This document shows, piece after piece, positions 1 to 64,000 of a stretch of DNA of 64,000 nt. Source of the stretch: Bacillota bacterium. Its GTDB lineage: Bacteria > Bacillota > Negativicutes > Sporomusales > CTSoil-080. Both the position numbers and the translations under genes were made by a program. The notes beneath the pieces are model-generated. The model searched no databases. It was given only the letters and a program-made list of their open reading frames with translations, and had not been told where the DNA came from. Positions within the stretch are counted from its first letter, which is position 1. Every line of letters starts with the position of its first letter. Location: the NCBI GenBank assembly GCA_017889635.1, contig JAGGAC010000006.1, positions 62,001 to 126,000 on the forward strand, in the 5' to 3' direction.

Positions 1-2
1 TT

Positions 3-1931
3 ACTGTTATGTTTTGCGTTGTGCCAATGTGTCTAGTGGGATGGTATTTTACCGATCAGATGACAGACAGTCTCATTCAGGCAGCGCTTGAGCGAAATAA
101 TAAGGTGGCGGAACGTGCTGCAAGCGATCTTGGTGTATATGTTCGCAGCAAAATGAACTTTCTGGCGGTGTCAGGAGGAAAAGCTGAATTAAGGCGGCTC
201 GAACCGGTAGGTTCGGTGGCTTTTTTGGAACAACTTCAGCCTTATTATGGCGGAAATGATGCACTTTTTGTTGTTAATCGGGAGGGGAAGCAAATTGCCC
301 ATACTACCGGCACTGAGCCGGTGAATATTGCTGAGCAGGATTACTTTAAGACGGTGCTAAACGGTACGCCGGTATTTTCTGAGCCAATTACCAATAAGCT
401 CAGCGGTAAATTGGCATTTATCGGAGCGGTGCCTATATTCGGTGAAGATAACACGGTAGTTGGTGTACTGGGGGCTAATGTAGCTATGGAGAATATTACA
501 ATTCTTGTTGAACAAATTTTGGCGCAGAATCCGGGATGCATTATCAATGTTATTGATAAAAACAGGATTCCGGTGATTCTTCAAACAGATTCTAGCGCGG
601 TAGCGGAGCGTAAAGTACTGGAAGATTCATTTTATCAGGAGGCGGTAGACCGTGAGATCGGAAGTTGCTCCAGCTTTTTTCGTGGACAGGAATATTTGGT
701 TTCCTATCGGCCTGTAGCCGGTACGACGTGGCTGGTTGTTACCCTCTATCCAAAAGCGACGGTGCTTAGTGAGGCCTGGGGTATGGTTGGGTGCAGTATA
801 ATGATAATGGCAGCACTGGTCATAATTTTTGCTGTTGTCGCCTTTTTTTATGTCCGGCGTACTTTAGGGCCTCTCAGGTTGCTTGATGTTGGAACTCAGC
901 GGGTGGCGGAAGGGGATCTTACTAGCACAATAATGATAAATAGCAATGATGAAATCGGCCAGGTAGCAAAAGCTTTTAATGGTATGACTACCAGTCTGAG
1001 GCAAATTGTTTGCTCTGTAAAACAGTCGGTTGCGTTGGTGATAGAGTCATCCCGCCAGGTTAATAGTGCTGCCGAGCAGTCAGGAAGTGCTGCGTTAGAG
1101 GTTACTAGAGCTATTCAGGAAATGGCAGAAAAAATAAATGGACAAAGTAATGAAACTATTGCTACTGAAAAGCTGCTGACCGATCTTGTGTTGATTACGG
1201 ATACTGTTTCTGGCAGTATCGGCCAGGTGACAGTGGCGGCGGACGAATCGTCAAAAATTGCTGCAACAAGTCAGGACGTAGTGGATAAAACGGTGGAAAA
1301 AATGCGGCGTTTGAAGGATGGATTAGGAGGAACAACAGCAATTATAACGATGTTGGACAACAGTGCGATGAAAATTGGTAATATTACTGGTCTGATTACT
1401 GGTATTGCTAATCAGACAAATTTGTTGGCTTTGAACGCTTCGATTGAAGCCGCGCGGGCAGGAGAGTGGGGACGGGGCTTTGCGGTGGTGGCTGACGAGG
1501 TGCGAAAGCTGGCTGAACAGACGTCGCAGTCTGCCAAAGATATCACTTTATTAATTAAAAAAATTCAGACAGAAACGGCGGCTGTGGCAACCGCCGTGGA
1601 AGAAAGTCTTATCGAGGCTCAGCAAGGGGTTGAGGTGGCGACAGGACTTGGAGTGTCTTTTAATAAGATTGTACAATCTGTTGAAAATGTCCAATTTCAG
1701 GCTCGTACCATTAGCCGGGAGACGGAAAACCAGGTGGTCCTTTGCCATGAAGCTATGGCTGCTGTAGCTAATATCAACCGGTTGGCTGGAGAGAATACCG
1801 CCTGTACGGAGGAAATTGTTGCGGTAAGCGAAGAGCAGGCAGCAACGGTTAAAGAGATCACTGATTCGCTTTTGGAGTTAGAGAACATGGCTTTTGAACT
1901 GGAAAGGATGGTAGCTAGCTTTAAGAATTAA
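3..1931 (+). CDS. methyl-accepting chemotaxis protein (5' end outside window)
   Basis: Membrane chemoreceptor that senses an external ligand and controls the CheA kinase. The frame is open to the window edge, so the cytoplasmic start and part of the first membrane helix are missing; the first visible ATG (9) lies inside a hydrophobic stretch and is probably not the start. Order seen, counting from that ATG: end of TM1, an extracellular Cache-like sensor (about 25-260), TM2 (about 262-285), a HAMP linker (RRTLGPLR to [14 protein letters not shown]), then a long coiled-coil signalling domain. The conserved hairpin tip ([19 protein letters not shown], about 479-497) is intact. The ligand cannot be told. 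Its 3' end overlaps the convergent stress-protein gene by 11 bp. Confidence 0.93.
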
Positions 1932-2376
1932 CTTCAGAGGCTTTTACGATGAGGGTTGGACATGTGGCGTAGTGAACAACGTGATTACTGACGCTGCCCA
2001 GGAGAAAACCAGCAAAGCTGTTTAGGCCCCGACGGCCCATGATGATGAGCGAGTAGCCTTCGTTAGCGGCGATATCTACGATTAGTTTGCCGGGCGGGCC
2101 ATATTCCAGACGAGTCGTTAGCCTGCCTTCGTAGTCCGCTAAGATTTCTTGAGTTTTTTCCAGGATTAACTCGCCGCTTTTTTCAAGATTTTGTAAGACC
2201 GAGCGCGGGATGTTAACGGTATCAGGCATGCTGAATGACGGTAAGTCATAGTAATTTTGGATAATATGAAGCAATGTGATCTGGCTATCAAATTTTTCAC
2301 CAACTGTTTTAGCATACTTGGCTGCTTTTAAAGCCATCTCTGAACCATCGGTGGGTACAAGAATTTTATTAATCAT
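1921..2376 (-). CDS. universal stress protein, UspA family, ATP-binding type
   Basis: Small cytoplasmic nucleotide-binding protein of the UspA family (151 aa), a single Usp domain. The N-terminal KILVPTDGS strand and loop are typical, and the ATP-binding motif G-x2-G-x9-G-S is complete (Gly114, Gly117, Gly127-Ser128), placing it in the ATP-binding subgroup. The start at 2376 was chosen because AGGAGGTG lies 7 nt upstream; a longer frame reaching 2460 has no ribosome site. It is transcribed alone, convergent with the chemoreceptor gene. The stress it answers to cannot be read from the sequence. Confidence 0.9.
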
Positions 2377-2484
2377 GACACAACACCTCCTTTTTATATT
2401 GTAGAGATATTCTGTTTCTAAACGGTATATCCTGCTGGACGATTGTTCATCAATGGTCATGTGGCTGATGGAGGAGTTTGTGGA

Positions 2485-2515
2485 GTAAAAAACGAGGAGT
2501 GTTTTACTCCCCGTT
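2485..2515 (-). terminator. rho-independent terminator of the molybdate-type regulator
   Basis: On the minus strand AACGGGGAG pairs with CTCCTCGTT (one central mismatch), followed by a run of six T. It begins directly after the stop codon at 2516. Confidence 0.75.
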
Positions 2516-3451
2516 TTATGTTTCGGCTATGATTTTTCCGGTTTCGGTTAGGTCATAGCCGCCCATGCCGGATATTTCATTATGGAAGCTATTTGATTTA
2601 AGAATTGAGAGTAGAGCCTGGAAATGAGGCTTGTTAGCGTCTTCTTTGCGGATTACGAGGTCATAGCGTTCGTTTTGCAGTGGTACAAAATCAATGTCTT
2701 GTACTTGAAGTGCCGCTTTTTCGATGCCAAGTCCCACGTCAGCGACGCCTCTGGCTACAGAGCTGGCTACGGCTAAGTGGCTCATTTCTTCGTGCTTGTA
2801 GCCACTGATGGTTTGATGGTCGATGCCGAGGATGCGAAGTTTCTCATCAAGCAAAACTCTAGCACCTGAACCAGGCTCGCGGTTGACAAATTGTACGTCA
2901 GATCTGGTTAAGTCTTCCCAGGAGTTGATTTCTTTCGGATTGCCTTTGACGACATAAAATCCTTCAATCCGGTAGGCTAGGTTGATGATTTGGGTACGAT
3001 GACCTGGCAATATTCGGCGGACATAAGGGAGATTATAGGTATTGCTGTCGCTATCCCAAAGATGGGTGGTAACGGCGTTGGCTGTGCCTCGGTAAAGGGC
3101 AAGTAGTCCATCAATGCTACCGCTGTAATTGCGAAGAAACCGGATATGCGGCATTTGTTTTTCAAGGTGACGGGTTAAGATGTCCAGTATAACATCTTGG
3201 CCACAAAGTATAAGTCCATCTGGGGCGGTGAATGGGACTTCGGAAACGGCGTTAGACGCGGTTTGGGCAGCAGGTGAGTGGCCTTTAGAGTTTTTAATGT
3301 AGATTTCAAGGTCTGGGGCTTCAACGCGGACTTTCCGGCCGATGCGATAGGCGGAGAGGTCACCGCGTTTAATCATCTCATAAACAGTGAAACGGGAGAT
3401 TTTCAGTATTTTTGCCACTTCTTCAGGCGTATAGGAAACAGTTTCGCTCAT
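2516..3451 (-). CDS. HTH regulator with periplasmic-binding-protein-like sensor domain (COG1910 type)
   Basis: One-component transcription regulator of 311 aa. Residues 1-60 form an excisionase/MerR-like helix-turn-helix (YTPEEVAKILKISRFTVYEMIKRG, here split only by my description, then YRIGRKVRV). Residues about 75-311 match the PBP-like domain of COG1910 proteins, related to molybdate/tungstate-binding ModA: LILCGQDVILDIL, then VNREPGSGARVLLDE, a loop typical of oxyanion binding. It is divergent from modABC with a triple inverted motif between them, so it probably controls molybdate or tungstate uptake in place of ModE. Ligand and sign of regulation are inferred. A terminator follows its stop. 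Confidence 0.85.
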   Translation of the reverse strand: MSETVSYTPEEVAKILKISRFTVYEMIKRGDLSAYRIGRKVRVEAPDLEIYIKNSKGHSPAAQTASNAVSEVPFTAPDGLILCGQDVILDILTRHLEKQMPHIRFLRNYSGSIDGLLALYRGTANAVTTHLWDSDSNTYNLPYVRRILPGHRTQIINLAYRIEGFYVVKGNPKEINSWEDLTRSDVQFVNREPGSGARVLLDEKLRILGIDHQTISGYKHEEMSHLAVASSVARGVADVGLGIEKAALQVQDIDFVPLQNERYDLVIRKEDANKPHFQALLSILKSNSFHNEISGMGGYDLTETGKIIAET

Positions 3452-3608
3452 GAATCCACCTCATCTGGTTTAAAAATCTAGATACTAAAAGGTTTGCGCA
3501 AATAATTGTATAGGTAAGTTGATTTTAGGAATAATGTACAACCAGTCTTGCAATTATATTACTGCAAATAGTATAATAATATCATTATATAATGTTTGGT
3601 TTTGTTAG

Positions 3609-3718
3609 GTAGCGTTAGTTGCAGAAAGAAGCTAATGATTGAAGTTTATATTTTTATTGTAAATTGACGACAATGTTGTGTCAACTAACGTAGTTATTTT
3701 GGACTATGTTAGTTGACA
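3609..3718. promoter_or_regulatory. candidate operator: three copies of a 15-bp motif between regulator and modA
   Basis: CTATGTTAGTTGACA at 3704-3718 faces its near-perfect inverse TGTCAACTAACGTAG at 3679-3693 (one difference, 10 bp spacer). A third, weaker copy GTAGCGTTAGTTGCA lies at 3609-3623. The sites fill the 303 bp gap between the divergent regulator and modA, which contains no gene. The proximal half-site ends 36 bp before the modA start, so a bound protein could block modA transcription. I could not fix a convincing -35/-10 pair; TATAAT at 3733-3738 is too close to the modA ribosome site unless the transcript has almost no leader. Confidence 0.7.
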
Positions 3719-3754
3719 TTTATTTTTAAGTATATAATGTTTTGGAGGGAGATT

Positions 3755-4552
3755 ATGATGAGAAAATGGTCAGTAGTATGTGTAAGTGTCATAATGGTAT
3801 TGGGGATTATGATTGCTGGATGCGGTGGGGCAAAAGATGCATCCGAGAGCGCTGCTAAGGTGGAACTTAATGTTTCTGCGGCGGTAAGTATGAAGGATGC
3901 TTTGGCAGAGATTCAAAAAAATTATCAGGCTAAATATCCTAACGTGACTTTGGTATATAATTTGGGAGCATCAGGTACGCTTCAGAAACAGATTGAGGAA
4001 GGAGCACCGGCTGATATCTTTATTTCTGCAGCGACTAAACAAATGGATGATTTGGAAGCCAAGAATCTTATTGATAAGGCTACCCGTAAGAATTTGTTGG
4101 ACAATAAGCTGGTTATGATTGTGCCACAAAATTCAACTTTGGTTATTAATAAGTTTGAAGACCTGGTTAAAGCCGATGTGCAGAAATTCTGTATTGGTGA
4201 ACCGTCAGTAGTTCCTGCCGGGCAGTATTCTAAAGAGGCTCTTAATAAATTGGGGATTTGGGATGGGATAAAGGATAAGGTTGTTTTGGCCAAAGATGTG
4301 AGAACGGTGTTAACTTATGTTGAAACCGGCAATGTTGAGGCTGGACTGGTGTATAAAACTGATGCGATTGTTAGTGATAAAGTGAAAATTGTTGCTAGCG
4401 CTCCAGAAGGGTCACATAAACCAATAGTTTATCCGGCGGCGATTATGGCAGGGACAAAAGAGCGGAAAGCAGCGGAAGATTTTTTTGCTTATTTGACTAG
4501 TCCTGAAAGTGTGGCTGTATTTGAAAAATACGGTTTTTCGATGAACAAGTAA
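3755..4552 (+). CDS. modA: molybdate ABC transporter, substrate-binding lipoprotein ModA
   Basis: Extracytoplasmic molybdate- (or tungstate-) binding component of an ABC importer, 265 aa. A signal peptide with lipobox IAG-Cys23 predicts lipid anchoring. The mature part starts with the ModA signature (LNVSAAVSMKDALAEI) and contains NLGASGTLQKQIEEGAPADIF and the later VETGNVEAGLVYKTDA segment. GGAGGG lies 5 nt before ATG 3755 and 8 nt before ATG 3758; either may be used. A longer frame from TTG 3713 would start inside the operator and was rejected. First gene of modABC, probably under control of the divergent regulator. Confidence 0.93.
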   Translation: MMRKWSVVCVSVIMVLGIMIAGCGGAKDASESAAKVELNVSAAVSMKDALAEIQKNYQAKYPNVTLVYNLGASGTLQKQIEEGAPADIFISAATKQMDDLEAKNLIDKATRKNLLDNKLVMIVPQNSTLVINKFEDLVKADVQKFCIGEPSVVPAGQYSKEALNKLGIWDGIKDKVVLAKDVRTVLTYVETGNVEAGLVYKTDAIVSDKVKIVASAPEGSHKPIVYPAAIMAGTKERKAAEDFFAYLTSPESVAVFEKYGFSMNK

Positions 4553-4610
4553 GAATCTTATTTATAACTCAACTAAAACTAACCGAAACCAATAGAAAAG
4601 GTGAAGGCGG

Positions 4611-5297
4611 ATGATCGAGTGGCAGCCAGTAATTTTATCAATTAAAGTAGCGTTAATGTCGTTAGTATTTGTTACTGTTTTTGGAGTAGCTTGCGCTTAC
4701 TCTATGCGGCGGCTGGAATTTCCGGCTAAGGCGGCGCTGGAAGCTGTGTTTACCCTGCCACTGGTATTGCCGCCTGTGGTAACAGGGTTTATTCTCTTGG
4801 TCATGATCGGTAAAAATGGACCTATAGGACGGCTGTTTACAGATTACTTTAATACGCAACTGATTTTTACGCCATACGCAGCAGTGTTGGCTGGGACGGT
4901 AGTAGCTTTTCCTTTGATGTATCAGAGTACTAAGGCGGCTTTGCAAGGCGTAGATGCCCGGTTTGAAGATGCTGCCAGAACGTTAGGAGCCGGCGAGTGG
5001 CGGGTGTTTTGGACTGTTACGCTGCCGTTAGCTTGGCCGGGACTTGTTGCCGGAGTGGTGCTATCATTTGCCAGGGCTTTAGGTGAGTTCGGTGCGACCA
5101 TTATGGTGGCCGGAAATATTCCCGGCAAGACGCAGACCTTGCCTTTGGCAATATATTTTGCTGCCGAGTCAAACGATCTTTCTACCGCTGGAATTTATGT
5201 ATTAATCATCAGTGGCATTACCTTTGCCGCAGTATATTGGCTAAATATCTGGACTAAGACTAAAGTGAAAACTTCTAGTTACCGGGGAGTGATCTGA
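4611..5297 (+). CDS. modB: molybdate ABC transporter permease ModB
   Basis: Inner-membrane permease of the molybdate importer, 228 aa, with about five to six hydrophobic segments. The cytoplasmic EAA loop that docks on the ATPase is visible (EDAARTLGAGEWRVFWTVTL, about residues 121-140), followed by SFARALGEFGATIMVAGNIPG, typical of ModB and CysT/W permeases. Start ATG 4611 follows a GGTGAAGGCGG ribosome site. Its stop codon overlaps the modC start (TGATG), indicating translational coupling. ModA-ModB-ModC assemble as A1B2C2 in known systems. Confidence 0.94.
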   Translation: MIEWQPVILSIKVALMSLVFVTVFGVACAYSMRRLEFPAKAALEAVFTLPLVLPPVVTGFILLVMIGKNGPIGRLFTDYFNTQLIFTPYAAVLAGTVVAFPLMYQSTKAALQGVDARFEDAARTLGAGEWRVFWTVTLPLAWPGLVAGVVLSFARALGEFGATIMVAGNIPGKTQTLPLAIYFAAESNDLSTAGIYVLIISGITFAAVYWLNIWTKTKVKTSSYRGVI

Positions 5298-5980
5298 TGC
5301 TGACGGTTGATATTGTAAAAATCTTGCCTGATTTTATATTAAAACTAAACTTCACGGTGAATAATAATGTGTTGGTGTTGTTTGGGCCATCTGGTTGCGG
5401 CAAGACAACAACTTTACGCTGTATTGCCGGGTTAACTCGCCCGGATGACGGATCAATTGTTTTTGGCAAGGAAATTTTTTATTCTGCTGAAGAGCAGAGG
5501 TTTGTTCCCCCAAAGGACCGAAATGTCGGCTATATGTTTCAGGACTACGCATTGTTTCCCCATATGAGTGTGAATAATAATATCTGGTATGGGGTAAAAC
5601 AAAAGAGTACTAAGACAGTTGAAAACTATGAGAAGCTAATGGCGCTTTTGAAAATTGGGCATATTTCTGCGCGCCCAATCCACCAGCTTTCTGGTGGCGA
5701 AAAGCAACGGGTAGCTTTGGCCAGGGCCTTAATGGCTGAACCGAAAATACTGCTGTTGGACGAGCCTTTGTCCGCGTTGGATTGTGATACCAGGCTGGAA
5801 TTGCGTGGCGAACTTAAGCGAATGCAACTGATTTCAGGGATTCCGTTTGTTCTGGTAACCCATGATGCGGATGAGGCCAGAGCTATGGGCGGTGAAGTAT
5901 TGTTTATTGACAGAGGGCGGCAGGCGCCAGCGCCTGCGCATTGGAAAAAGTGTATTTGTGCACATGAGCAGTTTGGCTGA
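5297..5980 (+). CDS. modC: molybdate ABC transporter ATP-binding protein ModC, short form
   Basis: ATPase that powers the importer, 227 aa. Walker A GPSGCGKTT (30-38), Q-loop in YMFQDYALFPHM, signature LSGGEKQR (about 131-138), Walker B ILLLDEP (about 152-158) and switch histidine in LVTHD (about 186-190) are all present. The usual C-terminal molybdate-sensing MOP domain (family length about 350 aa) is absent, so feedback inhibition by molybdate may be missing. The last 20 residues (from about RGRQAPAP) are unlike other ModC ends. Another frame over the same DNA reads LEKVYLC before a stop, which resembles the normal continuation, so a small frameshift near the end is possible. Confidence 0.9.
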   Translation: MLTVDIVKILPDFILKLNFTVNNNVLVLFGPSGCGKTTTLRCIAGLTRPDDGSIVFGKEIFYSAEEQRFVPPKDRNVGYMFQDYALFPHMSVNNNIWYGVKQKSTKTVENYEKLMALLKIGHISARPIHQLSGGEKQRVALARALMAEPKILLLDEPLSALDCDTRLELRGELKRMQLISGIPFVLVTHDADEARAMGGEVLFIDRGRQAPAPAHWKKCICAHEQFG

Positions 5981-6015
5981 TAATAATGCGTTTTATAATT
6001 AAATTTCGGTTTCCG

Positions 6016-6046
6016 CGGCTGGCAATAAAACCAGCCGTTCAATTTT
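6016..6046 (+). terminator. terminator after modABC
   Basis: CGGCTGG (6016-6022) pairs with CCAGCCG (6031-6037), followed by TTCAATTTTTT. The rest of the gap to 6252 holds a small GC hairpin (CCCCG 6122-6126 with CGGGG 6132-6136) and no gene. Confidence 0.6.
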
Positions 6047-6252
6047 TTAGGGCATGATCTTTGGCCGAATAGTTAGGTTGCTAGCGGAATAATATAACAA
6101 TGTTGTTCTAAGAGAAGTAAGCCCCGAAAACCGGGGTGTATTATTCTAGACACTAATGGGGCGTAGTGATATAATAAAAGCCCAAATCAAAAGGTTTATT
6201 GGTTTTACCGATGAATTTTTAGCAAATATATTGATATAGAGGAGAGTTGCCT

Positions 6253-7617
6253 ATGGATAAAACGAAAGCATTGGGGGAGGAAAAAGTTTCTTCACTGCTA
6301 TGGAAGTTTTCTGTGCCCGCTATTTTCGCGATGCTGGTTAATGCATTGTATAATGTGGTGGATAGTATTTTTGTTGGGCATGGTGTAGGGGAGATCGGGT
6401 TGACCGCGGTGACCATAGCGTTTCCGTTGATGATGGTGCTGATGGCGGTTGGCATGTTGATCGGTTTGGGAGCGGCAACGCTGGTTTCGATACGGTTGGG
6501 GGAAAATAACAAGGCCGAGGCTGAGCTTATTTTGGGTAATGCCTTCACGCTGATTATGGTTTTGGTTTTGACAACAACTGCGGGATTGTTGATGTTTTTA
6601 GATCCGATTCTAATAAAGCTGGGGGCAACCCCTGATGTACTGCCTTATGCCCGGGATTTTACCAAGATTATACTTATGGGTAGTTTATTTATGCATATCG
6701 GGTTTGGTTTGAATGGTGTTATCCGGGCCCAAGGGGACCAAAATACGGCAGTTGCAACAACTTTGGTATCAGCGGTCTTGAATATGGTGCTTAATCCGCT
6801 GTTTATTTTTGGGCTTGGTCTCGGTATCAAGGGATCGGCACTGGCAACTGTTGTTGCCCAAGCTGTCGTCGCAATTTGGGTAATAGTATACTTTGTCCGG
6901 GGCACAGTCGGACTTAAGCTCAAAAGAGCCTATATTGGACTTCGCGCTGATATTGCGGTTAGTATTTTTAAGATTGGCCTGTCGGGATTTCTTATGCAGG
7001 CAACCAACAGTATTGTAATGGTTATTATAAATTATCAGTTGATGGCCTACGGTGGAACAGTGGCAATAGCTGCCTATGGTGTTATAAACCGTGTGTTTAT
7101 GCTGATGCTGATGCCGGTGCTTGGCATAATGCAGGGGGCGCAACCGATTATTGGCTATAACTATGGTGCCCGTCAGTTTGACAGGGTGATTACTACGCTG
7201 AAAATAGCCGCTGTTGCGGCAACGGCAACTTCTGTATGTGGGTTCATTGTGGTAGAGGTGTTTCCGGCCTACATAATGCAGCTTTTTAATGGCGATGCTG
7301 AGTTGACGAGGTTGGGAGCATACGCGATGAGGCTGTTCTTTGTGATGCTGCCGGTTATCGGGTTCCAGGTGGTAGGAGCTAATTACTTTCAGGCGGTTGG
7401 TAAAGTAAACTATGCCATTGTTCTTAATCTTTTACGTCAGGTTATTATTTTGATACCGGTGCTAAGTATTCTGCCGGGGCTGATTGGTCTGAACGGGATA
7501 TGGCTGGCAGGGCCGATTTCTGATTTTTTTGCTGCCGCTATCACTGGCGTTTGCCTAACTATGGAGGTACGACGGTTGACTACGGCGCATGGCGATGAAC
7601 AACTGTCAGCAGGATAG
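6253..7617 (+). CDS. MATE-family multidrug/cation efflux transporter
   Basis: Integral membrane exporter of the MATE family (454 aa, about twelve hydrophobic helices), which usually expels drugs or toxic organic cations using a Na+ or H+ gradient. Family features: N-terminal LWKFSVPAIFAMLVNALYN, VDSIFVGHGVGEIGLTA, the mid-protein repeat beginning at LSGFLMQATNSIVM, and GIMQGAQPIIGYNYGA. The start at ATG 6253 is preceded by GAGGAGAG; an in-frame TTG at 6247 is too close to that site. It is a single gene ending at a strong bidirectional terminator. Substrate unknown. Confidence 0.92.
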   Translation: MDKTKALGEEKVSSLLWKFSVPAIFAMLVNALYNVVDSIFVGHGVGEIGLTAVTIAFPLMMVLMAVGMLIGLGAATLVSIRLGENNKAEAELILGNAFTLIMVLVLTTTAGLLMFLDPILIKLGATPDVLPYARDFTKIILMGSLFMHIGFGLNGVIRAQGDQNTAVATTLVSAVLNMVLNPLFIFGLGLGIKGSALATVVAQAVVAIWVIVYFVRGTVGLKLKRAYIGLRADIAVSIFKIGLSGFLMQATNSIVMVIINYQLMAYGGTVAIAAYGVINRVFMLMLMPVLGIMQGAQPIIGYNYGARQFDRVITTLKIAAVAATATSVCGFIVVEVFPAYIMQLFNGDAELTRLGAYAMRLFFVMLPVIGFQVVGANYFQAVGKVNYAIVLNLLRQVIILIPVLSILPGLIGLNGIWLAGPISDFFAAAITGVCLTMEVRRLTTAHGDEQLSAG

Positions 7618-7631
7618 CTAGTATACAATAG

Positions 7632-7671
7632 AAAAATGGAGTCTGCCTTTTGTGAGGTGGACTCCATTTTT
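7632..7671. terminator. bidirectional terminator between MATE gene and LysR gene
   Basis: Perfect 12-bp inverted repeat AAAAATGGAGTC (7632-7643) and GACTCCATTTTT (7660-7671), with A/T runs on both flanks, between two convergent genes. Confidence 0.9.
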
Positions 7672-7685
7672 ATTCTAGTTGTAAA

Positions 7686-8579
7686 CTATGTTACGGGTTG
7701 GGCGCTGTTGTCGAGTTCCTTTATGAATAAGGGAATTAGCGGATTAGAGTTTTCCTTTTTCCAGGCTACTACTACGTCTACGGCTGTTGAATCTTCGCCG
7801 AGATCAAGGAAACGGAGGTTGGGGTTGGTATAGGCTTCGACACATCGTGGTAAAATGGAAATGCCGATACCTGATTCGATGGACATAAGGACTGATTCCA
7901 TAAAGCGATGATGGCTTACTACTTTAGGAGTAATTCCGCGGTCGGCGAAGGCTTTAACAAGTTGATCAATTGGGGCAGGACCTTCATCACGAGACATTAA
8001 AACGAACGGTTCTTCGGCAATGGCGGAAAGCGTGATGGTTTTTTCATTGGCTAAAGGGTGGTCGTAGCGTACCACTGCTGCTAGAAAATCGGTGTATAGT
8101 GTTTTCCAGGCAAAATCTTTTTTATCTAGGTTAAAGGCCAACATGCAGGCGATATCGAGTTGGCCATGTCTCAGGGCATTGGTCAGCGGCCACAGTGTAT
8201 ACTGGGTTAAACTGAGGTCAATGTTTGAATATCTTTGACGGAACTTGGCCACAAATTGCGGTAAGAACTTTTTAGCCGCTTCAGCCATAAAACCGATTTT
8301 AATATTGCCAATAAGACCAGAGCGAATCCGGCGAGTCGCAGCGACAGCTTCTTCGGTTTTGATAATTATTTCTTTAGCCTCTTTTAGAAATACTTCACCA
8401 GCGACAGTTAGACGTATAGATCGACCATTTCGGTCAAATAGTTTTACGTCCAGATACTCTTCAAGTTCAGCAATTTGCTGGCTTAAGGTTGGCTGGGTTA
8501 TGAAGAGATGTTTGGCTGCTTCAGTGAAGTTAAGATATTCAGCTGCTGAAATAAAGTAACGTATTTGGCGTAGTTCCAT
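7686..8579 (-). CDS. LysR-family transcriptional regulator
   Basis: DNA-binding regulator of 297 aa. The N-terminal winged helix-turn-helix is typical (MELRQIRYFISAAE, then FTEAAKHLFITQPTLSQQI, residues about 18-36). It is followed by the linker helix and a periplasmic-binding-like effector domain (about 90-290) with the end motif MESVLMSIESGIGISILP. LysR proteins usually control a divergent neighbour; here the divergent genes are the cyclase-family hydrolase and SDR, 734 bp away. Control of that pair is an inference. Effector unknown, perhaps an organic acid made or used by those enzymes. Confidence 0.92.
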   Translation of the reverse strand: MELRQIRYFISAAEYLNFTEAAKHLFITQPTLSQQIAELEEYLDVKLFDRNGRSIRLTVAGEVFLKEAKEIIIKTEEAVAATRRIRSGLIGNIKIGFMAEAAKKFLPQFVAKFRQRYSNIDLSLTQYTLWPLTNALRHGQLDIACMLAFNLDKKDFAWKTLYTDFLAAVVRYDHPLANEKTITLSAIAEEPFVLMSRDEGPAPIDQLVKAFADRGITPKVVSHHRFMESVLMSIESGIGISILPRCVEAYTNPNLRFLDLGEDSTAVDVVVAWKKENSNPLIPLFIKELDNSAQPVT

Positions 8580-9313
8580 AGAACCCCCTTAAGGATAATA
8601 AATAATGGATGGTTTGTATATTCTGAAAAATATTTAATATTCTGATCAATATTGAGAGGAAATCCTTATTATTTGAAGTATATACTAAATATGTTAAAAA
8701 TTAAATACCATAAACTTATTATACCAAATTCAATAGGTCTTTTCTATTGCTAACAAGGAATAATCTATTTCCTTTTAAGTAGAGAAAGAGGTTATTATAA
8801 TAGAGTAAGAGTTTAAAAAATTCAAATATATTAAACAAAGTTCAATATGTAACATAGTTGGATTTTACGATTATAGCCTTACATTTGCATAAAATTGTAG
8901 GTGGGGAAACAGAAAATATCCATGCTTTTATCCCGAATTTTCCTGATGGTTGTGATGGGTATGTTACTGTTTTTTTGGAAAAAATATATTTTGTGATAGA
9001 AAGCGGAGTCAAATCGTTACATATAAAGCGCATATCGTTTTCAAAGTTTTAGAATAATTTTTTGCGAGATTGGGAAAGGATTAGTAAGTCAATCAAACTA
9101 AGTAACCGCTAGTATGTTGGTAGCTAAACTTCTGTGTACCATTGCCGGGATTAATATCATGTGTAGGTATGCCTCCCGGTACAGCGAATGATGAACGATA
9201 GGGTGGTTATCGGTTTCATTACCTTGGAATTTATCATTGGCCGGATTAGTTAGTGGTTGCGCAGATAGTTACAATCACATAAATAATCATAAGTTATTGG
9301 GAGGAATTTAAAA
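8580..9313. other. 734 bp gap between LysR gene and cyclase gene, no clear gene
   Basis: AT-rich first half. It holds a dyad AATATT-CTGATC-AATATT near 8635-8655 that could be a LysR site. The second half (about 9110-9290) is more GC-rich and has short inverted repeats: TGTACC with GGTACA, CCGGGA with TCCCGG, and CGATA with TATCG. It may be a structured leader, but I recognise no riboswitch class. A TTG-started frame 8858-9052 (64 codons) contains IHAFIPNFPDGC, faintly like HicB antitoxins, but has no ribosome site; I do not call it a gene. Confidence 0.5.
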
Positions 9314-10252
9314 ATGGGAAAAAAAGTATTCGTTGATCTGACACATCCTTTCAGTGCAGAAATTCCACGCTGGCCTTATTTCGACAAGCCGGTAATCGAT
9401 AATACGCACACCATGGCTAAGGGCGGCGTTTTGACGCAGAAGATCACCTGTACTATGCACACCGGTACGCATTGCGATGCTCCCCGGCATGTTATGGAAA
9501 AAGAGTTCGACGGAAAAAGAGCTCGTTACACTCACGAGATGCCTGTTGATGCATACACCGGTGATGCCGTTTGCCTCCCCATCGAGATTGAGCCTTGGGG
9601 CTTGATTGGTCCGAAACATCTTGAAGATGCCTGCAAAAAAGTAGGTATTAAGCCAAGTGAACTGGAAGGCATGGTTGTCTGCTTGAACACTGGTATGCAT
9701 CGCAAGTTCGATGACTCCAAGGAGTATTATCATTACGCTTGTGGTACTGGTATCGATGCCGGCAAGTGGTTTGTTGAGCACAAGGTTAAGTGCGTTGCTA
9801 TGGATAGTCAGGCTCTGGACCATCCTCTCCACACTGCTATGGGCAATAACGGCATGACTCGTATGAACCTGCTCGGTGCTTCAGGCAGACCTATTACCGA
9901 AGAGTACATCGAAAAGTTCGGTATTGAGGCATATGCCGAATTTGATAAAGATACTTACATCAAAGTTCATGGTAAAGAAGCATATGATAAGAAATTCGGC
10001 GCTCTGGAAGAAATTGGTTGCTGGGGCACTTGGGAACCATGTCATAAGTATTTACTTGGTCATGGCATTGTCGGCGTTGAAAATCTTGGTGGCGATCTGG
10101 ATAAGGTTTCCGGTAAACGGTTCAGATTCTACTGTTTCCCGCTCCGCTGGTATCTGGGCGATGGCTCCATGGCTCGCTGCGTTGCCGAAATCGATGAAAA
10201 TGATATGAATAAAGTGCCAGACAGAACATACACTTACGGCGGAAATATCTAA
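9314..10252 (+). CDS. cyclase-family metal-dependent hydrolase (PF04199, kynurenine-formamidase/isatin-hydrolase like)
   Basis: Cytoplasmic enzyme of 312 aa in the cyclase family, whose members hydrolyse amides, lactams or lactones with a divalent metal (Mn or Zn). The metal motif H-x-G-T-H-x-D-x-P-x-H is complete (His49-Thr-Gly-Thr-His53-Cys-Asp55-Ala-Pro-Arg-His59), as is the start VDLTHPFSAEIPRW. AGGAGG-type ribosome site (GGGAGGA) 8 nt before the ATG. It is 63 bp upstream of an SDR gene and likely co-transcribed. Codons end in C more often than in neighbours, suggesting strong expression. It is longer than most members (about 210-260 aa). Substrate cannot be deduced. Confidence 0.87.
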   Translation: MGKKVFVDLTHPFSAEIPRWPYFDKPVIDNTHTMAKGGVLTQKITCTMHTGTHCDAPRHVMEKEFDGKRARYTHEMPVDAYTGDAVCLPIEIEPWGLIGPKHLEDACKKVGIKPSELEGMVVCLNTGMHRKFDDSKEYYHYACGTGIDAGKWFVEHKVKCVAMDSQALDHPLHTAMGNNGMTRMNLLGASGRPITEEYIEKFGIEAYAEFDKDTYIKVHGKEAYDKKFGALEEIGCWGTWEPCHKYLLGHGIVGVENLGGDLDKVSGKRFRFYCFPLRWYLGDGSMARCVAEIDENDMNKVPDRTYTYGGNI

Positions 10253-10315
10253 TTGCAGATAGGCAGTATCTGCGAAATTATAAGCTAAGCGTATTGGTGT
10301 AAAGGAGAGAGTGGC

Positions 10316-11104
10316 ATGATTGATAAGCAGTTTGTGGATAAGCTGTTTGATGTTAAGGGAAAAGTAGCGGTAATTACAGGCGCTACCGGAGCATTGGGAA
10401 AGGCTGTTGCTCGTGGCTATGGTCTGGCAGGAATGAAAGTTTTTGTCACCGGCCGTGGTGACGAAAAGTGTCAAGCTCTTTGCAAGGAGTTAGCCGCGCA
10501 GGGAATTGAATGCGCTTACTCAGCTGGCGATCCTGCTGTGGAAGCGGATGCGATCAGGATAGTAAAAGATGCAGTGGCCAAATTCGGAGAAATCAATGTA
10601 TTGGTAACCGCTGCCGGATATAACCATGCACAGCCGATTCTCGAACAGGATTTGGCGGAATGGCAAAAAATCATGAGTTCCGATGTTCAAGGAACATGGT
10701 TGTTCTGTAAATACGTCGGCGAGCAAATGGTTAAGCAGGGCAAAGGCGGCAAAGTGATTCTGGTATCTTCCGCCCGCTCCAAAGCTGGCATGGCCGGCTA
10801 TACTGGCTATTGTACGGCTAAAGGCGGCATTGATCTTATGGCTCAATCGCTGGCTTGCGAATGGTCGGAAAAATACAAGATTAATGTCAACACCATTAAT
10901 CCGACGGTGTTCCGTTCGGATTTGACGGAATGGATGTTTGATCCAGAAAGTGCCGTGTATAAAAACTTCTTAAAGCGTCTGCCAATTGGTCGTCTTGGCG
11001 AACCAGAAGATTTTGTTGGGCCGTGTATTTTTCTTGCCTCAAGCGCCAGCGACTTTATGACAGGTGCCAATGTTGCCGTTGAAGGCGGCTATTGGGCTTG
11101 TTAA
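10316..11104 (+). CDS. short-chain dehydrogenase/reductase (SDR), FabG-like
   Basis: NAD(P)-dependent oxidoreductase of 262 aa with a complete classical SDR fold. It has cofactor loop TGATGALG (21-28), VTAAGYNHA in place of NNAG, catalytic Ser in VSSARS (about 152), Tyr165-Cys-Thr-Ala-Lys169 and a C-terminal [22 protein letters not shown] precedes ATG 10316. The pairing with a cyclase-family hydrolase suggests a short catabolic route in which ring opening and a carbonyl/alcohol step follow each other, but the substrate is unknown. The operon ends at a strong terminator. Confidence 0.93.
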
Positions 11105-11147
11105 TAAATATAAAAATATTTTAGATAAATTTGGATTATTGCTAATG

Positions 11148-11181
11148 AAACTAGACTGTATCAATCAGTCTAGTTTTTCTC
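11148..11181 (+). terminator. terminator after the cyclase/SDR pair
   Basis: AAACTAGACTG (11148-11158) pairs perfectly with CAGTCTAGTTT (11166-11176), followed by TTCTCTTT. Confidence 0.9.
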
Positions 11182-11321
11182 TTTGGGGTAGTCAGGTAAC
11201 TTTAACTGCCGAATCAGTTTTGTAAAAATGGTAATACTTTAATTAGTGCATATTTTTGGAAAAGTGAACAGCTATTTAGTATTTAGAGGGGATAAGCAGG
11301 AATTAGCCCCAGGGAAGTGCA

Positions 11322-11343
11322 ATATAAATTGCAATATTTATAT
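11322..11343. promoter_or_regulatory. palindrome before the B3/B4-fdhD genes
   Basis: Perfect 8-bp inverted repeat ATATAAAT / ATTTATAT with a 6 bp spacer, 29 bp before the GTG start of the B3/B4 gene. Candidate operator; its protein is unknown and AT-rich palindromes can arise by chance. Confidence 0.35.
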
Positions 11344-11372
11344 GTAATGAACTAATATTTGGGAGTGATAGT

Positions 11373-12077
11373 GTGAAATTTGTAGTAGACAAAGAGGTTT
11401 TTGAACACTTAGAAGATGTTTGCTTTGGTGTTGTTTTTGCCAAAGGAATAAATAATCGCGAAGCTATTAGTCAAATTGGCGAACTCCTTGACTATAGTAT
11501 TCAAGGAGTTGAAAACAAGTTTGTTGGTCAAAAGGTTAAGGAGTCGCCGGAAATGATTCCTTATCGCCAAGCCTTCGTAAAGTTGGGAATAAATCCTAAC
11601 AAATTTTTAAGTTCAATTGAGGCAATGGCCTCCCGCATTGAGAAGAAAAAAGGGTTTCCTAAGATTAATCCAGTTGTGGATATCGGAAATGCTGTGTCAC
11701 TAAAATTTCTGGTGCCGCTTGGGGCTCATGATGTTGATAGCGCAGCAGGAGATATTGTTGTACGGTTTTCTCAGGAGGGTGATATGTTTATACCTTTTGG
11801 CGAGAAGAAGGCTGAGGTTCTGGAAAAGGGAGAATTGATATATGCTGCCGGCGATCAGGTAAAGACCCGGCGGTGGATTTGGCGGCAAAGCGAGGCCGGA
11901 AAAGTGACGGAAGAAAGTCGAAATATTTTCTTTCCAATTGATGGGTTTACCAGCCAGAACCAGGAGCAGGTGATTGCTGCCAGGGATGAATTAGCCAGGC
12001 TTCTTTGCCAATTCTTTGGGTGTGAGGTACAGGTGGGATTTGTCAATAAAGAAAATATGCAGCTAAGTTTTGAATGA
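11373..12077 (+). CDS. B3/B4 tRNA-binding-domain protein (PheT-like editing domain, stand-alone)
   Basis: 234 aa protein matching the B3/B4 domain found in the beta subunit of phenylalanyl-tRNA synthetase, here as a free protein. Family features include SPEMIPYRQAFVKLGINPNKF (quoted only in part by key residues Pro, Tyr, Gly, Pro) and NPVVDIGNAVSLKFLVPLGAHD. Free B3/B4 proteins are thought to act in tRNA editing or as uncharacterised hydrolases; the function is not settled. GTG start with GGGAGTG upstream. fdhD follows 53 bp later and the pair ends at one terminator, so they are probably co-transcribed; a functional link is not known. Confidence 0.85.
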   Translation: MKFVVDKEVFEHLEDVCFGVVFAKGINNREAISQIGELLDYSIQGVENKFVGQKVKESPEMIPYRQAFVKLGINPNKFLSSIEAMASRIEKKKGFPKINPVVDIGNAVSLKFLVPLGAHDVDSAAGDIVVRFSQEGDMFIPFGEKKAEVLEKGELIYAAGDQVKTRRWIWRQSEAGKVTEESRNIFFPIDGFTSQNQEQVIAARDELARLLCQFFGCEVQVGFVNKENMQLSFE

Positions 12078-12130
12078 CAGCTTGTTGTCGATAAAAGAGC
12101 AGCAATGATTTTGTAGGAGTGTGGCTTCCG

Positions 12131-12934
12131 ATGAAGCTTGCTGAGGGAACAGTCTTGACGCCGGTAGTAAAGATTGCCGGAGATCATTTGGCTGAAACTG
12201 AGGACGTAATTGTGGAAGAAATGCCGTTAACAATTTATCTCAACGGGCAGGAATTGGTTACTATGCTTTGTTCACCAGGAAATGAGTGGCATTTGGTTAC
12301 TGGTTTTTTGGCAACAGAGGGCATGATTAAAGATCTGACTGATCTCAGAGTAGTCAACATCGATATTGACAGTGGTTTAGTGTGGGTTGAGACAAATGAG
12401 GTTGGCGCCGGGGCTGACAAGCTGTACCTCAAACGCTGTTTGAGCGCCTGCTGTGGCAGAGGCCGAGTAGGTTTTTATTACGCAAATGATGCTAAGGTGA
12501 CAAAACGAGTGGAAACCGAGCTCTGTATGTCGATCGAAGAGGTTTTCGCTTATCAGGTGGCATTAGAAAATGCGTCCGAAGTTTTTCGCTTAACTGGAGG
12601 TGTTCATGGTGGCGGTTTGGCGGCGGAAGGCCGCCTGATTTACCATTGCCATGATATTGGTCGTCACAATGTTTTTGATAAGCTTTATGGCTACTGTTTG
12701 GAGCATGGAATTTCAACTACTGATAAGGTAGTTGTATTTACAGGAAGGGTGTCTTCGGAAATAGTGCTGAAAGTTGGTAAAATGAATATTCCTGTAATTA
12801 TTGCCCGTGCGGCGCCAACGAGTTTGGCGCTTGGATTGGCAGAGGAATTAGGAATTACGGTAATCGCTTTTAGCCGTGGAGAACGTTTCAATGTCTATAC
12901 TCATCCTAATCGAGTCTTGTTTTCTGCACCGTAA
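12131..12934 (+). CDS. fdhD: formate dehydrogenase accessory sulfurtransferase FdhD
   Basis: Moves sulfur from a cysteine desulfurase to the bis-MGD molybdenum/tungsten cofactor so that formate dehydrogenase becomes active. 267 aa with family blocks PLTIYLNGQELVTMLCSPG, HLVTGFLATEGMI, FRLTGGVHGGGLA, the HDIGRHNVFDKL signature and FTGRVSSEIVLKV. The reactive cysteine loop reads CLSACCGRG instead of the enteric CGVCG form, with three cysteines within six residues. ATG 12131 is chosen (TAGGAG 11 nt upstream); GTG 12119 overlaps that site. No formate dehydrogenase gene is in this window, so its client is elsewhere. Fits the molybdate uptake genes upstream. Confidence 0.93.
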   Translation: MKLAEGTVLTPVVKIAGDHLAETEDVIVEEMPLTIYLNGQELVTMLCSPGNEWHLVTGFLATEGMIKDLTDLRVVNIDIDSGLVWVETNEVGAGADKLYLKRCLSACCGRGRVGFYYANDAKVTKRVETELCMSIEEVFAYQVALENASEVFRLTGGVHGGGLAAEGRLIYHCHDIGRHNVFDKLYGYCLEHGISTTDKVVVFTGRVSSEIVLKVGKMNIPVIIARAAPTSLALGLAEELGITVIAFSRGERFNVYTHPNRVLFSAP

Positions 12935-12962
12935 TGGATTTTGTGAGCGGTGGCTACTGTTT

Positions 12963-12995
12963 AACCTCGTTTGCAGCAGTGCAACGAGGTTTTTA
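12963..12995 (+). terminator. terminator after fdhD
   Basis: AACCTCGTT (12963-12971) pairs with AACGAGGTT (12983-12991), followed by TTTT. The rest of the gap to 13197 shows no gene. Confidence 0.85.
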
Positions 12996-13197
12996 AATGT
13001 TTTAAGGGCCTTTGGGTGGTGGTTTTCAGGTTGGAGGATTTCACATAAAGTATTATTTTGTTGAAATTTGTAAAAGGTTTATCAAAGCTTTGGTTGAATA
13101 TAGTTTTCAGAATGGAAAAAAAGTGATATATTGATAAACATAGGTATTCAATATGTTATTAATGTTTGCAGTATTTTGAAAAGGGGAATTGCAGTTG

Positions 13198-16100
13198 ATG
13201 AGGTCAATGGGTATTTGTCTGGGCGCGTCCCGGATTAGCTTGGTGGTTGTTGAACAGACTGAGGCAGGTATTGAACTGGTTACAACCGATTCACGATCGC
13301 ATGATGGCGACATCGTGAATGTGCTGGATGCTATGCTGGGATCTCTTGCCGGAATCGAGACTGGCCGAATAGCGGTGACCGGGCGTAAGTTTCGCAATTT
13401 AATTAATCTGCCGTCGATTGCGGAAGCTGAAGCGGTAGAAATTGCCTACAGCCATCTTAAGGACAAGTATCCTGAGTGTAATGGAATTGTGTCTGCCGGC
13501 GGCGAAAATTTCATGACTTATCAATTAAACAGCATGGGGCAGATTGTAAATGTTATTACCGGTAATAAGTGCGCTTCGGGGACCGGAGAATTTTTTTTGC
13601 AGCAGCTCAAACGGATGAACTTATCGATTGAGGAGGCTTTAGCCTGCGCTGATTCTGAGGATGCTTATATCGTTGCCGGTAGATGTTCGGTATTCTGTAA
13701 AAGTGACTGTACCCATGCTTTGAATAAAGGTGCGGCTAAGGGCAAGGTGGTAGCTGGACTATGCCGGATGATGGCAGTTAAGATTTTGGAGTTATTGAAA
13801 AGGTGTTCAGCAGAAAAATTTCTAATTATTGGTGGAACAGCAAAAAATAAGGTAATGATTGATTACATAAAAGGTGACGCGCTGCAAGATAAAACAATTT
13901 GCGTTGCTGATGAGGCTGCATATTTTGAGGCTTTTGGGGCTGGGGTATGGGCGCTGGAAAATGGCACAATGCCGGCGGGTGTTCTTAGTGGCAAAAGTCT
14001 GGTTGGACAGGGTGCAGGCGATAGCACGTTTACTTTTCTTCCGGCTATAAGTCAGGCGGCTGACAAAGTGGTGTTTAAAACGGTGACAAAGGATAAGGCT
14101 CGTGCGGGAGATCGATGTATCGTTGGTCTGGATGTAGGATCAACTACCACTAAAGCAGTGGTGTTGCGTCAGGAAGACAATGCTATTTTAGGATCGGTGT
14201 ATCTGCGGACGAATGGCGACCCGGTTCGTGCGGCTAGGCAATGTTATCAGGAACTGGTAACCAATGTGGGAGACACTTTGGTTATCGAAGGGCTGGGAGT
14301 AACCGGGTCAGGAAGGCAAATTGCAGGTTTACATGCTGATACTGACGGGGTAATAAATGAGATTATTGCCCATGCGACTGCAGCGGTGTTTTTTGACCCT
14401 GAAGTTGATACTATATTTGAAATTGGCGGTCAAGACGCAAAATATACCTATATTACCAACCGTGTTCCATCAGACTATGCTATGAATGAGGCCTGTTCAG
14501 CAGGTACAGGCTCATTTCTGGAGGAAGCCGCTAAAGAGTCGATGGGAATTGATACGCTGGAGATTGCGGATATAGCATTAAGGAGTACTCAACCGCCAAA
14601 CTTTACTGATCAATGCGCGGCATTTATCGGCAGTGATATCAAGACGGCTATTCAGGAAGGAATTCAACGGGAAGATATTGTCGGTGGACTGGTGTACTCA
14701 ATTTGCCAAAATTATGTTAATCGGGTAAAAGGCAGTAGGGTAATCGGCAAAAAGATATTTATGCAGGGAGGGGTGTGCTATAATCGAGCGGTGCCGATGG
14801 CTATGGCAGCTCTTATCGGAAAGGAAATCGTCGTTCCGCCTGAGCCTGGGCTAATGGGGGCCTATGGAGTGGCGCTTGAAGTCAAAAATAAAATAGCTTT
14901 GGGCCTTATAGCTCCCAAACACTTTGACCTTCAGGAGCTTGCGGCTCGTGAAGTCATTTATGCTAAGCCATTTGTCTGTGGCGGCGGCAAAGAAAAGTGT
15001 GACCGAAAATGTATTATTAATATTATCGAAATTAATGGTGCGAAATATCCGTTTGGTGGTGCCTGCAATAAGTATGTAAATGTCCGACGTAATGTGGAAT
15101 TTGATTTAGAAACGTTGGATCTTGTAAGGCTCAGGGAAAAAATAGTTTTTGAAAAATACGCTAAGAGGAACAGCGGTAATAAGGAGAACGTCAAGCGAGT
15201 GGGAATGATAAAGTCGCTGATGGTCAACACGCTGTATCCTTTGTATTACAATTTCTTTTTAGAGCTTGGGCTAGAAGTTGTATTAAGTGACGTTTCTGAC
15301 GATGCCGGACGGGATCGCCGGGGAGCTGCATTCTGTTATCCTGTGGAACTGGCTCACGGGTTTATGGAAAATTTGCTAAAAGAGAACCCAGATTATATCT
15401 TTTTGCCCAATGTTATCGGTATGCGGGTGGAAAATGGCATTGATACAAGTGTTACCTGTCCGTTGGTGCAGGGTGAGCCGTATTATTTACGGACAGCATT
15501 TAAAGAGCTTAATCGCCGCCAGGTAATTAGTCCGATTTTGGATTTTTCCCGCGGCTTTGAACCTGTTGCCCAAGAGTTTATCGCAATAGGGCGTATGCTG
15601 GGTTTTGACCGCAAGGACTGCGATAGAGCGTTTCGCATAGCGGTTGATAAGCAAAGAGCTTGTGTTCAGGAGATGAAATCAATAGGTCGAGAGGTGCTTA
15701 AGACTCTTGAAAGCCAGCCGGAGCGGCAGGCGATAGTGTTGTTTGGTCGTCCTTACAACGCTTTAACCAGGGATGTTAATATCGGAATCCCTGATAAGTT
15801 TGCTTCGCGCGGTTGTTTGATAATTCCATGGGATTTTCTGAGCAGTGATGAAGAAGAAGCATTTGACCGCATGTTTTGGGCAATGGGGCAAATGCTGATG
15901 AAGACGGCAAGATTGGTGGAACGGCATCCACAATTGTTTGCTACTTATATAACAAATTTCAGTTGTGGACCGGATAGCTTTTTGCTTAGTTACTTCCGGG
16001 ATATGATGGGGCAGAAGCCGTCGTTGACGCTGGAGCTTGACAGCCATACTGCCGATGCCGGAGTCGATACTAGGATCGAAGCCTTCCTTGATGTTGTTGG

Positions 16101-17517
16101 TGGCTATATTGAGCTTCGGAAACATGCTGCAGCAGGGCTAACAGCAAAAACTCAGCCAGGTATTACCACTGAGCTTAAAGGCGGCAAGGTGTGGATTACT
16201 GACCAACAAGGCAATCGCTATGATCTAAGGGATGAACGAGTGGTGGTAAAAGTACCATCAATGGGAGATAGTGGCTCCAGACTTCTGGCTGCCAGTATGC
16301 GTCATATCGGCGTGACGGCAACGCACCTTGATCCCCCGCGAGAAGATGATCTAGCTACTGGACGGGCTAACTCCTCATGTAAAGAATGCTTGCCGTTTAC
16401 ACTGGTGGCAGGCGGTATTTTGAATGACGTTTTAAAACAAGATCCGGATAAGATATTAGTGTACTTTTTTGCTGACAGTTCAGGGCCGTGTCGGTTCGGT
16501 CAGTATCATGTCCAAGTTAGCAATTTATTGGCCAAGAACAACCTTCATAATGTCGCGGTATTGCCGCTAACTTCGGATAACGGTTACTCCGGGATGGGGC
16601 TTTCATTTCAGCTTAGGGCCTGGCAGTCACTGGTAATTGCTGAGGTTCTGGATGATATTTATGCTGCGTTATTAGTGTTGGCTGAGGATAAGGTTGCAGC
16701 GCTTAATGTTTTTGAAGAGTCGGTATCACGAATTGAAGCTGCGGTCGTCTCCGAGTCGTGGTCGGGCTTGAAACGCGTTTTACGTAGGGAAGCTCAGGTT
16801 TTATCTGCTATCCCCCGTAATGGATCGCTGCATGCTGCAGTAAAGATCGCTCTGGTGGGTGAAATTTATGTGCGTACTGACGGTATTTCACGGCAGTTTT
16901 TAGTGGAGCGTCTGGCGGCGCAAGGGATTATTTCCAAGGTCGCTCCTATTACCGAGTTTGTATACTTCTGCGATTATATTTTACAAAAAGCACTTTATCA
17001 TGTTAAAACTTCGTCTGCAGAGAAGCTGGGTTCGGTACTTAAAGGTTTTGTTAAGCAACATTATGAACGGCAAATAAAAGAGATAATGGCCGATTCACAG
17101 TTATATGAAGTTCACATGATTGATATTCCTCGACTTGTTAACAGTGTAAAGCATTTGCTTGCGCCGGAGTTTACAGCAGGGGATACGATGCTGACGGTTG
17201 GGGCTGCGCTGACCGAAATTATCGACGAAGTGGCGGGAGTGATTTCGATAGGGCCATTTGGTTGTATGCCATGCCGTGTGGCTGAGGCTATTATCAGTGA
17301 AACGATTGACACTGAGAAACCAAAGCTGGCACATGATAAATCAGTAGTAGCTGAGGTAATGGCGAAGTATCCTGCACTGCCGTTCCTATCAATTGAAAGT
17401 GATGGCAATCCGTTCCCTCAAGTGATAGAGGCCAAGTTAGAGATATTCTGTATGCAGGTGGCCAGGGTGCATCAAGCTATTATGGAGGCTAAGGCAAAAG
17501 GTAAAAAGAACGCATAA
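13198..17517 (+). CDS. 2-hydroxyacyl-CoA dehydratase activase/dehydratase-like fusion (BadF/BcrA family, two ATPase modules)
   Basis: Giant 1439 aa protein. The first ASKHA ATPase module (about 1-270) has a KCASGTGEFF cysteine motif. The second (about 310-580) has VGLDVGSTTTKAVVL, IFEIGGQDAKY, CSAGTGSFLEE and DQCAAFIGSDIK, the cysteines that in HgdC-type activators bind a shared 4Fe-4S cluster. Then follow a DUF2229-like part (about 680-900, GMIKSLMVNTLYPLYYNFF onwards) and a C-terminal HgdB-like part (SCKECLPFTLVAGG; FGCMPCRVAEA). Activators inject an electron at low potential by ATP hydrolysis. This all-in-one family is widespread in anaerobes and of unknown substrate. AGGGGA precedes TTG 13195/ATG 13198; either may start it. 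Single gene with its own terminator. Confidence 0.88.
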   Translation: MRSMGICLGASRISLVVVEQTEAGIELVTTDSRSHDGDIVNVLDAMLGSLAGIETGRIAVTGRKFRNLINLPSIAEAEAVEIAYSHLKDKYPECNGIVSAGGENFMTYQLNSMGQIVNVITGNKCASGTGEFFLQQLKRMNLSIEEALACADSEDAYIVAGRCSVFCKSDCTHALNKGAAKGKVVAGLCRMMAVKILELLKRCSAEKFLIIGGTAKNKVMIDYIKGDALQDKTICVADEAAYFEAFGAGVWALENGTMPAGVLSGKSLVGQGAGDSTFTFLPAISQAADKVVFKTVTKDKARAGDRCIVGLDVGSTTTKAVVLRQEDNAILGSVYLRTNGDPVRAARQCYQELVTNVGDTLVIEGLGVTGSGRQIAGLHADTDGVINEIIAHATAAVFFDPEVDTIFEIGGQDAKYTYITNRVPSDYAMNEACSAGTGSFLEEAAKESMGIDTLEIADIALRSTQPPNFTDQCAAFIGSDIKTAIQEGIQREDIVGGLVYSICQNYVNRVKGSRVIGKKIFMQGGVCYNRAVPMAMAALIGKEIVVPPEPGLMGAYGVALEVKNKIALGLIAPKHFDLQELAAREVIYAKPFVCGGGKEKCDRKCIINIIEINGAKYPFGGACNKYVNVRRNVEFDLETLDLVRLREKIVFEKYAKRNSGNKENVKRVGMIKSLMVNTLYPLYYNFFLELGLEVVLSDVSDDAGRDRRGAAFCYPVELAHGFMENLLKENPDYIFLPNVIGMRVENGIDTSVTCPLVQGEPYYLRTAFKELNRRQVISPILDFSRGFEPVAQEFIAIGRMLGFDRKDCDRAFRIAVDKQRACVQEMKSIGREVLKTLESQPERQAIVLFGRPYNALTRDVNIGIPDKFASRGCLIIPWDFLSSDEEEAFDRMFWAMGQMLMKTARLVERHPQLFATYITNFSCGPDSFLLSYFRDMMGQKPSLTLELDSHTADAGVDTRIEAFLDVVGGYIELRKHAAAGLTAKTQPGITTELKGGKVWITDQQGNRYDLRDERVVVKVPSMGDSGSRLLAASMRHIGVTATHLDPPREDDLATGRANSSCKECLPFTLVAGGILNDVLKQDPDKILVYFFADSSGPCRFGQYHVQVSNLLAKNNLHNVAVLPLTSDNGYSGMGLSFQLRAWQSLVIAEVLDDIYAALLVLAEDKVAALNVFEESVSRIEAAVVSESWSGLKRVLRREAQVLSAIPRNGSLHAAVKIALVGEIYVRTDGISRQFLVERLAAQGIISKVAPITEFVYFCDYILQKALYHVKTSSAEKLGSVLKGFVKQHYERQIKEIMADSQLYEVHMIDIPRLVNSVKHLLAPEFTAGDTMLTVGAALTEIIDEVAGVISIGPFGCMPCRVAEAIISETIDTEKPKLAHDKSVVAEVMAKYPALPFLSIESDGNPFPQVIEAKLEIFCMQVARVHQAIMEAKAKGKKNA

Positions 17518-17551
17518 AACAAGGACTTGGTGAAAGCCAAGTCCTTGTTTT
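17518..17551 (+). terminator. terminator after the activase fusion
   Basis: AACAAGGACTTGG (17518-17530) pairs perfectly with CCAAGTCCTTGTT (17537-17549), followed by TT and AT. Confidence 0.85.
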
Positions 17552-17611
17552 ATGCAGAATTACATATATTTTAGAAAAAACTGCCTAAGTGAAGGGACGG
17601 AGGTGAGGGCG

Positions 17612-18346
17612 TTGTTGACGGTGATAGGGGTAACAAGCAGTGTATTGGTGCGAAATGATGGGATGATGGCAGGTGGCGAGCGGTTTTTTGTTAATCGAGA
17701 CTATCTTGACGCTGTAATTCAAGCTGGGGGGATGCCGATAATATTACCTTTGGCTACTACTGACAAGTTGGTTAAGTGCCAAGTAGAAAAAGTGGATGGT
17801 GTGATACTGGCTGGGGGCGGGGATATTGATCCGCAATATTATGGTGAGGAACCTCTGGCAGGGTTGGAGCAAGTTTTTCCGGAGCGGGATGAACATGAAC
17901 TAAAGGTTCTGCAATTTGCATGTCAGCATGGTAAGCCAGTTTTGGGTATCTGTCGTGGAATTCAGCTAATGAATGTGGCGTTTGGTGGTTCGTTATACCA
18001 GGATTTGTCATTTGTTAAGGCGCCGATTTTGCAGCACCATCAAAGTTCGCAAAAAGCTGTACTTGGTCATACTGCGAATATTGTCGGAGACACTATTCTT
18101 GCCAGCATTTTCAAGGCAAGTAAGGTTCGGACGAATAGTTTTCACCATCAGGCGGTAAAAACTGTAGCTCAGGGTTTTTTAGTAAGTAGCCGGACTGATG
18201 ACGGGATTGTCGAGGGGATTGAGAATGCGGCAATTAGGCTACTAGGGGTACAATGGCATCCGGAAATGATGGTCGAAAAATTTCCGGTGATGCGGGGAAT
18301 ATTTCGGTGGTTGGTGGAGGGCGCTAGCGCGCGAACCGGAAAATGA
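17612..18346 (+). CDS. gamma-glutamyl-gamma-aminobutyrate hydrolase family protein (PuuD-like)
   Basis: Class I glutamine-amidotransferase-like hydrolase (PF07722), about 244 aa; relatives cleave the gamma-glutamyl amide in putrescine breakdown. The nucleophile is Cys114 in PVLGICRGIQLMNVAFGG, and the catalytic His-Glu pair lies in VQWHPEMM near the C-terminus; VDGVILAGGGDIDPQYYGE is also family-typical. The start is uncertain: TTG 17612 is 8 nt after ACGGAGG, while GTG 17603 overlaps that site and a frame extending to 17552 runs into the upstream terminator. No other polyamine gene is adjacent, so the true substrate is open. Confidence 0.85.
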   Translation: MLTVIGVTSSVLVRNDGMMAGGERFFVNRDYLDAVIQAGGMPIILPLATTDKLVKCQVEKVDGVILAGGGDIDPQYYGEEPLAGLEQVFPERDEHELKVLQFACQHGKPVLGICRGIQLMNVAFGGSLYQDLSFVKAPILQHHQSSQKAVLGHTANIVGDTILASIFKASKVRTNSFHHQAVKTVAQGFLVSSRTDDGIVEGIENAAIRLLGVQWHPEMMVEKFPVMRGIFRWLVEGASARTGK

Positions 18347-18357
18347 AAAAAACGCAA

Positions 18358-18382
18358 CTTGCATTAAAGCAAGCGACGTCTT
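18358..18382 (+). terminator. weak terminator after the PuuD-like gene
   Basis: CTTGC (18358-18362) pairs with GCAAG (18369-18373), then CGACGTCTTTTATTTTA. Short stem, so low confidence. Confidence 0.4.
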
Positions 18383-18458
18383 TTATTTTATGGGCGAGTG
18401 TTACTTGTATGAAGGAAGAACATCTTGGAGGAAGAAACTACTTAAGAGGGGTGAGATG

Positions 18459-18791
18459 ATGAATATTCAGATCTTTGGGATAAAAAAATGTCGCGATACT
18501 CAGAAAGCCGAGCGTTATTTTAAAGAACGCTCGATTCCTTATCACTATGTCGATTTGACGATTCGAGCTATGTCTAAAGGTGAACTTGATAAAGTAAAAA
18601 CGGCGGTAGGTTTGGAAAATATTATTGATAAAGCAGGTAAGGAATATGCCAAGCTTAACTTAAAGTATATTGTTCATGACACCGAAGAAATGCTGCTGGC
18701 GCACCCTCTGCTACTAAAAACTCCTATTGTCAGAAACGGTTCGCGAATAACTGTTGGCTATCAGCCGGAGAGTTGGCGAGAGTGGGACTAA
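18459..18791 (+). CDS. ArsC/Spx-family thioredoxin-fold protein
   Basis: 110 aa protein of the arsenate-reductase (ArsC)/Spx superfamily. It begins MNIQIFGIKKCRDTQKAERYF, with one cysteine (Cys11) in the redox position and no second Cys of a CxxC. It also has KGELDKVKTAVGLENIIDKAGKEY (key residues Gly, Asn, Asp) and the C-terminal TPIVRNGSRITVGYQPE, typical of YffB/ArsC-like proteins. True arsenate reduction is not implied. Start: GAGGGGTG lies 6 nt before ATG 18459 (ATG 18456 also possible). Its last 4 bp overlap the convergent citrate synthase gene. Confidence 0.82.
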   Translation: MNIQIFGIKKCRDTQKAERYFKERSIPYHYVDLTIRAMSKGELDKVKTAVGLENIIDKAGKEYAKLNLKYIVHDTEEMLLAHPLLLKTPIVRNGSRITVGYQPESWREWD

Positions 18792-19897
18792 CGTTCCTCC
18801 AGTGGGGTCCAAGTAGCATTACATTTACCGATATACTGCGCTCTGGGACGAATAAGTTTATTGTTGGCGTGTTGTTCCAGTATGTGGGCAATCCAGCCGC
18901 TGGAGCGGCTGAGGGCAAAAACAAGTGTAAAGAGGTCGCGTGGTATTTCTAGGTAAGTGTAAACTGAGGCTGAGAAAAAATCAACGTTTGGGAGTAATCC
19001 CTTTTGTTCTTTGACAATCTGGGCAATTTTAACAGACATGTTGTACCAGCGGGGGTCTTCTTTCCATACTGAAAGTTCCTGGGATAGTTTTTTCAGGTAG
19101 TTGGCTCGTGGATCGCCATGTTTATAGACACGGTGACCAAACCCCATAATTCGCTCTTGACGGTCAATTTTTTCGGTAATGTATGCATCTACTCGGCCAA
19201 TGTCGCCGATATCTTCTAGCATACGGGCAACCTGTTCGTTGGCGTTGCCATGCAGGGGGCCTTTAAGAGTGCCGATGGCGGAGACAATTCCAGAATACAT
19301 ATCGGACATAGTTGAAACGGTTACCCTGGCTGCGAAGGTTGAGGCGTTAAGTTCGTGTTCAGCATGAAGGATAAGACATTTATCAAGGGCTTTAATCGCA
19401 ATTTCAGCTGGCTTTTTGCCAGTCAATAACCACAAGAACAATTCTGCCAGCGAGGATGGTTGGATGGTCGTGGCGTCTATTGGTTCCAGCTTGTTGCGAA
19501 TTCGGTCAATGGAGGCAATGATTGCTGCTGTTTTGGCGATAATACGAACTGCTTTGCGATGGTCTGCGTCAAGTGACGGATCCATGACAGTATCGTCGAA
19601 GTGAGTGAGAAAGGAAATTGCTGTCCGCAATTTAGCCATTGCGTTTCCCCAGGGAGCATATAAGGATAGAAGATCATAGATTTTTTTCGGCAATACCGCG
19701 TTTTGAATGAGGTCTTGCTGCAGGGTTTTCAGCTCCGAGTGGCTGGGTAACCGCCCGTGCCATAACAGAAAGATTACTTCTTCAAACGTTGCATTTGAAG
19801 CCAATTCATCTATAGTAAAACCACGATAGCAAAGTACACCATTTTCGATGGAACAGATGGATGATTCACAAGCAATGACATCAACTAGGCCTGACAT
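18788..19897 (-). CDS. citrate synthase
   Basis: Condenses acetyl-CoA with oxaloacetate to citrate, 369 aa, cytoplasmic, of the short (Bacillus CitZ-like) type. The catalytic triad regions are all visible: LHAEHELNAST (about 178-188), the GFGHRVYKHGDPRA signature (about 253-266) and NVDFFSASVY (about 302-311). 2-methylcitrate synthase is in the same family and cannot be excluded from sequence alone, which matters because propionyl-CoA metabolism genes lie 10 kb away. AAAGGCGG precedes the ATG. A promoter with an overlapping palindrome lies about 100 bp upstream. No aconitase or isocitrate dehydrogenase gene is adjacent. Confidence 0.92.
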   Translation of the reverse strand: MSGLVDVIACESSICSIENGVLCYRGFTIDELASNATFEEVIFLLWHGRLPSHSELKTLQQDLIQNAVLPKKIYDLLSLYAPWGNAMAKLRTAISFLTHFDDTVMDPSLDADHRKAVRIIAKTAAIIASIDRIRNKLEPIDATTIQPSSLAELFLWLLTGKKPAEIAIKALDKCLILHAEHELNASTFAARVTVSTMSDMYSGIVSAIGTLKGPLHGNANEQVARMLEDIGDIGRVDAYITEKIDRQERIMGFGHRVYKHGDPRANYLKKLSQELSVWKEDPRWYNMSVKIAQIVKEQKGLLPNVDFFSASVYTYLEIPRDLFTLVFALSRSSGWIAHILEQHANNKLIRPRAQYIGKCNATWTPLEER

Positions 19898-19995
19898 TTC
19901 TACGACCGCCTTTCTATATTTCGATATTTGCGTCAGATACTATGTATATATTAGCGCATTATGGAGATATTATTAATTTTTGAGGTATTAATTCA

Positions 19996-20026
19996 TGATT
20001 ATACCTGTATATGATTGTATAATCAA
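19996..20026 (-). promoter_or_regulatory. citrate synthase promoter with overlapping palindrome
   Basis: Reading the minus strand: -35 TTGATT (20026-20021), 17 bp spacer, -10 TATAAT (20003-19998). A perfect 9-bp inverted repeat TGATTATAC (19996-20004) / GTATAATCA (20017-20025) covers both elements, as expected for a repressor site. Leader length about 95 nt. Confidence 0.6.
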
Positions 20027-20153
20027 TAGCATTACGTCAAGTATACAATAAACAGAAAATCCTGATGCGAGAAAATAGCCTATTCTAAGATATCGTTAAG
20101 TAGTCTTCAGACTAAGGCATCTTATAAGTATTCATTGTAATTTATGGTTATAA

Positions 20154-20193
20154 AAATTCGTTGTCAAGGTATTGACAACGAATTTGGTATAAT
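20154..20193 (+). promoter_or_regulatory. 14-bp perfect inverted repeat and extended -10 upstream of the SAM riboswitch
   Basis: Arms 20154-20167 and 20172-20185 (core TTGTCAA-GGTA-TTGACAA) are perfectly complementary with a 4 nt loop. They abut an extended -10, TGG-TATAAT (TATAAT 20188-20193). No -35 has proper spacing, so the repeat may be an operator or hairpin and the promoter relies on the TG motif. Transcription from here would start about 30 nt before the riboswitch. Confidence 0.55.
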
Positions 20194-20230
20194 GTTACTA
20201 TAATAAAGATTTAATTAAATATTGATATTC

Positions 20231-20384
20231 CCTTATCACGAGAGGTCGAGGGACTGGCCCGATGACGCCCGGCAACCGGCATTCATGAATGCAAGGTGCC
20301 AATTCCAGCAGGAGCAATCCTGATAGATGAGAAGGAAGGTAATAGAATTTACAACTCCTTTTTTCGAAAGGAGTTTCTTTTTTT
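20231..20384 (+). ncRNA. SAM-I (S-box) riboswitch with terminator
   Basis: Matches the S-box consensus: TATCACGAGAGGT, GAGGGACTGGCCCGATGA, CCCGGCAACC, AGGTGCCAATTCC, then a closing GATAGATGAGAAGG. The expression platform is a terminator, AACTCCTTT (20353-20361) with AAAGGAGTT (20367-20375) and TCTTTTTTT. With S-adenosylmethionine bound, transcription of the downstream methionine genes should stop. It sits 80 bp before metX. Confidence 0.96.
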
Positions 20385-20463
20385 GCAAGACTTTTCTTGG
20401 TGTTTTATGTTCTAGCTTAGGAAAGGTTTTGCTGAAAGGAGCTATTATGCCAGGGGTGAGAGT

Positions 20464-21669
20464 ATGGAACTGCAATATCCAAAAACATTTTTTCCCGGAG
20501 TTAACTTCCGGTCGTACTTAAAGTTTGCTCAAGTGGCAAATTACAAAAAGCCGCTCAGGTTGATTCATGGCGGGAGACTAACTGAGGTTATAGTAGCGTA
20601 TGAAACTTATGGTACTCTTTCGCCGCACAGGGACAATGCTATTTTGGTAACCCATGCTCTAACTGGGGATAGTCATGCTGCTGCCCACAATGACCAGGAT
20701 GAGGCTGGGTGGTGGGAGTTGTTGGTAGGACCGGGTCGACCGCTTGATACCAACAAGTATTATATTATTTGTGCTAACGTTTTAGGTGGCTGCCAGGGAA
20801 CTACAGGTCCGGCTTCACCGGATCCGGAGGACAATCAGCCTTATTGTATGCGTTTCCCTAAGGTGACAGTGAGGGATATGGTCAATGTTCAAAAACTGTT
20901 ACTGGAACATCTGGAAATCAACCATTTAGTACTGGTGATCGGCGGTTCGATGGGGGGAATGCAGGCCTTGGAATGGGCGGTGACTTACCCCGGCTTTGTT
21001 GATTCGGTTGCTGCTATTGCTGCGCCAGGGTATGCTTCAGCGCAGAGTATTGCCTATAATAAAGTTGGGCGGCAGGCGGTAATGACGGATGTCGATTGGC
21101 AAGACGGTAATTATTATGGCGGAAAAGGTCCGGTTCAAGGGTTGGCGTTGGCCAGGGCGCTAGGGATGATAACTTATCAGAGCGAGCAGTCGATGACCAA
21201 TAAGTTTAACCGCCGGACAAGGAACGGTCAGTTTGAGGTGGAGAATTATCTTGATTATCAGGGGAAGTGCTTAGCAGAGCGGTTTGATGCCAATTCATAT
21301 TTGTATTTATTGCAAGCACTTGATTTTCATGATTTGGGGTATGGGTATGCAAGCTATAAAGCGGCGCTGGCTCGCATTGAAGCCAAGGTTTTGGTGGTGG
21401 GGGTAAGCTCAGATATATTATATCCGGCCCATCAGCAGCGGGAGTTGGCTGAAGCGATGAAAAGCGTCGGAGTGCGGGCTGAGTATGCTGAAGTTAATAG
21501 TCCACATGGCCATGATGGCTTTTTGATTGACTTTGATCTTCTGAGGCCTATTCTTAGTGATTTTATTAATAGTGTGACTCCGTCTGGACTTCCGTGGGGT
21601 CCTTCGTCGTTTCGTGCTATCAGAATGGCATACTTTGGCGCTCGATTAGTGCCGGAAAGCTATCCATGA
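20464..21669 (+). CDS. metX: homoserine O-acetyltransferase
   Basis: Alpha/beta-hydrolase enzyme (401 aa) that acetylates homoserine from acetyl-CoA, the first committed step of methionine synthesis by direct sulfhydrylation. Typical features: N-terminal VAYETYGTLS, THALTGDSHAA, NVLGGCQGTTGP, the nucleophile elbow GGSMGGMQALEWA (Ser162) and the C-terminal Asp/His region with HGHDGFLIDF. GGGGTGAG lies 6 nt before ATG 20464. MetX enzymes may use succinyl-CoA instead; this cannot be judged here. Controlled by the SAM riboswitch upstream and likely co-transcribed with the sulfhydrylase 75 bp downstream. Confidence 0.95.
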   Translation: MELQYPKTFFPGVNFRSYLKFAQVANYKKPLRLIHGGRLTEVIVAYETYGTLSPHRDNAILVTHALTGDSHAAAHNDQDEAGWWELLVGPGRPLDTNKYYIICANVLGGCQGTTGPASPDPEDNQPYCMRFPKVTVRDMVNVQKLLLEHLEINHLVLVIGGSMGGMQALEWAVTYPGFVDSVAAIAAPGYASAQSIAYNKVGRQAVMTDVDWQDGNYYGGKGPVQGLALARALGMITYQSEQSMTNKFNRRTRNGQFEVENYLDYQGKCLAERFDANSYLYLLQALDFHDLGYGYASYKAALARIEAKVLVVGVSSDILYPAHQQRELAEAMKSVGVRAEYAEVNSPHGHDGFLIDFDLLRPILSDFINSVTPSGLPWGPSSFRAIRMAYFGARLVPESYP

Positions 21670-21741
21670 TTCAGCTAATAATATCCGTGGGGTTTCTTGC
21701 GGTTAAAGCTGGTTTTATATTGAAAGTACAGGAGGTAGTAA

Positions 21742-23031
<1,290 letters not shown>

Positions 23032-23058
23032 TAAGAGAAGTATTTACTTTATAAAACG

Positions 23059-23094
23059 ACGGGGCTGTCTAATTTTAGACAGCCCCGTTTTTTA
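23059..23094 (+). terminator. terminator of the metX-sulfhydrylase operon
   Basis: ACGGGGCTGTCTAA (23059-23072) pairs perfectly with TTAGACAGCCCCGT (23075-23088), followed by TTTTT. Confidence 0.93.
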
Positions 23095-23098
23095 TCTC

Positions 23099-23154
23099 GT
23101 TATAGCCTGTAAGACTCCGTCCTCTTAGGTGGAGGGAGTCTTACAGGCTATAAC
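23099..23154. repeat. long perfect inverted repeat (20-bp arms) of unknown role
   Basis: Left arm 23099-23118 (GTTATAGCCTG...GACTCC) is exactly complementary to the right arm 23135-23154. The 16 nt loop itself can pair (CCTC with GAGG). There is no T run, so it is not an ordinary terminator. It could be a dispersed palindromic element or a stable RNA hairpin. Confidence 0.8.
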
Positions 23155-23173
23155 ACTTGAACTAAGTTCGTTT

Positions 23174-23213
23174 TAAGCGTTCGGAGGGGGCAATAACCCC
23201 CTCCGAACGCTTA
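23174..23213. repeat. second long perfect inverted repeat (17-bp arms)
   Basis: TAAGCGTTCGGAGGGGG (23174-23190) pairs exactly with 23197-23213 around a CAATAA loop. It lies 12 bp after the stop codon of the minus-strand cysteine-rich gene and may stabilise or end that transcript, although no T run follows on either strand. Confidence 0.8.
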
Positions 23214-23225
23214 GACTCACTTATA

Positions 23226-23357
23226 TTAACGGCTTGATTTTTGTTTCTTGTTGGATTCTGATCGCGGACAGAGTTCAGAAGAGAAATTGGCAAAGGCATC
23301 TGGACAGTTCTTGTTTTCATTGCAATTGCAGCAACTGGAATTTTTGAAGTCAGCCAT
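23226..23357 (-). CDS. cysteine-rich 43-residue protein, unknown family
   Basis: Short gene with an excellent ribosome site (AAGGAGGTGATTATAA directly before ATG 23357). The 43 aa product starts MADFKNSSCCNCNENKNC and holds five cysteines (9, 10, 12, 18, 30), four of them in a ten-residue cluster, then CPRSES and a basic tail rich in Lys, Ser and Arg. There is no signal peptide or membrane helix. The cysteine spacing could bind a metal or a small Fe-S centre, but that is inference and I recognise no family. It stands alone between the methionine operon and a 530 bp gap, with a long hairpin just after its stop. Confidence 0.75.
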   Translation of the reverse strand: MADFKNSSCCNCNENKNCPDAFANFSSELCPRSESNKKQKSSR

Positions 23358-23887
23358 TTATAATCACCTCCTTGTAATATATTGTTGCCTGTCGTGCTAA
23401 ATAAATAAATGTTAAATTAAGGTGGGGTTTATATGCTTGACATACAAACGCGGTGAATATGATATATTTGCTTGGCTTAAGTGGATTCGACGGATTTTGG
23501 GTAACGATTTTGTATGTGTGGGATGGTGAGGTCAGTTTAGTCAGAGTTAATAAATATAGCAGTATATACCATGAGATTTTAGATATGTGAAGTCGATAAT
23601 TGGGAAATAATGCAGGAATATGAAATAAAATGTCGAAAAAGCAATTGAAGGATTTGGGGTAATAACTTCCATAAGGGATTGGGACGTAATGCAGTTTAGG
23701 GAGTAATTTGCAAAAATGTTGTACTATTGCATGTATTAGGTATACCAGAGATAAGATAAAGCATTGTCGGCTAAATTGCTAAAAAAGGGAGAATAGCGAA
23801 AGAGCTATTGAAGCTTGAGTTGAAAAAATGCCTTGTGGACAATCTCTGGGAATATTTAATAAAGGGTTATAATTATAGGTTGGGGGA
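23358..23887. other. 530 bp gap without a gene; possible unassigned promoter
   Basis: No frame longer than about 15 codons with a ribosome site. A plus-strand promoter-like pair, TTGACA (23437-23442) with TATGAT (23458-23463, 15 bp spacer) or TGATAT (23460-23465, 17 bp), lies 420 bp before the next gene. It could drive a small RNA or a long leader. No strong hairpin was seen downstream of it. Confidence 0.4.
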
Positions 23888-24487
23888 ATGATGATGAGAA
23901 GGAAAATAATGTTTAGTCTTATGGGGTTGATGTTGGCTGCTAATGTTGGTATGGCTGCTCCTGCTGTTGATTTGGAAGAAGAGCAAGTGGCGTTGGGGCT
24001 TACTTATTCTTCGCCGTCGGCATCAATCAGTAATTCAGGTTTGGTAGCAAATGACCCGGATTCCAATGTAGGTTTGTTTGTTATTGACAAACTTGATAAA
24101 AAACTTACTGTTGTGGGGGAGGCTCAGAGCTATAGCTGGTCAGGAACATCGCTTAATTCTAATGATGCTTATGCGAAATATAAAGTGGCCAAAAACGTTC
24201 AACTAATTGCTGGCTTTCGTTGGTGGTCGGACGACTATGGTAATTCCTCAGACAGCCAATTTCTCTACGGCGTGGGGATAGAGTCTAAGTTAGATGATAA
24301 GCTGACCGGGTATATACATTATAAAAAAGCTGATATTACGACCGACTATGATTTTGGGGTAACTTATGACATGACTCAGGATATTAGTTTAAATTTAAGC
24401 CATCGTACATATAAAGTAGATCTAGGCAGTTCGATAGGTACTTGGGAGCTCAAAGGAGTTAGCCTGGGACTGATATACAAATTGTAA
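23888..24487 (+). CDS. probable outer-membrane beta-barrel protein, unknown function
   Basis: 199 aa exported protein. N-terminal signal peptide (MMMRRKIMFSLMGLMLAANVGMA, cleavage probably after A-M-A about residue 24; quoted by its ends only). The rest alternates polar and hydrophobic/aromatic residues in about eight short strands (VALGLTYSS, LTVVGEAQSYSW, VQLIAGFRWW, LTGYIHYKKA, YDFGVTYDM, ISLNLSHRTYKV, GVSLGLIYKL), the pattern of a small beta-barrel such as OmpA- or YfaZ-like porins. This supports a diderm cell envelope. Three consecutive ATG codons (23888, 23891, 23894) follow GGGGGA; the exact start is uncertain. Ends at a terminator. Confidence 0.75.
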   Translation: MMMRRKIMFSLMGLMLAANVGMAAPAVDLEEEQVALGLTYSSPSASISNSGLVANDPDSNVGLFVIDKLDKKLTVVGEAQSYSWSGTSLNSNDAYAKYKVAKNVQLIAGFRWWSDDYGNSSDSQFLYGVGIESKLDDKLTGYIHYKKADITTDYDFGVTYDMTQDISLNLSHRTYKVDLGSSIGTWELKGVSLGLIYKL

Positions 24488-24492
24488 TTTTG

Positions 24493-24534
24493 ACGATCCG
24501 GGGCCGCATGGCTTCCGGATCGTTTGCTATTTTC
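24493..24534 (+). terminator. terminator after the beta-barrel gene
   Basis: ACGATCCGG (24493-24501) pairs with CCGGATCGT (24515-24523), followed by TTGCTATTTT. Confidence 0.75.
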
Positions 24535-24551
24535 AGTAGGCTAATTGGATG

Positions 24552-25478
24552 CTATTCACGGCTTTCTAACTTGTCCTTTGTCCAATATAGCGGACGCTGT
24601 TTTACTTCTTCAAAAATGCGATCGACATATTCGCCGATAACCCCCAGCCCCAAAAGTTGCAGTCCGCCTAAGAATGAGAGACTGGCTGTCATGGTGGCCC
24701 AGCCGGGAACAGCCTCGGTAGTAAGGAGCTTTATATATAAAACGTGTAGCGTAAGTCCCAAACTAATCAGACCAAATAATACTCCGATATAAAGAGCGAA
24801 CCGTAAGGGTAGTTTTGAATAAGCGGTGATTCCGTCGATAGCAAAATGCAGCATTTTTTTCAGTGAAAACTTGGAATGGCCAGCGTAACGCTGCGGGGCC
24901 ACAAAACCAAGCTGTACCTGTCGGTAACCGATAGCTCCGATAATGCCGCGGATAAATCGGGCTTGTTCCTTAAATCGTCGAAAATTTCTTACAACCTGTT
25001 TGTCAAGTAGGCGAAAGTCGGAACCGCCTTCAGCGACATGTACATCGGATAAGGTATTCATCAACTTGTAGAACAGGCGGGAGGTTAATTTCTTAAACCA
25101 AGATACTCCTTTGGTATTTACCCGGATGGTTTGGACAATATCGAAGCCTTCTTGCCACTTCTGGATAAGTAATGGCAACATTTCAGGCGGGTGCTGCATA
25201 TCGCCGTCCATAGTGATTACCGCATCTCCATCGGCGTGATCCAGGCCACAAGTTAATGCTATTTGATGGCCAAAATTACGAGCTAATAAAAACGCTCTGA
25301 CTCGGATATCCTGCCGGACTAGCTGATCAAGAATGGCACAAGTGTTGTCAGTAGACCCGTCATCAACAAAAATAAGCTCAAAACTATAATTCAAAGACTC
25401 CATATGTTGACATACTTCCTGATAAAATATTCGAATATTATCCTGTTCATTAAATACAGGTACAACAATAGATATCAT
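24552..25478 (-). CDS. family 2 glycosyltransferase, polyprenyl-phosphate sugar transferase type (GtrB/DPM1-like)
   Basis: 308 aa membrane enzyme that probably loads a sugar from a nucleotide sugar onto undecaprenyl phosphate. A GT-A domain comes first: ISIVVPVFNEQDNI, LIFVDDGSTDNT, nucleotide/metal-binding DGDMQHPPE (DxD-like), ARNFGHQIALTCGLDHADGD (partial). Two C-terminal membrane helices follow (about 228-255 and 265-290, the latter with FLGGLQLLGLGVIGEYV), then the EEVKQRPLY motif, all typical of GtrB/ArnC-type proteins. AGGAGGAG precedes the ATG. It is a lone gene divergent from the two-component system, so the target (O-antigen, teichoic-type polymer or lipid A) is unknown. Confidence 0.9.
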   Translation of the reverse strand: MISIVVPVFNEQDNIRIFYQEVCQHMESLNYSFELIFVDDGSTDNTCAILDQLVRQDIRVRAFLLARNFGHQIALTCGLDHADGDAVITMDGDMQHPPEMLPLLIQKWQEGFDIVQTIRVNTKGVSWFKKLTSRLFYKLMNTLSDVHVAEGGSDFRLLDKQVVRNFRRFKEQARFIRGIIGAIGYRQVQLGFVAPQRYAGHSKFSLKKMLHFAIDGITAYSKLPLRFALYIGVLFGLISLGLTLHVLYIKLLTTEAVPGWATMTASLSFLGGLQLLGLGVIGEYVDRIFEEVKQRPLYWTKDKLESRE

Positions 25479-25656
25479 AAAACTCCTCCTTGTGTATGAT
25501 CATCAAGGATATAATAATGGAGATGCATTACACTACCATTAGACAAAAATTAGAATAAGATTAAAAATTGAGGCAAGCTCTTTCTATATCTGCGAAAAAA
25601 TGTTTTGATAATACAGAGGATATATAACGCTGGTAGAGTTATGGAGGATGACAGCA

Positions 25657-26349
25657 ATGCCTACAGATAATACTAGAATTTTTATCGTGGAAGACGAATG
25701 GAAAATTGCCCGTTTTCTTCAAATCGAACTAGAACATGAGGGATTCGAAACAGTAATTGAAGCAAGCGGTCGCAACGCACTGGATCGTGTAATGCAGGAA
25801 AAATTTGATCTAATTCTGCTGGATGTAATGATACCGGAGATGGATGGTATAGAGGTCTGCCGACGAATTCGTGAAATATCAGAAATACCAATCATTATGG
25901 TGACAGCAAAAGATGATATTGAGGATAAAGTAAAAGGTTTGGATATTGGCGCAGATGACTATATAACCAAGCCGTTTGCTACTCCTGAGCTTCTTGCACG
26001 TATTCGGGCGTCGCTTCGCAAACATAAGGCTGGGCGCAAGGAGTTAGCGAAAAGCGAAATAGGCGTAAAGAATCTAGTGCTTTTTCCAAATTGCTATGAA
26101 GCAAAGGTTAACGGACAAACTATAGAACTAACCAAGAAAGAATATGACCTCCTGGAATATCTTGTTCGAAATAAAAACATAGTACTTGACCGCGAACGCG
26201 TTTTGCAAGAGGTGTGGGGCTATGAATATTTGGGTGATACTAATGTTGTTGATGTATATATTCGCTATATTCGTAGTAAACTGGACGAACGCTTTGGTGA
26301 AAAGTACATTTACACTGTCAGAGGAGTAGGTTATGTGGTCAAAGATTAA
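25657..26349 (+). CDS. response regulator, OmpR/PhoB family
   Basis: 230 aa transcription factor with a receiver domain (phosphoacceptor Asp56 in LILLDVMIPEMDG, acidic pocket VEDEW, Thr in MVTAKDD, Lys in ITKPFATPEL) and a C-terminal winged helix (LTKKEYDLLEYLVRNKN to VDVYIRYIRSKL). ATG 25657 lies 9 nt after GGAGG; the earlier ATG 25648 touches that site and is less likely. It overlaps the start of the sensor kinase gene by 17 bp, so the two are translated together. Signal and regulon unknown. Confidence 0.94.
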   Translation: MPTDNTRIFIVEDEWKIARFLQIELEHEGFETVIEASGRNALDRVMQEKFDLILLDVMIPEMDGIEVCRRIREISEIPIIMVTAKDDIEDKVKGLDIGADDYITKPFATPELLARIRASLRKHKAGRKELAKSEIGVKNLVLFPNCYEAKVNGQTIELTKKEYDLLEYLVRNKNIVLDRERVLQEVWGYEYLGDTNVVDVYIRYIRSKLDERFGEKYIYTVRGVGYVVKD

Positions 26350-27751
26350 ACCACGAAGAATACCAATTTCGACTAAACTGACCATTCTTTATGCAGGCAT
26401 TCTATTTTGTATCCTGTTTCTTGCTAGTTTCTTAACGGTTGCTGGACTAACTTATGTTCTGTTTACACAGGCAAATGACGACATAATATTAAGTTTGAAT
26501 AGTGTGAATCGCTATTTTGCGTCAGGAAATAAGGTTAATCAAAACCTGCTTGACGAAAATTTAATTGTGCCAGGAATAATACTTCGCGTATTTGATGAAC
26601 AAAACCAGCTGTTGATTGATAGTGCTCCAAATGTGCCGGTTAATCCAACTTTGTCAGATGAAGACGATGACAGAGTAATTCCTGACGAATATAAGCTAAA
26701 GTCGTCAGCAAGAATAGTGCATATTGGTCATGTGCATTTTTATTTTAAGAAGCATATGGTTTGGCAAGACGATCACGTATACCAAATACAACTAATGAAG
26801 CCTACTTCCGAACAGATCCATTTTTTGAAGACGTTAGTGAAGAGTCTTCTTGTTACTAACCTGCTAGGACTCTTGATTGCGATTATATCAGGCACCTTTA
26901 TTAGTCGTAGAATTCTCCGCCCGATTCGTGATATAACCGACACTGCAAAAAATATTGAGGTCAGTAATCTTGACAAACGCATTAGAGTGACCGAAAGCAA
27001 CGATGAATTGCAAGAACTAGCCAAAACTTTTAATCATATGCTGGGGCGTATTCAGTCAGGATTTGAACAGCAACGTCGTTTTGTGTCGGACGCATCTCAT
27101 GAACTACGTACACCAATAACCGTTATTAGTGGCTATGCCGACATGTTAGACCGCTGGGGTAAAGAAGAACCATCGGTATTAGATGAAAGCGTTGGCGCAA
27201 TAAAATCGGAAGCCGCTAATATGTACAGTCTTATTGAAAAGTTGCTATTTTTAGCGCGTGCAGATCAGAGTAAACTTGTGATCAATAAAATACCTGTAAA
27301 CATGAAATTCCTTGTTGATGAGGTGATTCAGGAGACACGGCTAATTGCTCCGAATCACAAAATAGAGCTGCTAAAAAATGATTCGGCAGTCATTAGTGCT
27401 GATATTGCATCAATTAAACAAATGCTGCGTGTATTTATTGAGAATAGTATTAAATATACTCCTGCTGGTGGAACGATTAGCGTTGATTCAAGAAAAAATC
27501 TCGGTCATCTGGAAATAACCGTTAAAGACACCGGAATAGGAATACCGGAAGATGAGCAGGCAAAAGTTTTCGACCGCTTTTACCGTGTAGACCAATCGCG
27601 ATCAAAGGTTACAGGTGGAACTGGCCTTGGTTTATCTATTGCAAACTGGATTGCCAAGCGGCATTCCAGTTCCATAGAACTGACTAGTGAACTAGGCGAA
27701 GGTACTTCTATTACCGTTATAATACCGCTTGCGTCAATAGATAGGTGTTAG
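26333..27751 (+). CDS. membrane sensor histidine kinase
   Basis: 472 aa partner of the response regulator. Order: TM1 (about 16-45), an extracytoplasmic sensor of about 120 residues, TM2 (about 163-190), HAMP (RRILRPIRDITDTA to ELAKTFNHM), dimerisation/phosphoacceptor helix with His256 in VSDASHELRTPI, then HATPase with N box (VFIENSIKYTPAGG), DTGIGIPEDEQ, F box and GGTGLGLSI. The sensor has no recognised domain. It starts inside the regulator gene without its own ribosome site, consistent with translational coupling. The nearby glycosyltransferase hints at an envelope signal, but this is weak. Confidence 0.94.
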   Translation: MWSKIKPRRIPISTKLTILYAGILFCILFLASFLTVAGLTYVLFTQANDDIILSLNSVNRYFASGNKVNQNLLDENLIVPGIILRVFDEQNQLLIDSAPNVPVNPTLSDEDDDRVIPDEYKLKSSARIVHIGHVHFYFKKHMVWQDDHVYQIQLMKPTSEQIHFLKTLVKSLLVTNLLGLLIAIISGTFISRRILRPIRDITDTAKNIEVSNLDKRIRVTESNDELQELAKTFNHMLGRIQSGFEQQRRFVSDASHELRTPITVISGYADMLDRWGKEEPSVLDESVGAIKSEAANMYSLIEKLLFLARADQSKLVINKIPVNMKFLVDEVIQETRLIAPNHKIELLKNDSAVISADIASIKQMLRVFIENSIKYTPAGGTISVDSRKNLGHLEITVKDTGIGIPEDEQAKVFDRFYRVDQSRSKVTGGTGLGLSIANWIAKRHSSSIELTSELGEGTSITVIIPLASIDRC

Positions 27752-27781
27752 GCTGAAATTAATAAAGAATATTCAGCATAA

Positions 27782-27840
27782 AAAATCGCCACAGCGTATC
27801 AACTATGATTTTGCTGTGGTGATTTTATGTTGTTTTATCT
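27782..27840 (+). terminator. terminator after the two-component system
   Basis: AAAATCGCCACAGC (27782-27795) pairs with GCTGTGGTGATTTT (27823-27836) with one G-T pair and a long loop, followed by ATGTTGTTTT. Confidence 0.7.
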
Positions 27841-28077
27841 AATTGCAACATTATTTGAAAAGCATTTTATTATTTATTAATAAAAAAATAAAAAAATAAC
27901 AAATAAAAAGAATATTTTGGTATAATAGTAAATGCAATAATAGATATAAAGTGTAATGAGGTATGTGTGAATTTCGTACCTAAAATAATAGAGGAAAAAG
28001 TAGATGATGTGATATAAGTAGAAAGCAGATAAAAATGTATTAGTATTGGAGGATTTCGGAATGAGGTATATATTTAT
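27841..28077 (+). promoter_or_regulatory. AT-rich leader with extended -10 before the PH-like membrane protein
   Basis: An A-rich low-complexity run (27877-27899) is followed by an extended -10 TGG-TATAAT (TATAAT 27921-27926), giving a leader of about 145 nt. GGAGG at 28048-28052 sits best for ATG 28061, which opens a 7-codon frame (MRYIFIW, 28061-28084) overlapping the start of the next gene by 7 nt. Confidence 0.45.
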
Positions 28078-28084
28078 ATGGTAA
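28061..28084 (+). CDS. possible overlapping leader peptide MRYIFIW
   Basis: Seven codons then TAA, starting 8 nt after GGAGG, while the downstream gene start (ATG 28078) has no ribosome site of its own. Translation of the peptide could deliver ribosomes to 28078 by reinitiation. Whether it is made is unknown. Confidence 0.35.
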   Translation: MRYIFIW

Positions 28085-28584
28085 GAAGAAATTATCGGGT
28101 ACTTTATGGAGAAAAAAGTTGTTTTCATATTATTGCGGGATTGGTTGGATTGTGTGTTATGTTTATGTTAATAATATCACTTATAACAATACTGTTAAAT
28201 GGATTGTATTCTGAGAATCTACCATTAATAATATTTGTTGCAATTTTTACAATTGTGCTGATAATAGGAAATACGATTATAGGTGCTTGGTTGATTTTGC
28301 CCAATGTTTACACGGTTTATGATAATAAAATCATTCATCGTATAGGCCCTTATCGTACTATGCTTCCGCTAAAAAACATTAGGCGAGTGCGTTGGCTTTG
28401 CGATTTTATTTCATTTCCTGCAGATCTGATAATAATTGAAAATGAGCAGTTTTTGAAGATGAAAAGTTCAAAGTGGATACGGAAGCCGTGGACTATCTTT
28501 TTGTCTCATGGCGATGCTGAAATCCTTATTGATATATTAAAAGAACATTGTTCTGATTCGGAAATTGAATTGTATTGTAAGTAA
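28078..28584 (+). CDS. small membrane protein with PH-like C-terminal domain, unknown function
   Basis: 168 aa. Two strong hydrophobic helices (about 17-42 and 50-76) are followed by a cytoplasmic part resembling bacterial PH-like (bPH) domains: YTVYDNKIIHRIGPYRTMLPLKNI (a beta-hairpin around residues 82-105) and the later HGDAEILIDILKEH helix. Such proteins are usually uncharacterised membrane proteins. The start is uncertain: ATG 28078 has no ribosome site but overlaps a 7-codon leader that has one. Base composition is more AT-rich than its neighbours. Single gene closed by a terminator. Confidence 0.7.
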   Translation: MVRRNYRVLYGEKSCFHIIAGLVGLCVMFMLIISLITILLNGLYSENLPLIIFVAIFTIVLIIGNTIIGAWLILPNVYTVYDNKIIHRIGPYRTMLPLKNIRRVRWLCDFISFPADLIIIENEQFLKMKSSKWIRKPWTIFLSHGDAEILIDILKEHCSDSEIELYCK

Positions 28585-28626
28585 TAATACTTTCCGTTAC
28601 TACAGAAAAGGTCATGGGCTTGCAGG

Positions 28627-28668
28627 TTTGCTGCCGATAATTGTATATCGGCAGCAAATTTTATCTTT
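28627..28668 (+). terminator. terminator after the PH-like protein gene
   Basis: TTTGCTGCCGATA (28627-28639) pairs perfectly with TATCGGCAGCAAA (28646-28658), followed by TTTTATCTTTT. The rest of the gap to 28950 contains only the rex promoter region. Confidence 0.92.
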
Positions 28669-28843
28669 TGAAGGCTTGTTCTACGAGCTTTGGGTTTATA
28701 TATTGCCGGGAAATTTGACATTATTCGGATTCGTAGTTAGGTTTTTTAAAGATGTATCATTTAAAGTATTCAAAAGACTGTTGTGGTTCTAAAGGAAAGC
28801 TTGCTTGAACTGTCGATATTTAAGTGGCTAACCAATATAGTAG

Positions 28844-28862
28844 ACAATAATTATAATATTGT
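28844..28862. promoter_or_regulatory. palindrome upstream of rex, possible autoregulatory site
   Basis: ACAATA-ATTATAA-TATTGT is a near-perfect dyad about 90 bp before rex, next to TTGTATATAATATTTAACA. Rex operators in Clostridia resemble TTGTTAA-N4-TTAACAA; the match here is only partial. A run of ATTGGT repeats follows at about 28909-28932. Confidence 0.3.
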
Positions 28863-28950
28863 ATATAATATTTAACACATAGAGTAACGCTAAGTCGAAA
28901 AATTCTGCCAATTGGTATTGGTATTGGTTTTGGTTAGGGAGGTTTTTTTG

Positions 28951-29586
28951 TTGAAGAATAGCGCGGACGTTTCTAAAGCGACGGTGGATCGATTGCCGCT
29001 TTATTTCCGTACTTTACGCCAGGTTCAGTCTGAGGGTATCGAAATTATTTCTTCTGAGGATCTTGGACGGCGCATTGGTGTAACACCAGAACAAATTCGT
29101 AAGGATTTAGCCTCTTTTGGGGAGTTTGGGAAAAAAGGGGTGGGTTATTTTGTTCGGGAGTTAATTCGTAATATCAGTGAAATATTGGGACTTCATCGTA
29201 ATTGGAATGTTGCTATTATCGGGGTGGGTCATTTAGGATGGGCACTGGCGAATTATCGCAGTTTTAGTTCGATCGGGTTTACAGTGGCGGCGCTGTTTGA
29301 TGCTGATCCGGCTAAAATTGACCAGTATGTAAATGGGTTAGTGGTTTCTGCAATCGACGATTTGGAAAAAATAGTTAAGGAACGTGACATACATATAGGC
29401 GTAATTACGGTGCCAGCTCATGAGGCCCAGGATGTTGCCAACAGACTTGTGGCGGCCGGGGTACGTGGCATTTGGAATTTTGCGCCCGTTGTTTTAAAGG
29501 TCCCTGAAGACATTTGGCTGGTGAGTGAAGATTTATCGGTGGGACTCAGTAGTATTTCGTATTATTTATCACGCAATACGAAATAA
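28951..29586 (+). CDS. rex: redox-sensing transcriptional repressor Rex
   Basis: NADH/NAD+-sensing repressor, 211 aa. The N-terminal winged helix (TVDRLPLYFRTLRQVQSEG, SEDLGRRIGVTPEQIRKDLA up to FGEFGKKGVGY) is followed by a Rossmann domain (NVAIIGVGHLGWALANY, LFDADPAKI) and the C-terminal domain-swap helix with LSSISYYLSRN. TTG 28951 lies 8 nt after GGGAGG and gives the family-typical start; the frame extending upstream to 28912 has no ribosome site. Known Rex targets are fermentation and Rnf/NADH genes, so the decarboxylase and rnf genes downstream are plausible members of its regulon (inference). Confidence 0.96.
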   Translation: MKNSADVSKATVDRLPLYFRTLRQVQSEGIEIISSEDLGRRIGVTPEQIRKDLASFGEFGKKGVGYFVRELIRNISEILGLHRNWNVAIIGVGHLGWALANYRSFSSIGFTVAALFDADPAKIDQYVNGLVVSAIDDLEKIVKERDIHIGVITVPAHEAQDVANRLVAAGVRGIWNFAPVVLKVPEDIWLVSEDLSVGLSSISYYLSRNTK

Positions 29587-29970
29587 TGGTATAAAGCAAC
29601 TATGAAGTTTTTTGCAGCTGAAAAGCAGGAATTTTTGCCAATTGGTTAGAATATATAATCGTTTGGCATAAGGTGTATGCTGAGTACTGCGTGGCTAAAA
29701 TGCCATTGTCCTAAAAGTTCCAGCTGTGCGTATGTTTGAGATGACTCGGCTACTGGAAAATACGCTGTTTAAGCTGTTGATCTGCCGTAATAGCTATCGC
29801 GTTATCAGGCTTGCACCTGGGGTTTATTTTGCGTGGGCGAAGTAAACCGGGTGCATTTTATTTTGTTATTTACGTAGCGTTGGCTGCGGGAGTAAAGTTG
29901 GGCATTATATTTATTATAGGAAATACTTCAGACGTTATGAGACTTGAAGAGATACTTTTGGAGGTGCGAT
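29587..29970 (+). other. 384 bp gap before mmdA with a terminator-like hairpin
   Basis: No convincing gene. TGCACC at 29812 and GGTGCA at 29851-29856 close a hairpin with inner pairs GGTTTA/TAAACC, followed by TTTTATTTTG (to 29866), 105 bp before mmdA. It may end the rex transcript or act as an attenuator in the mmdA leader. The 200 nt before it match no riboswitch class I know. Confidence 0.5.
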
Positions 29971-31500
29971 ATGGCTACTGTCCAGGAAAAAATTGATGAT
30001 TTAGCTGAGAAACTGGAAAAGGTAAAGTTTGGCGGAGGAGAAAAAAAGATTGAGAAGCAGCATGCCAGCGGAAAGCTGACTGCTCGCGAGCGGATTAATT
30101 TACTATTGGATCCTGGTTCTTTTGTGGAAATTGATCAGTTCGTGCATCACCGGTGCTCGAATTTTGGTATGGAAAAAGTAGAGGCGCCTTGCGAAGGTGT
30201 GGTAACAGGGTATGGTGCAGTAGATGGCCGCTTGGTATATGTTTATGCCCAAGACTTCACTGTTGTTGGCGGATCGCTGGGCGAGATGCATGCAGCGAAA
30301 ATTGTAAAGGTTCAGGATATGGCGCTTAAGATGGGAGCACCGATTATTGGTCTTAACGATTCAGGCGGAGCTCGTATTCAGGAAGGAATTGATGCTTTAG
30401 CTGGTTTTGGCAATATATTTCTTAGGAATACAATGGCTTCAGGGGTTATTCCACAGATTTCAGTGATTATGGGACCTTGTGCTGGCGGTGCGGTATATTC
30501 ACCGGCGATTACTGATTTTATTTTTATGGTGAAAAATACCAGCCAAATGTTTATTACTGGTCCACAGGTTATTAAGTCAGTTACGGCGGAAGAGGTTACC
30601 TCTGAAGCGCTTGGTGGCGCGATGACTCATAATAGCGTGTCTGGTGTAGCTCATTTTGCAGCAGAAACTGACGAGGAATGTATGCAGCAAGTGCGCTATC
30701 TTTTGAGTTTTCTGCCAAGCAACAATTTGGAAGAGGCACCGGTTGTCGATACTGGTGATAATCCTAATCGTACTGATCCGGGACTGGCAAGTCTTATGCC
30801 GGATAATCCTAATCAGCCATACAATATCAAAGATGTGATTGCTTCAATTGTTGACCGGGGAGAATATTATGAGGTTTTGCCACATTATGCGCAAAATATT
30901 GTGACCTGTTTTGCCAGGTTTGATGGTCAGACGGCTGGGATAATTGCCAGTCAGCCAGCAATTATGGCCGGATGTCTGGATATAAATGCTTCTGATAAGG
31001 CAGCTAGATTTATTCGGTTCTGTGATTCTTTCAATATTCCATTGGTGACACTGGTCGATGTACCTGGCTTTTTGCCTGGGACGGATCAGGAGTACGGCGG
31101 GATTATCCGTCACGGAGCGAAGATGCTTTATGCTTATTCTGAAGCAACGGTGCCAAAGGTGACACTGATTACTCGTAAAGCCTACGGTGGAGCTTATATT
31201 GCTATGTGTTCTAAGCATCTCGGCGGTGATCAGGTGTTTGCGTGGCCATCGGCCGAAATTGCAGTTATGGGTCCGGCTGGTGCGGCGAATATAATTTTTC
31301 GTGGTGATGCGGATGCAGAAGAAAAAACAGCCCAATATGTTGAGGAGTTTGCTACTCCGTACAAGGCTGCTGAACGAGGTTACGTCGACCAAATAATTGA
31401 GCCAAGTGAAACTAGACCGAGGATTATTACGGCTCTTAATATGCTTCAAACCAAGCGGGAAACGCGTCCGGCAAAAAAACACGGCAATATTCCGCTGTAG
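29971..31500 (+). CDS. mmdA: biotin-dependent decarboxylase/carboxylase carboxyltransferase subunit, MmdA-like
   Basis: 509 aa carboxyltransferase (N and C crotonase-like halves). It moves carboxyl between an acyl-CoA (methylmalonyl-/propionyl-CoA most likely) and biotin. Features: [20 protein letters not shown], the oxyanion-hole glycines in [15 protein letters not shown] and [13 protein letters not shown], and in the second half [25 protein letters not shown] and [13 protein letters not shown]. Start ATG 29971 follows TGGAGGTGCG. With the small subunit and biotin protein downstream it resembles the Veillonella methylmalonyl-CoA decarboxylase operon, a sodium pump that ends the succinate-propionate route. 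Substrate choice is inferred; a propionyl-CoA carboxylase or transcarboxylase role is possible. Confidence 0.92.
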
Positions 31501-31526
31501 TCAGCCTATTTGAAAGGGGAATGACG

Positions 31527-31790
31527 ATGGGGTTTTCTGATTCTCGGCCTGGTGCAGGTAAAAAAAATATCGGAATGGGAGCTTCTGGCCTTCGGCCTGA
31601 GGTGATGGCTGCTATTAGCGCTAGTTTGAATGTGGCGATGGGAGGGGACAGCGCCGAGATGGTAGCGGCTGTCAGTGCCGCAATTATTCATGCAGTAGGC
31701 GGTGGTAAGGCGGTTCGGTTTAAGAAATCTGGCAATGCCTGGGCCGCTTTTGGTCGGCAGAAAATAATGGATAGTCGCCAAATGCTTTAG
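31527..31790 (+). CDS. small soluble subunit resembling MmdE/OadG C-terminal region
   Basis: 87 aa, placed between the carboxyltransferase and biotin carrier genes. It has no membrane helix, unlike OadG/MmdD. Residues about 23-87 (RPEVMAAISASLNVAMGG, EMVAAVSAAIIHAVGGG, then KSGNAWAAFGRQKIM) resemble the tail shared by the delta and epsilon subunits of Veillonella methylmalonyl-CoA decarboxylase, which helps assemble the complex. A duplicated MxAAxSA motif is visible. Start ATG 31527 is 7 nt after AAAGGGG; ATG 31521 is too close. The role as assembly subunit is inferred from position and weak similarity. Confidence 0.7.
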   Translation: MGFSDSRPGAGKKNIGMGASGLRPEVMAAISASLNVAMGGDSAEMVAAVSAAIIHAVGGGKAVRFKKSGNAWAAFGRQKIMDSRQML

Positions 31791-31819
31791 CATAATGAGT
31801 GAAAACGGAGGTTGTTGAA

Positions 31820-32224
31820 ATGAGAAGATTTAAAGTCACGGTGAATGGCATTGCTTATAATGTTGAGGTGGAAGAGGAAGGGGCGACTGCCTCGGTCGCT
31901 CCAGCGCCAATTGTCAGGGTACCGGTGACGCCGCAACAGCCGGTATTTTCGGCTTCGGCACCGCCGGCGTCTGCACCGGCTGCTCCACCGATAGCGGTTG
32001 CTGAGGGAGATACGCCGGTTGCTTCACCAATGCCTGGAAAGGTTATCAAGGTGATAGCTAAGGCCGGAGATAAGGTAAATAAAGGTGATGTTCTGATGAT
32101 TCTCGAGGCGATGAAGATGCAAAACGAGATCAGCGCTCCGGTAGGAGGAACATTAAAATCGGTAAATGTCGACGCTGGACAGAGCGTAAAGCCTGGTGAA
32201 GTGATGGCTGTTATTACTGCTTGA
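31820..32224 (+). CDS. mmdC: biotin carboxyl carrier protein of the decarboxylase (MmdC-like)
   Basis: 134 aa biotin acceptor. It starts MRRFKVTVNGIAYNVEVEEE, has a flexible Pro/Ala/Val linker (about 28-60) and a biotinyl domain with the biotin lysine Lys99 in EAMKM, followed by NEISAPVGGTLKSVNV. It shuttles carboxybiotin between MmdA and the membrane decarboxylase. GGAGG lies 7 nt before ATG 31820; the frame starting at 31799 has none. The beta subunit (MmdB/OadB, the membrane pump) is not within this window. A hairpin follows the stop. Confidence 0.93.
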   Translation: MRRFKVTVNGIAYNVEVEEEGATASVAPAPIVRVPVTPQQPVFSASAPPASAPAAPPIAVAEGDTPVASPMPGKVIKVIAKAGDKVNKGDVLMILEAMKMQNEISAPVGGTLKSVNVDAGQSVKPGEVMAVITA

Positions 32225-32233
32225 GATATTAAC

Positions 32234-32273
32234 AATTAAGCCTTGTGCGGTTTGTCCGACACAAGGCTTAATT
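32234..32273 (+). terminator. hairpin terminator after the decarboxylase genes
   Basis: AATTAAGCCTTGTG (32234-32247) pairs perfectly with CACAAGGCTTAATT (32260-32273). The T run is poor (AATATAA), so termination may be partial. Confidence 0.65.
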
Positions 32274-32313
32274 AATATAACGCGTTTTTAGACTTGAAAT
32301 AAATAACAAAAGT

Positions 32314-32346
32314 TAAATAAGTTATGTTAAAAAAATAACTTATTTA
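32314..32346. promoter_or_regulatory. 11-bp inverted repeat upstream of the rseC-rnf operon
   Basis: TAAATAAGTTA (32314-32324) and TAACTTATTTA (32336-32346) are perfect inverses with an 11 bp spacer, followed by a T-rich stretch. Candidate operator, or a weak terminator, 127 bp before rseC. It does not match the Rex consensus closely. Confidence 0.4.
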
Positions 32347-32472
32347 TTATAGTTTTTATTTATAGCCTTATTTAAATAATTTTGCTATTATAATTGAAGG
32401 ACAGTATCTTATATAGGTTTTGTCTAATTTTGTGGTAACGCTTGGACGACCATAGGAAGAAAGGGGGCTAAC

Positions 32473-32892
32473 ATGCAGGGAGAACAGGAAGGCATAGTAA
32501 TTGCTATTGAAAATGGTATGGCAAAGGTTAAGACCAGCCGGCACAGTGACTGTGAAAACTGTGGAAGTTGTCCAGGAAATACTGCAATTGTTCTTGACGC
32601 CCTTAATCCGGTGGGAGCAGAACCTGGTCAGCGGGTTTTGGTTGAAGTTGAAGAGGTTAGCATGCTCAAGTCGGCATTTATTGTATACATGTTACCACTA
32701 ATTGCTGTTTTTGGCGGTATCATGGTTGGAGGGTATTTAGCCGAGATTCTGAATGCTAGTCCAGGATGGTTTCAGTTTGCTGGTGCGATCTTGGCTTTTG
32801 CCGGATCTGGATTTTATATCAGATGTTTTGATCGACATGCCAAAAATAATACCAAGATGCAGCCGGTAGTCAAACGTATTTTGAATGATTAG
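32473..32892 (+). CDS. rseC: RseC/MucC-like membrane protein associated with Rnf
   Basis: 139 aa protein of the RseC (SoxR-reducing/Rnf-associated) family. An N-terminal soluble part has a cysteine cluster (HSDCENCGSCPG, four Cys-type ligand spacing C-x2-C-x2-C). Two membrane helices follow (about 66-88 and 95-115). In other genomes rseC stands beside rnf and is thought to help reduce or assemble a redox target. AAGGGGG precedes the ATG and rnfC starts 30 bp after its stop, so it is the first gene of the rnf operon here. Confidence 0.88.
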   Translation: MQGEQEGIVIAIENGMAKVKTSRHSDCENCGSCPGNTAIVLDALNPVGAEPGQRVLVEVEEVSMLKSAFIVYMLPLIAVFGGIMVGGYLAEILNASPGWFQFAGAILAFAGSGFYIRCFDRHAKNNTKMQPVVKRILND

Positions 32893-32922
32893 CCGGTTGG
32901 AAAAGGTTGTAGGGGGGAAAAC

Positions 32923-34242
32923 ATGACAAGAAGTTTTCGGGGAGGGGTGCATCCCAATGATCGAAAGAACTTTACCGCAGCGAAGGCTATTGAAGTAGCG
33001 CCGCTGCCTGAGAAGGTTGTTATTCCTACTAGGCAGCACATAGGAGCGCCGTGTTCGCCGATTGTTAAAGTTGGTGACTTGGTTAAAAAGGGGCAGGTTA
33101 TTGCTGAAACGCAGGCTTTTGTATCTAGCCCGGTGCATGCGTCAATTTCTGGCAAGGTGGCTGCAATCGCTGAGTATCCGCATCCTGTGTTCGGTTCTTG
33201 CTCAGCTATTATTATCGAAAGCGATGGTAAGGATGAATGGGTGGAAGGACTGCCTATTAAGCGTGAATGGCAGTCGCTGGAATCAGACGAGTTAAAAGAT
33301 GTTATTCGATTGGCTGGTATTGTTGGTATGGGCGGGGCTACTTTTCCAACTCATGTGAAGATGGCTCCACCAAAGGAAAAAAGTATTGACATGTTTATTT
33401 TGAATGGCGCGGAATGTGAACCGTATTTAACTGCCGATCACCGGGTGATGCTTGAGGAAGCTGACCGGGTGGTAACTGGTATGCAGATTGTAATGAAGGC
33501 ATTGGATGTTAAGCAGGGGTATATTGGTATTGAGGAAAACAAACCGGATGCCATTAAGGTAATGCGTGAAGCGGTAAGCGGTACCGCCATAAAAGTTGTA
33601 GCGCTTCAGACTAAATATCCGCAAGGGGCGGAAAAAACACTAATTAAAGTTGTCGCTGACAGGGAAGTCCCTTCAGGCGGTTTGCCAATGGATGTTGGTG
33701 TTGTGGTGCAGAATGTTGGTACGGTGGTGGCTGTGGCAGAGGCAGTAGAGAAGGGATTGCCGCTTATTGAGCGGGTAACTACTGTGACTGGCGGAGCAAT
33801 TGCTGAACCTAAGAATTTGCGGCTTAGAATTGGAACTACGTTTGCTATGGCGATTGAACTATGTGGCGGATTTAAGGAAGAACCGGCTAAGTTGATTATG
33901 GGCGGCCCAATGATGGGGATGGCTCAATGCTCAGTAGATGTTCCAGTAATCAAAGGTACTTCTGGTATTTTGGCCTTAAGCGCGGCTGATATCAATAGTG
34001 GCGATGAACGGCCTTGTATCCGTTGTGGCCGTTGTGTCGAGGCTTGTCCAATGGGGCTTGTGCCCAGTATGCTTAGTATTCTTGGCGAGCGCGGCATGTA
34101 TGAGGCTGCAAAGGAGAAGTATGATCTTTTGGATTGCGTGGAGTGCGGATCCTGTGTGTATACGTGCCCGGCAAAACGTAATATTGTGCATTATGTAAAA
34201 TTAGCAAAAGCACAAAATGCGGCAGCGGCCGCCAAGAAATAG
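32923..34242 (+). CDS. rnfC: Rnf complex subunit RnfC (NADH/ferredoxin-side Fe-S subunit)
   Basis: 439 aa peripheral subunit of the ferredoxin:NAD+ oxidoreductase that pumps Na+ or H+. Flavin/NADH-binding region of the NuoF type: GMGGATFPTHVK and LNGAECEPYLTADHR; a SLBB segment around residues 290-330; two 4Fe-4S motifs CIRCGRCVEACP and CVECGSCVYTCP (about 365-430). GGHFRGGVHPND-type N-terminus is present as FRGGVHPNDRK. It is compact compared with enteric RnfC, as is usual in Firmicutes. AGGGGGG precedes the ATG; rnfD follows after 11 bp. Confidence 0.96.
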   Translation: MTRSFRGGVHPNDRKNFTAAKAIEVAPLPEKVVIPTRQHIGAPCSPIVKVGDLVKKGQVIAETQAFVSSPVHASISGKVAAIAEYPHPVFGSCSAIIIESDGKDEWVEGLPIKREWQSLESDELKDVIRLAGIVGMGGATFPTHVKMAPPKEKSIDMFILNGAECEPYLTADHRVMLEEADRVVTGMQIVMKALDVKQGYIGIEENKPDAIKVMREAVSGTAIKVVALQTKYPQGAEKTLIKVVADREVPSGGLPMDVGVVVQNVGTVVAVAEAVEKGLPLIERVTTVTGGAIAEPKNLRLRIGTTFAMAIELCGGFKEEPAKLIMGGPMMGMAQCSVDVPVIKGTSGILALSAADINSGDERPCIRCGRCVEACPMGLVPSMLSILGERGMYEAAKEKYDLLDCVECGSCVYTCPAKRNIVHYVKLAKAQNAAAAAKK

Positions 34243-34253
34243 GAGGTGGCGGT

Positions 34254-35225
34254 ATGGGGGAAGTAAAAATAGAAGTAGGAAAACTTTCTGTTTCGGCGTC
34301 ACCGCATATCCGGTGTGATGAATCAATTGCCAAGATTATGTGGATGGTCAATCTGGCGCTTGCTCCAGCAGCTCTGTTTTCGATTTACCGATTTGGACTA
34401 TCGGCTTTGTATACGATGGTCATTTGCATTGTAGCTGCGATTGTAACTGAATATGCTATTCAAAAATGGCAGGGAAAGACGATTACCGTTAGTGATGGCA
34501 GTGCATTTTTAACCGGCCTTTTACTGGCAATGAATATCCCGTCTACAGTTCCTTGGTACATGCCGCTCTTTGGCAGTGCTGTAGCAATTGCTGTAGCTAA
34601 GCATACTATGGGCGGGCTTGGATTTAATATTTTCAATCCAGCGCTGGTTGGTCGCGCTGTTCTTTTGGCTTCGTGGCCGGTAGCGATGACAACTTGGCCA
34701 ACGATGGCGAGTAAGCTTGACGGGGTTACTTCGGCAACACCGCTCGGCATTTTAAAACTCCAAGGGTATGCTAAACTTGTTGAGATTTTTGGCGATAAAA
34801 TGACGATGTATAAGTCGTTGTTTTTCGGCAGCCGTAGCGGCAGTATGGGTGAAACCGCGGCTTTGTTATTGATTCTGGGTGGTATTTTCTTAATTTATCG
34901 CGGCTATATCAATTGGCAGGTTCCGGTGGTTATGATTGGCACTGTGGGAGTTCTAACGGCAGTGTTTGGTCAGGATCCAATTATGCATATGATGTCCGGT
35001 GGGTTGATTTTGGGAGCCTTTTTTATGGCTACTGATATGGTTACTATTCCAATTACTGTTAAAGGGCAGATGGTATTTGCGGCTGGAGCCGGTGCGCTTA
35101 CTGTGCTTATCAGGCTGCTTGGAGGGTATCCGGAAGGGGTATGTTACGCTATTTTGTTGATGAACGCGGTTACACCGCTGATTGATCTTTGGCTTAAGCC
35201 CAAAAAATTCGGAGCAAGGAGGTAG
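34254..35225 (+). CDS. rnfD: Rnf complex membrane subunit RnfD
   Basis: 323 aa membrane subunit related to NqrB, with about nine helices. It carries FMN bound covalently to a threonine; the expected site is Thr162 in TSATPLG. Other typical blocks: SPHIRCDESIAKIMW, GGLGFNIFNPALVGRA, HMMSGGLILGAFFMATDMVT. Start ATG 34254 follows AGGAGGTGG. Part of rseC-rnfCDGEAB. Works with RnfG in electron transfer across the membrane. Confidence 0.96.
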   Translation: MGEVKIEVGKLSVSASPHIRCDESIAKIMWMVNLALAPAALFSIYRFGLSALYTMVICIVAAIVTEYAIQKWQGKTITVSDGSAFLTGLLLAMNIPSTVPWYMPLFGSAVAIAVAKHTMGGLGFNIFNPALVGRAVLLASWPVAMTTWPTMASKLDGVTSATPLGILKLQGYAKLVEIFGDKMTMYKSLFFGSRSGSMGETAALLLILGGIFLIYRGYINWQVPVVMIGTVGVLTAVFGQDPIMHMMSGGLILGAFFMATDMVTIPITVKGQMVFAAGAGALTVLIRLLGGYPEGVCYAILLMNAVTPLIDLWLKPKKFGARR

Positions 35226-35230
35226 ATGGC

Positions 35231-35800
35231 ATGGCTCATGATGCTCATAATGAAAAGGACAGCAGCATGTTAAAAATAGCTATGAATCTGGCGATTACAT
35301 GCTTTATTGCCGGGGCTATTATAGCCGGTACCTACTCCTTTACCGAGCCGGTAGCCGTTCAGCAACGCGTAAAAATAAAAAATGACGCGATGAAAGAATT
35401 GGTGAAAGACGCCGATTCGTTTGAAGCTATTCAAGGTAAGTCTGACTGGTACAAGGCGTTAAAAGATGGTAAGGTTATTGCTTATGTTGTTCCTGCTGAG
35501 AGTAAGGGGTATGGTGGCGCAATAAAAATGCTGGCTGCGGTCACTCCTGATGCTAAGGCAATTGATTATAAGGTTTTGTCTCATGCTGAGACGCCAGGTT
35601 TAGGTGATAAGATGAGTGAAGCTAAATTCCGTAATCAATTTGCCGGAAAAGCGACCGATGATATGGTGGTAGTCAAGACTCCTACCGACAAGAATATTCA
35701 GGCGCTGACTGGAGCAACAATTACCTCCCGCGCCGTTACCAAAGGCATCAAAGAAGCAGTTGAAGCGGTAGCCGAGTATACGGCCAGTGTAAAGGAGTGA
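35231..35800 (+). CDS. rnfG: Rnf complex subunit RnfG (covalent-FMN protein)
   Basis: 189 aa subunit with one N-terminal membrane helix (about 15-37) and an extracytoplasmic FMN domain. The flavinylation motif is LTGATITSRAV with Thr165 as the expected FMN-linked residue; ETPGLGDKM is also conserved. Start ATG 35231 lies 8 nt after AAGGAGG. Passes electrons between RnfB/RnfA and RnfD. Flavin transferase ApbE, needed for loading FMN, is not in this window. Confidence 0.95.
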   Translation: MAHDAHNEKDSSMLKIAMNLAITCFIAGAIIAGTYSFTEPVAVQQRVKIKNDAMKELVKDADSFEAIQGKSDWYKALKDGKVIAYVVPAESKGYGGAIKMLAAVTPDAKAIDYKVLSHAETPGLGDKMSEAKFRNQFAGKATDDMVVVKTPTDKNIQALTGATITSRAVTKGIKEAVEAVAEYTASVKE

Positions 35801-35810
35801 GGTAGAGGCT

Positions 35811-36431
35811 ATGAATTATTGGGCAATATTTAAAAAAGGAATTTTTGACCAAAACCCTATATTTCGTCTTGCGCTTAGCCTATGTCCGGCGCTGGCAGTT
35901 ACTTCTAATGTATTTAATGCGCTTGGAATGGGGCTGGCGGTTATGTTTGTTATCACTGCTAATAATGTAGTGGTATCAATTGTCAGACGGTGGGTGAATC
36001 AGAAGGTTCGCGTACCGGTATTTATAACGATTATTGCAACAATTGTTACTTTGACGCAGCTGATGTTGGAAGCATTTTTGCCAGCCTTGTATAAAGAATT
36101 AGGCATTTACCTGGCGCTTATAGTGGTGTTTGCTATTATTTTAGCAAGGGCTGAAGTTTTTGCAATGAAGAATGGTATTGTTCCTTCCTTCTTTGATGGT
36201 TTGGGTATGGGAACCGGGTTTGCATTGGCAATGCTGCTTGTTGGAACTATTCGTGAAGTGTTCGGTACAGGTGCTTTTCTCGGTTTTCCTGTGCTGCCTG
36301 CTTCATATAATGGTCCATTAATCTTGATTTTGGCTCCTGGGGCGTTTATGGTTATTGGACTGTTGATTGGTCTGTTTAATGTAATAGGCGAGTATCGGAG
36401 CAAGCTTGCTGCGCAAAGGGGTGAAGCATAA
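35811..36431 (+). CDS. rnfE: Rnf complex membrane subunit RnfE
   Basis: 206 aa membrane subunit of the RnfA/RnfE (NqrD/NqrE) pair with about six helices. Typical segments: GIFDQNPIFRLALSLCPALA, the buried-cysteine region, EVFAMKNGIVPSFFDGLGMGTGF (partial) and FGTGAFLGFPVLP. In homologues a cysteine in each of A and E binds a 2Fe-2S cluster in the membrane. TGAGGTAGAG precedes ATG 35811. Its stop overlaps the rnfA start by 1 nt (TAATG). Confidence 0.95.
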   Translation: MNYWAIFKKGIFDQNPIFRLALSLCPALAVTSNVFNALGMGLAVMFVITANNVVVSIVRRWVNQKVRVPVFITIIATIVTLTQLMLEAFLPALYKELGIYLALIVVFAIILARAEVFAMKNGIVPSFFDGLGMGTGFALAMLLVGTIREVFGTGAFLGFPVLPASYNGPLILILAPGAFMVIGLLIGLFNVIGEYRSKLAAQRGEA

Positions 36432-37009
36432 TGGAATATTTTACACTGTTTATGGGAGCGGTTATTGTCAATAACTTTGTGTTAACTCGTTTCCTTGGAC
36501 TTTGTATCTTTTTCGGGGTTTCAAAAAGCCTGGATGCTTCAATCGGTATGGGCATGGCGGTGGCGTCAATATTGACTGCTTCTTCTGCACTGGCCTGGGC
36601 GGCTTATAACTTTGTGTTAGTTCCTTTAGAACTCAAGTTTTTAACATTGCCGGTTTTTGTTATTTTAATTGCCGGGTTTGTTCAGTTCCTGGAGATTGTT
36701 ATTAAACGGTTTGCACCAGCTCTGTACAATATGTGGGGAATTTATCTGGTGCTTATTGCTACTAATTGCGTTGTTTTAGGCGTTCCATTGATTAATGTTG
36801 AATCAAATTTTACGTTTATTAAGAGTGTTGTAAATGCATTAGGTTCTGGCGTCGGATTTGCCTTGGCAATTATTCTGATGGCTAGTTTGCGGGAAAAGCT
36901 GCAGTATGCTGACGTTCCTAAGTCGCTGCAAGGCTTAGGTATTGCGTTTGTGATTGCCGGTATGCTGGCATTGTCGTTTTTGGGCTTCTCCGGCATGATT
37001 CCGATGTAA
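36431..37009 (+). CDS. rnfA: Rnf complex membrane subunit RnfA
   Basis: 192 aa, six-helix membrane subunit paralogous to RnfE with inverted topology. Typical: MEYFTLFMGAVIVNNFVLTR, FLGLCIFFGVSKSLD (cysteine for the membrane 2Fe-2S cluster), LEIVIKRFAPALYNMWGIYL (partial) and TNCVVLGVPLINVE. The gene is intact and coupled to rnfE. rnfB, the ferredoxin-facing partner, begins 31 bp later but is disrupted at its 5' end. Confidence 0.96.
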   Translation: MEYFTLFMGAVIVNNFVLTRFLGLCIFFGVSKSLDASIGMGMAVASILTASSALAWAAYNFVLVPLELKFLTLPVFVILIAGFVQFLEIVIKRFAPALYNMWGIYLVLIATNCVVLGVPLINVESNFTFIKSVVNALGSGVGFALAIILMASLREKLQYADVPKSLQGLGIAFVIAGMLALSFLGFSGMIPM

Positions 37010-37040
37010 TGTTGGTGTAGAAAGGAGCGGAGAGGAACAA

Positions 37041-37124
37041 ATGGAAAAAGCATTTTTGATATTGGCTGTATTAACCGGTGTTGGCCTGATCACTGATTCA
37101 TATTGTGGAGGATGCGCTTCCTAA
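37041..37124 (+). pseudogene. rnfB: detached 5' fragment of rnfB
   Basis: AAAGGAGCGG ribosome site, then ATG 37041 opening MEKAFLILAVLTGVGL, the expected start of the RnfB membrane anchor. The frame then diverges and stops at 37122-37124. The body of rnfB continues in the +1 frame from about 37105. About 25 residues that normally finish the anchor and join it to the first Fe-S domain are missing between the two parts. Confidence 0.75.
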
Positions 37125-37857
37125 GGGGCAATGCGGTGCTTGCGGCTATGCCGGCTGTATGGCCTACGCTGAGGCTGTAGTATTGAATGCTGATGTGCCA
37201 CCAACTCTGTGTATACCAGGAAAAGAGCCTGTGGCTAAGGCGGTGGCGGAATTGACGGGCAAGGCTGCTGCGGCGATGGATCCTCGCATTGCCCAGGTAA
37301 AGTGTGCTGGCAGCAATGAAAAAGCGCTAGGTGCTTATAGTTATAACGGTATTGAGGACTGCGTAGCAGCAAATCTCTTGTTCGGTGGGCCGAAGGCATG
37401 TAAACATGGATGTCTTGGGTTGGGAACTTGTGTTAAGAGTTGTCCGTTTGGCGCTTTGAGTATGAGCGAAGCAGGTTTGCCTACAGTTGATCCAGAAAAG
37501 TGTACCGGCTGCGGAGTGTGCGCCGGAGCTTGTCCTAAACAGGTTATTGCAATGTCGCCACTTGATGCGCATGTTCAGGTCAACTGTAATTCTAAGGATA
37601 AAGGACCGGTAGCCCGAAAGGCCTGCTCTGTGGCATGTATTGCATGTACGCTGTGTATGAAAGAGTGTCCGCATGGAGCAATAAAGATGGAGAACAATTT
37701 GGCGACTGTTGATGCTAAGGTGTGTGTTGAAAAGTGTTCTGAGGCCAAGTGCTTGGCCAAGTGCCCGACAAAGGCTATACGTTCGGCGCTAAATGGTATA
37801 TCGGGGAATGAGAATCAGACTACGGCCGCAGCCGCATGTGCGTCTTGTGCGCAGTAA
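37105..37857 (+). CDS. rnfB: Rnf complex Fe-S subunit RnfB, N-terminal anchor lost or frameshifted
   Basis: 250 aa open frame covering the soluble part of RnfB, the subunit that accepts electrons from ferredoxin. It opens EDALPKGQCGACGYAGC (Fe-S domain, residues 2-18), has a distal cysteine in PTLCIPG, then ferredoxin motifs CKHGCLGLGTCVKSCP, CTGCGVCAGACP, CIACTLCMKECP and C-terminal CVEKC...CLAKCP. A GTG at 37105 is the only possible start and has no ribosome site; TGA at 37087-37089 lies in frame upstream. Without the N-terminal helix the protein would not anchor to RnfA/E. Either a true mutation or a sequence/assembly error. Confidence 0.85.
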   Translation: MEDALPKGQCGACGYAGCMAYAEAVVLNADVPPTLCIPGKEPVAKAVAELTGKAAAAMDPRIAQVKCAGSNEKALGAYSYNGIEDCVAANLLFGGPKACKHGCLGLGTCVKSCPFGALSMSEAGLPTVDPEKCTGCGVCAGACPKQVIAMSPLDAHVQVNCNSKDKGPVARKACSVACIACTLCMKECPHGAIKMENNLATVDAKVCVEKCSEAKCLAKCPTKAIRSALNGISGNENQTTAAAACASCAQ

Positions 37858-37865
37858 ATACAGTC

Positions 37866-37894
37866 TTGACATGGAGAAATGATTGTGTTAAAAT
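37866..37894 (+). promoter_or_regulatory. consensus sigma-A promoter of the T-box leader
   Basis: TTGACA (37866-37871), 17 bp spacer, TAAAAT (37889-37894). It starts 9 bp after the rnfB stop and precedes the T-box leader. Confidence 0.88.
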
Positions 37895-37900
37895 TCCTTT

Positions 37901-38165
37901 AATATTATATAATGAGGTAATGACGGAGAAAAGTAATTCACTTTTAGGGTTTCAGAGAGTCGGCGGATGGTGTAAAGCCGATAACCAGCAGTGGGTGAAG
38001 ATCACTTCGGAACTGCATTTCTGAATATTAGTAGGAGATGCCGGGTTAGCCACGTTATTCGGCTTAGGTTTGTTTGAACCGAAGAGAGGCATCTTTATGC
38101 AATTAAGGTGGTAACGCGGGTTTATGACTCGTCCTTGAGTATTCAAGGGCGAGTTTTTTATTTAT
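37901..38165 (+). ncRNA. T-box riboswitch controlling threonine dehydratase, isoleucine specifier likely
   Basis: tRNA-sensing leader of about 265 nt. Stem I spans roughly 37930-38030 (AGAGAGTCGGCGGATGG onward). The T-box proper AATTAAGGTGGTAACGCGGG is at 38101-38120, and the terminator ACTCGTCCTTGA (38127-38138) pairs with TTCAAGGGCGAGT (38142-38153 or so), followed by TTTTTA. The specifier-loop side reads GTGAAG-ATC-ACTTC, so ATC (38001-38003, Ile) is the best codon candidate. Uncharged tRNA-Ile would then turn on the next gene. Confidence 0.92.
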
Positions 38166-38171
38166 TAAGGT

Positions 38172-39419
38172 ATGACTAAATTGAAAAATAGCTGTTTCAG
38201 TTTGTCAAATGGCGCTTTGGTATCGATTGAAGATATTTATAGTGCTGAGAAAAGACTGCGATATGTTTTGAAAAAAACCGAAATGATCGAGAGCCCGGTT
38301 TTTAGCAACGAATGCGGCAACCGTGTGTTTATAAAGCCTGAGAATCTTCAGGTTACAGGGGCATTCAAAATTCGTGGAGCATTTAATAAAATAAGCAAAT
38401 TAACTGACATGGAAAAACAGCGTGGCGTTATCGCTTCGTCGGCGGGAAATCATGCACAGGGAGTTGGTTATGCATCCCAACTTTTAGGTGTTAAGGCAAC
38501 GGTGGTTATGCCGGCAACTACGCCAATCATTAAGGTTGAAGCAACGAAAAGCTTTGGTGTACAGGTGGTATTGCATGGCGATAACTATGATGAAGCTTAT
38601 AAGAAGGCTAGAGAGCTTGAAGCAACCAATAACTATGTATTTATTCATCCGTTTGATGATCTTGATGTTATGCTTGGTCAGGGAACCTTGGCGCTAGAGA
38701 TTATTAGAGAACTGGAAGATGTTGATGCAATTTTGGTGCCTATTGGTGGTGGCGGATTAAGCAGCGGGGTAGCATTTGCTGCTAAAATGCTGAAGCCTGA
38801 TATAAAAATAATCGGTGTTGAGCCTGAAGGTGCATGTTGTATAAAGAAGTCGCTGGATAATAATCGGATAACGGAACTTGAGAATGTTGATACTTTTGCT
38901 GATGGCGCTGCCGTGAAAGTGCCAGGTTCGCTTACGTTCGAACTTATCAGAGAGTTTGTTGATGAGGTAGTATCGGTTTCGGATTTTGAGATATTAGAAG
39001 CTATATTGCTCTTGATGGAGAAGCATAAGCTTGTTGCAGAAGGGGCCGGAGCATTGTCTTTAGCTGGTTTGAAAAAATTGCCGGCAGAGAACAAAAAAGT
39101 GGTTTGTTTGGTTAGTGGTGGTAATATTGACATATCAACTATTTCGGCGATAATAAATAAAGCACTGATGTCTAGGGGCAGACTTTTTTGTTTTACAGTT
39201 GATTTACCTGATAAACCGGGCGAGTTGCTTCATGTTGCCAAGATTCTTGCTGATCTAAATGCAAATGTAATAAAACTGGACCATAATCAGTCTAAGGTTA
39301 TGGATAGTTTGAAGCAGGTGCAGCTCGAGGTTACGGTGGAAACTAACGGACATACTCATGTTCAGGAGATAGAAGCGGCATTTCAGCAGCAAGGGATAGA
39401 AATTAGAAAAGTATATTAA
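38172..39419 (+). CDS. ilvA: threonine dehydratase (threonine ammonia-lyase) with ACT domain
   Basis: PLP enzyme (415 aa) converting threonine to 2-oxobutyrate. PLP lysine Lys66 in TGAFKIRGAFNK, substrate loop SSAGNHAQGVGYAS, glycine loop PIGGGGLSSGVAFAA and VSGGNIDISTIS. The C-terminal 75 residues form one ACT domain (FTVDLPDKPGELLHVAKIL), the layout of the so-called catabolic (TdcB-like) Firmicute enzymes rather than the long IlvA with two ACT-like domains. Yet the T-box with an Ile-type specifier indicates a biosynthetic, isoleucine-supply role. AAGG lies close to ATG 38172; weak ribosome site. Confidence 0.93.
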   Translation: MTKLKNSCFSLSNGALVSIEDIYSAEKRLRYVLKKTEMIESPVFSNECGNRVFIKPENLQVTGAFKIRGAFNKISKLTDMEKQRGVIASSAGNHAQGVGYASQLLGVKATVVMPATTPIIKVEATKSFGVQVVLHGDNYDEAYKKARELEATNNYVFIHPFDDLDVMLGQGTLALEIIRELEDVDAILVPIGGGGLSSGVAFAAKMLKPDIKIIGVEPEGACCIKKSLDNNRITELENVDTFADGAAVKVPGSLTFELIREFVDEVVSVSDFEILEAILLLMEKHKLVAEGAGALSLAGLKKLPAENKKVVCLVSGGNIDISTISAIINKALMSRGRLFCFTVDLPDKPGELLHVAKILADLNANVIKLDHNQSKVMDSLKQVQLEVTVETNGHTHVQEIEAAFQQQGIEIRKVY

Positions 39420-39436
39420 GTGGGAACTTGCGATTA

Positions 39437-39461
39437 CTATTATTTTTGCATAAAATAATAG
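39437..39461 (+). terminator. hairpin after threonine dehydratase
   Basis: CTATTATTTT (39437-39446) pairs with AAAATAATAG (39452-39461), with outer CTTGC/GCAAG support; the following ATTTTG is a weak T run. Confidence 0.5.
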
Positions 39462-39493
39462 CAAGATTTTGAAGTGTTTTTGATGGGGTTTTC

Positions 39494-40003
39494 ATGAGCA
39501 TTAGACGTGTTGTTATTTTGGGGTTGTTTGTGGCGATTGCAGGGGTACTTCATTCAGTGGAGTCTTGGGTGCCGTTGCTTTTTCTAGTTCCGGGGATTAA
39601 GCTTGGGTTGGCAAATGTTGTAGCTTTGATTACAATTGCTTTGTATGGCTGGCGGGATGCATTACTTGTTTCTGTACTAAGGGTTTTTTTAGGAACGCTA
39701 TTGGTAGGGGTTCTTTTGGGCCCATCTTTTGTGATGAGCTTTTCTGGGGCTGTGGTAAGTACGCTTGTTATGTCTGCTAGTTATTATTTTGGCAGACGGC
39801 AGTTTTCGTTGCTGGGAATCAGCGTAATTGGTGCGGTGGCTCATAATGTAACGCAGATAAGTGTTGCAGCGCTGGTAGTAGCAAGCAGTAATGTTTTTTG
39901 GTATTTACCGTATCTTATTTTGTTAGCTGTACCGACAGGGATAGCCACAGGGTTAACAGCAGTATACTTTCTTACGAAACTTCCACAAGATGTAATTTTA
40001 TAA
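39494..40003 (+). CDS. Gx transporter-family membrane protein (heptaprenyl diphosphate synthase component I)
   Basis: 169 aa integral membrane protein of family PF07456, named heptaprenyl diphosphate synthase component I in annotations and now regarded as an S-component-like small transporter. Five or six hydrophobic segments; typical blocks are SIRRVVILGLFVAIAGVLH, PLLFLVPGIKLGLANVVALI and GAVAHNVTQI. In Firmicutes it often neighbours an NusG-domain protein, ApbE or a prenyl synthase, none of which is here. The ribosome site (TGGGGTT) is weak. The stop codon lies inside a strong terminator. Confidence 0.8.
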   Translation: MSIRRVVILGLFVAIAGVLHSVESWVPLLFLVPGIKLGLANVVALITIALYGWRDALLVSVLRVFLGTLLVGVLLGPSFVMSFSGAVVSTLVMSASYYFGRRQFSLLGISVIGAVAHNVTQISVAALVVASSNVFWYLPYLILLAVPTGIATGLTAVYFLTKLPQDVIL

Positions 40004-40037
40004 AAAAGTCCTTGCAAAACGCAAGGACTTTTTTTAT
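40003..40037 (+). terminator. terminator after the Gx family gene
   Basis: AAAAAGTCCTTGC (40003-40015) pairs perfectly with GCAAGGACTTTTT (40021-40033), followed by TTATG. Confidence 0.92.
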
Positions 40038-40128
40038 GTGCTGTAGAAGTTTATTTAGTCAATCAGAACCTAAAAATATTATTGATCGGGGTTTGAATTT
40101 AGCGGTTTGAACTAGGTCTGGAGGGATA

Positions 40129-40404
40129 GTGTTGCGAAAAAGTGGTGGCGGGCATGGAAACGGAATGTTGGTTTTATTTTTGATTACTGGTGCAGTGTTA
40201 GGTGGAATACTTGGTGAACTTATTGCTGGCTGGGATTTAATGGGTATTGGGCCGTATTTGATAAAAGCTTTCCCGATTTTTGACTTGCCGCCGGTTACAA
40301 TCAACCTTTTTGTGGTAAAATTTATAGTAGGTTTTTCATTACATCCTAGTTTGATAAGTATTGCAGGTGTGATTCTAGCCTTCTGGTTGTTTAAACGGGT
40401 TTAA
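40129..40404 (+). CDS. DUF4321 small membrane protein
   Basis: 91 aa protein with two hydrophobic segments (about 13-33, rich in Gly: GAVLGGILGELIAGW; and 65-87) and the intervening PIFDLPPVTINLFVVKF (split residues Pro, Leu, Phe). This is the usual DUF4321 pattern of Clostridia and Negativicutes, where it stands upstream of maf and radC as here. Function unknown. GTG 40129 follows GGAGGG by 3-4 nt; TTG 40132 is an alternative start. Confidence 0.8.
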   Translation: MLRKSGGGHGNGMLVLFLITGAVLGGILGELIAGWDLMGIGPYLIKAFPIFDLPPVTINLFVVKFIVGFSLHPSLISIAGVILAFWLFKRV

Positions 40405-40436
40405 TTGAGTGAAATCGCATGCTTTGGGAGGTTGGC

Positions 40437-41009
40437 ATGACGTTTATTCTAGCCTCGGCGTCGCCAAGGCGACAGGAATTATTAAGGCAAATTGGCTGCG
40501 AGTTTCGAACTGTGGTTAGTAGTTTTATGGAAGATAATAGTCTGGATTTGCCGCCAAAAGAACTTGCTGTTTTTCAGGCCAGGGCTAAGGCGTGCGATGT
40601 GGCGAGGCGACTGGGAACCGGAAATATTGTTATTGGTGCCGATACCATCGTGGTTCAGGAAGGTCGGGTTTATGGAAAGCCTAGTGATTTGGCGGATGCC
40701 CGACGTATGCTGAGCGAACTGGCTGGAGTTGAGCATGCGGTGATTACCGGTTTGGCGGTTGCTGTTGGTGAAAAAGTCTGGACTGATTTTGCTGTAACTA
40801 TGGTCCGGTTCAGAGACTTGACCAGTGATGAGATAGATCGCTATTTGGCTACGGGAGAGTCGCTTGATAAGGCAGGGGCTTATGCGATTCAAGGCAGAGG
40901 GGCTCTTTTAGTTGAAAGAATAGATGGTTGCTATGCCAATGTGGTGGGATTGCCGCTTACTACTCTTGATAAACTAATTCGTCTGTCTATGGGAGTGGGG
41001 CTGTTATGA
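40437..41009 (+). CDS. maf: Maf-family nucleoside triphosphate pyrophosphatase
   Basis: Hydrolyses non-canonical or modified NTPs (dTTP/UTP or similar) to the monophosphates; linked with septum formation. 190 aa: ILASASPRRQELLRQIG at the start, KACDVARRL, ADTIVVQEGRVYGKP and the GKPSDLADARRML block, then GAYAIQGRGALLVERIDGCYANVVGLP, all Maf signatures (last one given here in overlapping short pieces GAYAIQGRG and GCYANVVGLP). ATG 40437 lies 4 nt after GGGAGG; the in-frame ATG at 40419 has no site. It overlaps radC by 4 bp (ATGA). Confidence 0.94.
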   Translation: MTFILASASPRRQELLRQIGCEFRTVVSSFMEDNSLDLPPKELAVFQARAKACDVARRLGTGNIVIGADTIVVQEGRVYGKPSDLADARRMLSELAGVEHAVITGLAVAVGEKVWTDFAVTMVRFRDLTSDEIDRYLATGESLDKAGAYAIQGRGALLVERIDGCYANVVGLPLTTLDKLIRLSMGVGLL

Positions 41010-41707
41010 GCATCTCTTATTCTGATAAGCCTTTGATGATTAAAGATTTGCCGGCTGACGAGAGGCCTAGGGAAAAATTGTGGTCAAACGGGCCGGAGGC
41101 GATGAGCAATGCTGAACTAATTGCAATTTTACTTCGTACTGGAACAAGGCGAGATTCAGCTGTGCGTCTTGCGGAGCAGTTATTGGTTAAGTATGGTGGC
41201 CTTCAAGGCCTAGGAGGGTTGTCGCTTAGAGAGATATCTAGGATCAAGGGTATTGGTGCTGCTAAAGCCGGTGCTGTTTTAGCGGCGGTAGAGCTAGGAA
41301 AACGTATGGGTATGTTGGCGGGGACGGAGCGGTTTTTGATTCGATCGCCGCAGTCGGTGTGTGATTTATTGATGCCAAGACTTAGGTATGAGAGCAAAGA
41401 GAAGTTTGTAGTGGTTTTGCTTTCGACTAAACATCATGTTTTGGCTACACCAACTATTTCGGTTGGAACGCTAAATGCTTCGGTAGTTCATCCGCGGGAA
41501 CTTTTCCGGGAAGCTATCAATTATAATGCTGCTGCTGTAATTCTAGTGCATAATCATCCCAGCGGCGATCCTTCGCCAAGCCGTGAGGATATTACATTGA
41601 CCAAGAAATTGATGGAAGCAGGAAGTTTGCTTGATATTTCTGTTGTTGATCATGTAATTATTGGCGATGGCAAGTATGTAAGTTTGGTTGAACAGGGAAT
41701 ACTATAA
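41006..41707 (+). CDS. radC: RadC/YsxA JAB-domain protein
   Basis: 233 aa protein: N-terminal UPF0758 helix-hairpin-helix part (LPADERPREKL, NAELIAILLRTGT, EISRIKGIGAAKA) and a C-terminal JAB/MPN metalloprotease-like domain with HNHPSGDPSPSREDI, the zinc motif H-x-H-x8-D. Despite the name it is not needed for DNA repair in tested bacteria; function unknown. Upstream of mreB as in B. subtilis. Coupled to maf by an ATGA overlap. Confidence 0.94.
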   Translation: MSISYSDKPLMIKDLPADERPREKLWSNGPEAMSNAELIAILLRTGTRRDSAVRLAEQLLVKYGGLQGLGGLSLREISRIKGIGAAKAGAVLAAVELGKRMGMLAGTERFLIRSPQSVCDLLMPRLRYESKEKFVVVLLSTKHHVLATPTISVGTLNASVVHPRELFREAINYNAAAVILVHNHPSGDPSPSREDITLTKKLMEAGSLLDISVVDHVIIGDGKYVSLVEQGIL

Positions 41708-41710
41708 TAG

Positions 41711-42775
<1,065 letters not shown>

Positions 42776-42790
42776 AGAGGAGCCGAAGAT

Positions 42791-43702
42791 GTGCGGTTTT
42801 TAGACAAAAAGACGGTTGTTCTTATTATAGCGGTGTTAACCGTCTTTTTGCTTGCTAGCTTGGCGGCACGTGGAAAGTATCGCTTTGATGTAAGCGAACA
42901 AATTATTACAGTGGTTTTGGCTCCGATGGAGTATGTTGTTGCCAAGGTTGGTTATAGCATAAAGCATATGACGACCAGTGTCAGTGATATTATTAGTGTT
43001 TATCAGGATAATCAGACCCTTAAGACTGAAAACGAAGGACTTCGCGCTAATATTAATCAGAGTGCTGAAATTCAGGCTGAGAATACTCGACTGCGGGCCC
43101 TGCTCGATTATAAAAAAACGGCACCGCAGTTTGATTATGTTATCGCTACAGTGGTAGCCCGTGATCCTAGTACATGGTCTAATGTCATTGTTATAAACCG
43201 CGGCGCTAAAGATGGTCTTACAAAAGATATGCCAGTTGTTACGCCGCATGGTTTAGTTGGCAATTTAGTTGAGGTTTATGCTAGTACTGCTAAGGTCCAG
43301 CTTATCCTTGATCCACGTAGCGCAGTTGGTTCACTGGTGCAACGCACAGATTCGCGAGTGGCGGCAATTATTGAGGGGAGCAGTGCAAGACCAGCGACGC
43401 CACGAATGGTCAATTTGGCCAGAGATGCCGATGTTGTTAAGGGGGATGTTATTATAACCTCCGGTTTAGGAGGTATTTATCCAAAAGGCTTGGTTGTTGG
43501 TGAAGTATCGGATGTTGTGGATGAGGCAGGCGGACTATTGAAATATGCTGCCTTGAAAACTGCGGTGGATTTTGATCGATTGGAAGAAGTTATGGTTATT
43601 GTTCGTCAGCCGCCAGCTCCGCCTTCACCGCCAACTACTACTACTACTACTACTACGCCTAAGGGAGGGACACAGCCTCCGGTGAAGGGAGCGGGCAAAT
43701 GA
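42791..43702 (+). CDS. mreC: rod-shape determining protein MreC
   Basis: 303 aa bitopic protein linking MreB to PBP2. One N-terminal membrane helix (about 8-27), a coiled coil (about 65-100, LKTENEGLRANINQSAEIQ, AENTRLRALLDY) and the double beta-barrel with VIATVVARDPSTW, GLVGNLVEVYASTAKVQLI (partial) and VITSGLGGIYPKGLVVGEV (partial). The C-terminus is a Pro/Thr tail (about 270-303) with eight threonines in a row, encoded by a triplet microsatellite. GTG start after GAGAGGAG. Stop overlaps mreD by 4 bp. Confidence 0.95.
   Translation: MRFLDKKTVVLIIAVLTVFLLASLAARGKYRFDVSEQIITVVLAPMEYVVAKVGYSIKHMTTSVSDIISVYQDNQTLKTENEGLRANINQSAEIQAENTRLRALLDYKKTAPQFDYVIATVVARDPSTWSNVIVINRGAKDGLTKDMPVVTPHGLVGNLVEVYASTAKVQLILDPRSAVGSLVQRTDSRVAAIIEGSSARPATPRMVNLARDADVVKGDVIITSGLGGIYPKGLVVGEVSDVVDEAGGLLKYAALKTAVDFDRLEEVMVIVRQPPAPPSPPTTTTTTTTPKGGTQPPVKGAGK
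43634..43657 (+). repeat. trinucleotide microsatellite (ACT)7-ACG inside mreC
   Basis: Seven ACT units and one ACG encode eight threonines in the C-terminal tail of MreC. Triplet slippage would change tail length without a frameshift. Confidence 0.9.
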
Positions 43703-44190
43703 AACCGCTGATCTTCGGAGTAAGTTTGATTTTCGGGCTTGTTATCCAGGCAACTTTGTTGCCGCTAATTACGGTTAAAGGTGTGAGCCCTGATTTGTTG
43801 CTTATTATGGTTGTGTCTTGGGGGCTATTAGCCGGTAAAGAGCAGGGAGTTGGTCTTGGCTTTTTTGCTGGTTTGCTCCAGGATTTAGCCTCAGGGGCTG
43901 TTTTTGGCATGAACGTATTGTCAAAGATGGCAACAGGCTATTTTACCGGGATGCTTGAACGTAAGGTGTTTAAAGAGCAGTTCTGGTTGCCGATAATGAG
44001 CGTTTTGGTGGCAACGATTTTTAATAATGCTGTGATGATGTTAGTTCTGTATCTGTTGGGTTACAGTCAGAGTTTAAGCGAAATTGTTGCTAATGTGCTT
44101 TATCCAGTGGTTTATAATGTTGTTCTGGCTTTGCCGGTGCATTTTTTGGTGCTTAGAGTAACTAAAAAGTGGATTATTACTGCTGGATAG
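43699..44190 (+). CDS. mreD: rod-shape determining protein MreD
   Basis: 163 aa membrane protein with about five helices, third component of the elongasome scaffold. Typical blocks: LPLITVKGVSPDLLLIMVV (partial), GFFAGLLQDLASGAVFGMN (partial), which is the MreD GF-x-GLxxDxxxGxxxGxN signature, and YPVVYNVVLALPV. Starts in the ATGA overlap with mreC and is followed by mrdA after 25 bp. Confidence 0.92.
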   Translation: MKPLIFGVSLIFGLVIQATLLPLITVKGVSPDLLLIMVVSWGLLAGKEQGVGLGFFAGLLQDLASGAVFGMNVLSKMATGYFTGMLERKVFKEQFWLPIMSVLVATIFNNAVMMLVLYLLGYSQSLSEIVANVLYPVVYNVVLALPVHFLVLRVTKKWIITAG

Positions 44191-44215
44191 TTTCGGGCGA
44201 GAGGGAGTTGGCGTT

Positions 44216-46033
44216 GTGCTGGAAAAACGTTTCAGCCACCGAGTGGATGTGCTGGCGTTAATTGTTGGTTTGGTTTTTGTTGCGTTAGTAAGCCGCCTAG
44301 GATATCTACAGGTTGTTCAGGGTAAATACTATGAAGACTTGGCTGATGGCAACCGAATCAGGATTATTAAAATTATGGCTCCGCGTGGTACATTTTATGA
44401 TAGGAACGGTGTGGCGCTTGTTTCCAATCGTCCTGGTTTTACAATTTCACTTTTGCCGCTTGCGGGGCCAATTCAGGACGGAGTAATAAATAAGTTAGCC
44501 GTTATTTTGGGCGTAACTGAAGCCGATATTCGTGCTAAGCTTGCCAGTCAAACTGGATCATTTGAACCAGTAAGGATTAAAACTGATGTGGGACAGGACT
44601 TAGTTACCAAGATTGAGGAACGTCGCGCTGAATTTCCTGGCGTTGTAATCGAGATTCAGCCGATTAGGAACTATATCAATAAGGAACTTGGCGTTCATTT
44701 ATTGGGTTATGTCGGAGAGATTAATGATGAGGAACTTGCGGCTAAAAAGGCCGCTGGTTATCGGGCCGGGGACATTGTCGGTAAGTTTGGCTTGGAAAAA
44801 TTTTATGATAAAGAAATACGTGGTGTCGGCGGTGGGAGGCAAGTGGAGGTTGACGTTACCGGACGGCCAATCCAGGAATTGGGCAAGAAGGAGCCTCAAC
44901 CAGGAAATAATTTGATACTGACTGTTGATTATCGTATACAAAAAGCTGCTGAAGAGGCTATGGATCAGCAGTTAAAATATCTTCAGACTAATTTGGGACG
45001 TGCCAAGGCTAAGGGTGCGGCAGCGGTGGTAATGAATCCTAAAACCGGAGAAATTTTGGCTATGGTTAGCCGACCCGCGTTTAATCCTAATTTGTTTGTT
45101 GGAGGAATCTCGACAAAAGATTGGAAGGCAATCAATGACAACCCTTTTAATCCTATGGACAATAAAGCTATTTCAGGAATGTATCCACCTGGATCGACTT
45201 TTAAAATTGTTACTGGAACAGCGGCATTGGAACTGGGCAAGGTAACGCCTGAAGAGAAAATTCTTGATACAGGCAAGCACTGGTTAATTCCTAAAGGTAA
45301 TGACGCTGGAGAAGCTCTTGGATGGATAAATTTTAAGGTAGCAATGGCCAAATCGGACAATGTATATTTTTATGAGATGGGGAATCGCCTAGGTATTGAT
45401 GAACTGGAAAAATATGCGAGAATGTTTGGCTTAGGGGCTTGTACTGGTATAGACCTACTTGGTGAGGCTGATGGTTTGGTTGCCAATAGACGCTATAAGG
45501 AAAAGGTTTATGGTGAAGAATGGTATTTAGCTGAGACCTTTGATGCGGCTATTGGTCAAGGATTTCAGTTAGCAACGCCGCTACAGATTGCAATGTTAAT
45601 GAGTGAAGTTGCCAATGGTGGCCATAGGTATCGTCCTCATCTGGTAAGCAAAATTGTTTCACCGAGTGGCGAAGCAGTTAAAATTTTTGAGCCGGAAGAA
45701 GTTGGCAGTATTCAAATATCGGAGCGTACTTTAAATTTAGTTCGCGAGGCCTTAAGGGAAGTTACGCAGAGTGGTACCGCGGCTCATGTTTTTAAAGGTT
45801 TCCCTGTTTCTATTGCCGGCAAGACCGGAACAGCGGAAAATCCACACGGAGATGATCATGGTTGGTTTGTCTGTTATGCTCCTTATGACGATCCTCAGGT
45901 AGTTGTTGTGGTGGTGGTTGAGCAGGGCGGCTATGGGACGGAGGCTGCGGCACCGATTGTTAAGAAAATTTTAGAAGCGGCATTTAACATTGATAAGCCG
46001 CCTGATGGAAATACAAACAAGCAATCGCCCTAA
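44216..46033 (+). CDS. mrdA: penicillin-binding protein 2 (elongasome transpeptidase)
   Basis: 605 aa class B PBP that cross-links peptidoglycan during elongation. N-terminal membrane helix (about 14-32), pedestal domain (APRGTFYDRNGVALVSNRPG, GYVGEINDEEL, GLEKFYDKEIRG) and transpeptidase domain: SxxK in YPPGSTFKI (Ser327, Lys330), SxN as SDN in AKSDNVYFYEMG, KTG in GKTGTAENP (Lys536). GTG 44216 lies 9 nt after GAGGGAG. Last gene of the mre operon, ending at a strong terminator. Confidence 0.95.
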   Translation: MLEKRFSHRVDVLALIVGLVFVALVSRLGYLQVVQGKYYEDLADGNRIRIIKIMAPRGTFYDRNGVALVSNRPGFTISLLPLAGPIQDGVINKLAVILGVTEADIRAKLASQTGSFEPVRIKTDVGQDLVTKIEERRAEFPGVVIEIQPIRNYINKELGVHLLGYVGEINDEELAAKKAAGYRAGDIVGKFGLEKFYDKEIRGVGGGRQVEVDVTGRPIQELGKKEPQPGNNLILTVDYRIQKAAEEAMDQQLKYLQTNLGRAKAKGAAAVVMNPKTGEILAMVSRPAFNPNLFVGGISTKDWKAINDNPFNPMDNKAISGMYPPGSTFKIVTGTAALELGKVTPEEKILDTGKHWLIPKGNDAGEALGWINFKVAMAKSDNVYFYEMGNRLGIDELEKYARMFGLGACTGIDLLGEADGLVANRRYKEKVYGEEWYLAETFDAAIGQGFQLATPLQIAMLMSEVANGGHRYRPHLVSKIVSPSGEAVKIFEPEEVGSIQISERTLNLVREALREVTQSGTAAHVFKGFPVSIAGKTGTAENPHGDDHGWFVCYAPYDDPQVVVVVVVEQGGYGTEAAAPIVKKILEAAFNIDKPPDGNTNKQSP

Positions 46034-46045
46034 AACGGCGATATA

Positions 46046-46085
46046 AAATACCCCTCGACCGGGCACAGCCGATCGAGGGGTATTT
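46046..46085 (+). terminator. terminator of the mreBCD-mrdA operon
   Basis: AAATACCCCTCGA (46046-46058) pairs perfectly with TCGAGGGGTATTT (46073-46085). Confidence 0.88.
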
Positions 46086-46362
46086 ATGAATAGAGACCGG
46101 TAATTATTCTTTAAGTGAAGAAATAATTGAATAGCCAGAAGGATAAATTGCATTTGGCGAGAAGATTGTTTACAAGGCATTGAATAAGCAAAAGAGTAGT
46201 TCTGGTATTAATTGGATGAGATTTGCAATATTTGATGAAATATGACATTTATTGTTGAACTAGTTGACGTTGTGGCAGGAATCTGAGCAGGCAGAGCGAA
46301 TTTATTGGGAGAAAAATTAAGTAATGAATATTGCTGTTTAATACTAAATGCGGGAGAATGAC
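46086..46362. other. gap before minC, no gene seen
   Basis: AT-rich. TTGACG at about 46264 could be a -35 element, but no matching -10 at normal spacing was found. The leader of minC must start here. Confidence 0.4.
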
Positions 46363-46974
46363 ATGCGGGAAGCTGTAGTCTTTAAGGGGATCAAAGGTCA
46401 ATTGCAACTGGTTGTTAACGAGTTTGCTGAATTCAGCGATGTACTAATGCAACTGGATGCTAAGTTAGCTTCAGCCAACGATTTTTTTAACAAGCATGCA
46501 GTCGTAAATTTGCCGCCAAAGTTAACAGATGATCAAAGGCGTCGGCTGAAGGGAGTATTGAGTGTACATGGATTGTCTGCTAAGGAGGTTGTTGAGAGAA
46601 AGGGGCCGATGAAGGGGAAAAAATCGTATTCTGAGTTGGATGGGTACGAGACAGAGGCTCTTATTGTTAATAAAACACTACGAAGTGGACAAAAGGTAGT
46701 CTATGATGGGTCGGTAGTAATTATTGGCGATCTGAATCCTGGTGCAGAGGTTGTGGCCGGGAAAGATATTATTATTCTTGGGGCCTGCCGTGGAATGGCT
46801 CATGCTGGGGCGTATGGCAATCAAGGGGCGACGATTACCGCTAATAGGATATTAGCGATTCAGCTTCGTATTGCGGGATTGATTGCCCGGGCACCAGATG
46901 ACTTGGATAAGCCTGTGCGTGTGGAAACAGCGAGGATAAAGGACGGAACGGTAGTGATTGAACCAAGTCGGTAG
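46363..46974 (+). CDS. minC: septum site-determining protein MinC
   Basis: FtsZ-assembly inhibitor, 203 aa. The N-terminal domain (about 1-95: VVFKGIKGQLQLVV, DVLMQLDAKLASANDFF) binds FtsZ. The C-terminal right-handed beta-helix (NKTLRSGQKVVYDGSVVIIGDLNPGAEV in pieces, GACRGMAHAGAYGNQGATI) binds MinD and dimerises. ATG 46363 is 6 nt after GGGAGA; an earlier ATG (46348) precedes that site. First of minCDE. The presence of MinE rather than DivIVA implies an oscillating system, as in Clostridia. Confidence 0.94.
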   Translation: MREAVVFKGIKGQLQLVVNEFAEFSDVLMQLDAKLASANDFFNKHAVVNLPPKLTDDQRRRLKGVLSVHGLSAKEVVERKGPMKGKKSYSELDGYETEALIVNKTLRSGQKVVYDGSVVIIGDLNPGAEVVAGKDIIILGACRGMAHAGAYGNQGATITANRILAIQLRIAGLIARAPDDLDKPVRVETARIKDGTVVIEPSR

Positions 46975-46992
46975 AAGGGGGAGCTTGATGAT

Positions 46993-47793
46993 ATGGGAGA
47001 AGTCATTGTTATTACATCCGGCAAAGGCGGCGTTGGAAAAACGACGACTACTGCCAATTTGGGTACCGGTTTTGCGCTGATTGGAAAGAAGGTGGTACTG
47101 GTTGACGCCGATATCGGTCTCAGAAATTTGGATGTGGTAATGGGGCTGGAAAATCGTATCGTATATGACTTGGTGGACGTTACTGAAGGCAACTGCCGTT
47201 TGAAACAAGCATTGATTCGGGATAAGCGTTATGAGACTCTATATTTACTTCCGGCAGCGCAGACAAGGGATAAGAACGCCGTCAACCCTGAACAGATGAA
47301 GCAGCTCTGTCGGGAACTATCTGAGGATTTTGATTATGTTTTGATAGATTGTCCTGCGGGGATTGAGCAGGGATTCAAAAATGCGATAGCAGGTGCTGAT
47401 CGAGCTGTAATTGTTACTACTCCTGAAGTTTCTGCGGTTCGTGATGCTGACCGTATAATTGGTCTTTTAGAAGCTGAAGGGAAACATAATCCAAAGCTCA
47501 TAGTCAATCGCATTCGTCCTAGCATGGTAAAAAGGGGCGATATGATGGACATTGACGATATTATTGATATATTAGCAGTTGATCTCTTAGGTATAATTCC
47601 GGAAGATGAATATATTGTAATTTCAACTAATCGGGGTGAGCCTGCTGTTGTAAATCCTGCTTCAGCGGCTAGTACAGCATATAAGAATATTGTTCGACGG
47701 TTAAATGGTGAAAACGTACCGTTGATAAAATTTGATGCTAATAATGGAATTGTGAGCAAACTAAAACGATTTTTTGGTTTTGGGGAGGGATGA
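46993..47793 (+). CDS. minD: septum site-determining ATPase MinD
   Basis: 266 aa membrane-cycling ATPase. Deviant Walker A ITSGKGGVGKTTT (about 7-19), NPEQMKQLCREL, Walker B-like FDYVLIDCPAG, and a C-terminal amphipathic helix (SKLKRFFGFGEG) for membrane binding. GGGGGAG ribosome site. Stop overlaps minE by 4 bp. Recruits MinC and is stimulated by MinE. Confidence 0.97.
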   Translation: MGEVIVITSGKGGVGKTTTTANLGTGFALIGKKVVLVDADIGLRNLDVVMGLENRIVYDLVDVTEGNCRLKQALIRDKRYETLYLLPAAQTRDKNAVNPEQMKQLCRELSEDFDYVLIDCPAGIEQGFKNAIAGADRAVIVTTPEVSAVRDADRIIGLLEAEGKHNPKLIVNRIRPSMVKRGDMMDIDDIIDILAVDLLGIIPEDEYIVISTNRGEPAVVNPASAASTAYKNIVRRLNGENVPLIKFDANNGIVSKLKRFFGFGEG

Positions 47794-48074
47794 TTGTGCT
47801 GGATCTAATACAAAAAATGCTGGGGAGAGAAGCAAATGGTTCGAAACAGATCGCAAAAGATAGGCTAAGACTGGTGTTAGTTCATGACCGTGTTAATGTT
47901 TCACCGCAGTTTATGGAATTTTTAAAAGAAGATATGATTAAGGTTATATCAAATTATATGGAAATTAATGAACGGGAAATGGAAGTAAACCTCACCCAGA
48001 CAAATTCGTCGGTAGCGTTAGTAGCCAGTATTCCTGTCAATCGAATGAAGAGAGGTGCTGTGCCTGCCGAATAA
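47790..48074 (+). CDS. minE: cell division topological specificity factor MinE
   Basis: 94 aa activator of MinD ATPase that drives pole-to-pole oscillation. N-terminal amphipathic helix (LDLIQKMLGR), anti-MinCD segment AKDRLRLVLVHDRVNVSPQ, then the dimer beta domain (MIKVISNYMEINEREMEVNL in part). GTG 47796, 7 nt after GGGGAGGG, is a good alternative to ATG 47790 and would give 92 aa. A 188 bp gap with no clear feature separates it from rodA. Confidence 0.93.
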   Translation: MIVLDLIQKMLGREANGSKQIAKDRLRLVLVHDRVNVSPQFMEFLKEDMIKVISNYMEINEREMEVNLTQTNSSVALVASIPVNRMKRGAVPAE

Positions 48075-48262
48075 GTAGCATATGTGCTCCTGTCTCATGG
48101 AAGCCGCATATATTTCGGCGTACTAGGGTACTGTAGTAAACAATAGATAGGTAAACTAATTGCAGCTTAGTCGAAAAAAGTAATGGCCGAATGGTCGATC
48201 ACTTAGCTGTACCGCAACAATTATTATACTAGAAGATAAGTTTAACGGAAGGTAGAGCCAAT

Positions 48263-49369
48263 ATGCTAAGCCGTCGACTCTTGAGGAATCTTGATTTTAC
48301 TATTATTGTGACAACAGGCATTTTGATACTCATCAGCTTGGTGATTATCGGCAGTGCCACCCATATTAACACTCCGAGTGAGGAGCGTTATTGGTTTGTG
48401 CAACGGCAAGGAATGTTCGCAGTTGCAAACATTGTTTTGGTTTTTGTCATGTTGCATTTTGATTACAAATCACTTAGCAAGTATGCTAATGTGCTTTATG
48501 GGATTAACTTGGTGATGCTCCTAGCAGTAATGTTTGTGGGACAGTCGGCTCTCGGCGCTCAGCGTTGGATTCAGCTTGGTCCGATTTCAATCCAGCCGTC
48601 AGAGTTTTCCAAGATTATTATGATCATTTCCTTGGCTCATTTGCTTGACAAGAAGACCGGGAAAATGAATAGCTTTAAAGAGATTATTCCTGTGTTTATT
48701 TATATTGGGGTGCCATTTCTGCTGGTACTAAAACAGCCGGATTTGGGTACTTCACTGGTGTTCCTGGCGATTTTGTTTGGCATGATATTTGTTGCCGGAA
48801 TTAGTCTAAAGCATTTGGGTGCAATCGCTGCGGCAGGAGTTGCTTTTATGCCGATTTTCTGGCATTTTTTGAAGGATTACCAGAAGAAACGCTTAACAGT
48901 GTTTCTGGATCCTAATGCTGATCCATTAGGGTCAGGTTATCATATAATTCAGTCCAAAATAGCTATTGGTTCAGGAATGCTTTTTGGCAAGGGGCTATTT
49001 GGCGGGACACAAAGTCAGCTGAATTTTTTGCCTGAAAATCATACTGATTTTATTTTCGCGGTTATTGGTGAGGAATTAGGGTTTATTGGTGCATGTATTA
49101 TTCTGTTGTTGTATTTTATATTGTTATATCGCAGTGTAAAAGTGGCAGGAGCGGCACGCGATAATTTCGGCATGCTGTTGGCAACAGGCATTTCTTCGAT
49201 GATGACCTTTCATCTCTTGGTTAACGTGGGGATGACAGCCGGAATCATGCCGGTTACCGGCATACCGCTACCGTTTATGAGCTATGGTGTGAGCTCGCTC
49301 ACTACTAATATGGTTAGTATCGGCATTTTGCTGAATATTTACATGCGACGACAAAAGATAATGTTTTGA
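48263..49369 (+). CDS. rodA: RodA-type SEDS peptidoglycan polymerase
   Basis: 368 aa membrane protein with about ten helices, peptidoglycan glycosyltransferase of the elongasome, partner of PBP2 (mrdA, 2 kb upstream). SEDS signatures: GAQRWIQLGPISIQPSEFSK, KQPDLGTSLVFL, the conserved Asp region FLPENHTDFIFAVIGEELG and GIPLPFMSYGVSSL. RodA rather than FtsW/SpoVE is inferred from the mre/min context and short N-terminus. Terminator begins at its stop codon. Confidence 0.93.
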   Translation: MLSRRLLRNLDFTIIVTTGILILISLVIIGSATHINTPSEERYWFVQRQGMFAVANIVLVFVMLHFDYKSLSKYANVLYGINLVMLLAVMFVGQSALGAQRWIQLGPISIQPSEFSKIIMIISLAHLLDKKTGKMNSFKEIIPVFIYIGVPFLLVLKQPDLGTSLVFLAILFGMIFVAGISLKHLGAIAAAGVAFMPIFWHFLKDYQKKRLTVFLDPNADPLGSGYHIIQSKIAIGSGMLFGKGLFGGTQSQLNFLPENHTDFIFAVIGEELGFIGACIILLLYFILLYRSVKVAGAARDNFGMLLATGISSMMTFHLLVNVGMTAGIMPVTGIPLPFMSYGVSSLTTNMVSIGILLNIYMRRQKIMF

Positions 49370-49370
49370 C

Positions 49371-49405
49371 AAAAAAGCGTACAAGCGAAGCTTGTGCGCT
49401 TTTTT
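49371..49405 (+). terminator. terminator after rodA
   Basis: AAAAAAGCGTACAAGC (49371-49386) pairs with GCTTGTGCGCTTTTTT (49390-49405), one G-T pair. Confidence 0.9.
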
Positions 49406-49472
49406 GTGATCATTTAAAGCAATGCGGCATATATTTTACCAGAAGTTTCATTGGCCATAGGAGGGAAAACGA

Positions 49473-50207
49473 GTGGCGAAGTACTGGAACAGTTGGGGTA
49501 GAAATCAGCATTGGGAGAATAAAGATTTGTGGCAACAGTATGGGGAATCGGAAAGTAACTATGGCTGGTTAAAGAAAACTGTAATTGCAGTAGTGATATT
49601 TGTGATAGTATATGGAGCTCAGGTATCAGATACAGTAGTGGGACATGGAATTACTGATGGCCTACATCGAGTGCTTACAACTGAAACAGATTTTGGATAT
49701 GCTGCCGCTCTGCTGGCGAAATTTGCACCGAGGGACGTGGATGTTGCGGTGCTAAAACGAATTAAGGAAACGGTGACGAAATCAGCCGATCCATTGCTAT
49801 ATATGACTAAGCCTGTCGATGGCAAGCTTTTAAAGCTTTTTGGCTGGCATACTGACCCGGTAACAAAAGGGGAGAAAATGAATGATGGTATTACTATTGA
49901 GGCTACTTCCGGAGTGGCGGTGAAGGCGGCGGCACAAGGGCGAGTTAAGGCAGTTACTGATAGTGCTCAGTTCGGACGAATACTAATTATCGAGCACAGT
50001 CAGGACGTGGATACTGTGTATGGGCAATTGGGCGAGGTGCTTGTAAAAACGGATGATATGGTGAGTCAGGGGCAAATTGTAGCCAGAGTTGGCAAACCTC
50101 TTAATTCAGCTGTGGCAGAATTATATTTTGAGGTTCGTGAAAAGGGCAAGGCTATTGATCCATTGAACAGGATAAAAAGTGATACTTCGACGACTGAAGG
50201 GAAGTGA
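49473..50207 (+). CDS. spoIVFA: SpoIVFA-like protein with degenerate LytM (M23) domain
   Basis: 244 aa membrane protein. A short charged N-terminus, one membrane helix (about 32-50) and a C-terminal M23-like beta domain (about 120-235). The zinc residues are replaced: the usual H-x3-D-x5 region reads HTDPVTKGEKMNDGITIEA (Asn for the second His), and the HFE motif reads YFEVREKG. It is therefore probably not a peptidase, as in B. subtilis SpoIVFA, which inhibits SpoIVFB until the SpoIVB signal arrives during sporulation. GTG 49473 follows AGGAGGG; the stop overlaps spoIVFB by 4 bp. Confidence 0.85.
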   Translation: MAKYWNSWGRNQHWENKDLWQQYGESESNYGWLKKTVIAVVIFVIVYGAQVSDTVVGHGITDGLHRVLTTETDFGYAAALLAKFAPRDVDVAVLKRIKETVTKSADPLLYMTKPVDGKLLKLFGWHTDPVTKGEKMNDGITIEATSGVAVKAAAQGRVKAVTDSAQFGRILIIEHSQDVDTVYGQLGEVLVKTDDMVSQGQIVARVGKPLNSAVAELYFEVREKGKAIDPLNRIKSDTSTTEGK

Positions 50208-51085
50208 GGTGGTTGCGAACAGGTAAAATTGCAGGTGTTCAATTAGTTTTAAATAATTGGTTTTTGGCGTTGATTTTGCTTTTTTCGTTGGTTGGCCTTG
50301 GTGGCAAAGCTGCTGGTGTATTTTTGGCAGTAATATGGCATGAGGCCGCTCATGCTGTAGTAGCATTAATTTTAGGGTTTAAGGTAAGGGAAATTGAACT
50401 CCTACCGTTTGGCGGCGTCGCCCGCATCGACAGTATTGGAGAGGCCGATTCAATAAGTGAAATTATGATTGCAGGCGCAGGACCATTGGCGAGTTTAGTT
50501 ATGGCGGCTGCTCTATATTTGTTAAGAACTGAGCTTGAGTTTATGGCAGGTACATTGGAATTTTATTACCAGGCAAATATCATGCTGGCTGCTTTCAACC
50601 TTCTGCCAAGTTTGCCTTTAGATGGTGGGCGGATAGTTCGGGCTTGGTTGGCAATGCGATGGGACTACGGTAAAGCTACACGTTTAGTTGGGCGGTTAGG
50701 CAAACTTATTAGTGTTATTTTAGTAATGATGGTTGCAATAGATTATTGGCGCGCAGCGACAATTAACTTGACATTTATTGTAGCTGCAATATTTTTATAT
50801 ATTGCAGCTAAAGCTGAACTTGGGGTAGTAGGATTTCGACTTATGCGCATTATGGCTCACAAAAAGACGAAATTATTGGAACGGGGTATGATGACGACTG
50901 TTCATATAGCGGTTATCAACGGTGTAACTGTTCGCGATGTCGTAAGAGTCTTTAGACCAGAAGCTTACTATGTTGTAATGGTTTTGGACAAGGAGTTTAA
51001 GGTACAGGGGATTATTAGTGAAACAGAGATTTGGGAAGCCCTGCCGGATCTGGGGCTGCATGCTGTTATTAATGAATTTTTGTAA
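50204..51085 (+). CDS. spoIVFB: SpoIVFB-like site-2 protease (M50)
   Basis: 293 aa intramembrane metalloprotease that in sporulators releases pro-sigma-K. Zinc motif H46-E-A-A-H50 in IWHEAAHAVVALIL, third ligand in LPSLPLDGGRIVRA, about six membrane helices, then a CBS-like C-terminal domain (about 215-290: GVTVRDVVRVFRPEAYYVVMV in part, QGIISETEIWEAL) that in B. subtilis senses ATP. GTGA overlap with spoIVFA implies coupled translation. Supports a spore-forming organism. Confidence 0.92.
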   Translation: MRWLRTGKIAGVQLVLNNWFLALILLFSLVGLGGKAAGVFLAVIWHEAAHAVVALILGFKVREIELLPFGGVARIDSIGEADSISEIMIAGAGPLASLVMAAALYLLRTELEFMAGTLEFYYQANIMLAAFNLLPSLPLDGGRIVRAWLAMRWDYGKATRLVGRLGKLISVILVMMVAIDYWRAATINLTFIVAAIFLYIAAKAELGVVGFRLMRIMAHKKTKLLERGMMTTVHIAVINGVTVRDVVRVFRPEAYYVVMVLDKEFKVQGIISETEIWEALPDLGLHAVINEFL

Positions 51086-51189
51086 TAGATGGCAGGATTT
51101 TCTTAAATGATAGAGAAACACAGATAAACGTCTAGCGAAAATTGAAATTTGAAACAGGGCTGCTGGAGAAAGCACGAAGCGATCGGCGA

Positions 51190-51223
51190 AAAGTGTAGGC
51201 AACCATAGAATTGCCTATACTTT
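51190..51223. terminator. hairpin between spoIVFB and the radical SAM gene
   Basis: AAAGTGTAGGCAA (51190... to 51202) pairs with TTGCCTATACTTT (51211-51223) with one G-T pair. No T run follows on the plus strand, so termination is uncertain. The remaining gap shows no gene. Confidence 0.5.
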
Positions 51224-51336
51224 ATAAAAAACGAGCGCGGTCGGCTTTTTGCGAGCAGCCTTTACAATGAGAAATTTGGACAAGGGTTTCGGGAATAATA
51301 TTGACATGACTGATTTGGTGGAGGTATGGACAGATA

Positions 51337-53217
51337 ATGATTAAGCTTGATCCTAGTTTCATGGGTAAGGTTATAAAACCTGGCAGGTATACTGGTAATG
51401 AGTTGAATATAGTTAGGAAAGATCCGGCGACAACTCTTGCGTCTTTTGCATTGGCATTTCCTGATGTGTATGATGTGGGAATGTCTAATTTGGGACTGAA
51501 GATCTTGTATCATATCCTAAACCAGATGAGTGACGTCGCAGCTGAAAGGGTATATGCACCTTGGGTTGATATGGAACTGGTCATGCGGCAAGAAGGTATT
51601 CCTTTATATACGCTTGAAAACATGCGGCCACTGGCTGAGTTTGATGTAGTGGGGTTTACCCTGCAGTATGAGCTGAGTTATACTAACATTCTCAACATGT
51701 TGGATTTGGCTGATATACCGCTATTAGCTTCGCAGCGCAGTGCGCAGCATTCTTTGGTTATTGCCGGAGGTCCGTGTGCCTTTAACGCTGAGCCCTTGGC
51801 CGACTTTGTGGATTTTTTTGTGCTTGGTGATGGGGAAGAGACTATTAAAGATGTAGCGCACGCTGTTATTGAATGGAAAAGATCAGGAAAAGCAGGTGGA
51901 AAGGCGGAAATTTTGGCACGGGTAGCAGCAATCGAGGGAGTATATGTTCCGGCCTTTTATGATCCTATTTATCATGCTGATGGCCGCATGGCGGCGGTGA
52001 CAGCTAATCATCCTGCTGCGAAAACACCTGTGAATAAACGTATAGTGCGTGATCTGGATGGGGCGGAGTATCCTAACAAGCCGGTGGTTCCATATCTTGA
52101 TGTTATTCATGACCGGGTTATGTTGGAGCTTTTTCGTGGCTGTACTAGAGGATGTCGTTTCTGTCAAGCTGGGGTAATATATCGTCCGGTACGGGAGCGG
52201 CAGCCTCAGACGTTATTAAAGCTTGCTCAGGAGCTTGTTGATAACACAGGTTATGATGAAATTTCGCTTACTTCACTTAGTTCCGCTGACTATTCTTGTC
52301 TTAATAACTTGGTGGAAAGTCTGATAGAGCGGTTTAAAAACCAAGGAGTGAGTGTATCTCTACCATCGCTTAGGGTTGACAGTTTTTCTATCAAACTGGC
52401 TCAAGAAGTACAAAAGGTACGGAAGAGCGGATTGACCTTTGCGCCAGAGGCAGGTACCCAGCGTCTTCGGGACGTGATAAACAAGGGGGTAACAGAAAAG
52501 AATCTGGAAGAGGCTGTTGGTGCTGCATTTCAAGCTGGCTGGTCAACGGTGAAGCTTTATTTTATGATTGGGCTGCCAACCGAAACTGATGATGATGTAA
52601 GGGGTATTGCTGATATTGCTTATAAAGTACTGGATTTATATAAGACGATAAAAGGTCGACGAGGAGCGAAAGTTACGGTAAGTGTATCGTCTTTTGTTCC
52701 TAAACCACATACTGCTTTCCAGTGGTACGCCCAAAATGATATGGTTGAGATTGAACGTAAACAACAATTGCTTAGGTCGCTCTTACGGGATCGTAATATT
52801 TCGTTCAATTGGCATGATGTTAAGGTCAGCTTTCTGGAGGGTGTGTTTGCTCGTGGCGACCGAAGACTAGGTAAGGTGTTGCTTTCTGCCTGGCAGCAAG
52901 GTGCAAAATTTGACGGTTGGTCGGAACATTTTAGGTTCGATGTGTGGCAGGAAGCGTTTCGACAGTCAGGGATTGACCCGGCATTTTATGCCCTGCGTGA
53001 CCGGGAACATAATGAAGTATTGCCGTGGGATCATTTAAGTTCTGGAGTGGACAAAGAATTTTTGCTGCAAGAATATAGAGCGGCATTGGCTGGAGGTCTT
53101 ACCGTTGATTGTCGCCGAGGTATGTGCGGCGACTGCGGCGTTTGCTCAGGGTTGGGTGTAGAAGTTATTGACTGGGGGGAAGGGCGTAATGACAAAGTTA
53201 CGACTGGAGATTACTAA
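51337..53217 (+). CDS. B12-binding-type radical SAM protein (TIGR03960 family)
   Basis: 626 aa protein of the family paired with DUF2344 proteins. N-terminal cobalamin-binding-like fold (FALAFPDVYDVGMSNLGLKIL in part; CAFNAEPLADFVDFFVLGDGE in part), a radical SAM core with C269-x3-C273-x2-C276 (RGCTRGCRFCQAG) and a C-terminal cysteine cluster CRRGMCGDCGVC. Substrate unknown; the conserved link to ribosomal protein and RNase G genes suggests RNA or translation. The spacing from GGAGG to ATG 51337 is long (about 12 nt). Its 3' end overlaps the DUF2344 gene by 29 bp. Confidence 0.92.
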   Translation: MIKLDPSFMGKVIKPGRYTGNELNIVRKDPATTLASFALAFPDVYDVGMSNLGLKILYHILNQMSDVAAERVYAPWVDMELVMRQEGIPLYTLENMRPLAEFDVVGFTLQYELSYTNILNMLDLADIPLLASQRSAQHSLVIAGGPCAFNAEPLADFVDFFVLGDGEETIKDVAHAVIEWKRSGKAGGKAEILARVAAIEGVYVPAFYDPIYHADGRMAAVTANHPAAKTPVNKRIVRDLDGAEYPNKPVVPYLDVIHDRVMLELFRGCTRGCRFCQAGVIYRPVRERQPQTLLKLAQELVDNTGYDEISLTSLSSADYSCLNNLVESLIERFKNQGVSVSLPSLRVDSFSIKLAQEVQKVRKSGLTFAPEAGTQRLRDVINKGVTEKNLEEAVGAAFQAGWSTVKLYFMIGLPTETDDDVRGIADIAYKVLDLYKTIKGRRGAKVTVSVSSFVPKPHTAFQWYAQNDMVEIERKQQLLRSLLRDRNISFNWHDVKVSFLEGVFARGDRRLGKVLLSAWQQGAKFDGWSEHFRFDVWQEAFRQSGIDPAFYALRDREHNEVLPWDHLSSGVDKEFLLQEYRAALAGGLTVDCRRGMCGDCGVCSGLGVEVIDWGEGRNDKVTTGDY

Positions 53218-53887
53218 AGGGGAAGAAATCCGATATATTTCCCATCTTGATTACGCAAGGACAATGGAGCGAGCTTTACGGCGATCAAAAATGCCGGTTG
53301 CTTATTCAGAGGGGTTTAACCCACATATGAAGATGTCTTTTGCTTCGGCGCTATCGGTGGGGGTAACAAGCGAGGCTGAGTATATGGAAGTAGAGCTGTC
53401 AAAGCCTGTTTCTGCAGAAAAAGTTTTCGCTGCATTAGCACACCAGTTGCCGCCTACAATTGCTATTAAGCGTGTGAAAGAAGTTGTTGGTAAGCAAAAG
53501 GCGCTTATGGCGATGGTCAATTTGGCGGTTTACAAGATTGTGATGCCGTGGCATGGAGACCAGATGGAATATGTTGCTAAAGATGCTGTTTCGAGGTTTA
53601 ATAGGACTGAAACTGTGCTATATGTTAAGGAAAATCCAAAAGGCAACCGTGAGATTGATATAAAAAAATACATTGCTGAAGCTGTTGAGGTTGTAGTTGG
53701 CCCGAAAGGGGCCGAGCTTTCAATGGTGGTGTGGATTACACCACAGGGCAGTGTCAAACCAAGTGAAGTGTTAAAGGTGCTGGTGGAGGATTTCGCTTTT
53801 CCTGGTAGTTTTGAAGCTGCGCTTATTAAGCGCAGTGGCCTCTATGTTCAAATTGATCACGAACGGTTATCGCCGATGGAAATGTGA
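53189..53887 (+). CDS. DUF2344 protein (TIGR03936), partner of the radical SAM protein
   Basis: 232 aa. It starts MTKLRLEITKGEEIRYISHLDYAR, then RALRRSKMPVAYSEGFNPHMKMSFA in pieces (ALRRSKMPVAYSEGFNPH), the signature of TIGR03936. ATG 53189 lies after GGGGAAGGGCG, inside the end of the upstream gene (29 bp overlap), so both are made together. In some bacteria the two are fused into one protein. Function unknown; a radical-SAM accessory or substrate-binding role is inferred. Confidence 0.9.
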   Translation: MTKLRLEITKGEEIRYISHLDYARTMERALRRSKMPVAYSEGFNPHMKMSFASALSVGVTSEAEYMEVELSKPVSAEKVFAALAHQLPPTIAIKRVKEVVGKQKALMAMVNLAVYKIVMPWHGDQMEYVAKDAVSRFNRTETVLYVKENPKGNREIDIKKYIAEAVEVVVGPKGAELSMVVWITPQGSVKPSEVLKVLVEDFAFPGSFEAALIKRSGLYVQIDHERLSPMEM

Positions 53888-53900
53888 GGTAAAAAGAATC

Positions 53901-55322
53901 GTGGCCAAGATGATGTTTGTCAATAGTATGCCAGAGGAGACTAGGATGGCTCTTGTTGAAGAAGGTGAACTAGTTGAGGTGGCTGTGGAACGGACTGAAA
54001 ACGGCCATATTGTTGGCAATGTTTATAAAGGTAGGATTCAGAATGTTTTGCCTGGCATGCAGGCTGTTTTTATTGACATCGGTCGGGAGCGGAACGGTTA
54101 CCTTTATGCTGGCGAATTATCTGAAAAAAAGGGGGGAAGCGGGTTAACTGTTGGCCAGGAGATTATTGTCCAGGTGGCTAAAGATTCGATAGGAACAAAA
54201 GGACCACGTATGACGACTAGGGTAACGTTGCCGGGGCGTTATGTAGTTTTAATGCCAACATATGAATATATTGGTGTTTCGCGGCGGATTGGGGATAAAG
54301 CGGAGCGTGCAAGACTTCGCGCAGTGGTGGAAAAGCTTAAACCGCCGGGGATGGGATTGATTGTTCGCACTGTGGCAGAAGGAAAGAGCGAGGATGATAT
54401 TCAGAGGGATTGTGAGTATTTAAGCAATTTGTGGCGAACTCTGGTAGCAAGGGCTAAGAGGGTGAAAGCTCCTACGCTTCTTTACCGGGATGTAGATCTT
54501 GTTATTAGACTTGTTCGCGATTATTTTAGTGACGATGTTGAACGGTTTGTTATTGACAATAGTGAGGCTTATGGGCGAGTAAAAGAACTTTTGAATTTTA
54601 CAGAGCCTAAACTAGTGGAACGACTAGAACTTTATACCGGGCGGGAGGCGCTTTTCTTTCGTTATGGCATTGACGGCAAGTTAGCCAAATTGTCAGAGCG
54701 GCGGGTATGGCTAAAATGCGGCGGCTATTTAGTTATTGATCGTACTGAAGCTTTAACGGCTATTGATGTAAATACCGGTAAGTATGTAGGGCAGAGTAAT
54801 CTTGCTGATACAATACTTCATACTAATCTTGAGGCTGCAGCGGAAATTGCCCATCAACTCCGTTTGCGGGATATCGGTGGCATTATTATTATTGATTTTA
54901 TTGATATGAATACGGAGGATCACCGTCAGGCGGTCTTGGCGAGACTAAACGACAGCTTGAAATATGATCGCACCCGGACAAGCTTACTCGGGATTACTGA
55001 GCTTGGATTAGTAGAAATGACACGCAAGAAGGTACGCCAAGATCTGGAGGCAATGCTTTATGCCGAATGTCCATGTTGTTCCGGGCGTGGTCATGTCTTG
55101 TCGCCGCAAACGGTGGTGAGCGGTGTGATAAGGGAAATAAGGCAATTATCAGCTCTTGGGAAATTGCGAGGAAAGATTGTTGTTCAAGTTCATCCACAGG
55201 TTGCAGAGGTGCTCAAGCCAGAAGTAAAACGGTTGGTTACGGAATTTGCCAGGTCTCTAATAGTGGAGGCTGTTTCAACAATGAACAGTGAGGCTTATAC
55301 GATTTTACATGGACGGGAGTAG
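53901..55322 (+). CDS. rng: ribonuclease G/E family endoribonuclease
   Basis: 473 aa RNase E/G-type nuclease involved in rRNA maturation and mRNA decay. S1 domain near the N-terminus (VGNVYKGRIQNVLPGMQAVFIDIG in pieces; NGYLYAGEL), RNase H-like part, catalytic aspartates in ALTAIDVNTGKYVG and IIIDFIDM, zinc-link CPCCSGRG with two-plus cysteines. GTG 53901 with GAGGT about 10 nt upstream gives the usual family start; a frame reaching back to 53811 runs inside the preceding gene. Just 13 bp after the DUF2344 stop. Confidence 0.94.
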   Translation: MAKMMFVNSMPEETRMALVEEGELVEVAVERTENGHIVGNVYKGRIQNVLPGMQAVFIDIGRERNGYLYAGELSEKKGGSGLTVGQEIIVQVAKDSIGTKGPRMTTRVTLPGRYVVLMPTYEYIGVSRRIGDKAERARLRAVVEKLKPPGMGLIVRTVAEGKSEDDIQRDCEYLSNLWRTLVARAKRVKAPTLLYRDVDLVIRLVRDYFSDDVERFVIDNSEAYGRVKELLNFTEPKLVERLELYTGREALFFRYGIDGKLAKLSERRVWLKCGGYLVIDRTEALTAIDVNTGKYVGQSNLADTILHTNLEAAAEIAHQLRLRDIGGIIIIDFIDMNTEDHRQAVLARLNDSLKYDRTRTSLLGITELGLVEMTRKKVRQDLEAMLYAECPCCSGRGHVLSPQTVVSGVIREIRQLSALGKLRGKIVVQVHPQVAEVLKPEVKRLVTEFARSLIVEAVSTMNSEAYTILHGRE

Positions 55323-55337
55323 AAATCGAAGAGTTTA

Positions 55338-55366
55338 TTGACAAATATTAGACCATATGATAAAAT
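55338..55366 (+). promoter_or_regulatory. consensus promoter of the L21-Prp-L27 operon
   Basis: TTGACA (55338-55343), 17 bp spacer, TAAAAT (55361-55366), 15 bp after the rng stop. Confidence 0.9.
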
Positions 55367-55373
55367 TCTATCT

Positions 55374-55517
55374 TGTAGGTTAGTGCCTATAAAGGTATCC
55401 CAAACCGCTCGAAGAAGGTAAGGTAAAAGCTCTAAGGCATTTGGACTAGTTTTACGTTTGAATGCTGATAAGAGTACCGCATTCGGCGAGTACCATTGAC
55501 AGGGAGGTGTAAAAACA
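55374..55517 (+). ncRNA. L21 leader (ribosomal protein L21 autoregulatory element), candidate
   Basis: About 145 nt leader before rplU with the segment GGTATCCCAAACCGCTCGAAG and repeated GAGTACC near its end, resembling the Firmicute L21 leader family (RF00559 from memory). Hairpin GAATGC (55460-55465) / GCATTC (55479-55484). Expected role: L21 binds its own mRNA and limits the operon. Confidence 0.7.
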
Positions 55518-55829
55518 ATGTACGCAATAATTGAAACCGGCGGTAAGCAGTATCGCGTTAGCGAAGGTGATGTGCTTACTGTAGAAAAACTTGAACTAAA
55601 TGAAGGCGAAACTGTTGAGTTTAGCCGTGTACTGTCTGTGGTAAAAGACGGTGAAGCTACTTTTGGTCAACCAGTTATAGCTGGGGCTAAGGTAACTGGC
55701 AAAGTGATGGAACAGGGCAAGGGGAAAAAGATTCTGGTATTTAAATATAAGGCTAAGTCTAATTACCGCAAGCGTCAGGGGCATCGTCAGCCGTTTACGA
55801 AAGTGGTTATTGAAAAAATTGAAGCTTAG
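55518..55829 (+). CDS. rplU: 50S ribosomal protein L21
   Basis: 103 aa, full length. It starts [18 protein letters not shown] and has the C-terminal [18 protein letters not shown] rRNA-binding loop and KVVIEKI end. AGGGAGGTG ribosome site 8 nt upstream. First gene of rplU-prp-rpmA, with its own promoter and leader. Binds 23S rRNA next to L20. Confidence 0.98.
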
Positions 55830-55832
55830 GCC

Positions 55833-56153
55833 ATGATAAATATTGTAATTAATCGTAATGCCGCCAGGGAAATAATCGGGTTTTCGGCTAGTGGCCATGC
55901 TAATACAGCACCACACGGAAAGGACATTGTTTGTGCAGCCGTGGCTGCCTTGACACAGACGGCGGTGCTTGGACTGGAGCGGTATCTTGGCCGGGAATTT
56001 AGCCTTGATATTGCCGAAGGAAATTTGGTTATGGAACTTAGCGCAGCTCCTGACGATTTAACTGGTGCTGTATTAGAGACAATGCTTCTTGGTTTAGTGG
56101 AAATTGCGAAAATAAGTCCGAACGGTGTTCATATCGTCGAACACAGGAGGTGA
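55833..56153 (+). CDS. prp: Prp cysteine protease (YsxB) that trims ribosomal protein L27
   Basis: 106 aa protease that removes the N-terminal extension of L27. Catalytic His22 in [12 protein letters not shown] and Cys34 in [10 protein letters not shown]; these residue numbers equal those reported for Staphylococcus aureus Prp. It lies between rplU and rpmA, and the matching cleavage site is present in L27 of this window (see rpmA), so the pair is coherent. ATG 55833 follows 3 nt after the rplU stop, so translation is probably coupled. Confidence 0.93.
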
Positions 56154-56158
56154 AAGTA

Positions 56159-56452
56159 ATGTTTAATTTTGATCTGCAATTGTTTGCTCATAAAAAAGGG
56201 GTTGGCAGTTCGCGTAATGGTCGTGACAGCGCATCCCAACGGCTTGGTGTTAAGCGTCATGAAGGACAAGTTGTGACTGCAGGAAGCATTTTGGTTCGTC
56301 AGCGGGGGACCCATTTTCATCCTGGTTTGAATGTCGGTATTGGCAAGGATGACACTTTGTTCGCCAAAATTGCTGGTCGTGTTGCTTTTGAGCGTAAAGG
56401 CCGTCAAAACCGCCAGATCTGTGTTTATCCGCTAGAAGAGGCGATTATGTAG
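56159..56452 (+). CDS. rpmA: 50S ribosomal protein L27 with cleavable N-terminal extension
   Basis: 97 aa. The first ten residues ([10 protein letters not shown]) form the Firmicute extension; Prp is expected to cut between Ala10 and His11, exposing [14 protein letters not shown], the tail that reaches the peptidyl-transferase centre. The rest is typical ([36 protein letters not shown]). ATG 56159 is 6 nt after GGAGGTG; the in-frame GTG at 56150 lies within that site. Ends the operon before a strong terminator. Confidence 0.97.
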
Positions 56453-56462
56453 TGAATAATGG

Positions 56463-56494
56463 GCCTGCGGCATGTCGCCGCAGGCATTTTTTTT
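56463..56494 (+). terminator. terminator of the rplU-prp-rpmA operon
   Basis: GCCTGCGGC (56463-56471) pairs with GCCGCAGGC (56477-56485), followed by ATTTTTTTT. Confidence 0.94.
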
Positions 56495-56564
56495 GCCTAT
56501 CTAACAGGATTTTGGGCCTATGACGCGAATTTATAACTATTGCCCTTAAGGGAGGAAAACGCGC

Positions 56565-56771
56565 ATGGTTAAACCGGTGTGTGAAGAAGTGGAAAGAGCA
56601 CTTAGTGCTCAACGTCATCAATTCATTAACCATATCCAGGTAATACATGCTTTATTGGAATTGAAACGCGTAGATAACGCACTGAAATATATGGAGGATC
56701 TTGCCAAGGACCCCGCTTTGTTGTCTGATCCTCTTGTGGAGCGCGGGCAGTCTAAATGCCGGGCCAAGTAA
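56565..56771 (+). CDS. spo0B: minimal Spo0B-like phosphotransferase (helical hairpin only)
   Basis: 68 aa protein matching the SPOB_a alpha-helical hairpin. The phosphoacceptor is His18 in LSAQRHQFINHIQVIHALLE in part; compare the RH-D-x-x-N-x-x-Q pattern of B. subtilis Spo0B, in which the same His relays phosphate between Spo0F and Spo0A. Bacillus Spo0B (about 190 aa) has an added C-terminal ATPase-like domain, absent here. Location before obg equals that in B. subtilis. GGGAGG ribosome site. Whether it works in a relay is unknown since no spo0F is seen. The following 130 bp hold a 10-bp tandem repeat (GTAATATGTT twice). Confidence 0.8.
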   Translation: MVKPVCEEVERALSAQRHQFINHIQVIHALLELKRVDNALKYMEDLAKDPALLSDPLVERGQSKCRAK

Positions 56772-56891
56772 AAAGCTGGTGTAATATGTTGTAATATGTT
56801 GAAGGCTTTTGAAACGATAAATAAAAGCTTGCCAGAAGGCGTATATTACATAATAGTGTGATTGATAAGTGATGACTAATTGTTAGTCTAA

Positions 56892-58175
<1,284 letters not shown>

Positions 58176-58193
58176 GAGGCACCTTAATTTTTT

Positions 58194-58487
58194 ATGTTGA
58201 CATCAAAACAAAAGAGCTATTTAAAAGCACTCGGAAGTGAACTCGAACCGGTTATTCAGATCGGAAAAGCTGGTTTAGCAACCAGCGTTGTTGCTAGTGC
58301 GGAGGCGGTAATTGCTGCTCGGGAATTGATAAAGGTACGGGTGCTGAAGAACAGCCCTGAGGAGCCGAAGGTGTTTATTGAGCAATTAGGCAGGGCGGTG
58401 CAAGCTGAGCTAGTACAGGTGATCGGGCGAAACGGTCTTTTGTACCGGCGTCATCCAGAAAAACCGAAAATTGAGCTGCCGAGTTAA
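58194..58487 (+). CDS. yhbY: YhbY/CRS1-YhbY RNA-binding protein
   Basis: 97 aa KH-like RNA-binding protein tied to 50S assembly. MLTSKQKSYLKALGSELEPV, QIGKAGLATSVVASAEAVI (partial), LIKVRVLKNSPEE and the GxxG loop-type VIGRNGLLYRRHPEKPKIELP end (partial). AGGAGG is about 13 nt before ATG 58194, rather distant. Between obg and proB; likely one transcript. Confidence 0.94.
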   Translation: MLTSKQKSYLKALGSELEPVIQIGKAGLATSVVASAEAVIAARELIKVRVLKNSPEEPKVFIEQLGRAVQAELVQVIGRNGLLYRRHPEKPKIELPS

Positions 58488-58501
58488 CGGGGGAGAAGTA
58501 G

Positions 58502-59629
58502 ATGGTTGCCAGAAGCGATCTAGCGGATGCTAAGCGAATAGTTGTCAAGGTAGGAACAAGTACGATAACGCATAGCACTGGCAAATTGAATTTGCTGCGA
58601 CTGGAGAGGCTAGTTCGGGAGATATCTGATTTGTCGAACCAGGGTAAAGAGCTTATACTTGTTACCTCAGGTGCTGTTGGAGCTGGGATGGATCGACTCG
58701 GGATGAAAGAGAAACCTAGAACCATACCTGAAAAACAGGCTGCTGCTGCAGTTGGCCAGGGTATTTTGATGCAGACTTATGAAAAACTGTTTGCTGAATA
58801 TGGCCAAGTGGTGGCTCAGGTACTTTTGACCAGGGAGGATTCGAATCATCGTAAACGCTGTATTAATTCTCGTAACACATTGATCACACTAATGGCAATG
58901 GGTGTTATTCCAATTATTAATGAGAACGATGTTGTGGCAGTAGATGAACTAAAGTTTGGTGATAATGATACTTTATCAGCGATGGTAGCTAGCATTATCG
59001 ACGCTGAGTTACTTGTTATCTTGTCTGATGTTGACGGCCTTTATACTGGTAATCCCCAGTGTGATGAGGCTGCGCGACTTTTGCCGGAAATATTCGATAT
59101 TACCCCTGATGTAGAAGCACTGGCTGGGGGACCTGGGTCAAAGCAGGGAACCGGCGGTATGTATACCAAGATTCAAGCCGCCAAGATTGCAGTAAACTCC
59201 GGAGTGACGATGATTATTGCTTCTGGAGGCCGTGACGGAATTATCAGGGATATTTTGGCCGGTGCGGAATTTGGGACGATTTTTTGGCCTAAGGAACGTA
59301 GTCTAGAGTTTCGTAAACGTTGGCTGGCATTTGGCAATCGGGTATCTGGCACAGTGACGGTGGATAAGGGATGCGAGAAAGCTATTTTAAACGGCGGGTC
59401 GAGTCTTTTAGCTGCAGGTATAACTACGGTGGCGGGAGACTTTGAACATGGCAATACTGTACGTATTCTCTCAATAGAGGGACGGGAACTTGCCAGAGGT
59501 CTTTCCAACTACAGCGCCGATGAAATCCGGCGGATTATGGGAGTTCATACTAACCAGATTGCCGATATTCTTGGCATTAAGCTGTATGATGAAGTTATTC
59601 ATCGTGATAATATGGTGCTGCTGGTATAA
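58502..59629 (+). CDS. proB: glutamate 5-kinase ProB
   Basis: First step of proline synthesis, phosphorylating glutamate. 375 aa: amino acid kinase domain (KRIVVKVGTSTITHSTGKL, ILVTSGAVGAGMDRLG, PIINENDVVAVDELKFGDND in part, SDVDGLYTGNP, GGMYTKIQAAKIAVNSGV in part) and a C-terminal PUA domain (about 280-365). GGGGGAGAAG precedes ATG 58502. proA, which normally follows, is absent here: a terminator and a small unrelated gene come next, so proA must be elsewhere. Confidence 0.96.
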   Translation: MVARSDLADAKRIVVKVGTSTITHSTGKLNLLRLERLVREISDLSNQGKELILVTSGAVGAGMDRLGMKEKPRTIPEKQAAAAVGQGILMQTYEKLFAEYGQVVAQVLLTREDSNHRKRCINSRNTLITLMAMGVIPIINENDVVAVDELKFGDNDTLSAMVASIIDAELLVILSDVDGLYTGNPQCDEAARLLPEIFDITPDVEALAGGPGSKQGTGGMYTKIQAAKIAVNSGVTMIIASGGRDGIIRDILAGAEFGTIFWPKERSLEFRKRWLAFGNRVSGTVTVDKGCEKAILNGGSSLLAAGITTVAGDFEHGNTVRILSIEGRELARGLSNYSADEIRRIMGVHTNQIADILGIKLYDEVIHRDNMVLLV

Positions 59630-59696
59630 AGCGAATTTGATTAGAGACAGTTATTTTTTGTTGTAATGTCAGATGAGCTAAATATCAGTTTGGAGG

Positions 59697-59735
59697 AGCA
59701 TCTCTTGGAACAAGTGAGTTCTAAGGGGTGCTTTT
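59697..59735 (+). terminator. terminator after proB
   Basis: A long stem, AGCATCTCTTGGAAC (59697-59711) with GTTCTAAGGGGTGCT (59718-59732), including G-T pairs, followed by TTTT. Confidence 0.85.
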
Positions 59736-59799
59736 TACGGTATGAATAGCTGATTAATTATACAGAATAATGCTAATGACAAGGTGTGGAGGGGTTAGT

Positions 59800-59937
59800 G
59801 TGGGCTATTTTTACGCTATCTTGAATTATTTGAAAACTGAGAAAGCGCGGCGTGACATGGCAGATTACATTCGGGCTGCGGTAATTATTGCGGCAGTAAT
59901 GGCGATGGTACGCATAGCTTTGGACTTACTACGGTAA
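59800..59937 (+). CDS. 45-residue single-span membrane protein, unknown
   Basis: GTG 59800 lies 5 nt after GGAGGGG. The product (MGYFYAILNYLKTEKARRDM, then a hydrophobic helix at about 24-44 ending LDLLR) has a positively charged centre and one membrane span near the C-terminus. I recognise no family. It stands alone between the proB terminator and the nadD promoter. Confidence 0.65.
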   Translation: MGYFYAILNYLKTEKARRDMADYIRAAVIIAAVMAMVRIALDLLR

Positions 59938-60016
59938 ACGACGTGTTCGTACGGCGATAGCGTTTGTAAGTTAAATGTACTGGTTGGAGGCTAGACTTTT
60001 ATTATTTGTCGGTGTT

Positions 60017-60025
60017 TGGTATAAT
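60017..60025 (+). promoter_or_regulatory. extended -10 promoter of nadD
   Basis: TTTGG-TATAAT (TATAAT 60020-60025) gives a leader of about 40 nt; the -35 (TTTTAT at 59997-60002) is poor. Confidence 0.5.
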
Positions 60026-60070
60026 AAGTAAAAATATATATGCATTGATGATAGACTGGGGAAAAGGTTG

Positions 60071-60682
60071 ATGGTAAATAAACGTAAAACGGGGATTATG
60101 GGTGGTACCTTCGACCCGATCCATGTTGGTCATTTAGTAACTGCTGAAGCGGTACGTGTTGAATACGGTCTTGATAAGGTTATATTTATTCCAGCTGCTA
60201 ACCCACCGCATAAGCAAGAACTAAATGTTACACCTGCTATTCACCGTTATATTATGACGGTAATGGCAACTTGTTCTAATCCGAATTTTGTTGTTTCTTC
60301 AATAGAACTTGATCGGTCGGGGCCATCTTATACAGTTGATACTGTTCGAGCGTTAAATGCCAAGTATGGTGATAAGACAGAGTTTTATTTTATTACCGGT
60401 GCTGATGCAATTGGCGAGTTGACGACCTGGGAGAATGTCAGTGAAATTTTGAATTTATGTTATTTTGTAGCAGCGACGCGCCCAGGGTGCAATAGTGATT
60501 TAGATAGTGTAATAAATTATTTTGGCGAGAAGGGGCGAGATCGTATCTTTCGCTTAACGACTCCAGAACTTGAAATTTCAGCTACCGATATCCGTGACCG
60601 GGTGAAAAGAGGACGGTCAATCAAATACATTGTACCTGAGAATGTGGAGAGTTATATAATGAAGGAAGGCTTGTATCTTTAA
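60071..60682 (+). CDS. nadD: nicotinate-nucleotide adenylyltransferase NadD
   Basis: Adenylates nicotinate mononucleotide in NAD synthesis. 203 aa: [19 protein letters not shown] with the H-x-G-H nucleotidyltransferase motif, [41 protein letters not shown] and C-terminal [20 protein letters not shown] (SxTxxR-type motif, in part). ATG 60071 follows GGGGAAAAGG; TTG 60068 is less likely. yqeK and rsfS, its usual neighbours, follow after two inserted genes (hemerythrin, RRM). Confidence 0.96.
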
Positions 60683-60864
60683 ACATCGGTGCTGGCAAAA
60701 AGAAGATGGAGACACTTTCTGTCTTTCGACGTATTTCTATATGTTTTTTTGAAATTGTTTTTATTTTTAATGCAACATAATGAAGGAATGGAAAAAAATA
60801 TATAGAAATTAATAATCTATAAATAGTTATGATTATTTGACAAAATACGTAGGAGGGTAGGAAG

Positions 60865-61254
60865 ATGCCTTTATGGAAAGAAGAATACCGACTTGGTATA
60901 GAAATAATTGATGAACAGCACCAAAGGCTTATGGATATTGCAGACAGGGCATCCGCATTGCTTAGGAACGAGCTGATAACTGATAAGTATGACAAGATTG
61001 TTGATATCCTACAAGAGCTAAAAGATTATACGATATACCATTTTGCCTCAGAAGAGGATTATATGAAGAACATTGGTTATGGTAAACTTCTGTCCCATAA
61101 AGTTGAGCATGATGATTTTGTTGCTAAGATTAGTAATATTGATTTAAGTAAAATTGATAATAACCAAAATTTGTATTTGCTTGAGCTTTTGGATTTTGTT
61201 GCCAAATGGATAGGTAGCCATATTTTGAAGACTGATAAAATGTATGTGCAATAA
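60865..61254 (+). CDS. bacteriohemerythrin
   Basis: 129 aa oxygen-binding diiron protein. All iron ligands are present in canonical spacing: His in DEQHQRLMDIA, His/Glu in YTIYHFASEEDYM, His pair in LLSHKVEHDDF, and His/Asp in IGSHILKTDKM. In anaerobes such proteins are thought to sense, store or deliver O2 or to protect from it. AGGAGGG lies 9 nt before the ATG. Single gene inserted between nadD and yqeK; base composition is AT-rich compared with its neighbours. Confidence 0.93.
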   Translation: MPLWKEEYRLGIEIIDEQHQRLMDIADRASALLRNELITDKYDKIVDILQELKDYTIYHFASEEDYMKNIGYGKLLSHKVEHDDFVAKISNIDLSKIDNNQNLYLLELLDFVAKWIGSHILKTDKMYVQ

Positions 61255-61391
61255 ATAATTTATGCGTGAGATTGGCGCTGGACTATTATCTTTCTTTCTC
61301 CAAATAAAGGCAGGCATAAGTAATGTGAAATTGCAGATAATGTTGGTGTAAGTGAATCGTTGAGATGACGGGGAAAGAGAGGTGATTTCTT

Positions 61392-61643
61392 GTGGCGAAA
61401 ACTCTCTATGTCGGTAATTTACCTTGGGGTACTACGGAGAATGATCTGACGGATGCGTTCCGGTCTTATGGCACAGTCATTTCCAGTAGGATTATTACCG
61501 ATAAAGAAACAGGAAGATCAAGAGGTTTTGGATTTGTCGAAGTCGATGATTCGGATGCGGACAAAATGGTTTCGGCAATGAATGGCTCGGATTTTGGCGG
61601 CCGTCAGGTGGTCGTTAATGAAGCTAAACCCCGACAGGGATAG
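61392..61643 (+). CDS. RRM-type RNA-binding protein
   Basis: 83 aa protein made of a single RNA recognition motif: RNP2 LYVGNLPW (residues about 4-11) and RNP1 RGFGFVEV (about 43-50), with ITDKETGRS and FGGRQVVVNEAKP. It resembles the small glycine-tail-less Rbp proteins of cyanobacteria and other bacteria. Target RNAs unknown; cold- or stress-linked roles are known for relatives. GTG 61392 lies 8 nt after GAGAGGTG. Own terminator 16 bp after the stop. Confidence 0.93.
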   Translation: MAKTLYVGNLPWGTTENDLTDAFRSYGTVISSRIITDKETGRSRGFGFVEVDDSDADKMVSAMNGSDFGGRQVVVNEAKPRQG

Positions 61644-61658
61644 TGGTGATGAGCTTTG

Positions 61659-61690
61659 ATGCCTCCTAATATTAGGAGGCATTTTATTTT
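61659..61690 (+). terminator. terminator after the RRM gene
   Basis: Perfect palindrome ATGCCTCCTAAT / ATTAGGAGGCAT (61659-61682), followed by TTTATTTTT. Confidence 0.9.
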
Positions 61691-61763
61691 TATGTTGAGT
61701 AATAAAAAAGGTAAAGGACCTTATTTTACACGGAGGAGTATAGATGGCTTTCACGAATTGAAA

Positions 61764-62348
61764 ATGTGGGTGAAAAAGATGATGAATGGAATATACGCTA
61801 AATTGGGAAAAAGTCTCTCGGCTAAGAGACTAAAACATTCTGTTGGTGTAAGTGAGACAGCAGTAGCTCTTGCTGGGTGTTATGGCGCAGATATAGAAAA
61901 AGCTAGGCTAGCTGGTCTATTACATGACTGTGCTCGGGAAATGACCAGCAACATCCTGTTGAAAATAGCCGAAAACTCTGGTATAGTGTTGAATGATATC
62001 GAAAAATGTCAACCAGTATTATTGCACGCTCCAGTGGGGGCGATTGTTGCCAGACGAGATTATGGGATTGAGGATGATGGAATTTGTCAGGCTATTTCCC
62101 GGCATACTGTTGGCGGTATTGAAATGGAGCTGTTGGATAAGATTATTTTTTTGGCGGACTTTATTGAACCGGGAAGGGATTTTCCGGGAGTTGGTAAACT
62201 AAGAGATTTAGCTTGGAGCGATTTAAGCGACGCTGTATTAGCGGCTTATGACAATACGATATTATACTTGATTTCTAATCAGGGGTTAATTCATCAGGAT
62301 GCATTAAATGGACGTAATGCATTGCTGATGCAAAAAAATATGCAATAA
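61764..62348 (+). CDS. yqeK: YqeK-type HD-domain Ap4A hydrolase
   Basis: About 194 aa HD-domain phosphohydrolase; YqeK enzymes split diadenosine tetraphosphate symmetrically. Metal ligands: His in RLKHSVGVSETAVALAG, His-Asp in ARLAGLLHDCARE, later HAPVGAIVARRDYG and FLADFIEPGRDF. The start is unclear: the best ribosome site (GGAGGAG at about 61732-61738) precedes an out-of-frame ATG (61744) encoding only MAFTN. In-frame choices are ATG 61764, GTG 61770, ATG 61779. Usual neighbour of nadD and rsfS. Confidence 0.9.
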   Translation: MWVKKMMNGIYAKLGKSLSAKRLKHSVGVSETAVALAGCYGADIEKARLAGLLHDCAREMTSNILLKIAENSGIVLNDIEKCQPVLLHAPVGAIVARRDYGIEDDGICQAISRHTVGGIEMELLDKIIFLADFIEPGRDFPGVGKLRDLAWSDLSDAVLAAYDNTILYLISNQGLIHQDALNGRNALLMQKNMQ

Positions 62349-62388
62349 TAGGTATTATTGCATAGCTCTTGGAGAGGGGAGGGTGATT

Positions 62389-63375
62389 ATGCGCTGTGAA
62401 TCTTATAGGTCAGTTCCGCGCCGGAAGGTGCGCTGGTTACGCGTGCTTCTGGTGTTATTTTTGTTTATATTGATGTTGGTGGCAATGACTGGTGTTGCTG
62501 TTTATGCTTATAATAACCTGTTTAATACTACTGCTGCTTCGTCTGGTGTACCAGGTTCCAATGCGGATAATACTATTAACAAGCGTATTAATATCCTGAT
62601 CCTGGGTGTTGATGATGGCGATGTCGATAATCCGGGGGCTCCAAAGCGCTCGGATACTATGATTGTAGCTAGTATAAATCCGCAGGATAGTACAGTAAAT
62701 ATGCTGTCTATTCCGCGAGATACTAGGGTAATTATCCCTGGACATAGAGGGTATGATAAAATTACCCATGCCTTTGCCTATGGTGGAGCGGCACTTTCGG
62801 TGCGTACCGTTCAGGAGTTTTTGCATATTCCGATTAACTATTACGCTGTTTTGGACTGGCAGGGATTTATTGACGCTGTTGATGTCCTTGGCGGTGTTGA
62901 TTTGTATGTTGAGAACGATATGGATTATGATGATCCTTACGCCAACTTGAGTATTCATCTTTCAAAAGGACTTCAGCATTTAGACGGACTAAGCGCAGGA
63001 GAGTATGTGCGGTTTAGGCATGATGAATTGGGCGATATCGGCAGAGTTCAACGTCAGCAGCGTTTCTTGAAAGCATTGCGTGACGAAATGTTTTCGTTTG
63101 GTACTATTCTGAAGCTTCCAGCACTAACTTCAACATTGCGGCAGTATGTCACAACAGATATGCCTAAGCTGACAATGATAAAACTGGCGAACACACTTAT
63201 TGGAATGAAGGACGCTTCGAACTTCCATACTGAATTGTTGCCAGGTGATTTTTCAGCTAAGGACAGCTTTGGCTATTGGGTTCCCGACTCAGACCGGACA
63301 AAAAAAATGGTGGAGGCTATGTTTCTTAATGCAGAAGATTTGACTGCTAAGCAAACAAGTGTTAGCAGCAAATAG
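62389..63375 (+). CDS. LytR-CpsA-Psr (LCP) family cell-wall glycopolymer ligase
   Basis: 328 aa membrane-anchored enzyme; family members attach teichoic acid or other polymers from undecaprenyl pyrophosphate to peptidoglycan. N-terminal basic stretch, one membrane helix (about 19-42), LCP domain with NILILGVDDG, PKRSDTMIVASI, MLSIPRDTRVII, ITHAFAYGG, the DVLGGVDLYVE block and VRFRHDELGDIGRVQRQQRFL in part, whose Asp/Arg residues bind the lipid pyrophosphate. ATG 62389 lies 6 nt after GGGGAGGG. In a diderm its acceptor is not certain. Terminator downstream. Confidence 0.94.
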   Translation: MRCESYRSVPRRKVRWLRVLLVLFLFILMLVAMTGVAVYAYNNLFNTTAASSGVPGSNADNTINKRINILILGVDDGDVDNPGAPKRSDTMIVASINPQDSTVNMLSIPRDTRVIIPGHRGYDKITHAFAYGGAALSVRTVQEFLHIPINYYAVLDWQGFIDAVDVLGGVDLYVENDMDYDDPYANLSIHLSKGLQHLDGLSAGEYVRFRHDELGDIGRVQRQQRFLKALRDEMFSFGTILKLPALTSTLRQYVTTDMPKLTMIKLANTLIGMKDASNFHTELLPGDFSAKDSFGYWVPDSDRTKKMVEAMFLNAEDLTAKQTSVSSK

Positions 63376-63423
63376 AAAAAACAAGATTCTCGCGCTATTC
63401 AAAGAGAATAAACTGTGTCAAGG

Positions 63424-63456
63424 AAAAGACTTGGCTTTTGCCGAGTCTTTTATTTT
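63424..63456 (+). terminator. terminator after the LCP gene
   Basis: AAAAGACTTGGC (63424-63435) pairs with GCCGAGTCTTTT (63440-63451), one T-G pair, then ATTTTTT. Confidence 0.9.
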
Positions 63457-63588
63457 TTAGGTCAGTAAATCTTTTGTGTTAGCCTATCATTGTTGTTATG
63501 TGAAGGAAATGGAAGCGGTTTGGAAGAATAGAATATTATAGTAATGAAAATAATTAATGTAGTATGGATTTTTAACAGGAGGGAAAGC

Positions 63589-63933
63589 ATGACCGATTCT
63601 AATATGGCTGAATTGGTTGCGGCAGCTGCCAGTGACAAAAAAGCTTGGGACATTGTAATATTAGATTTGGAGGGGGTTTCGTTGATTGCTGATAATTTTG
63701 TTATTTGCAGCGCCAATTCTACTACCCAGGTCCAAGCAATTGCCGATAATATTGAGGAAAAGTTAGAGGAGTTAGGGATCAAGGTGCTGCACAAAGAAGG
63801 CTATCGTGAGGCCCGGTGGATTCTTTTGGATTATGGAGAATGCATAGCCCATATTTTTGTTGATGATGACCGACGTTTTTATAATCTCGAACAGTTGTGG
63901 GGCGATGCTAAGTCTTATACATATACGGAGTAG
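63589..63933 (+). CDS. rsfS: ribosome silencing factor RsfS
   Basis: 114 aa protein that binds L14 and keeps the 50S subunit apart from the 30S under starvation. Typical blocks: DIVILDLEGVSLIADNFVIC (partial), STTQVQAIADNIEEKL, KEGYREARWILLDYGE and HIFVDDDRRFYNLEQLW. AGGAGGG lies 6 nt before ATG 63589; a frame extending to 63544 has no site. Next gene begins 5 bp later, so an operon continues beyond the window. Confidence 0.96.
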   Translation: MTDSNMAELVAAAASDKKAWDIVILDLEGVSLIADNFVICSANSTTQVQAIADNIEEKLEELGIKVLHKEGYREARWILLDYGECIAHIFVDDDRRFYNLEQLWGDAKSYTYTE

Positions 63934-63938
63934 GTGAT

Positions 63939-64000
63939 ATGAAAACGATGAAGCCTGGAGATATAGTAACGCTCAAGGTGGCGAGAACAAGTGAATTGGG
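63939..64000 (+). CDS. start of a CvfB-like S1 RNA-binding protein (cut by window edge)
   Basis: ATG 63939 with TAGGTG close upstream. Only about 20 residues are visible (MKTMKPGDIVTLKVARTSEL, then G). The pattern G-x-V-x-x-L-x-V-x-R-x-x-x-x-G matches the start of CvfB/YitL S1-domain proteins, but this is too short for certainty. Confidence 0.5.
   Translation, partial: MKTMKPGDIVTLKVARTSEL

Follow-up and report, generated by a model that had tools for sequence, protein, structure and literature searches.

An isolated 53-base break in rnfB in a draft Bacillota genome: possible recent deletion or local assembly error

Introduction

In the structure of the Acetobacterium woodii Rnf complex, a single long helix anchors RnfB. 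This helix touches RnfG and is connected to a mobile cluster domain, B8, from which electrons go to a cluster that lies in the membrane between RnfA and RnfE (PMC11889175). Here we describe an rnfB gene whose anchor is interrupted in the assembled sequence. The gene lies in a stretch of 64,000 nucleotides (hereafter the window; positions 62,001 to 126,000 of contig JAGGAC010000006.1) from the Bacillota assembly GCA_017889635.1. A sequence-only reading of this DNA had offered three explanations for the break, namely a soluble RnfB, an inactive Rnf or an error in the sequence, and these are weighed below against a comparison with related loci.

Results

The rnfB locus as assembled

A good ribosome site, AAAGGAGCGGAGAGGAACAA, lies ahead of the start codon of rnfB (ATG 37041). 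The N-terminus encoded from this codon is a normal RnfB anchor that agrees with that of a relative (L037, MEKAILIVAVLTGVGLI). The frame from this ATG comprises 27 codons (MEKAFLILAVLTGVGLITDSYCGGCAS), the last ten of which are unrelated to RnfB, and stops at TAA 37122-37124. The body of the gene lies in the +1 frame with respect to the start; this frame is open from 37090, directly after an in-frame TGA at 37087-37089, and remains perfectly open for approximately 255 codons. The broken 5' end, which the sequence-only reading had deduced from these two frames and the TGA, is therefore a feature of the assembly. When the body was searched with NCBIfam profiles, TIGR01944 scored 76.5 bits, above its cut-off of 68.7, and NF005503 scored 240.9 bits, narrowly missing a cut-off of 252 that applies to the whole protein. 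Thus, the poly-ferredoxin body expected of RnfB is present with its cluster-binding cysteines. The N-terminal helix is not continuous with this body: it breaks off after 17 codons and is not in the same frame. The best 19-residue hydropathy at this rnfB is 1.77, versus 2.79 and 2.66 in two relatives.

Table 1. Features of the rnfB locus and its surroundings (positions in the window).
Feature	Position	Strand	Description and basis
rnfC, rnfD, rnfG, rnfE, rnfA	32923..37009	+	Intact, directly upstream of rnfB; tblastn against four relatives, NCBIfam subfamily models
5' piece of rnfB	37041..37124	+	Native start with the 17 initial codons (MEKAFLILAVLTGVGLI), followed by 10 codons out of frame and TAA
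Break point	37091..37092	+	Between ATC codon (37089-37091) and A 37092, with an ambiguity of about one base; codon-level comparison and constant spacing
rnfB body	37093..37857	+	LIHIVEDALPKGQCGACGYAGC onward, 26 cysteines; 66-80% identity to rnfB of relatives, in the same order; NCBIfam RnfB models
SAM riboswitch	20230-20333		Rfam RF00162, 82.9 bits
Methylmalonyl-CoA decarboxylase genes	29944-32224		Alpha subunit; apparent small delta and biotin-carrier genes
T-box leader	37911-38139		Rfam RF00230, 133.9 bits
Terminator-like hairpin	38126-38155		3' of rnfB
Threonine ammonia-lyase gene	38172-39419		

Size and position of the missing stretch

Comparison with related rnfB genes indicated that rnfB of the window is 53 bases shorter, equivalent to 18 codons less one base, so that the loss of about 25 codons estimated from the sequence alone was too high. 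In the relatives, 18 codons separate ..GLI from LIHIVED (the sequence over the missing stretch is, for example, MEKAILIVAVLTGVGLIFGFILAYANKKFALEVNPLIHIVEDVLPKGQC). At the same place the window has a single base (A 37092), with the GLI codons ending at 37091 and LIHIVED starting at 37093. Helix and cluster domain are separated by an identical distance in 58 counted loci, drawn from 60 related genomes and a species collection with some genomes in both; one distant locus has two additional residues. The 53 missing bases code for the second half of the membrane helix and for the linker to the first iron-sulphur cluster domain and, since their number is not divisible by three, the reading frame is shifted.

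The repeat closest to the junction is the five-base CTGAT, which does not fit the break point; slippage between the flanking CTGAT copies was rejected because it would delete 60 bases, in frame. No long repeat prone to collapse in short-read assembly was found at the junction. The same junction was not found in viral contigs, and no near matches to the region were found in plasmids.

Remainder of the operon and neighboring genes

The six Rnf genes (rnfA, B, C, D, E and G) are present in one cluster, with the order rnfCDGEAB common to the window and the relatives. For rnfC, D, G, E and A, as well as for the genes on either side of the operon, proteins of the relatives align at full length and in a single frame; rnfB alone is cut. 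These alignments and the analyses listed in Table 1 uphold the earlier statement that no rnf gene other than rnfB is damaged. The gene for the methylmalonyl-CoA decarboxylase alpha subunit and its apparent small companions lie directly upstream of the rnf operon, and no large membrane beta subunit was seen beside the alpha gene. On the other side, a T-box leader and a terminator-like hairpin precede the threonine ammonia-lyase gene that follows rnfB. Elsewhere in the window, a SAM riboswitch is found upstream of an open frame at 20464.

Search for another copy of rnfB

No second rnfB was found in the 4.54 Mb assembly. Nor was the missing stretch detected elsewhere, as the N-terminus of a relative, used as query, matched only in two halves at the rnfB locus, and a degenerate pattern built on the conserved ANKKFA stretch had no match in the 4.54 Mb. 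The same cluster domain occurs at three further sites of this genome, none of which emerged as a close match to RnfB in the search of the related genomes. One of these, from reading of its sequence, is the gamma subunit of acetyl-CoA decarbonylase/synthase and not RnfB. This gamma subunit gene is located on contig C136 (L001), and a frame of similar size with the same cluster domain is located on contig C36 (L002); the catalytic acetyl-CoA synthase families PF03598 and PF19436 had no match in this genome.

Quality of the assembly and selection on rnfB

The assembly is a draft of 152 contigs. To gauge its noise, 1.22 Mb of a family-level relative was compared with 399 kb of this genome, in which no N was present. 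A loose first pass returned 114 of 121 orthologue pairs at full length, with a filter that was too loose, as rnfB itself passes it. Under a stricter test of both ends, 104 of 111 pairs were clean and seven were flagged, including rnfB. One of the six others lies at a contig end, as judged from coordinates, and the remaining five were put down, by eye, to over-extended starts or to a diverged query end. Thus, rnfB represents the sole break of its kind in 111 orthologue pairs, and the idea of a generally noisy assembly is unsupported.

Measured against Lucifera butyrica, the rnfB body of the window has a non-synonymous distance (dN) of 0.173, versus 0.184 and 0.203 for two relatives with an intact gene. 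By this measure there is no sign of relaxed selection on the body; synonymous sites are saturated, making finer dating impossible. Accordingly, the break either is very recent or never occurred in the cell, and the lack of relaxed selection suits an assembly artefact equally well.

Discussion

The explanation that we tentatively favor, with a probability of a little under one half (about 0.48), is that rnfB of this strain has very recently lost 53 bases through a small deletion, a loss of function that probably inactivates Rnf. An error of local assembly or gap closing, by which an intact rnfB lost 53 bases as the draft was built, is a strong competitor, and indeed we rate the two almost level, with the real deletion most likely by a slight lean. 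Both are ordinary. The division of the draft into 152 contigs, the conservation of rnfB among relatives under purifying selection and with constant spacing, and a body that is perfectly open apart from the break all speak for an error; against it, the 111 pairs contain no further break of this kind, and neither an N nor a repeat that could cause collapse was found. It is because the junction lacks a collapse-prone repeat and the assembly is otherwise clean that we lean toward the deletion. Such a deletion, by shifting the frame of rnfB, would create a fresh loss-of-function allele, and the Rnf complex would probably be inactive, since RnfB forms the entry to Rnf on the ferredoxin side. With half of the helix, the linker and also the frame lost, the electron route through RnfB should be abolished. 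We infer on these grounds, with the reserve expressed above, that the living cell carries the break and that its Rnf is inactive.

It is very unlikely that the strain truly uses an RnfB without the normal anchor, through re-initiation or frameshifting, and retains a working Rnf. Re-initiation at GTG 37105 would yield a soluble RnfB with all of its cysteines, docking on RnfC, and is conceivable in that the GTG is in frame with an intact body and lies inside the upstream open frame. Nevertheless, this codon, the only early in-frame start, has no ribosome site and the upstream frame reads past it; furthermore, every relative examined has the anchor, and in A. woodii it is the long helix, in contact with RnfG and connected to the B8 domain, that holds RnfB (PMC11889175). 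We therefore regard re-initiation as improbable. Among the explanations of the sequence-only reading, the soluble RnfB is the one left unsupported, no relative being alike, whereas an inactive Rnf and a sequence error both stand, as the assembly does contain the break and the break is isolated. Programmed or leaky +1 frameshifting, by which both pieces would be read as one RnfB whose anchor is shortened, appears more improbable still. A one-base shift at the break would, from reading of the sequence, join the hydrophobic stretch to the body, but the shift site has no stop codon, a recognised slippery motif is absent by eye, RNA structure around the break is not beyond chance (z = 0.63), and a similar arrangement was found in none of the relatives. 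A search of the literature for a frameshifted rnfB in acetogens gave at most a loose match.

If the deletion is real, the strain is probably unable to couple ferredoxin oxidation to ion pumping via Rnf and would need other systems, which bears on metabolic models derived from this genome. A strain without Rnf need not be without every such pump, because a complex-I-like or group 4 hydrogenase-like membrane complex is encoded in this genome. If the break is instead an error, it serves as a warning to annotators. General knowledge of Rnf is unchanged under either reading.

The locus resembles an ordinary frameshift pseudogene or an assembly indel of a draft genome, in that the gene is open except at a single, isolated indel of a length not divisible by three. 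Homopolymer errors typically involve one or two bases, unlike the 53 bases affected here. In its N-terminal four-cysteine cluster domain and its poly-ferredoxin part, the gene resembles RnfB of the Na+-translocating ferredoxin:NAD+ oxidoreductases of A. woodii (9ERI chain B) and Clostridium tetanomorphum (7ZC6 chain B), but unlike both it is missing the linker together with the second half of the helix, and its start and body lie in different frames.
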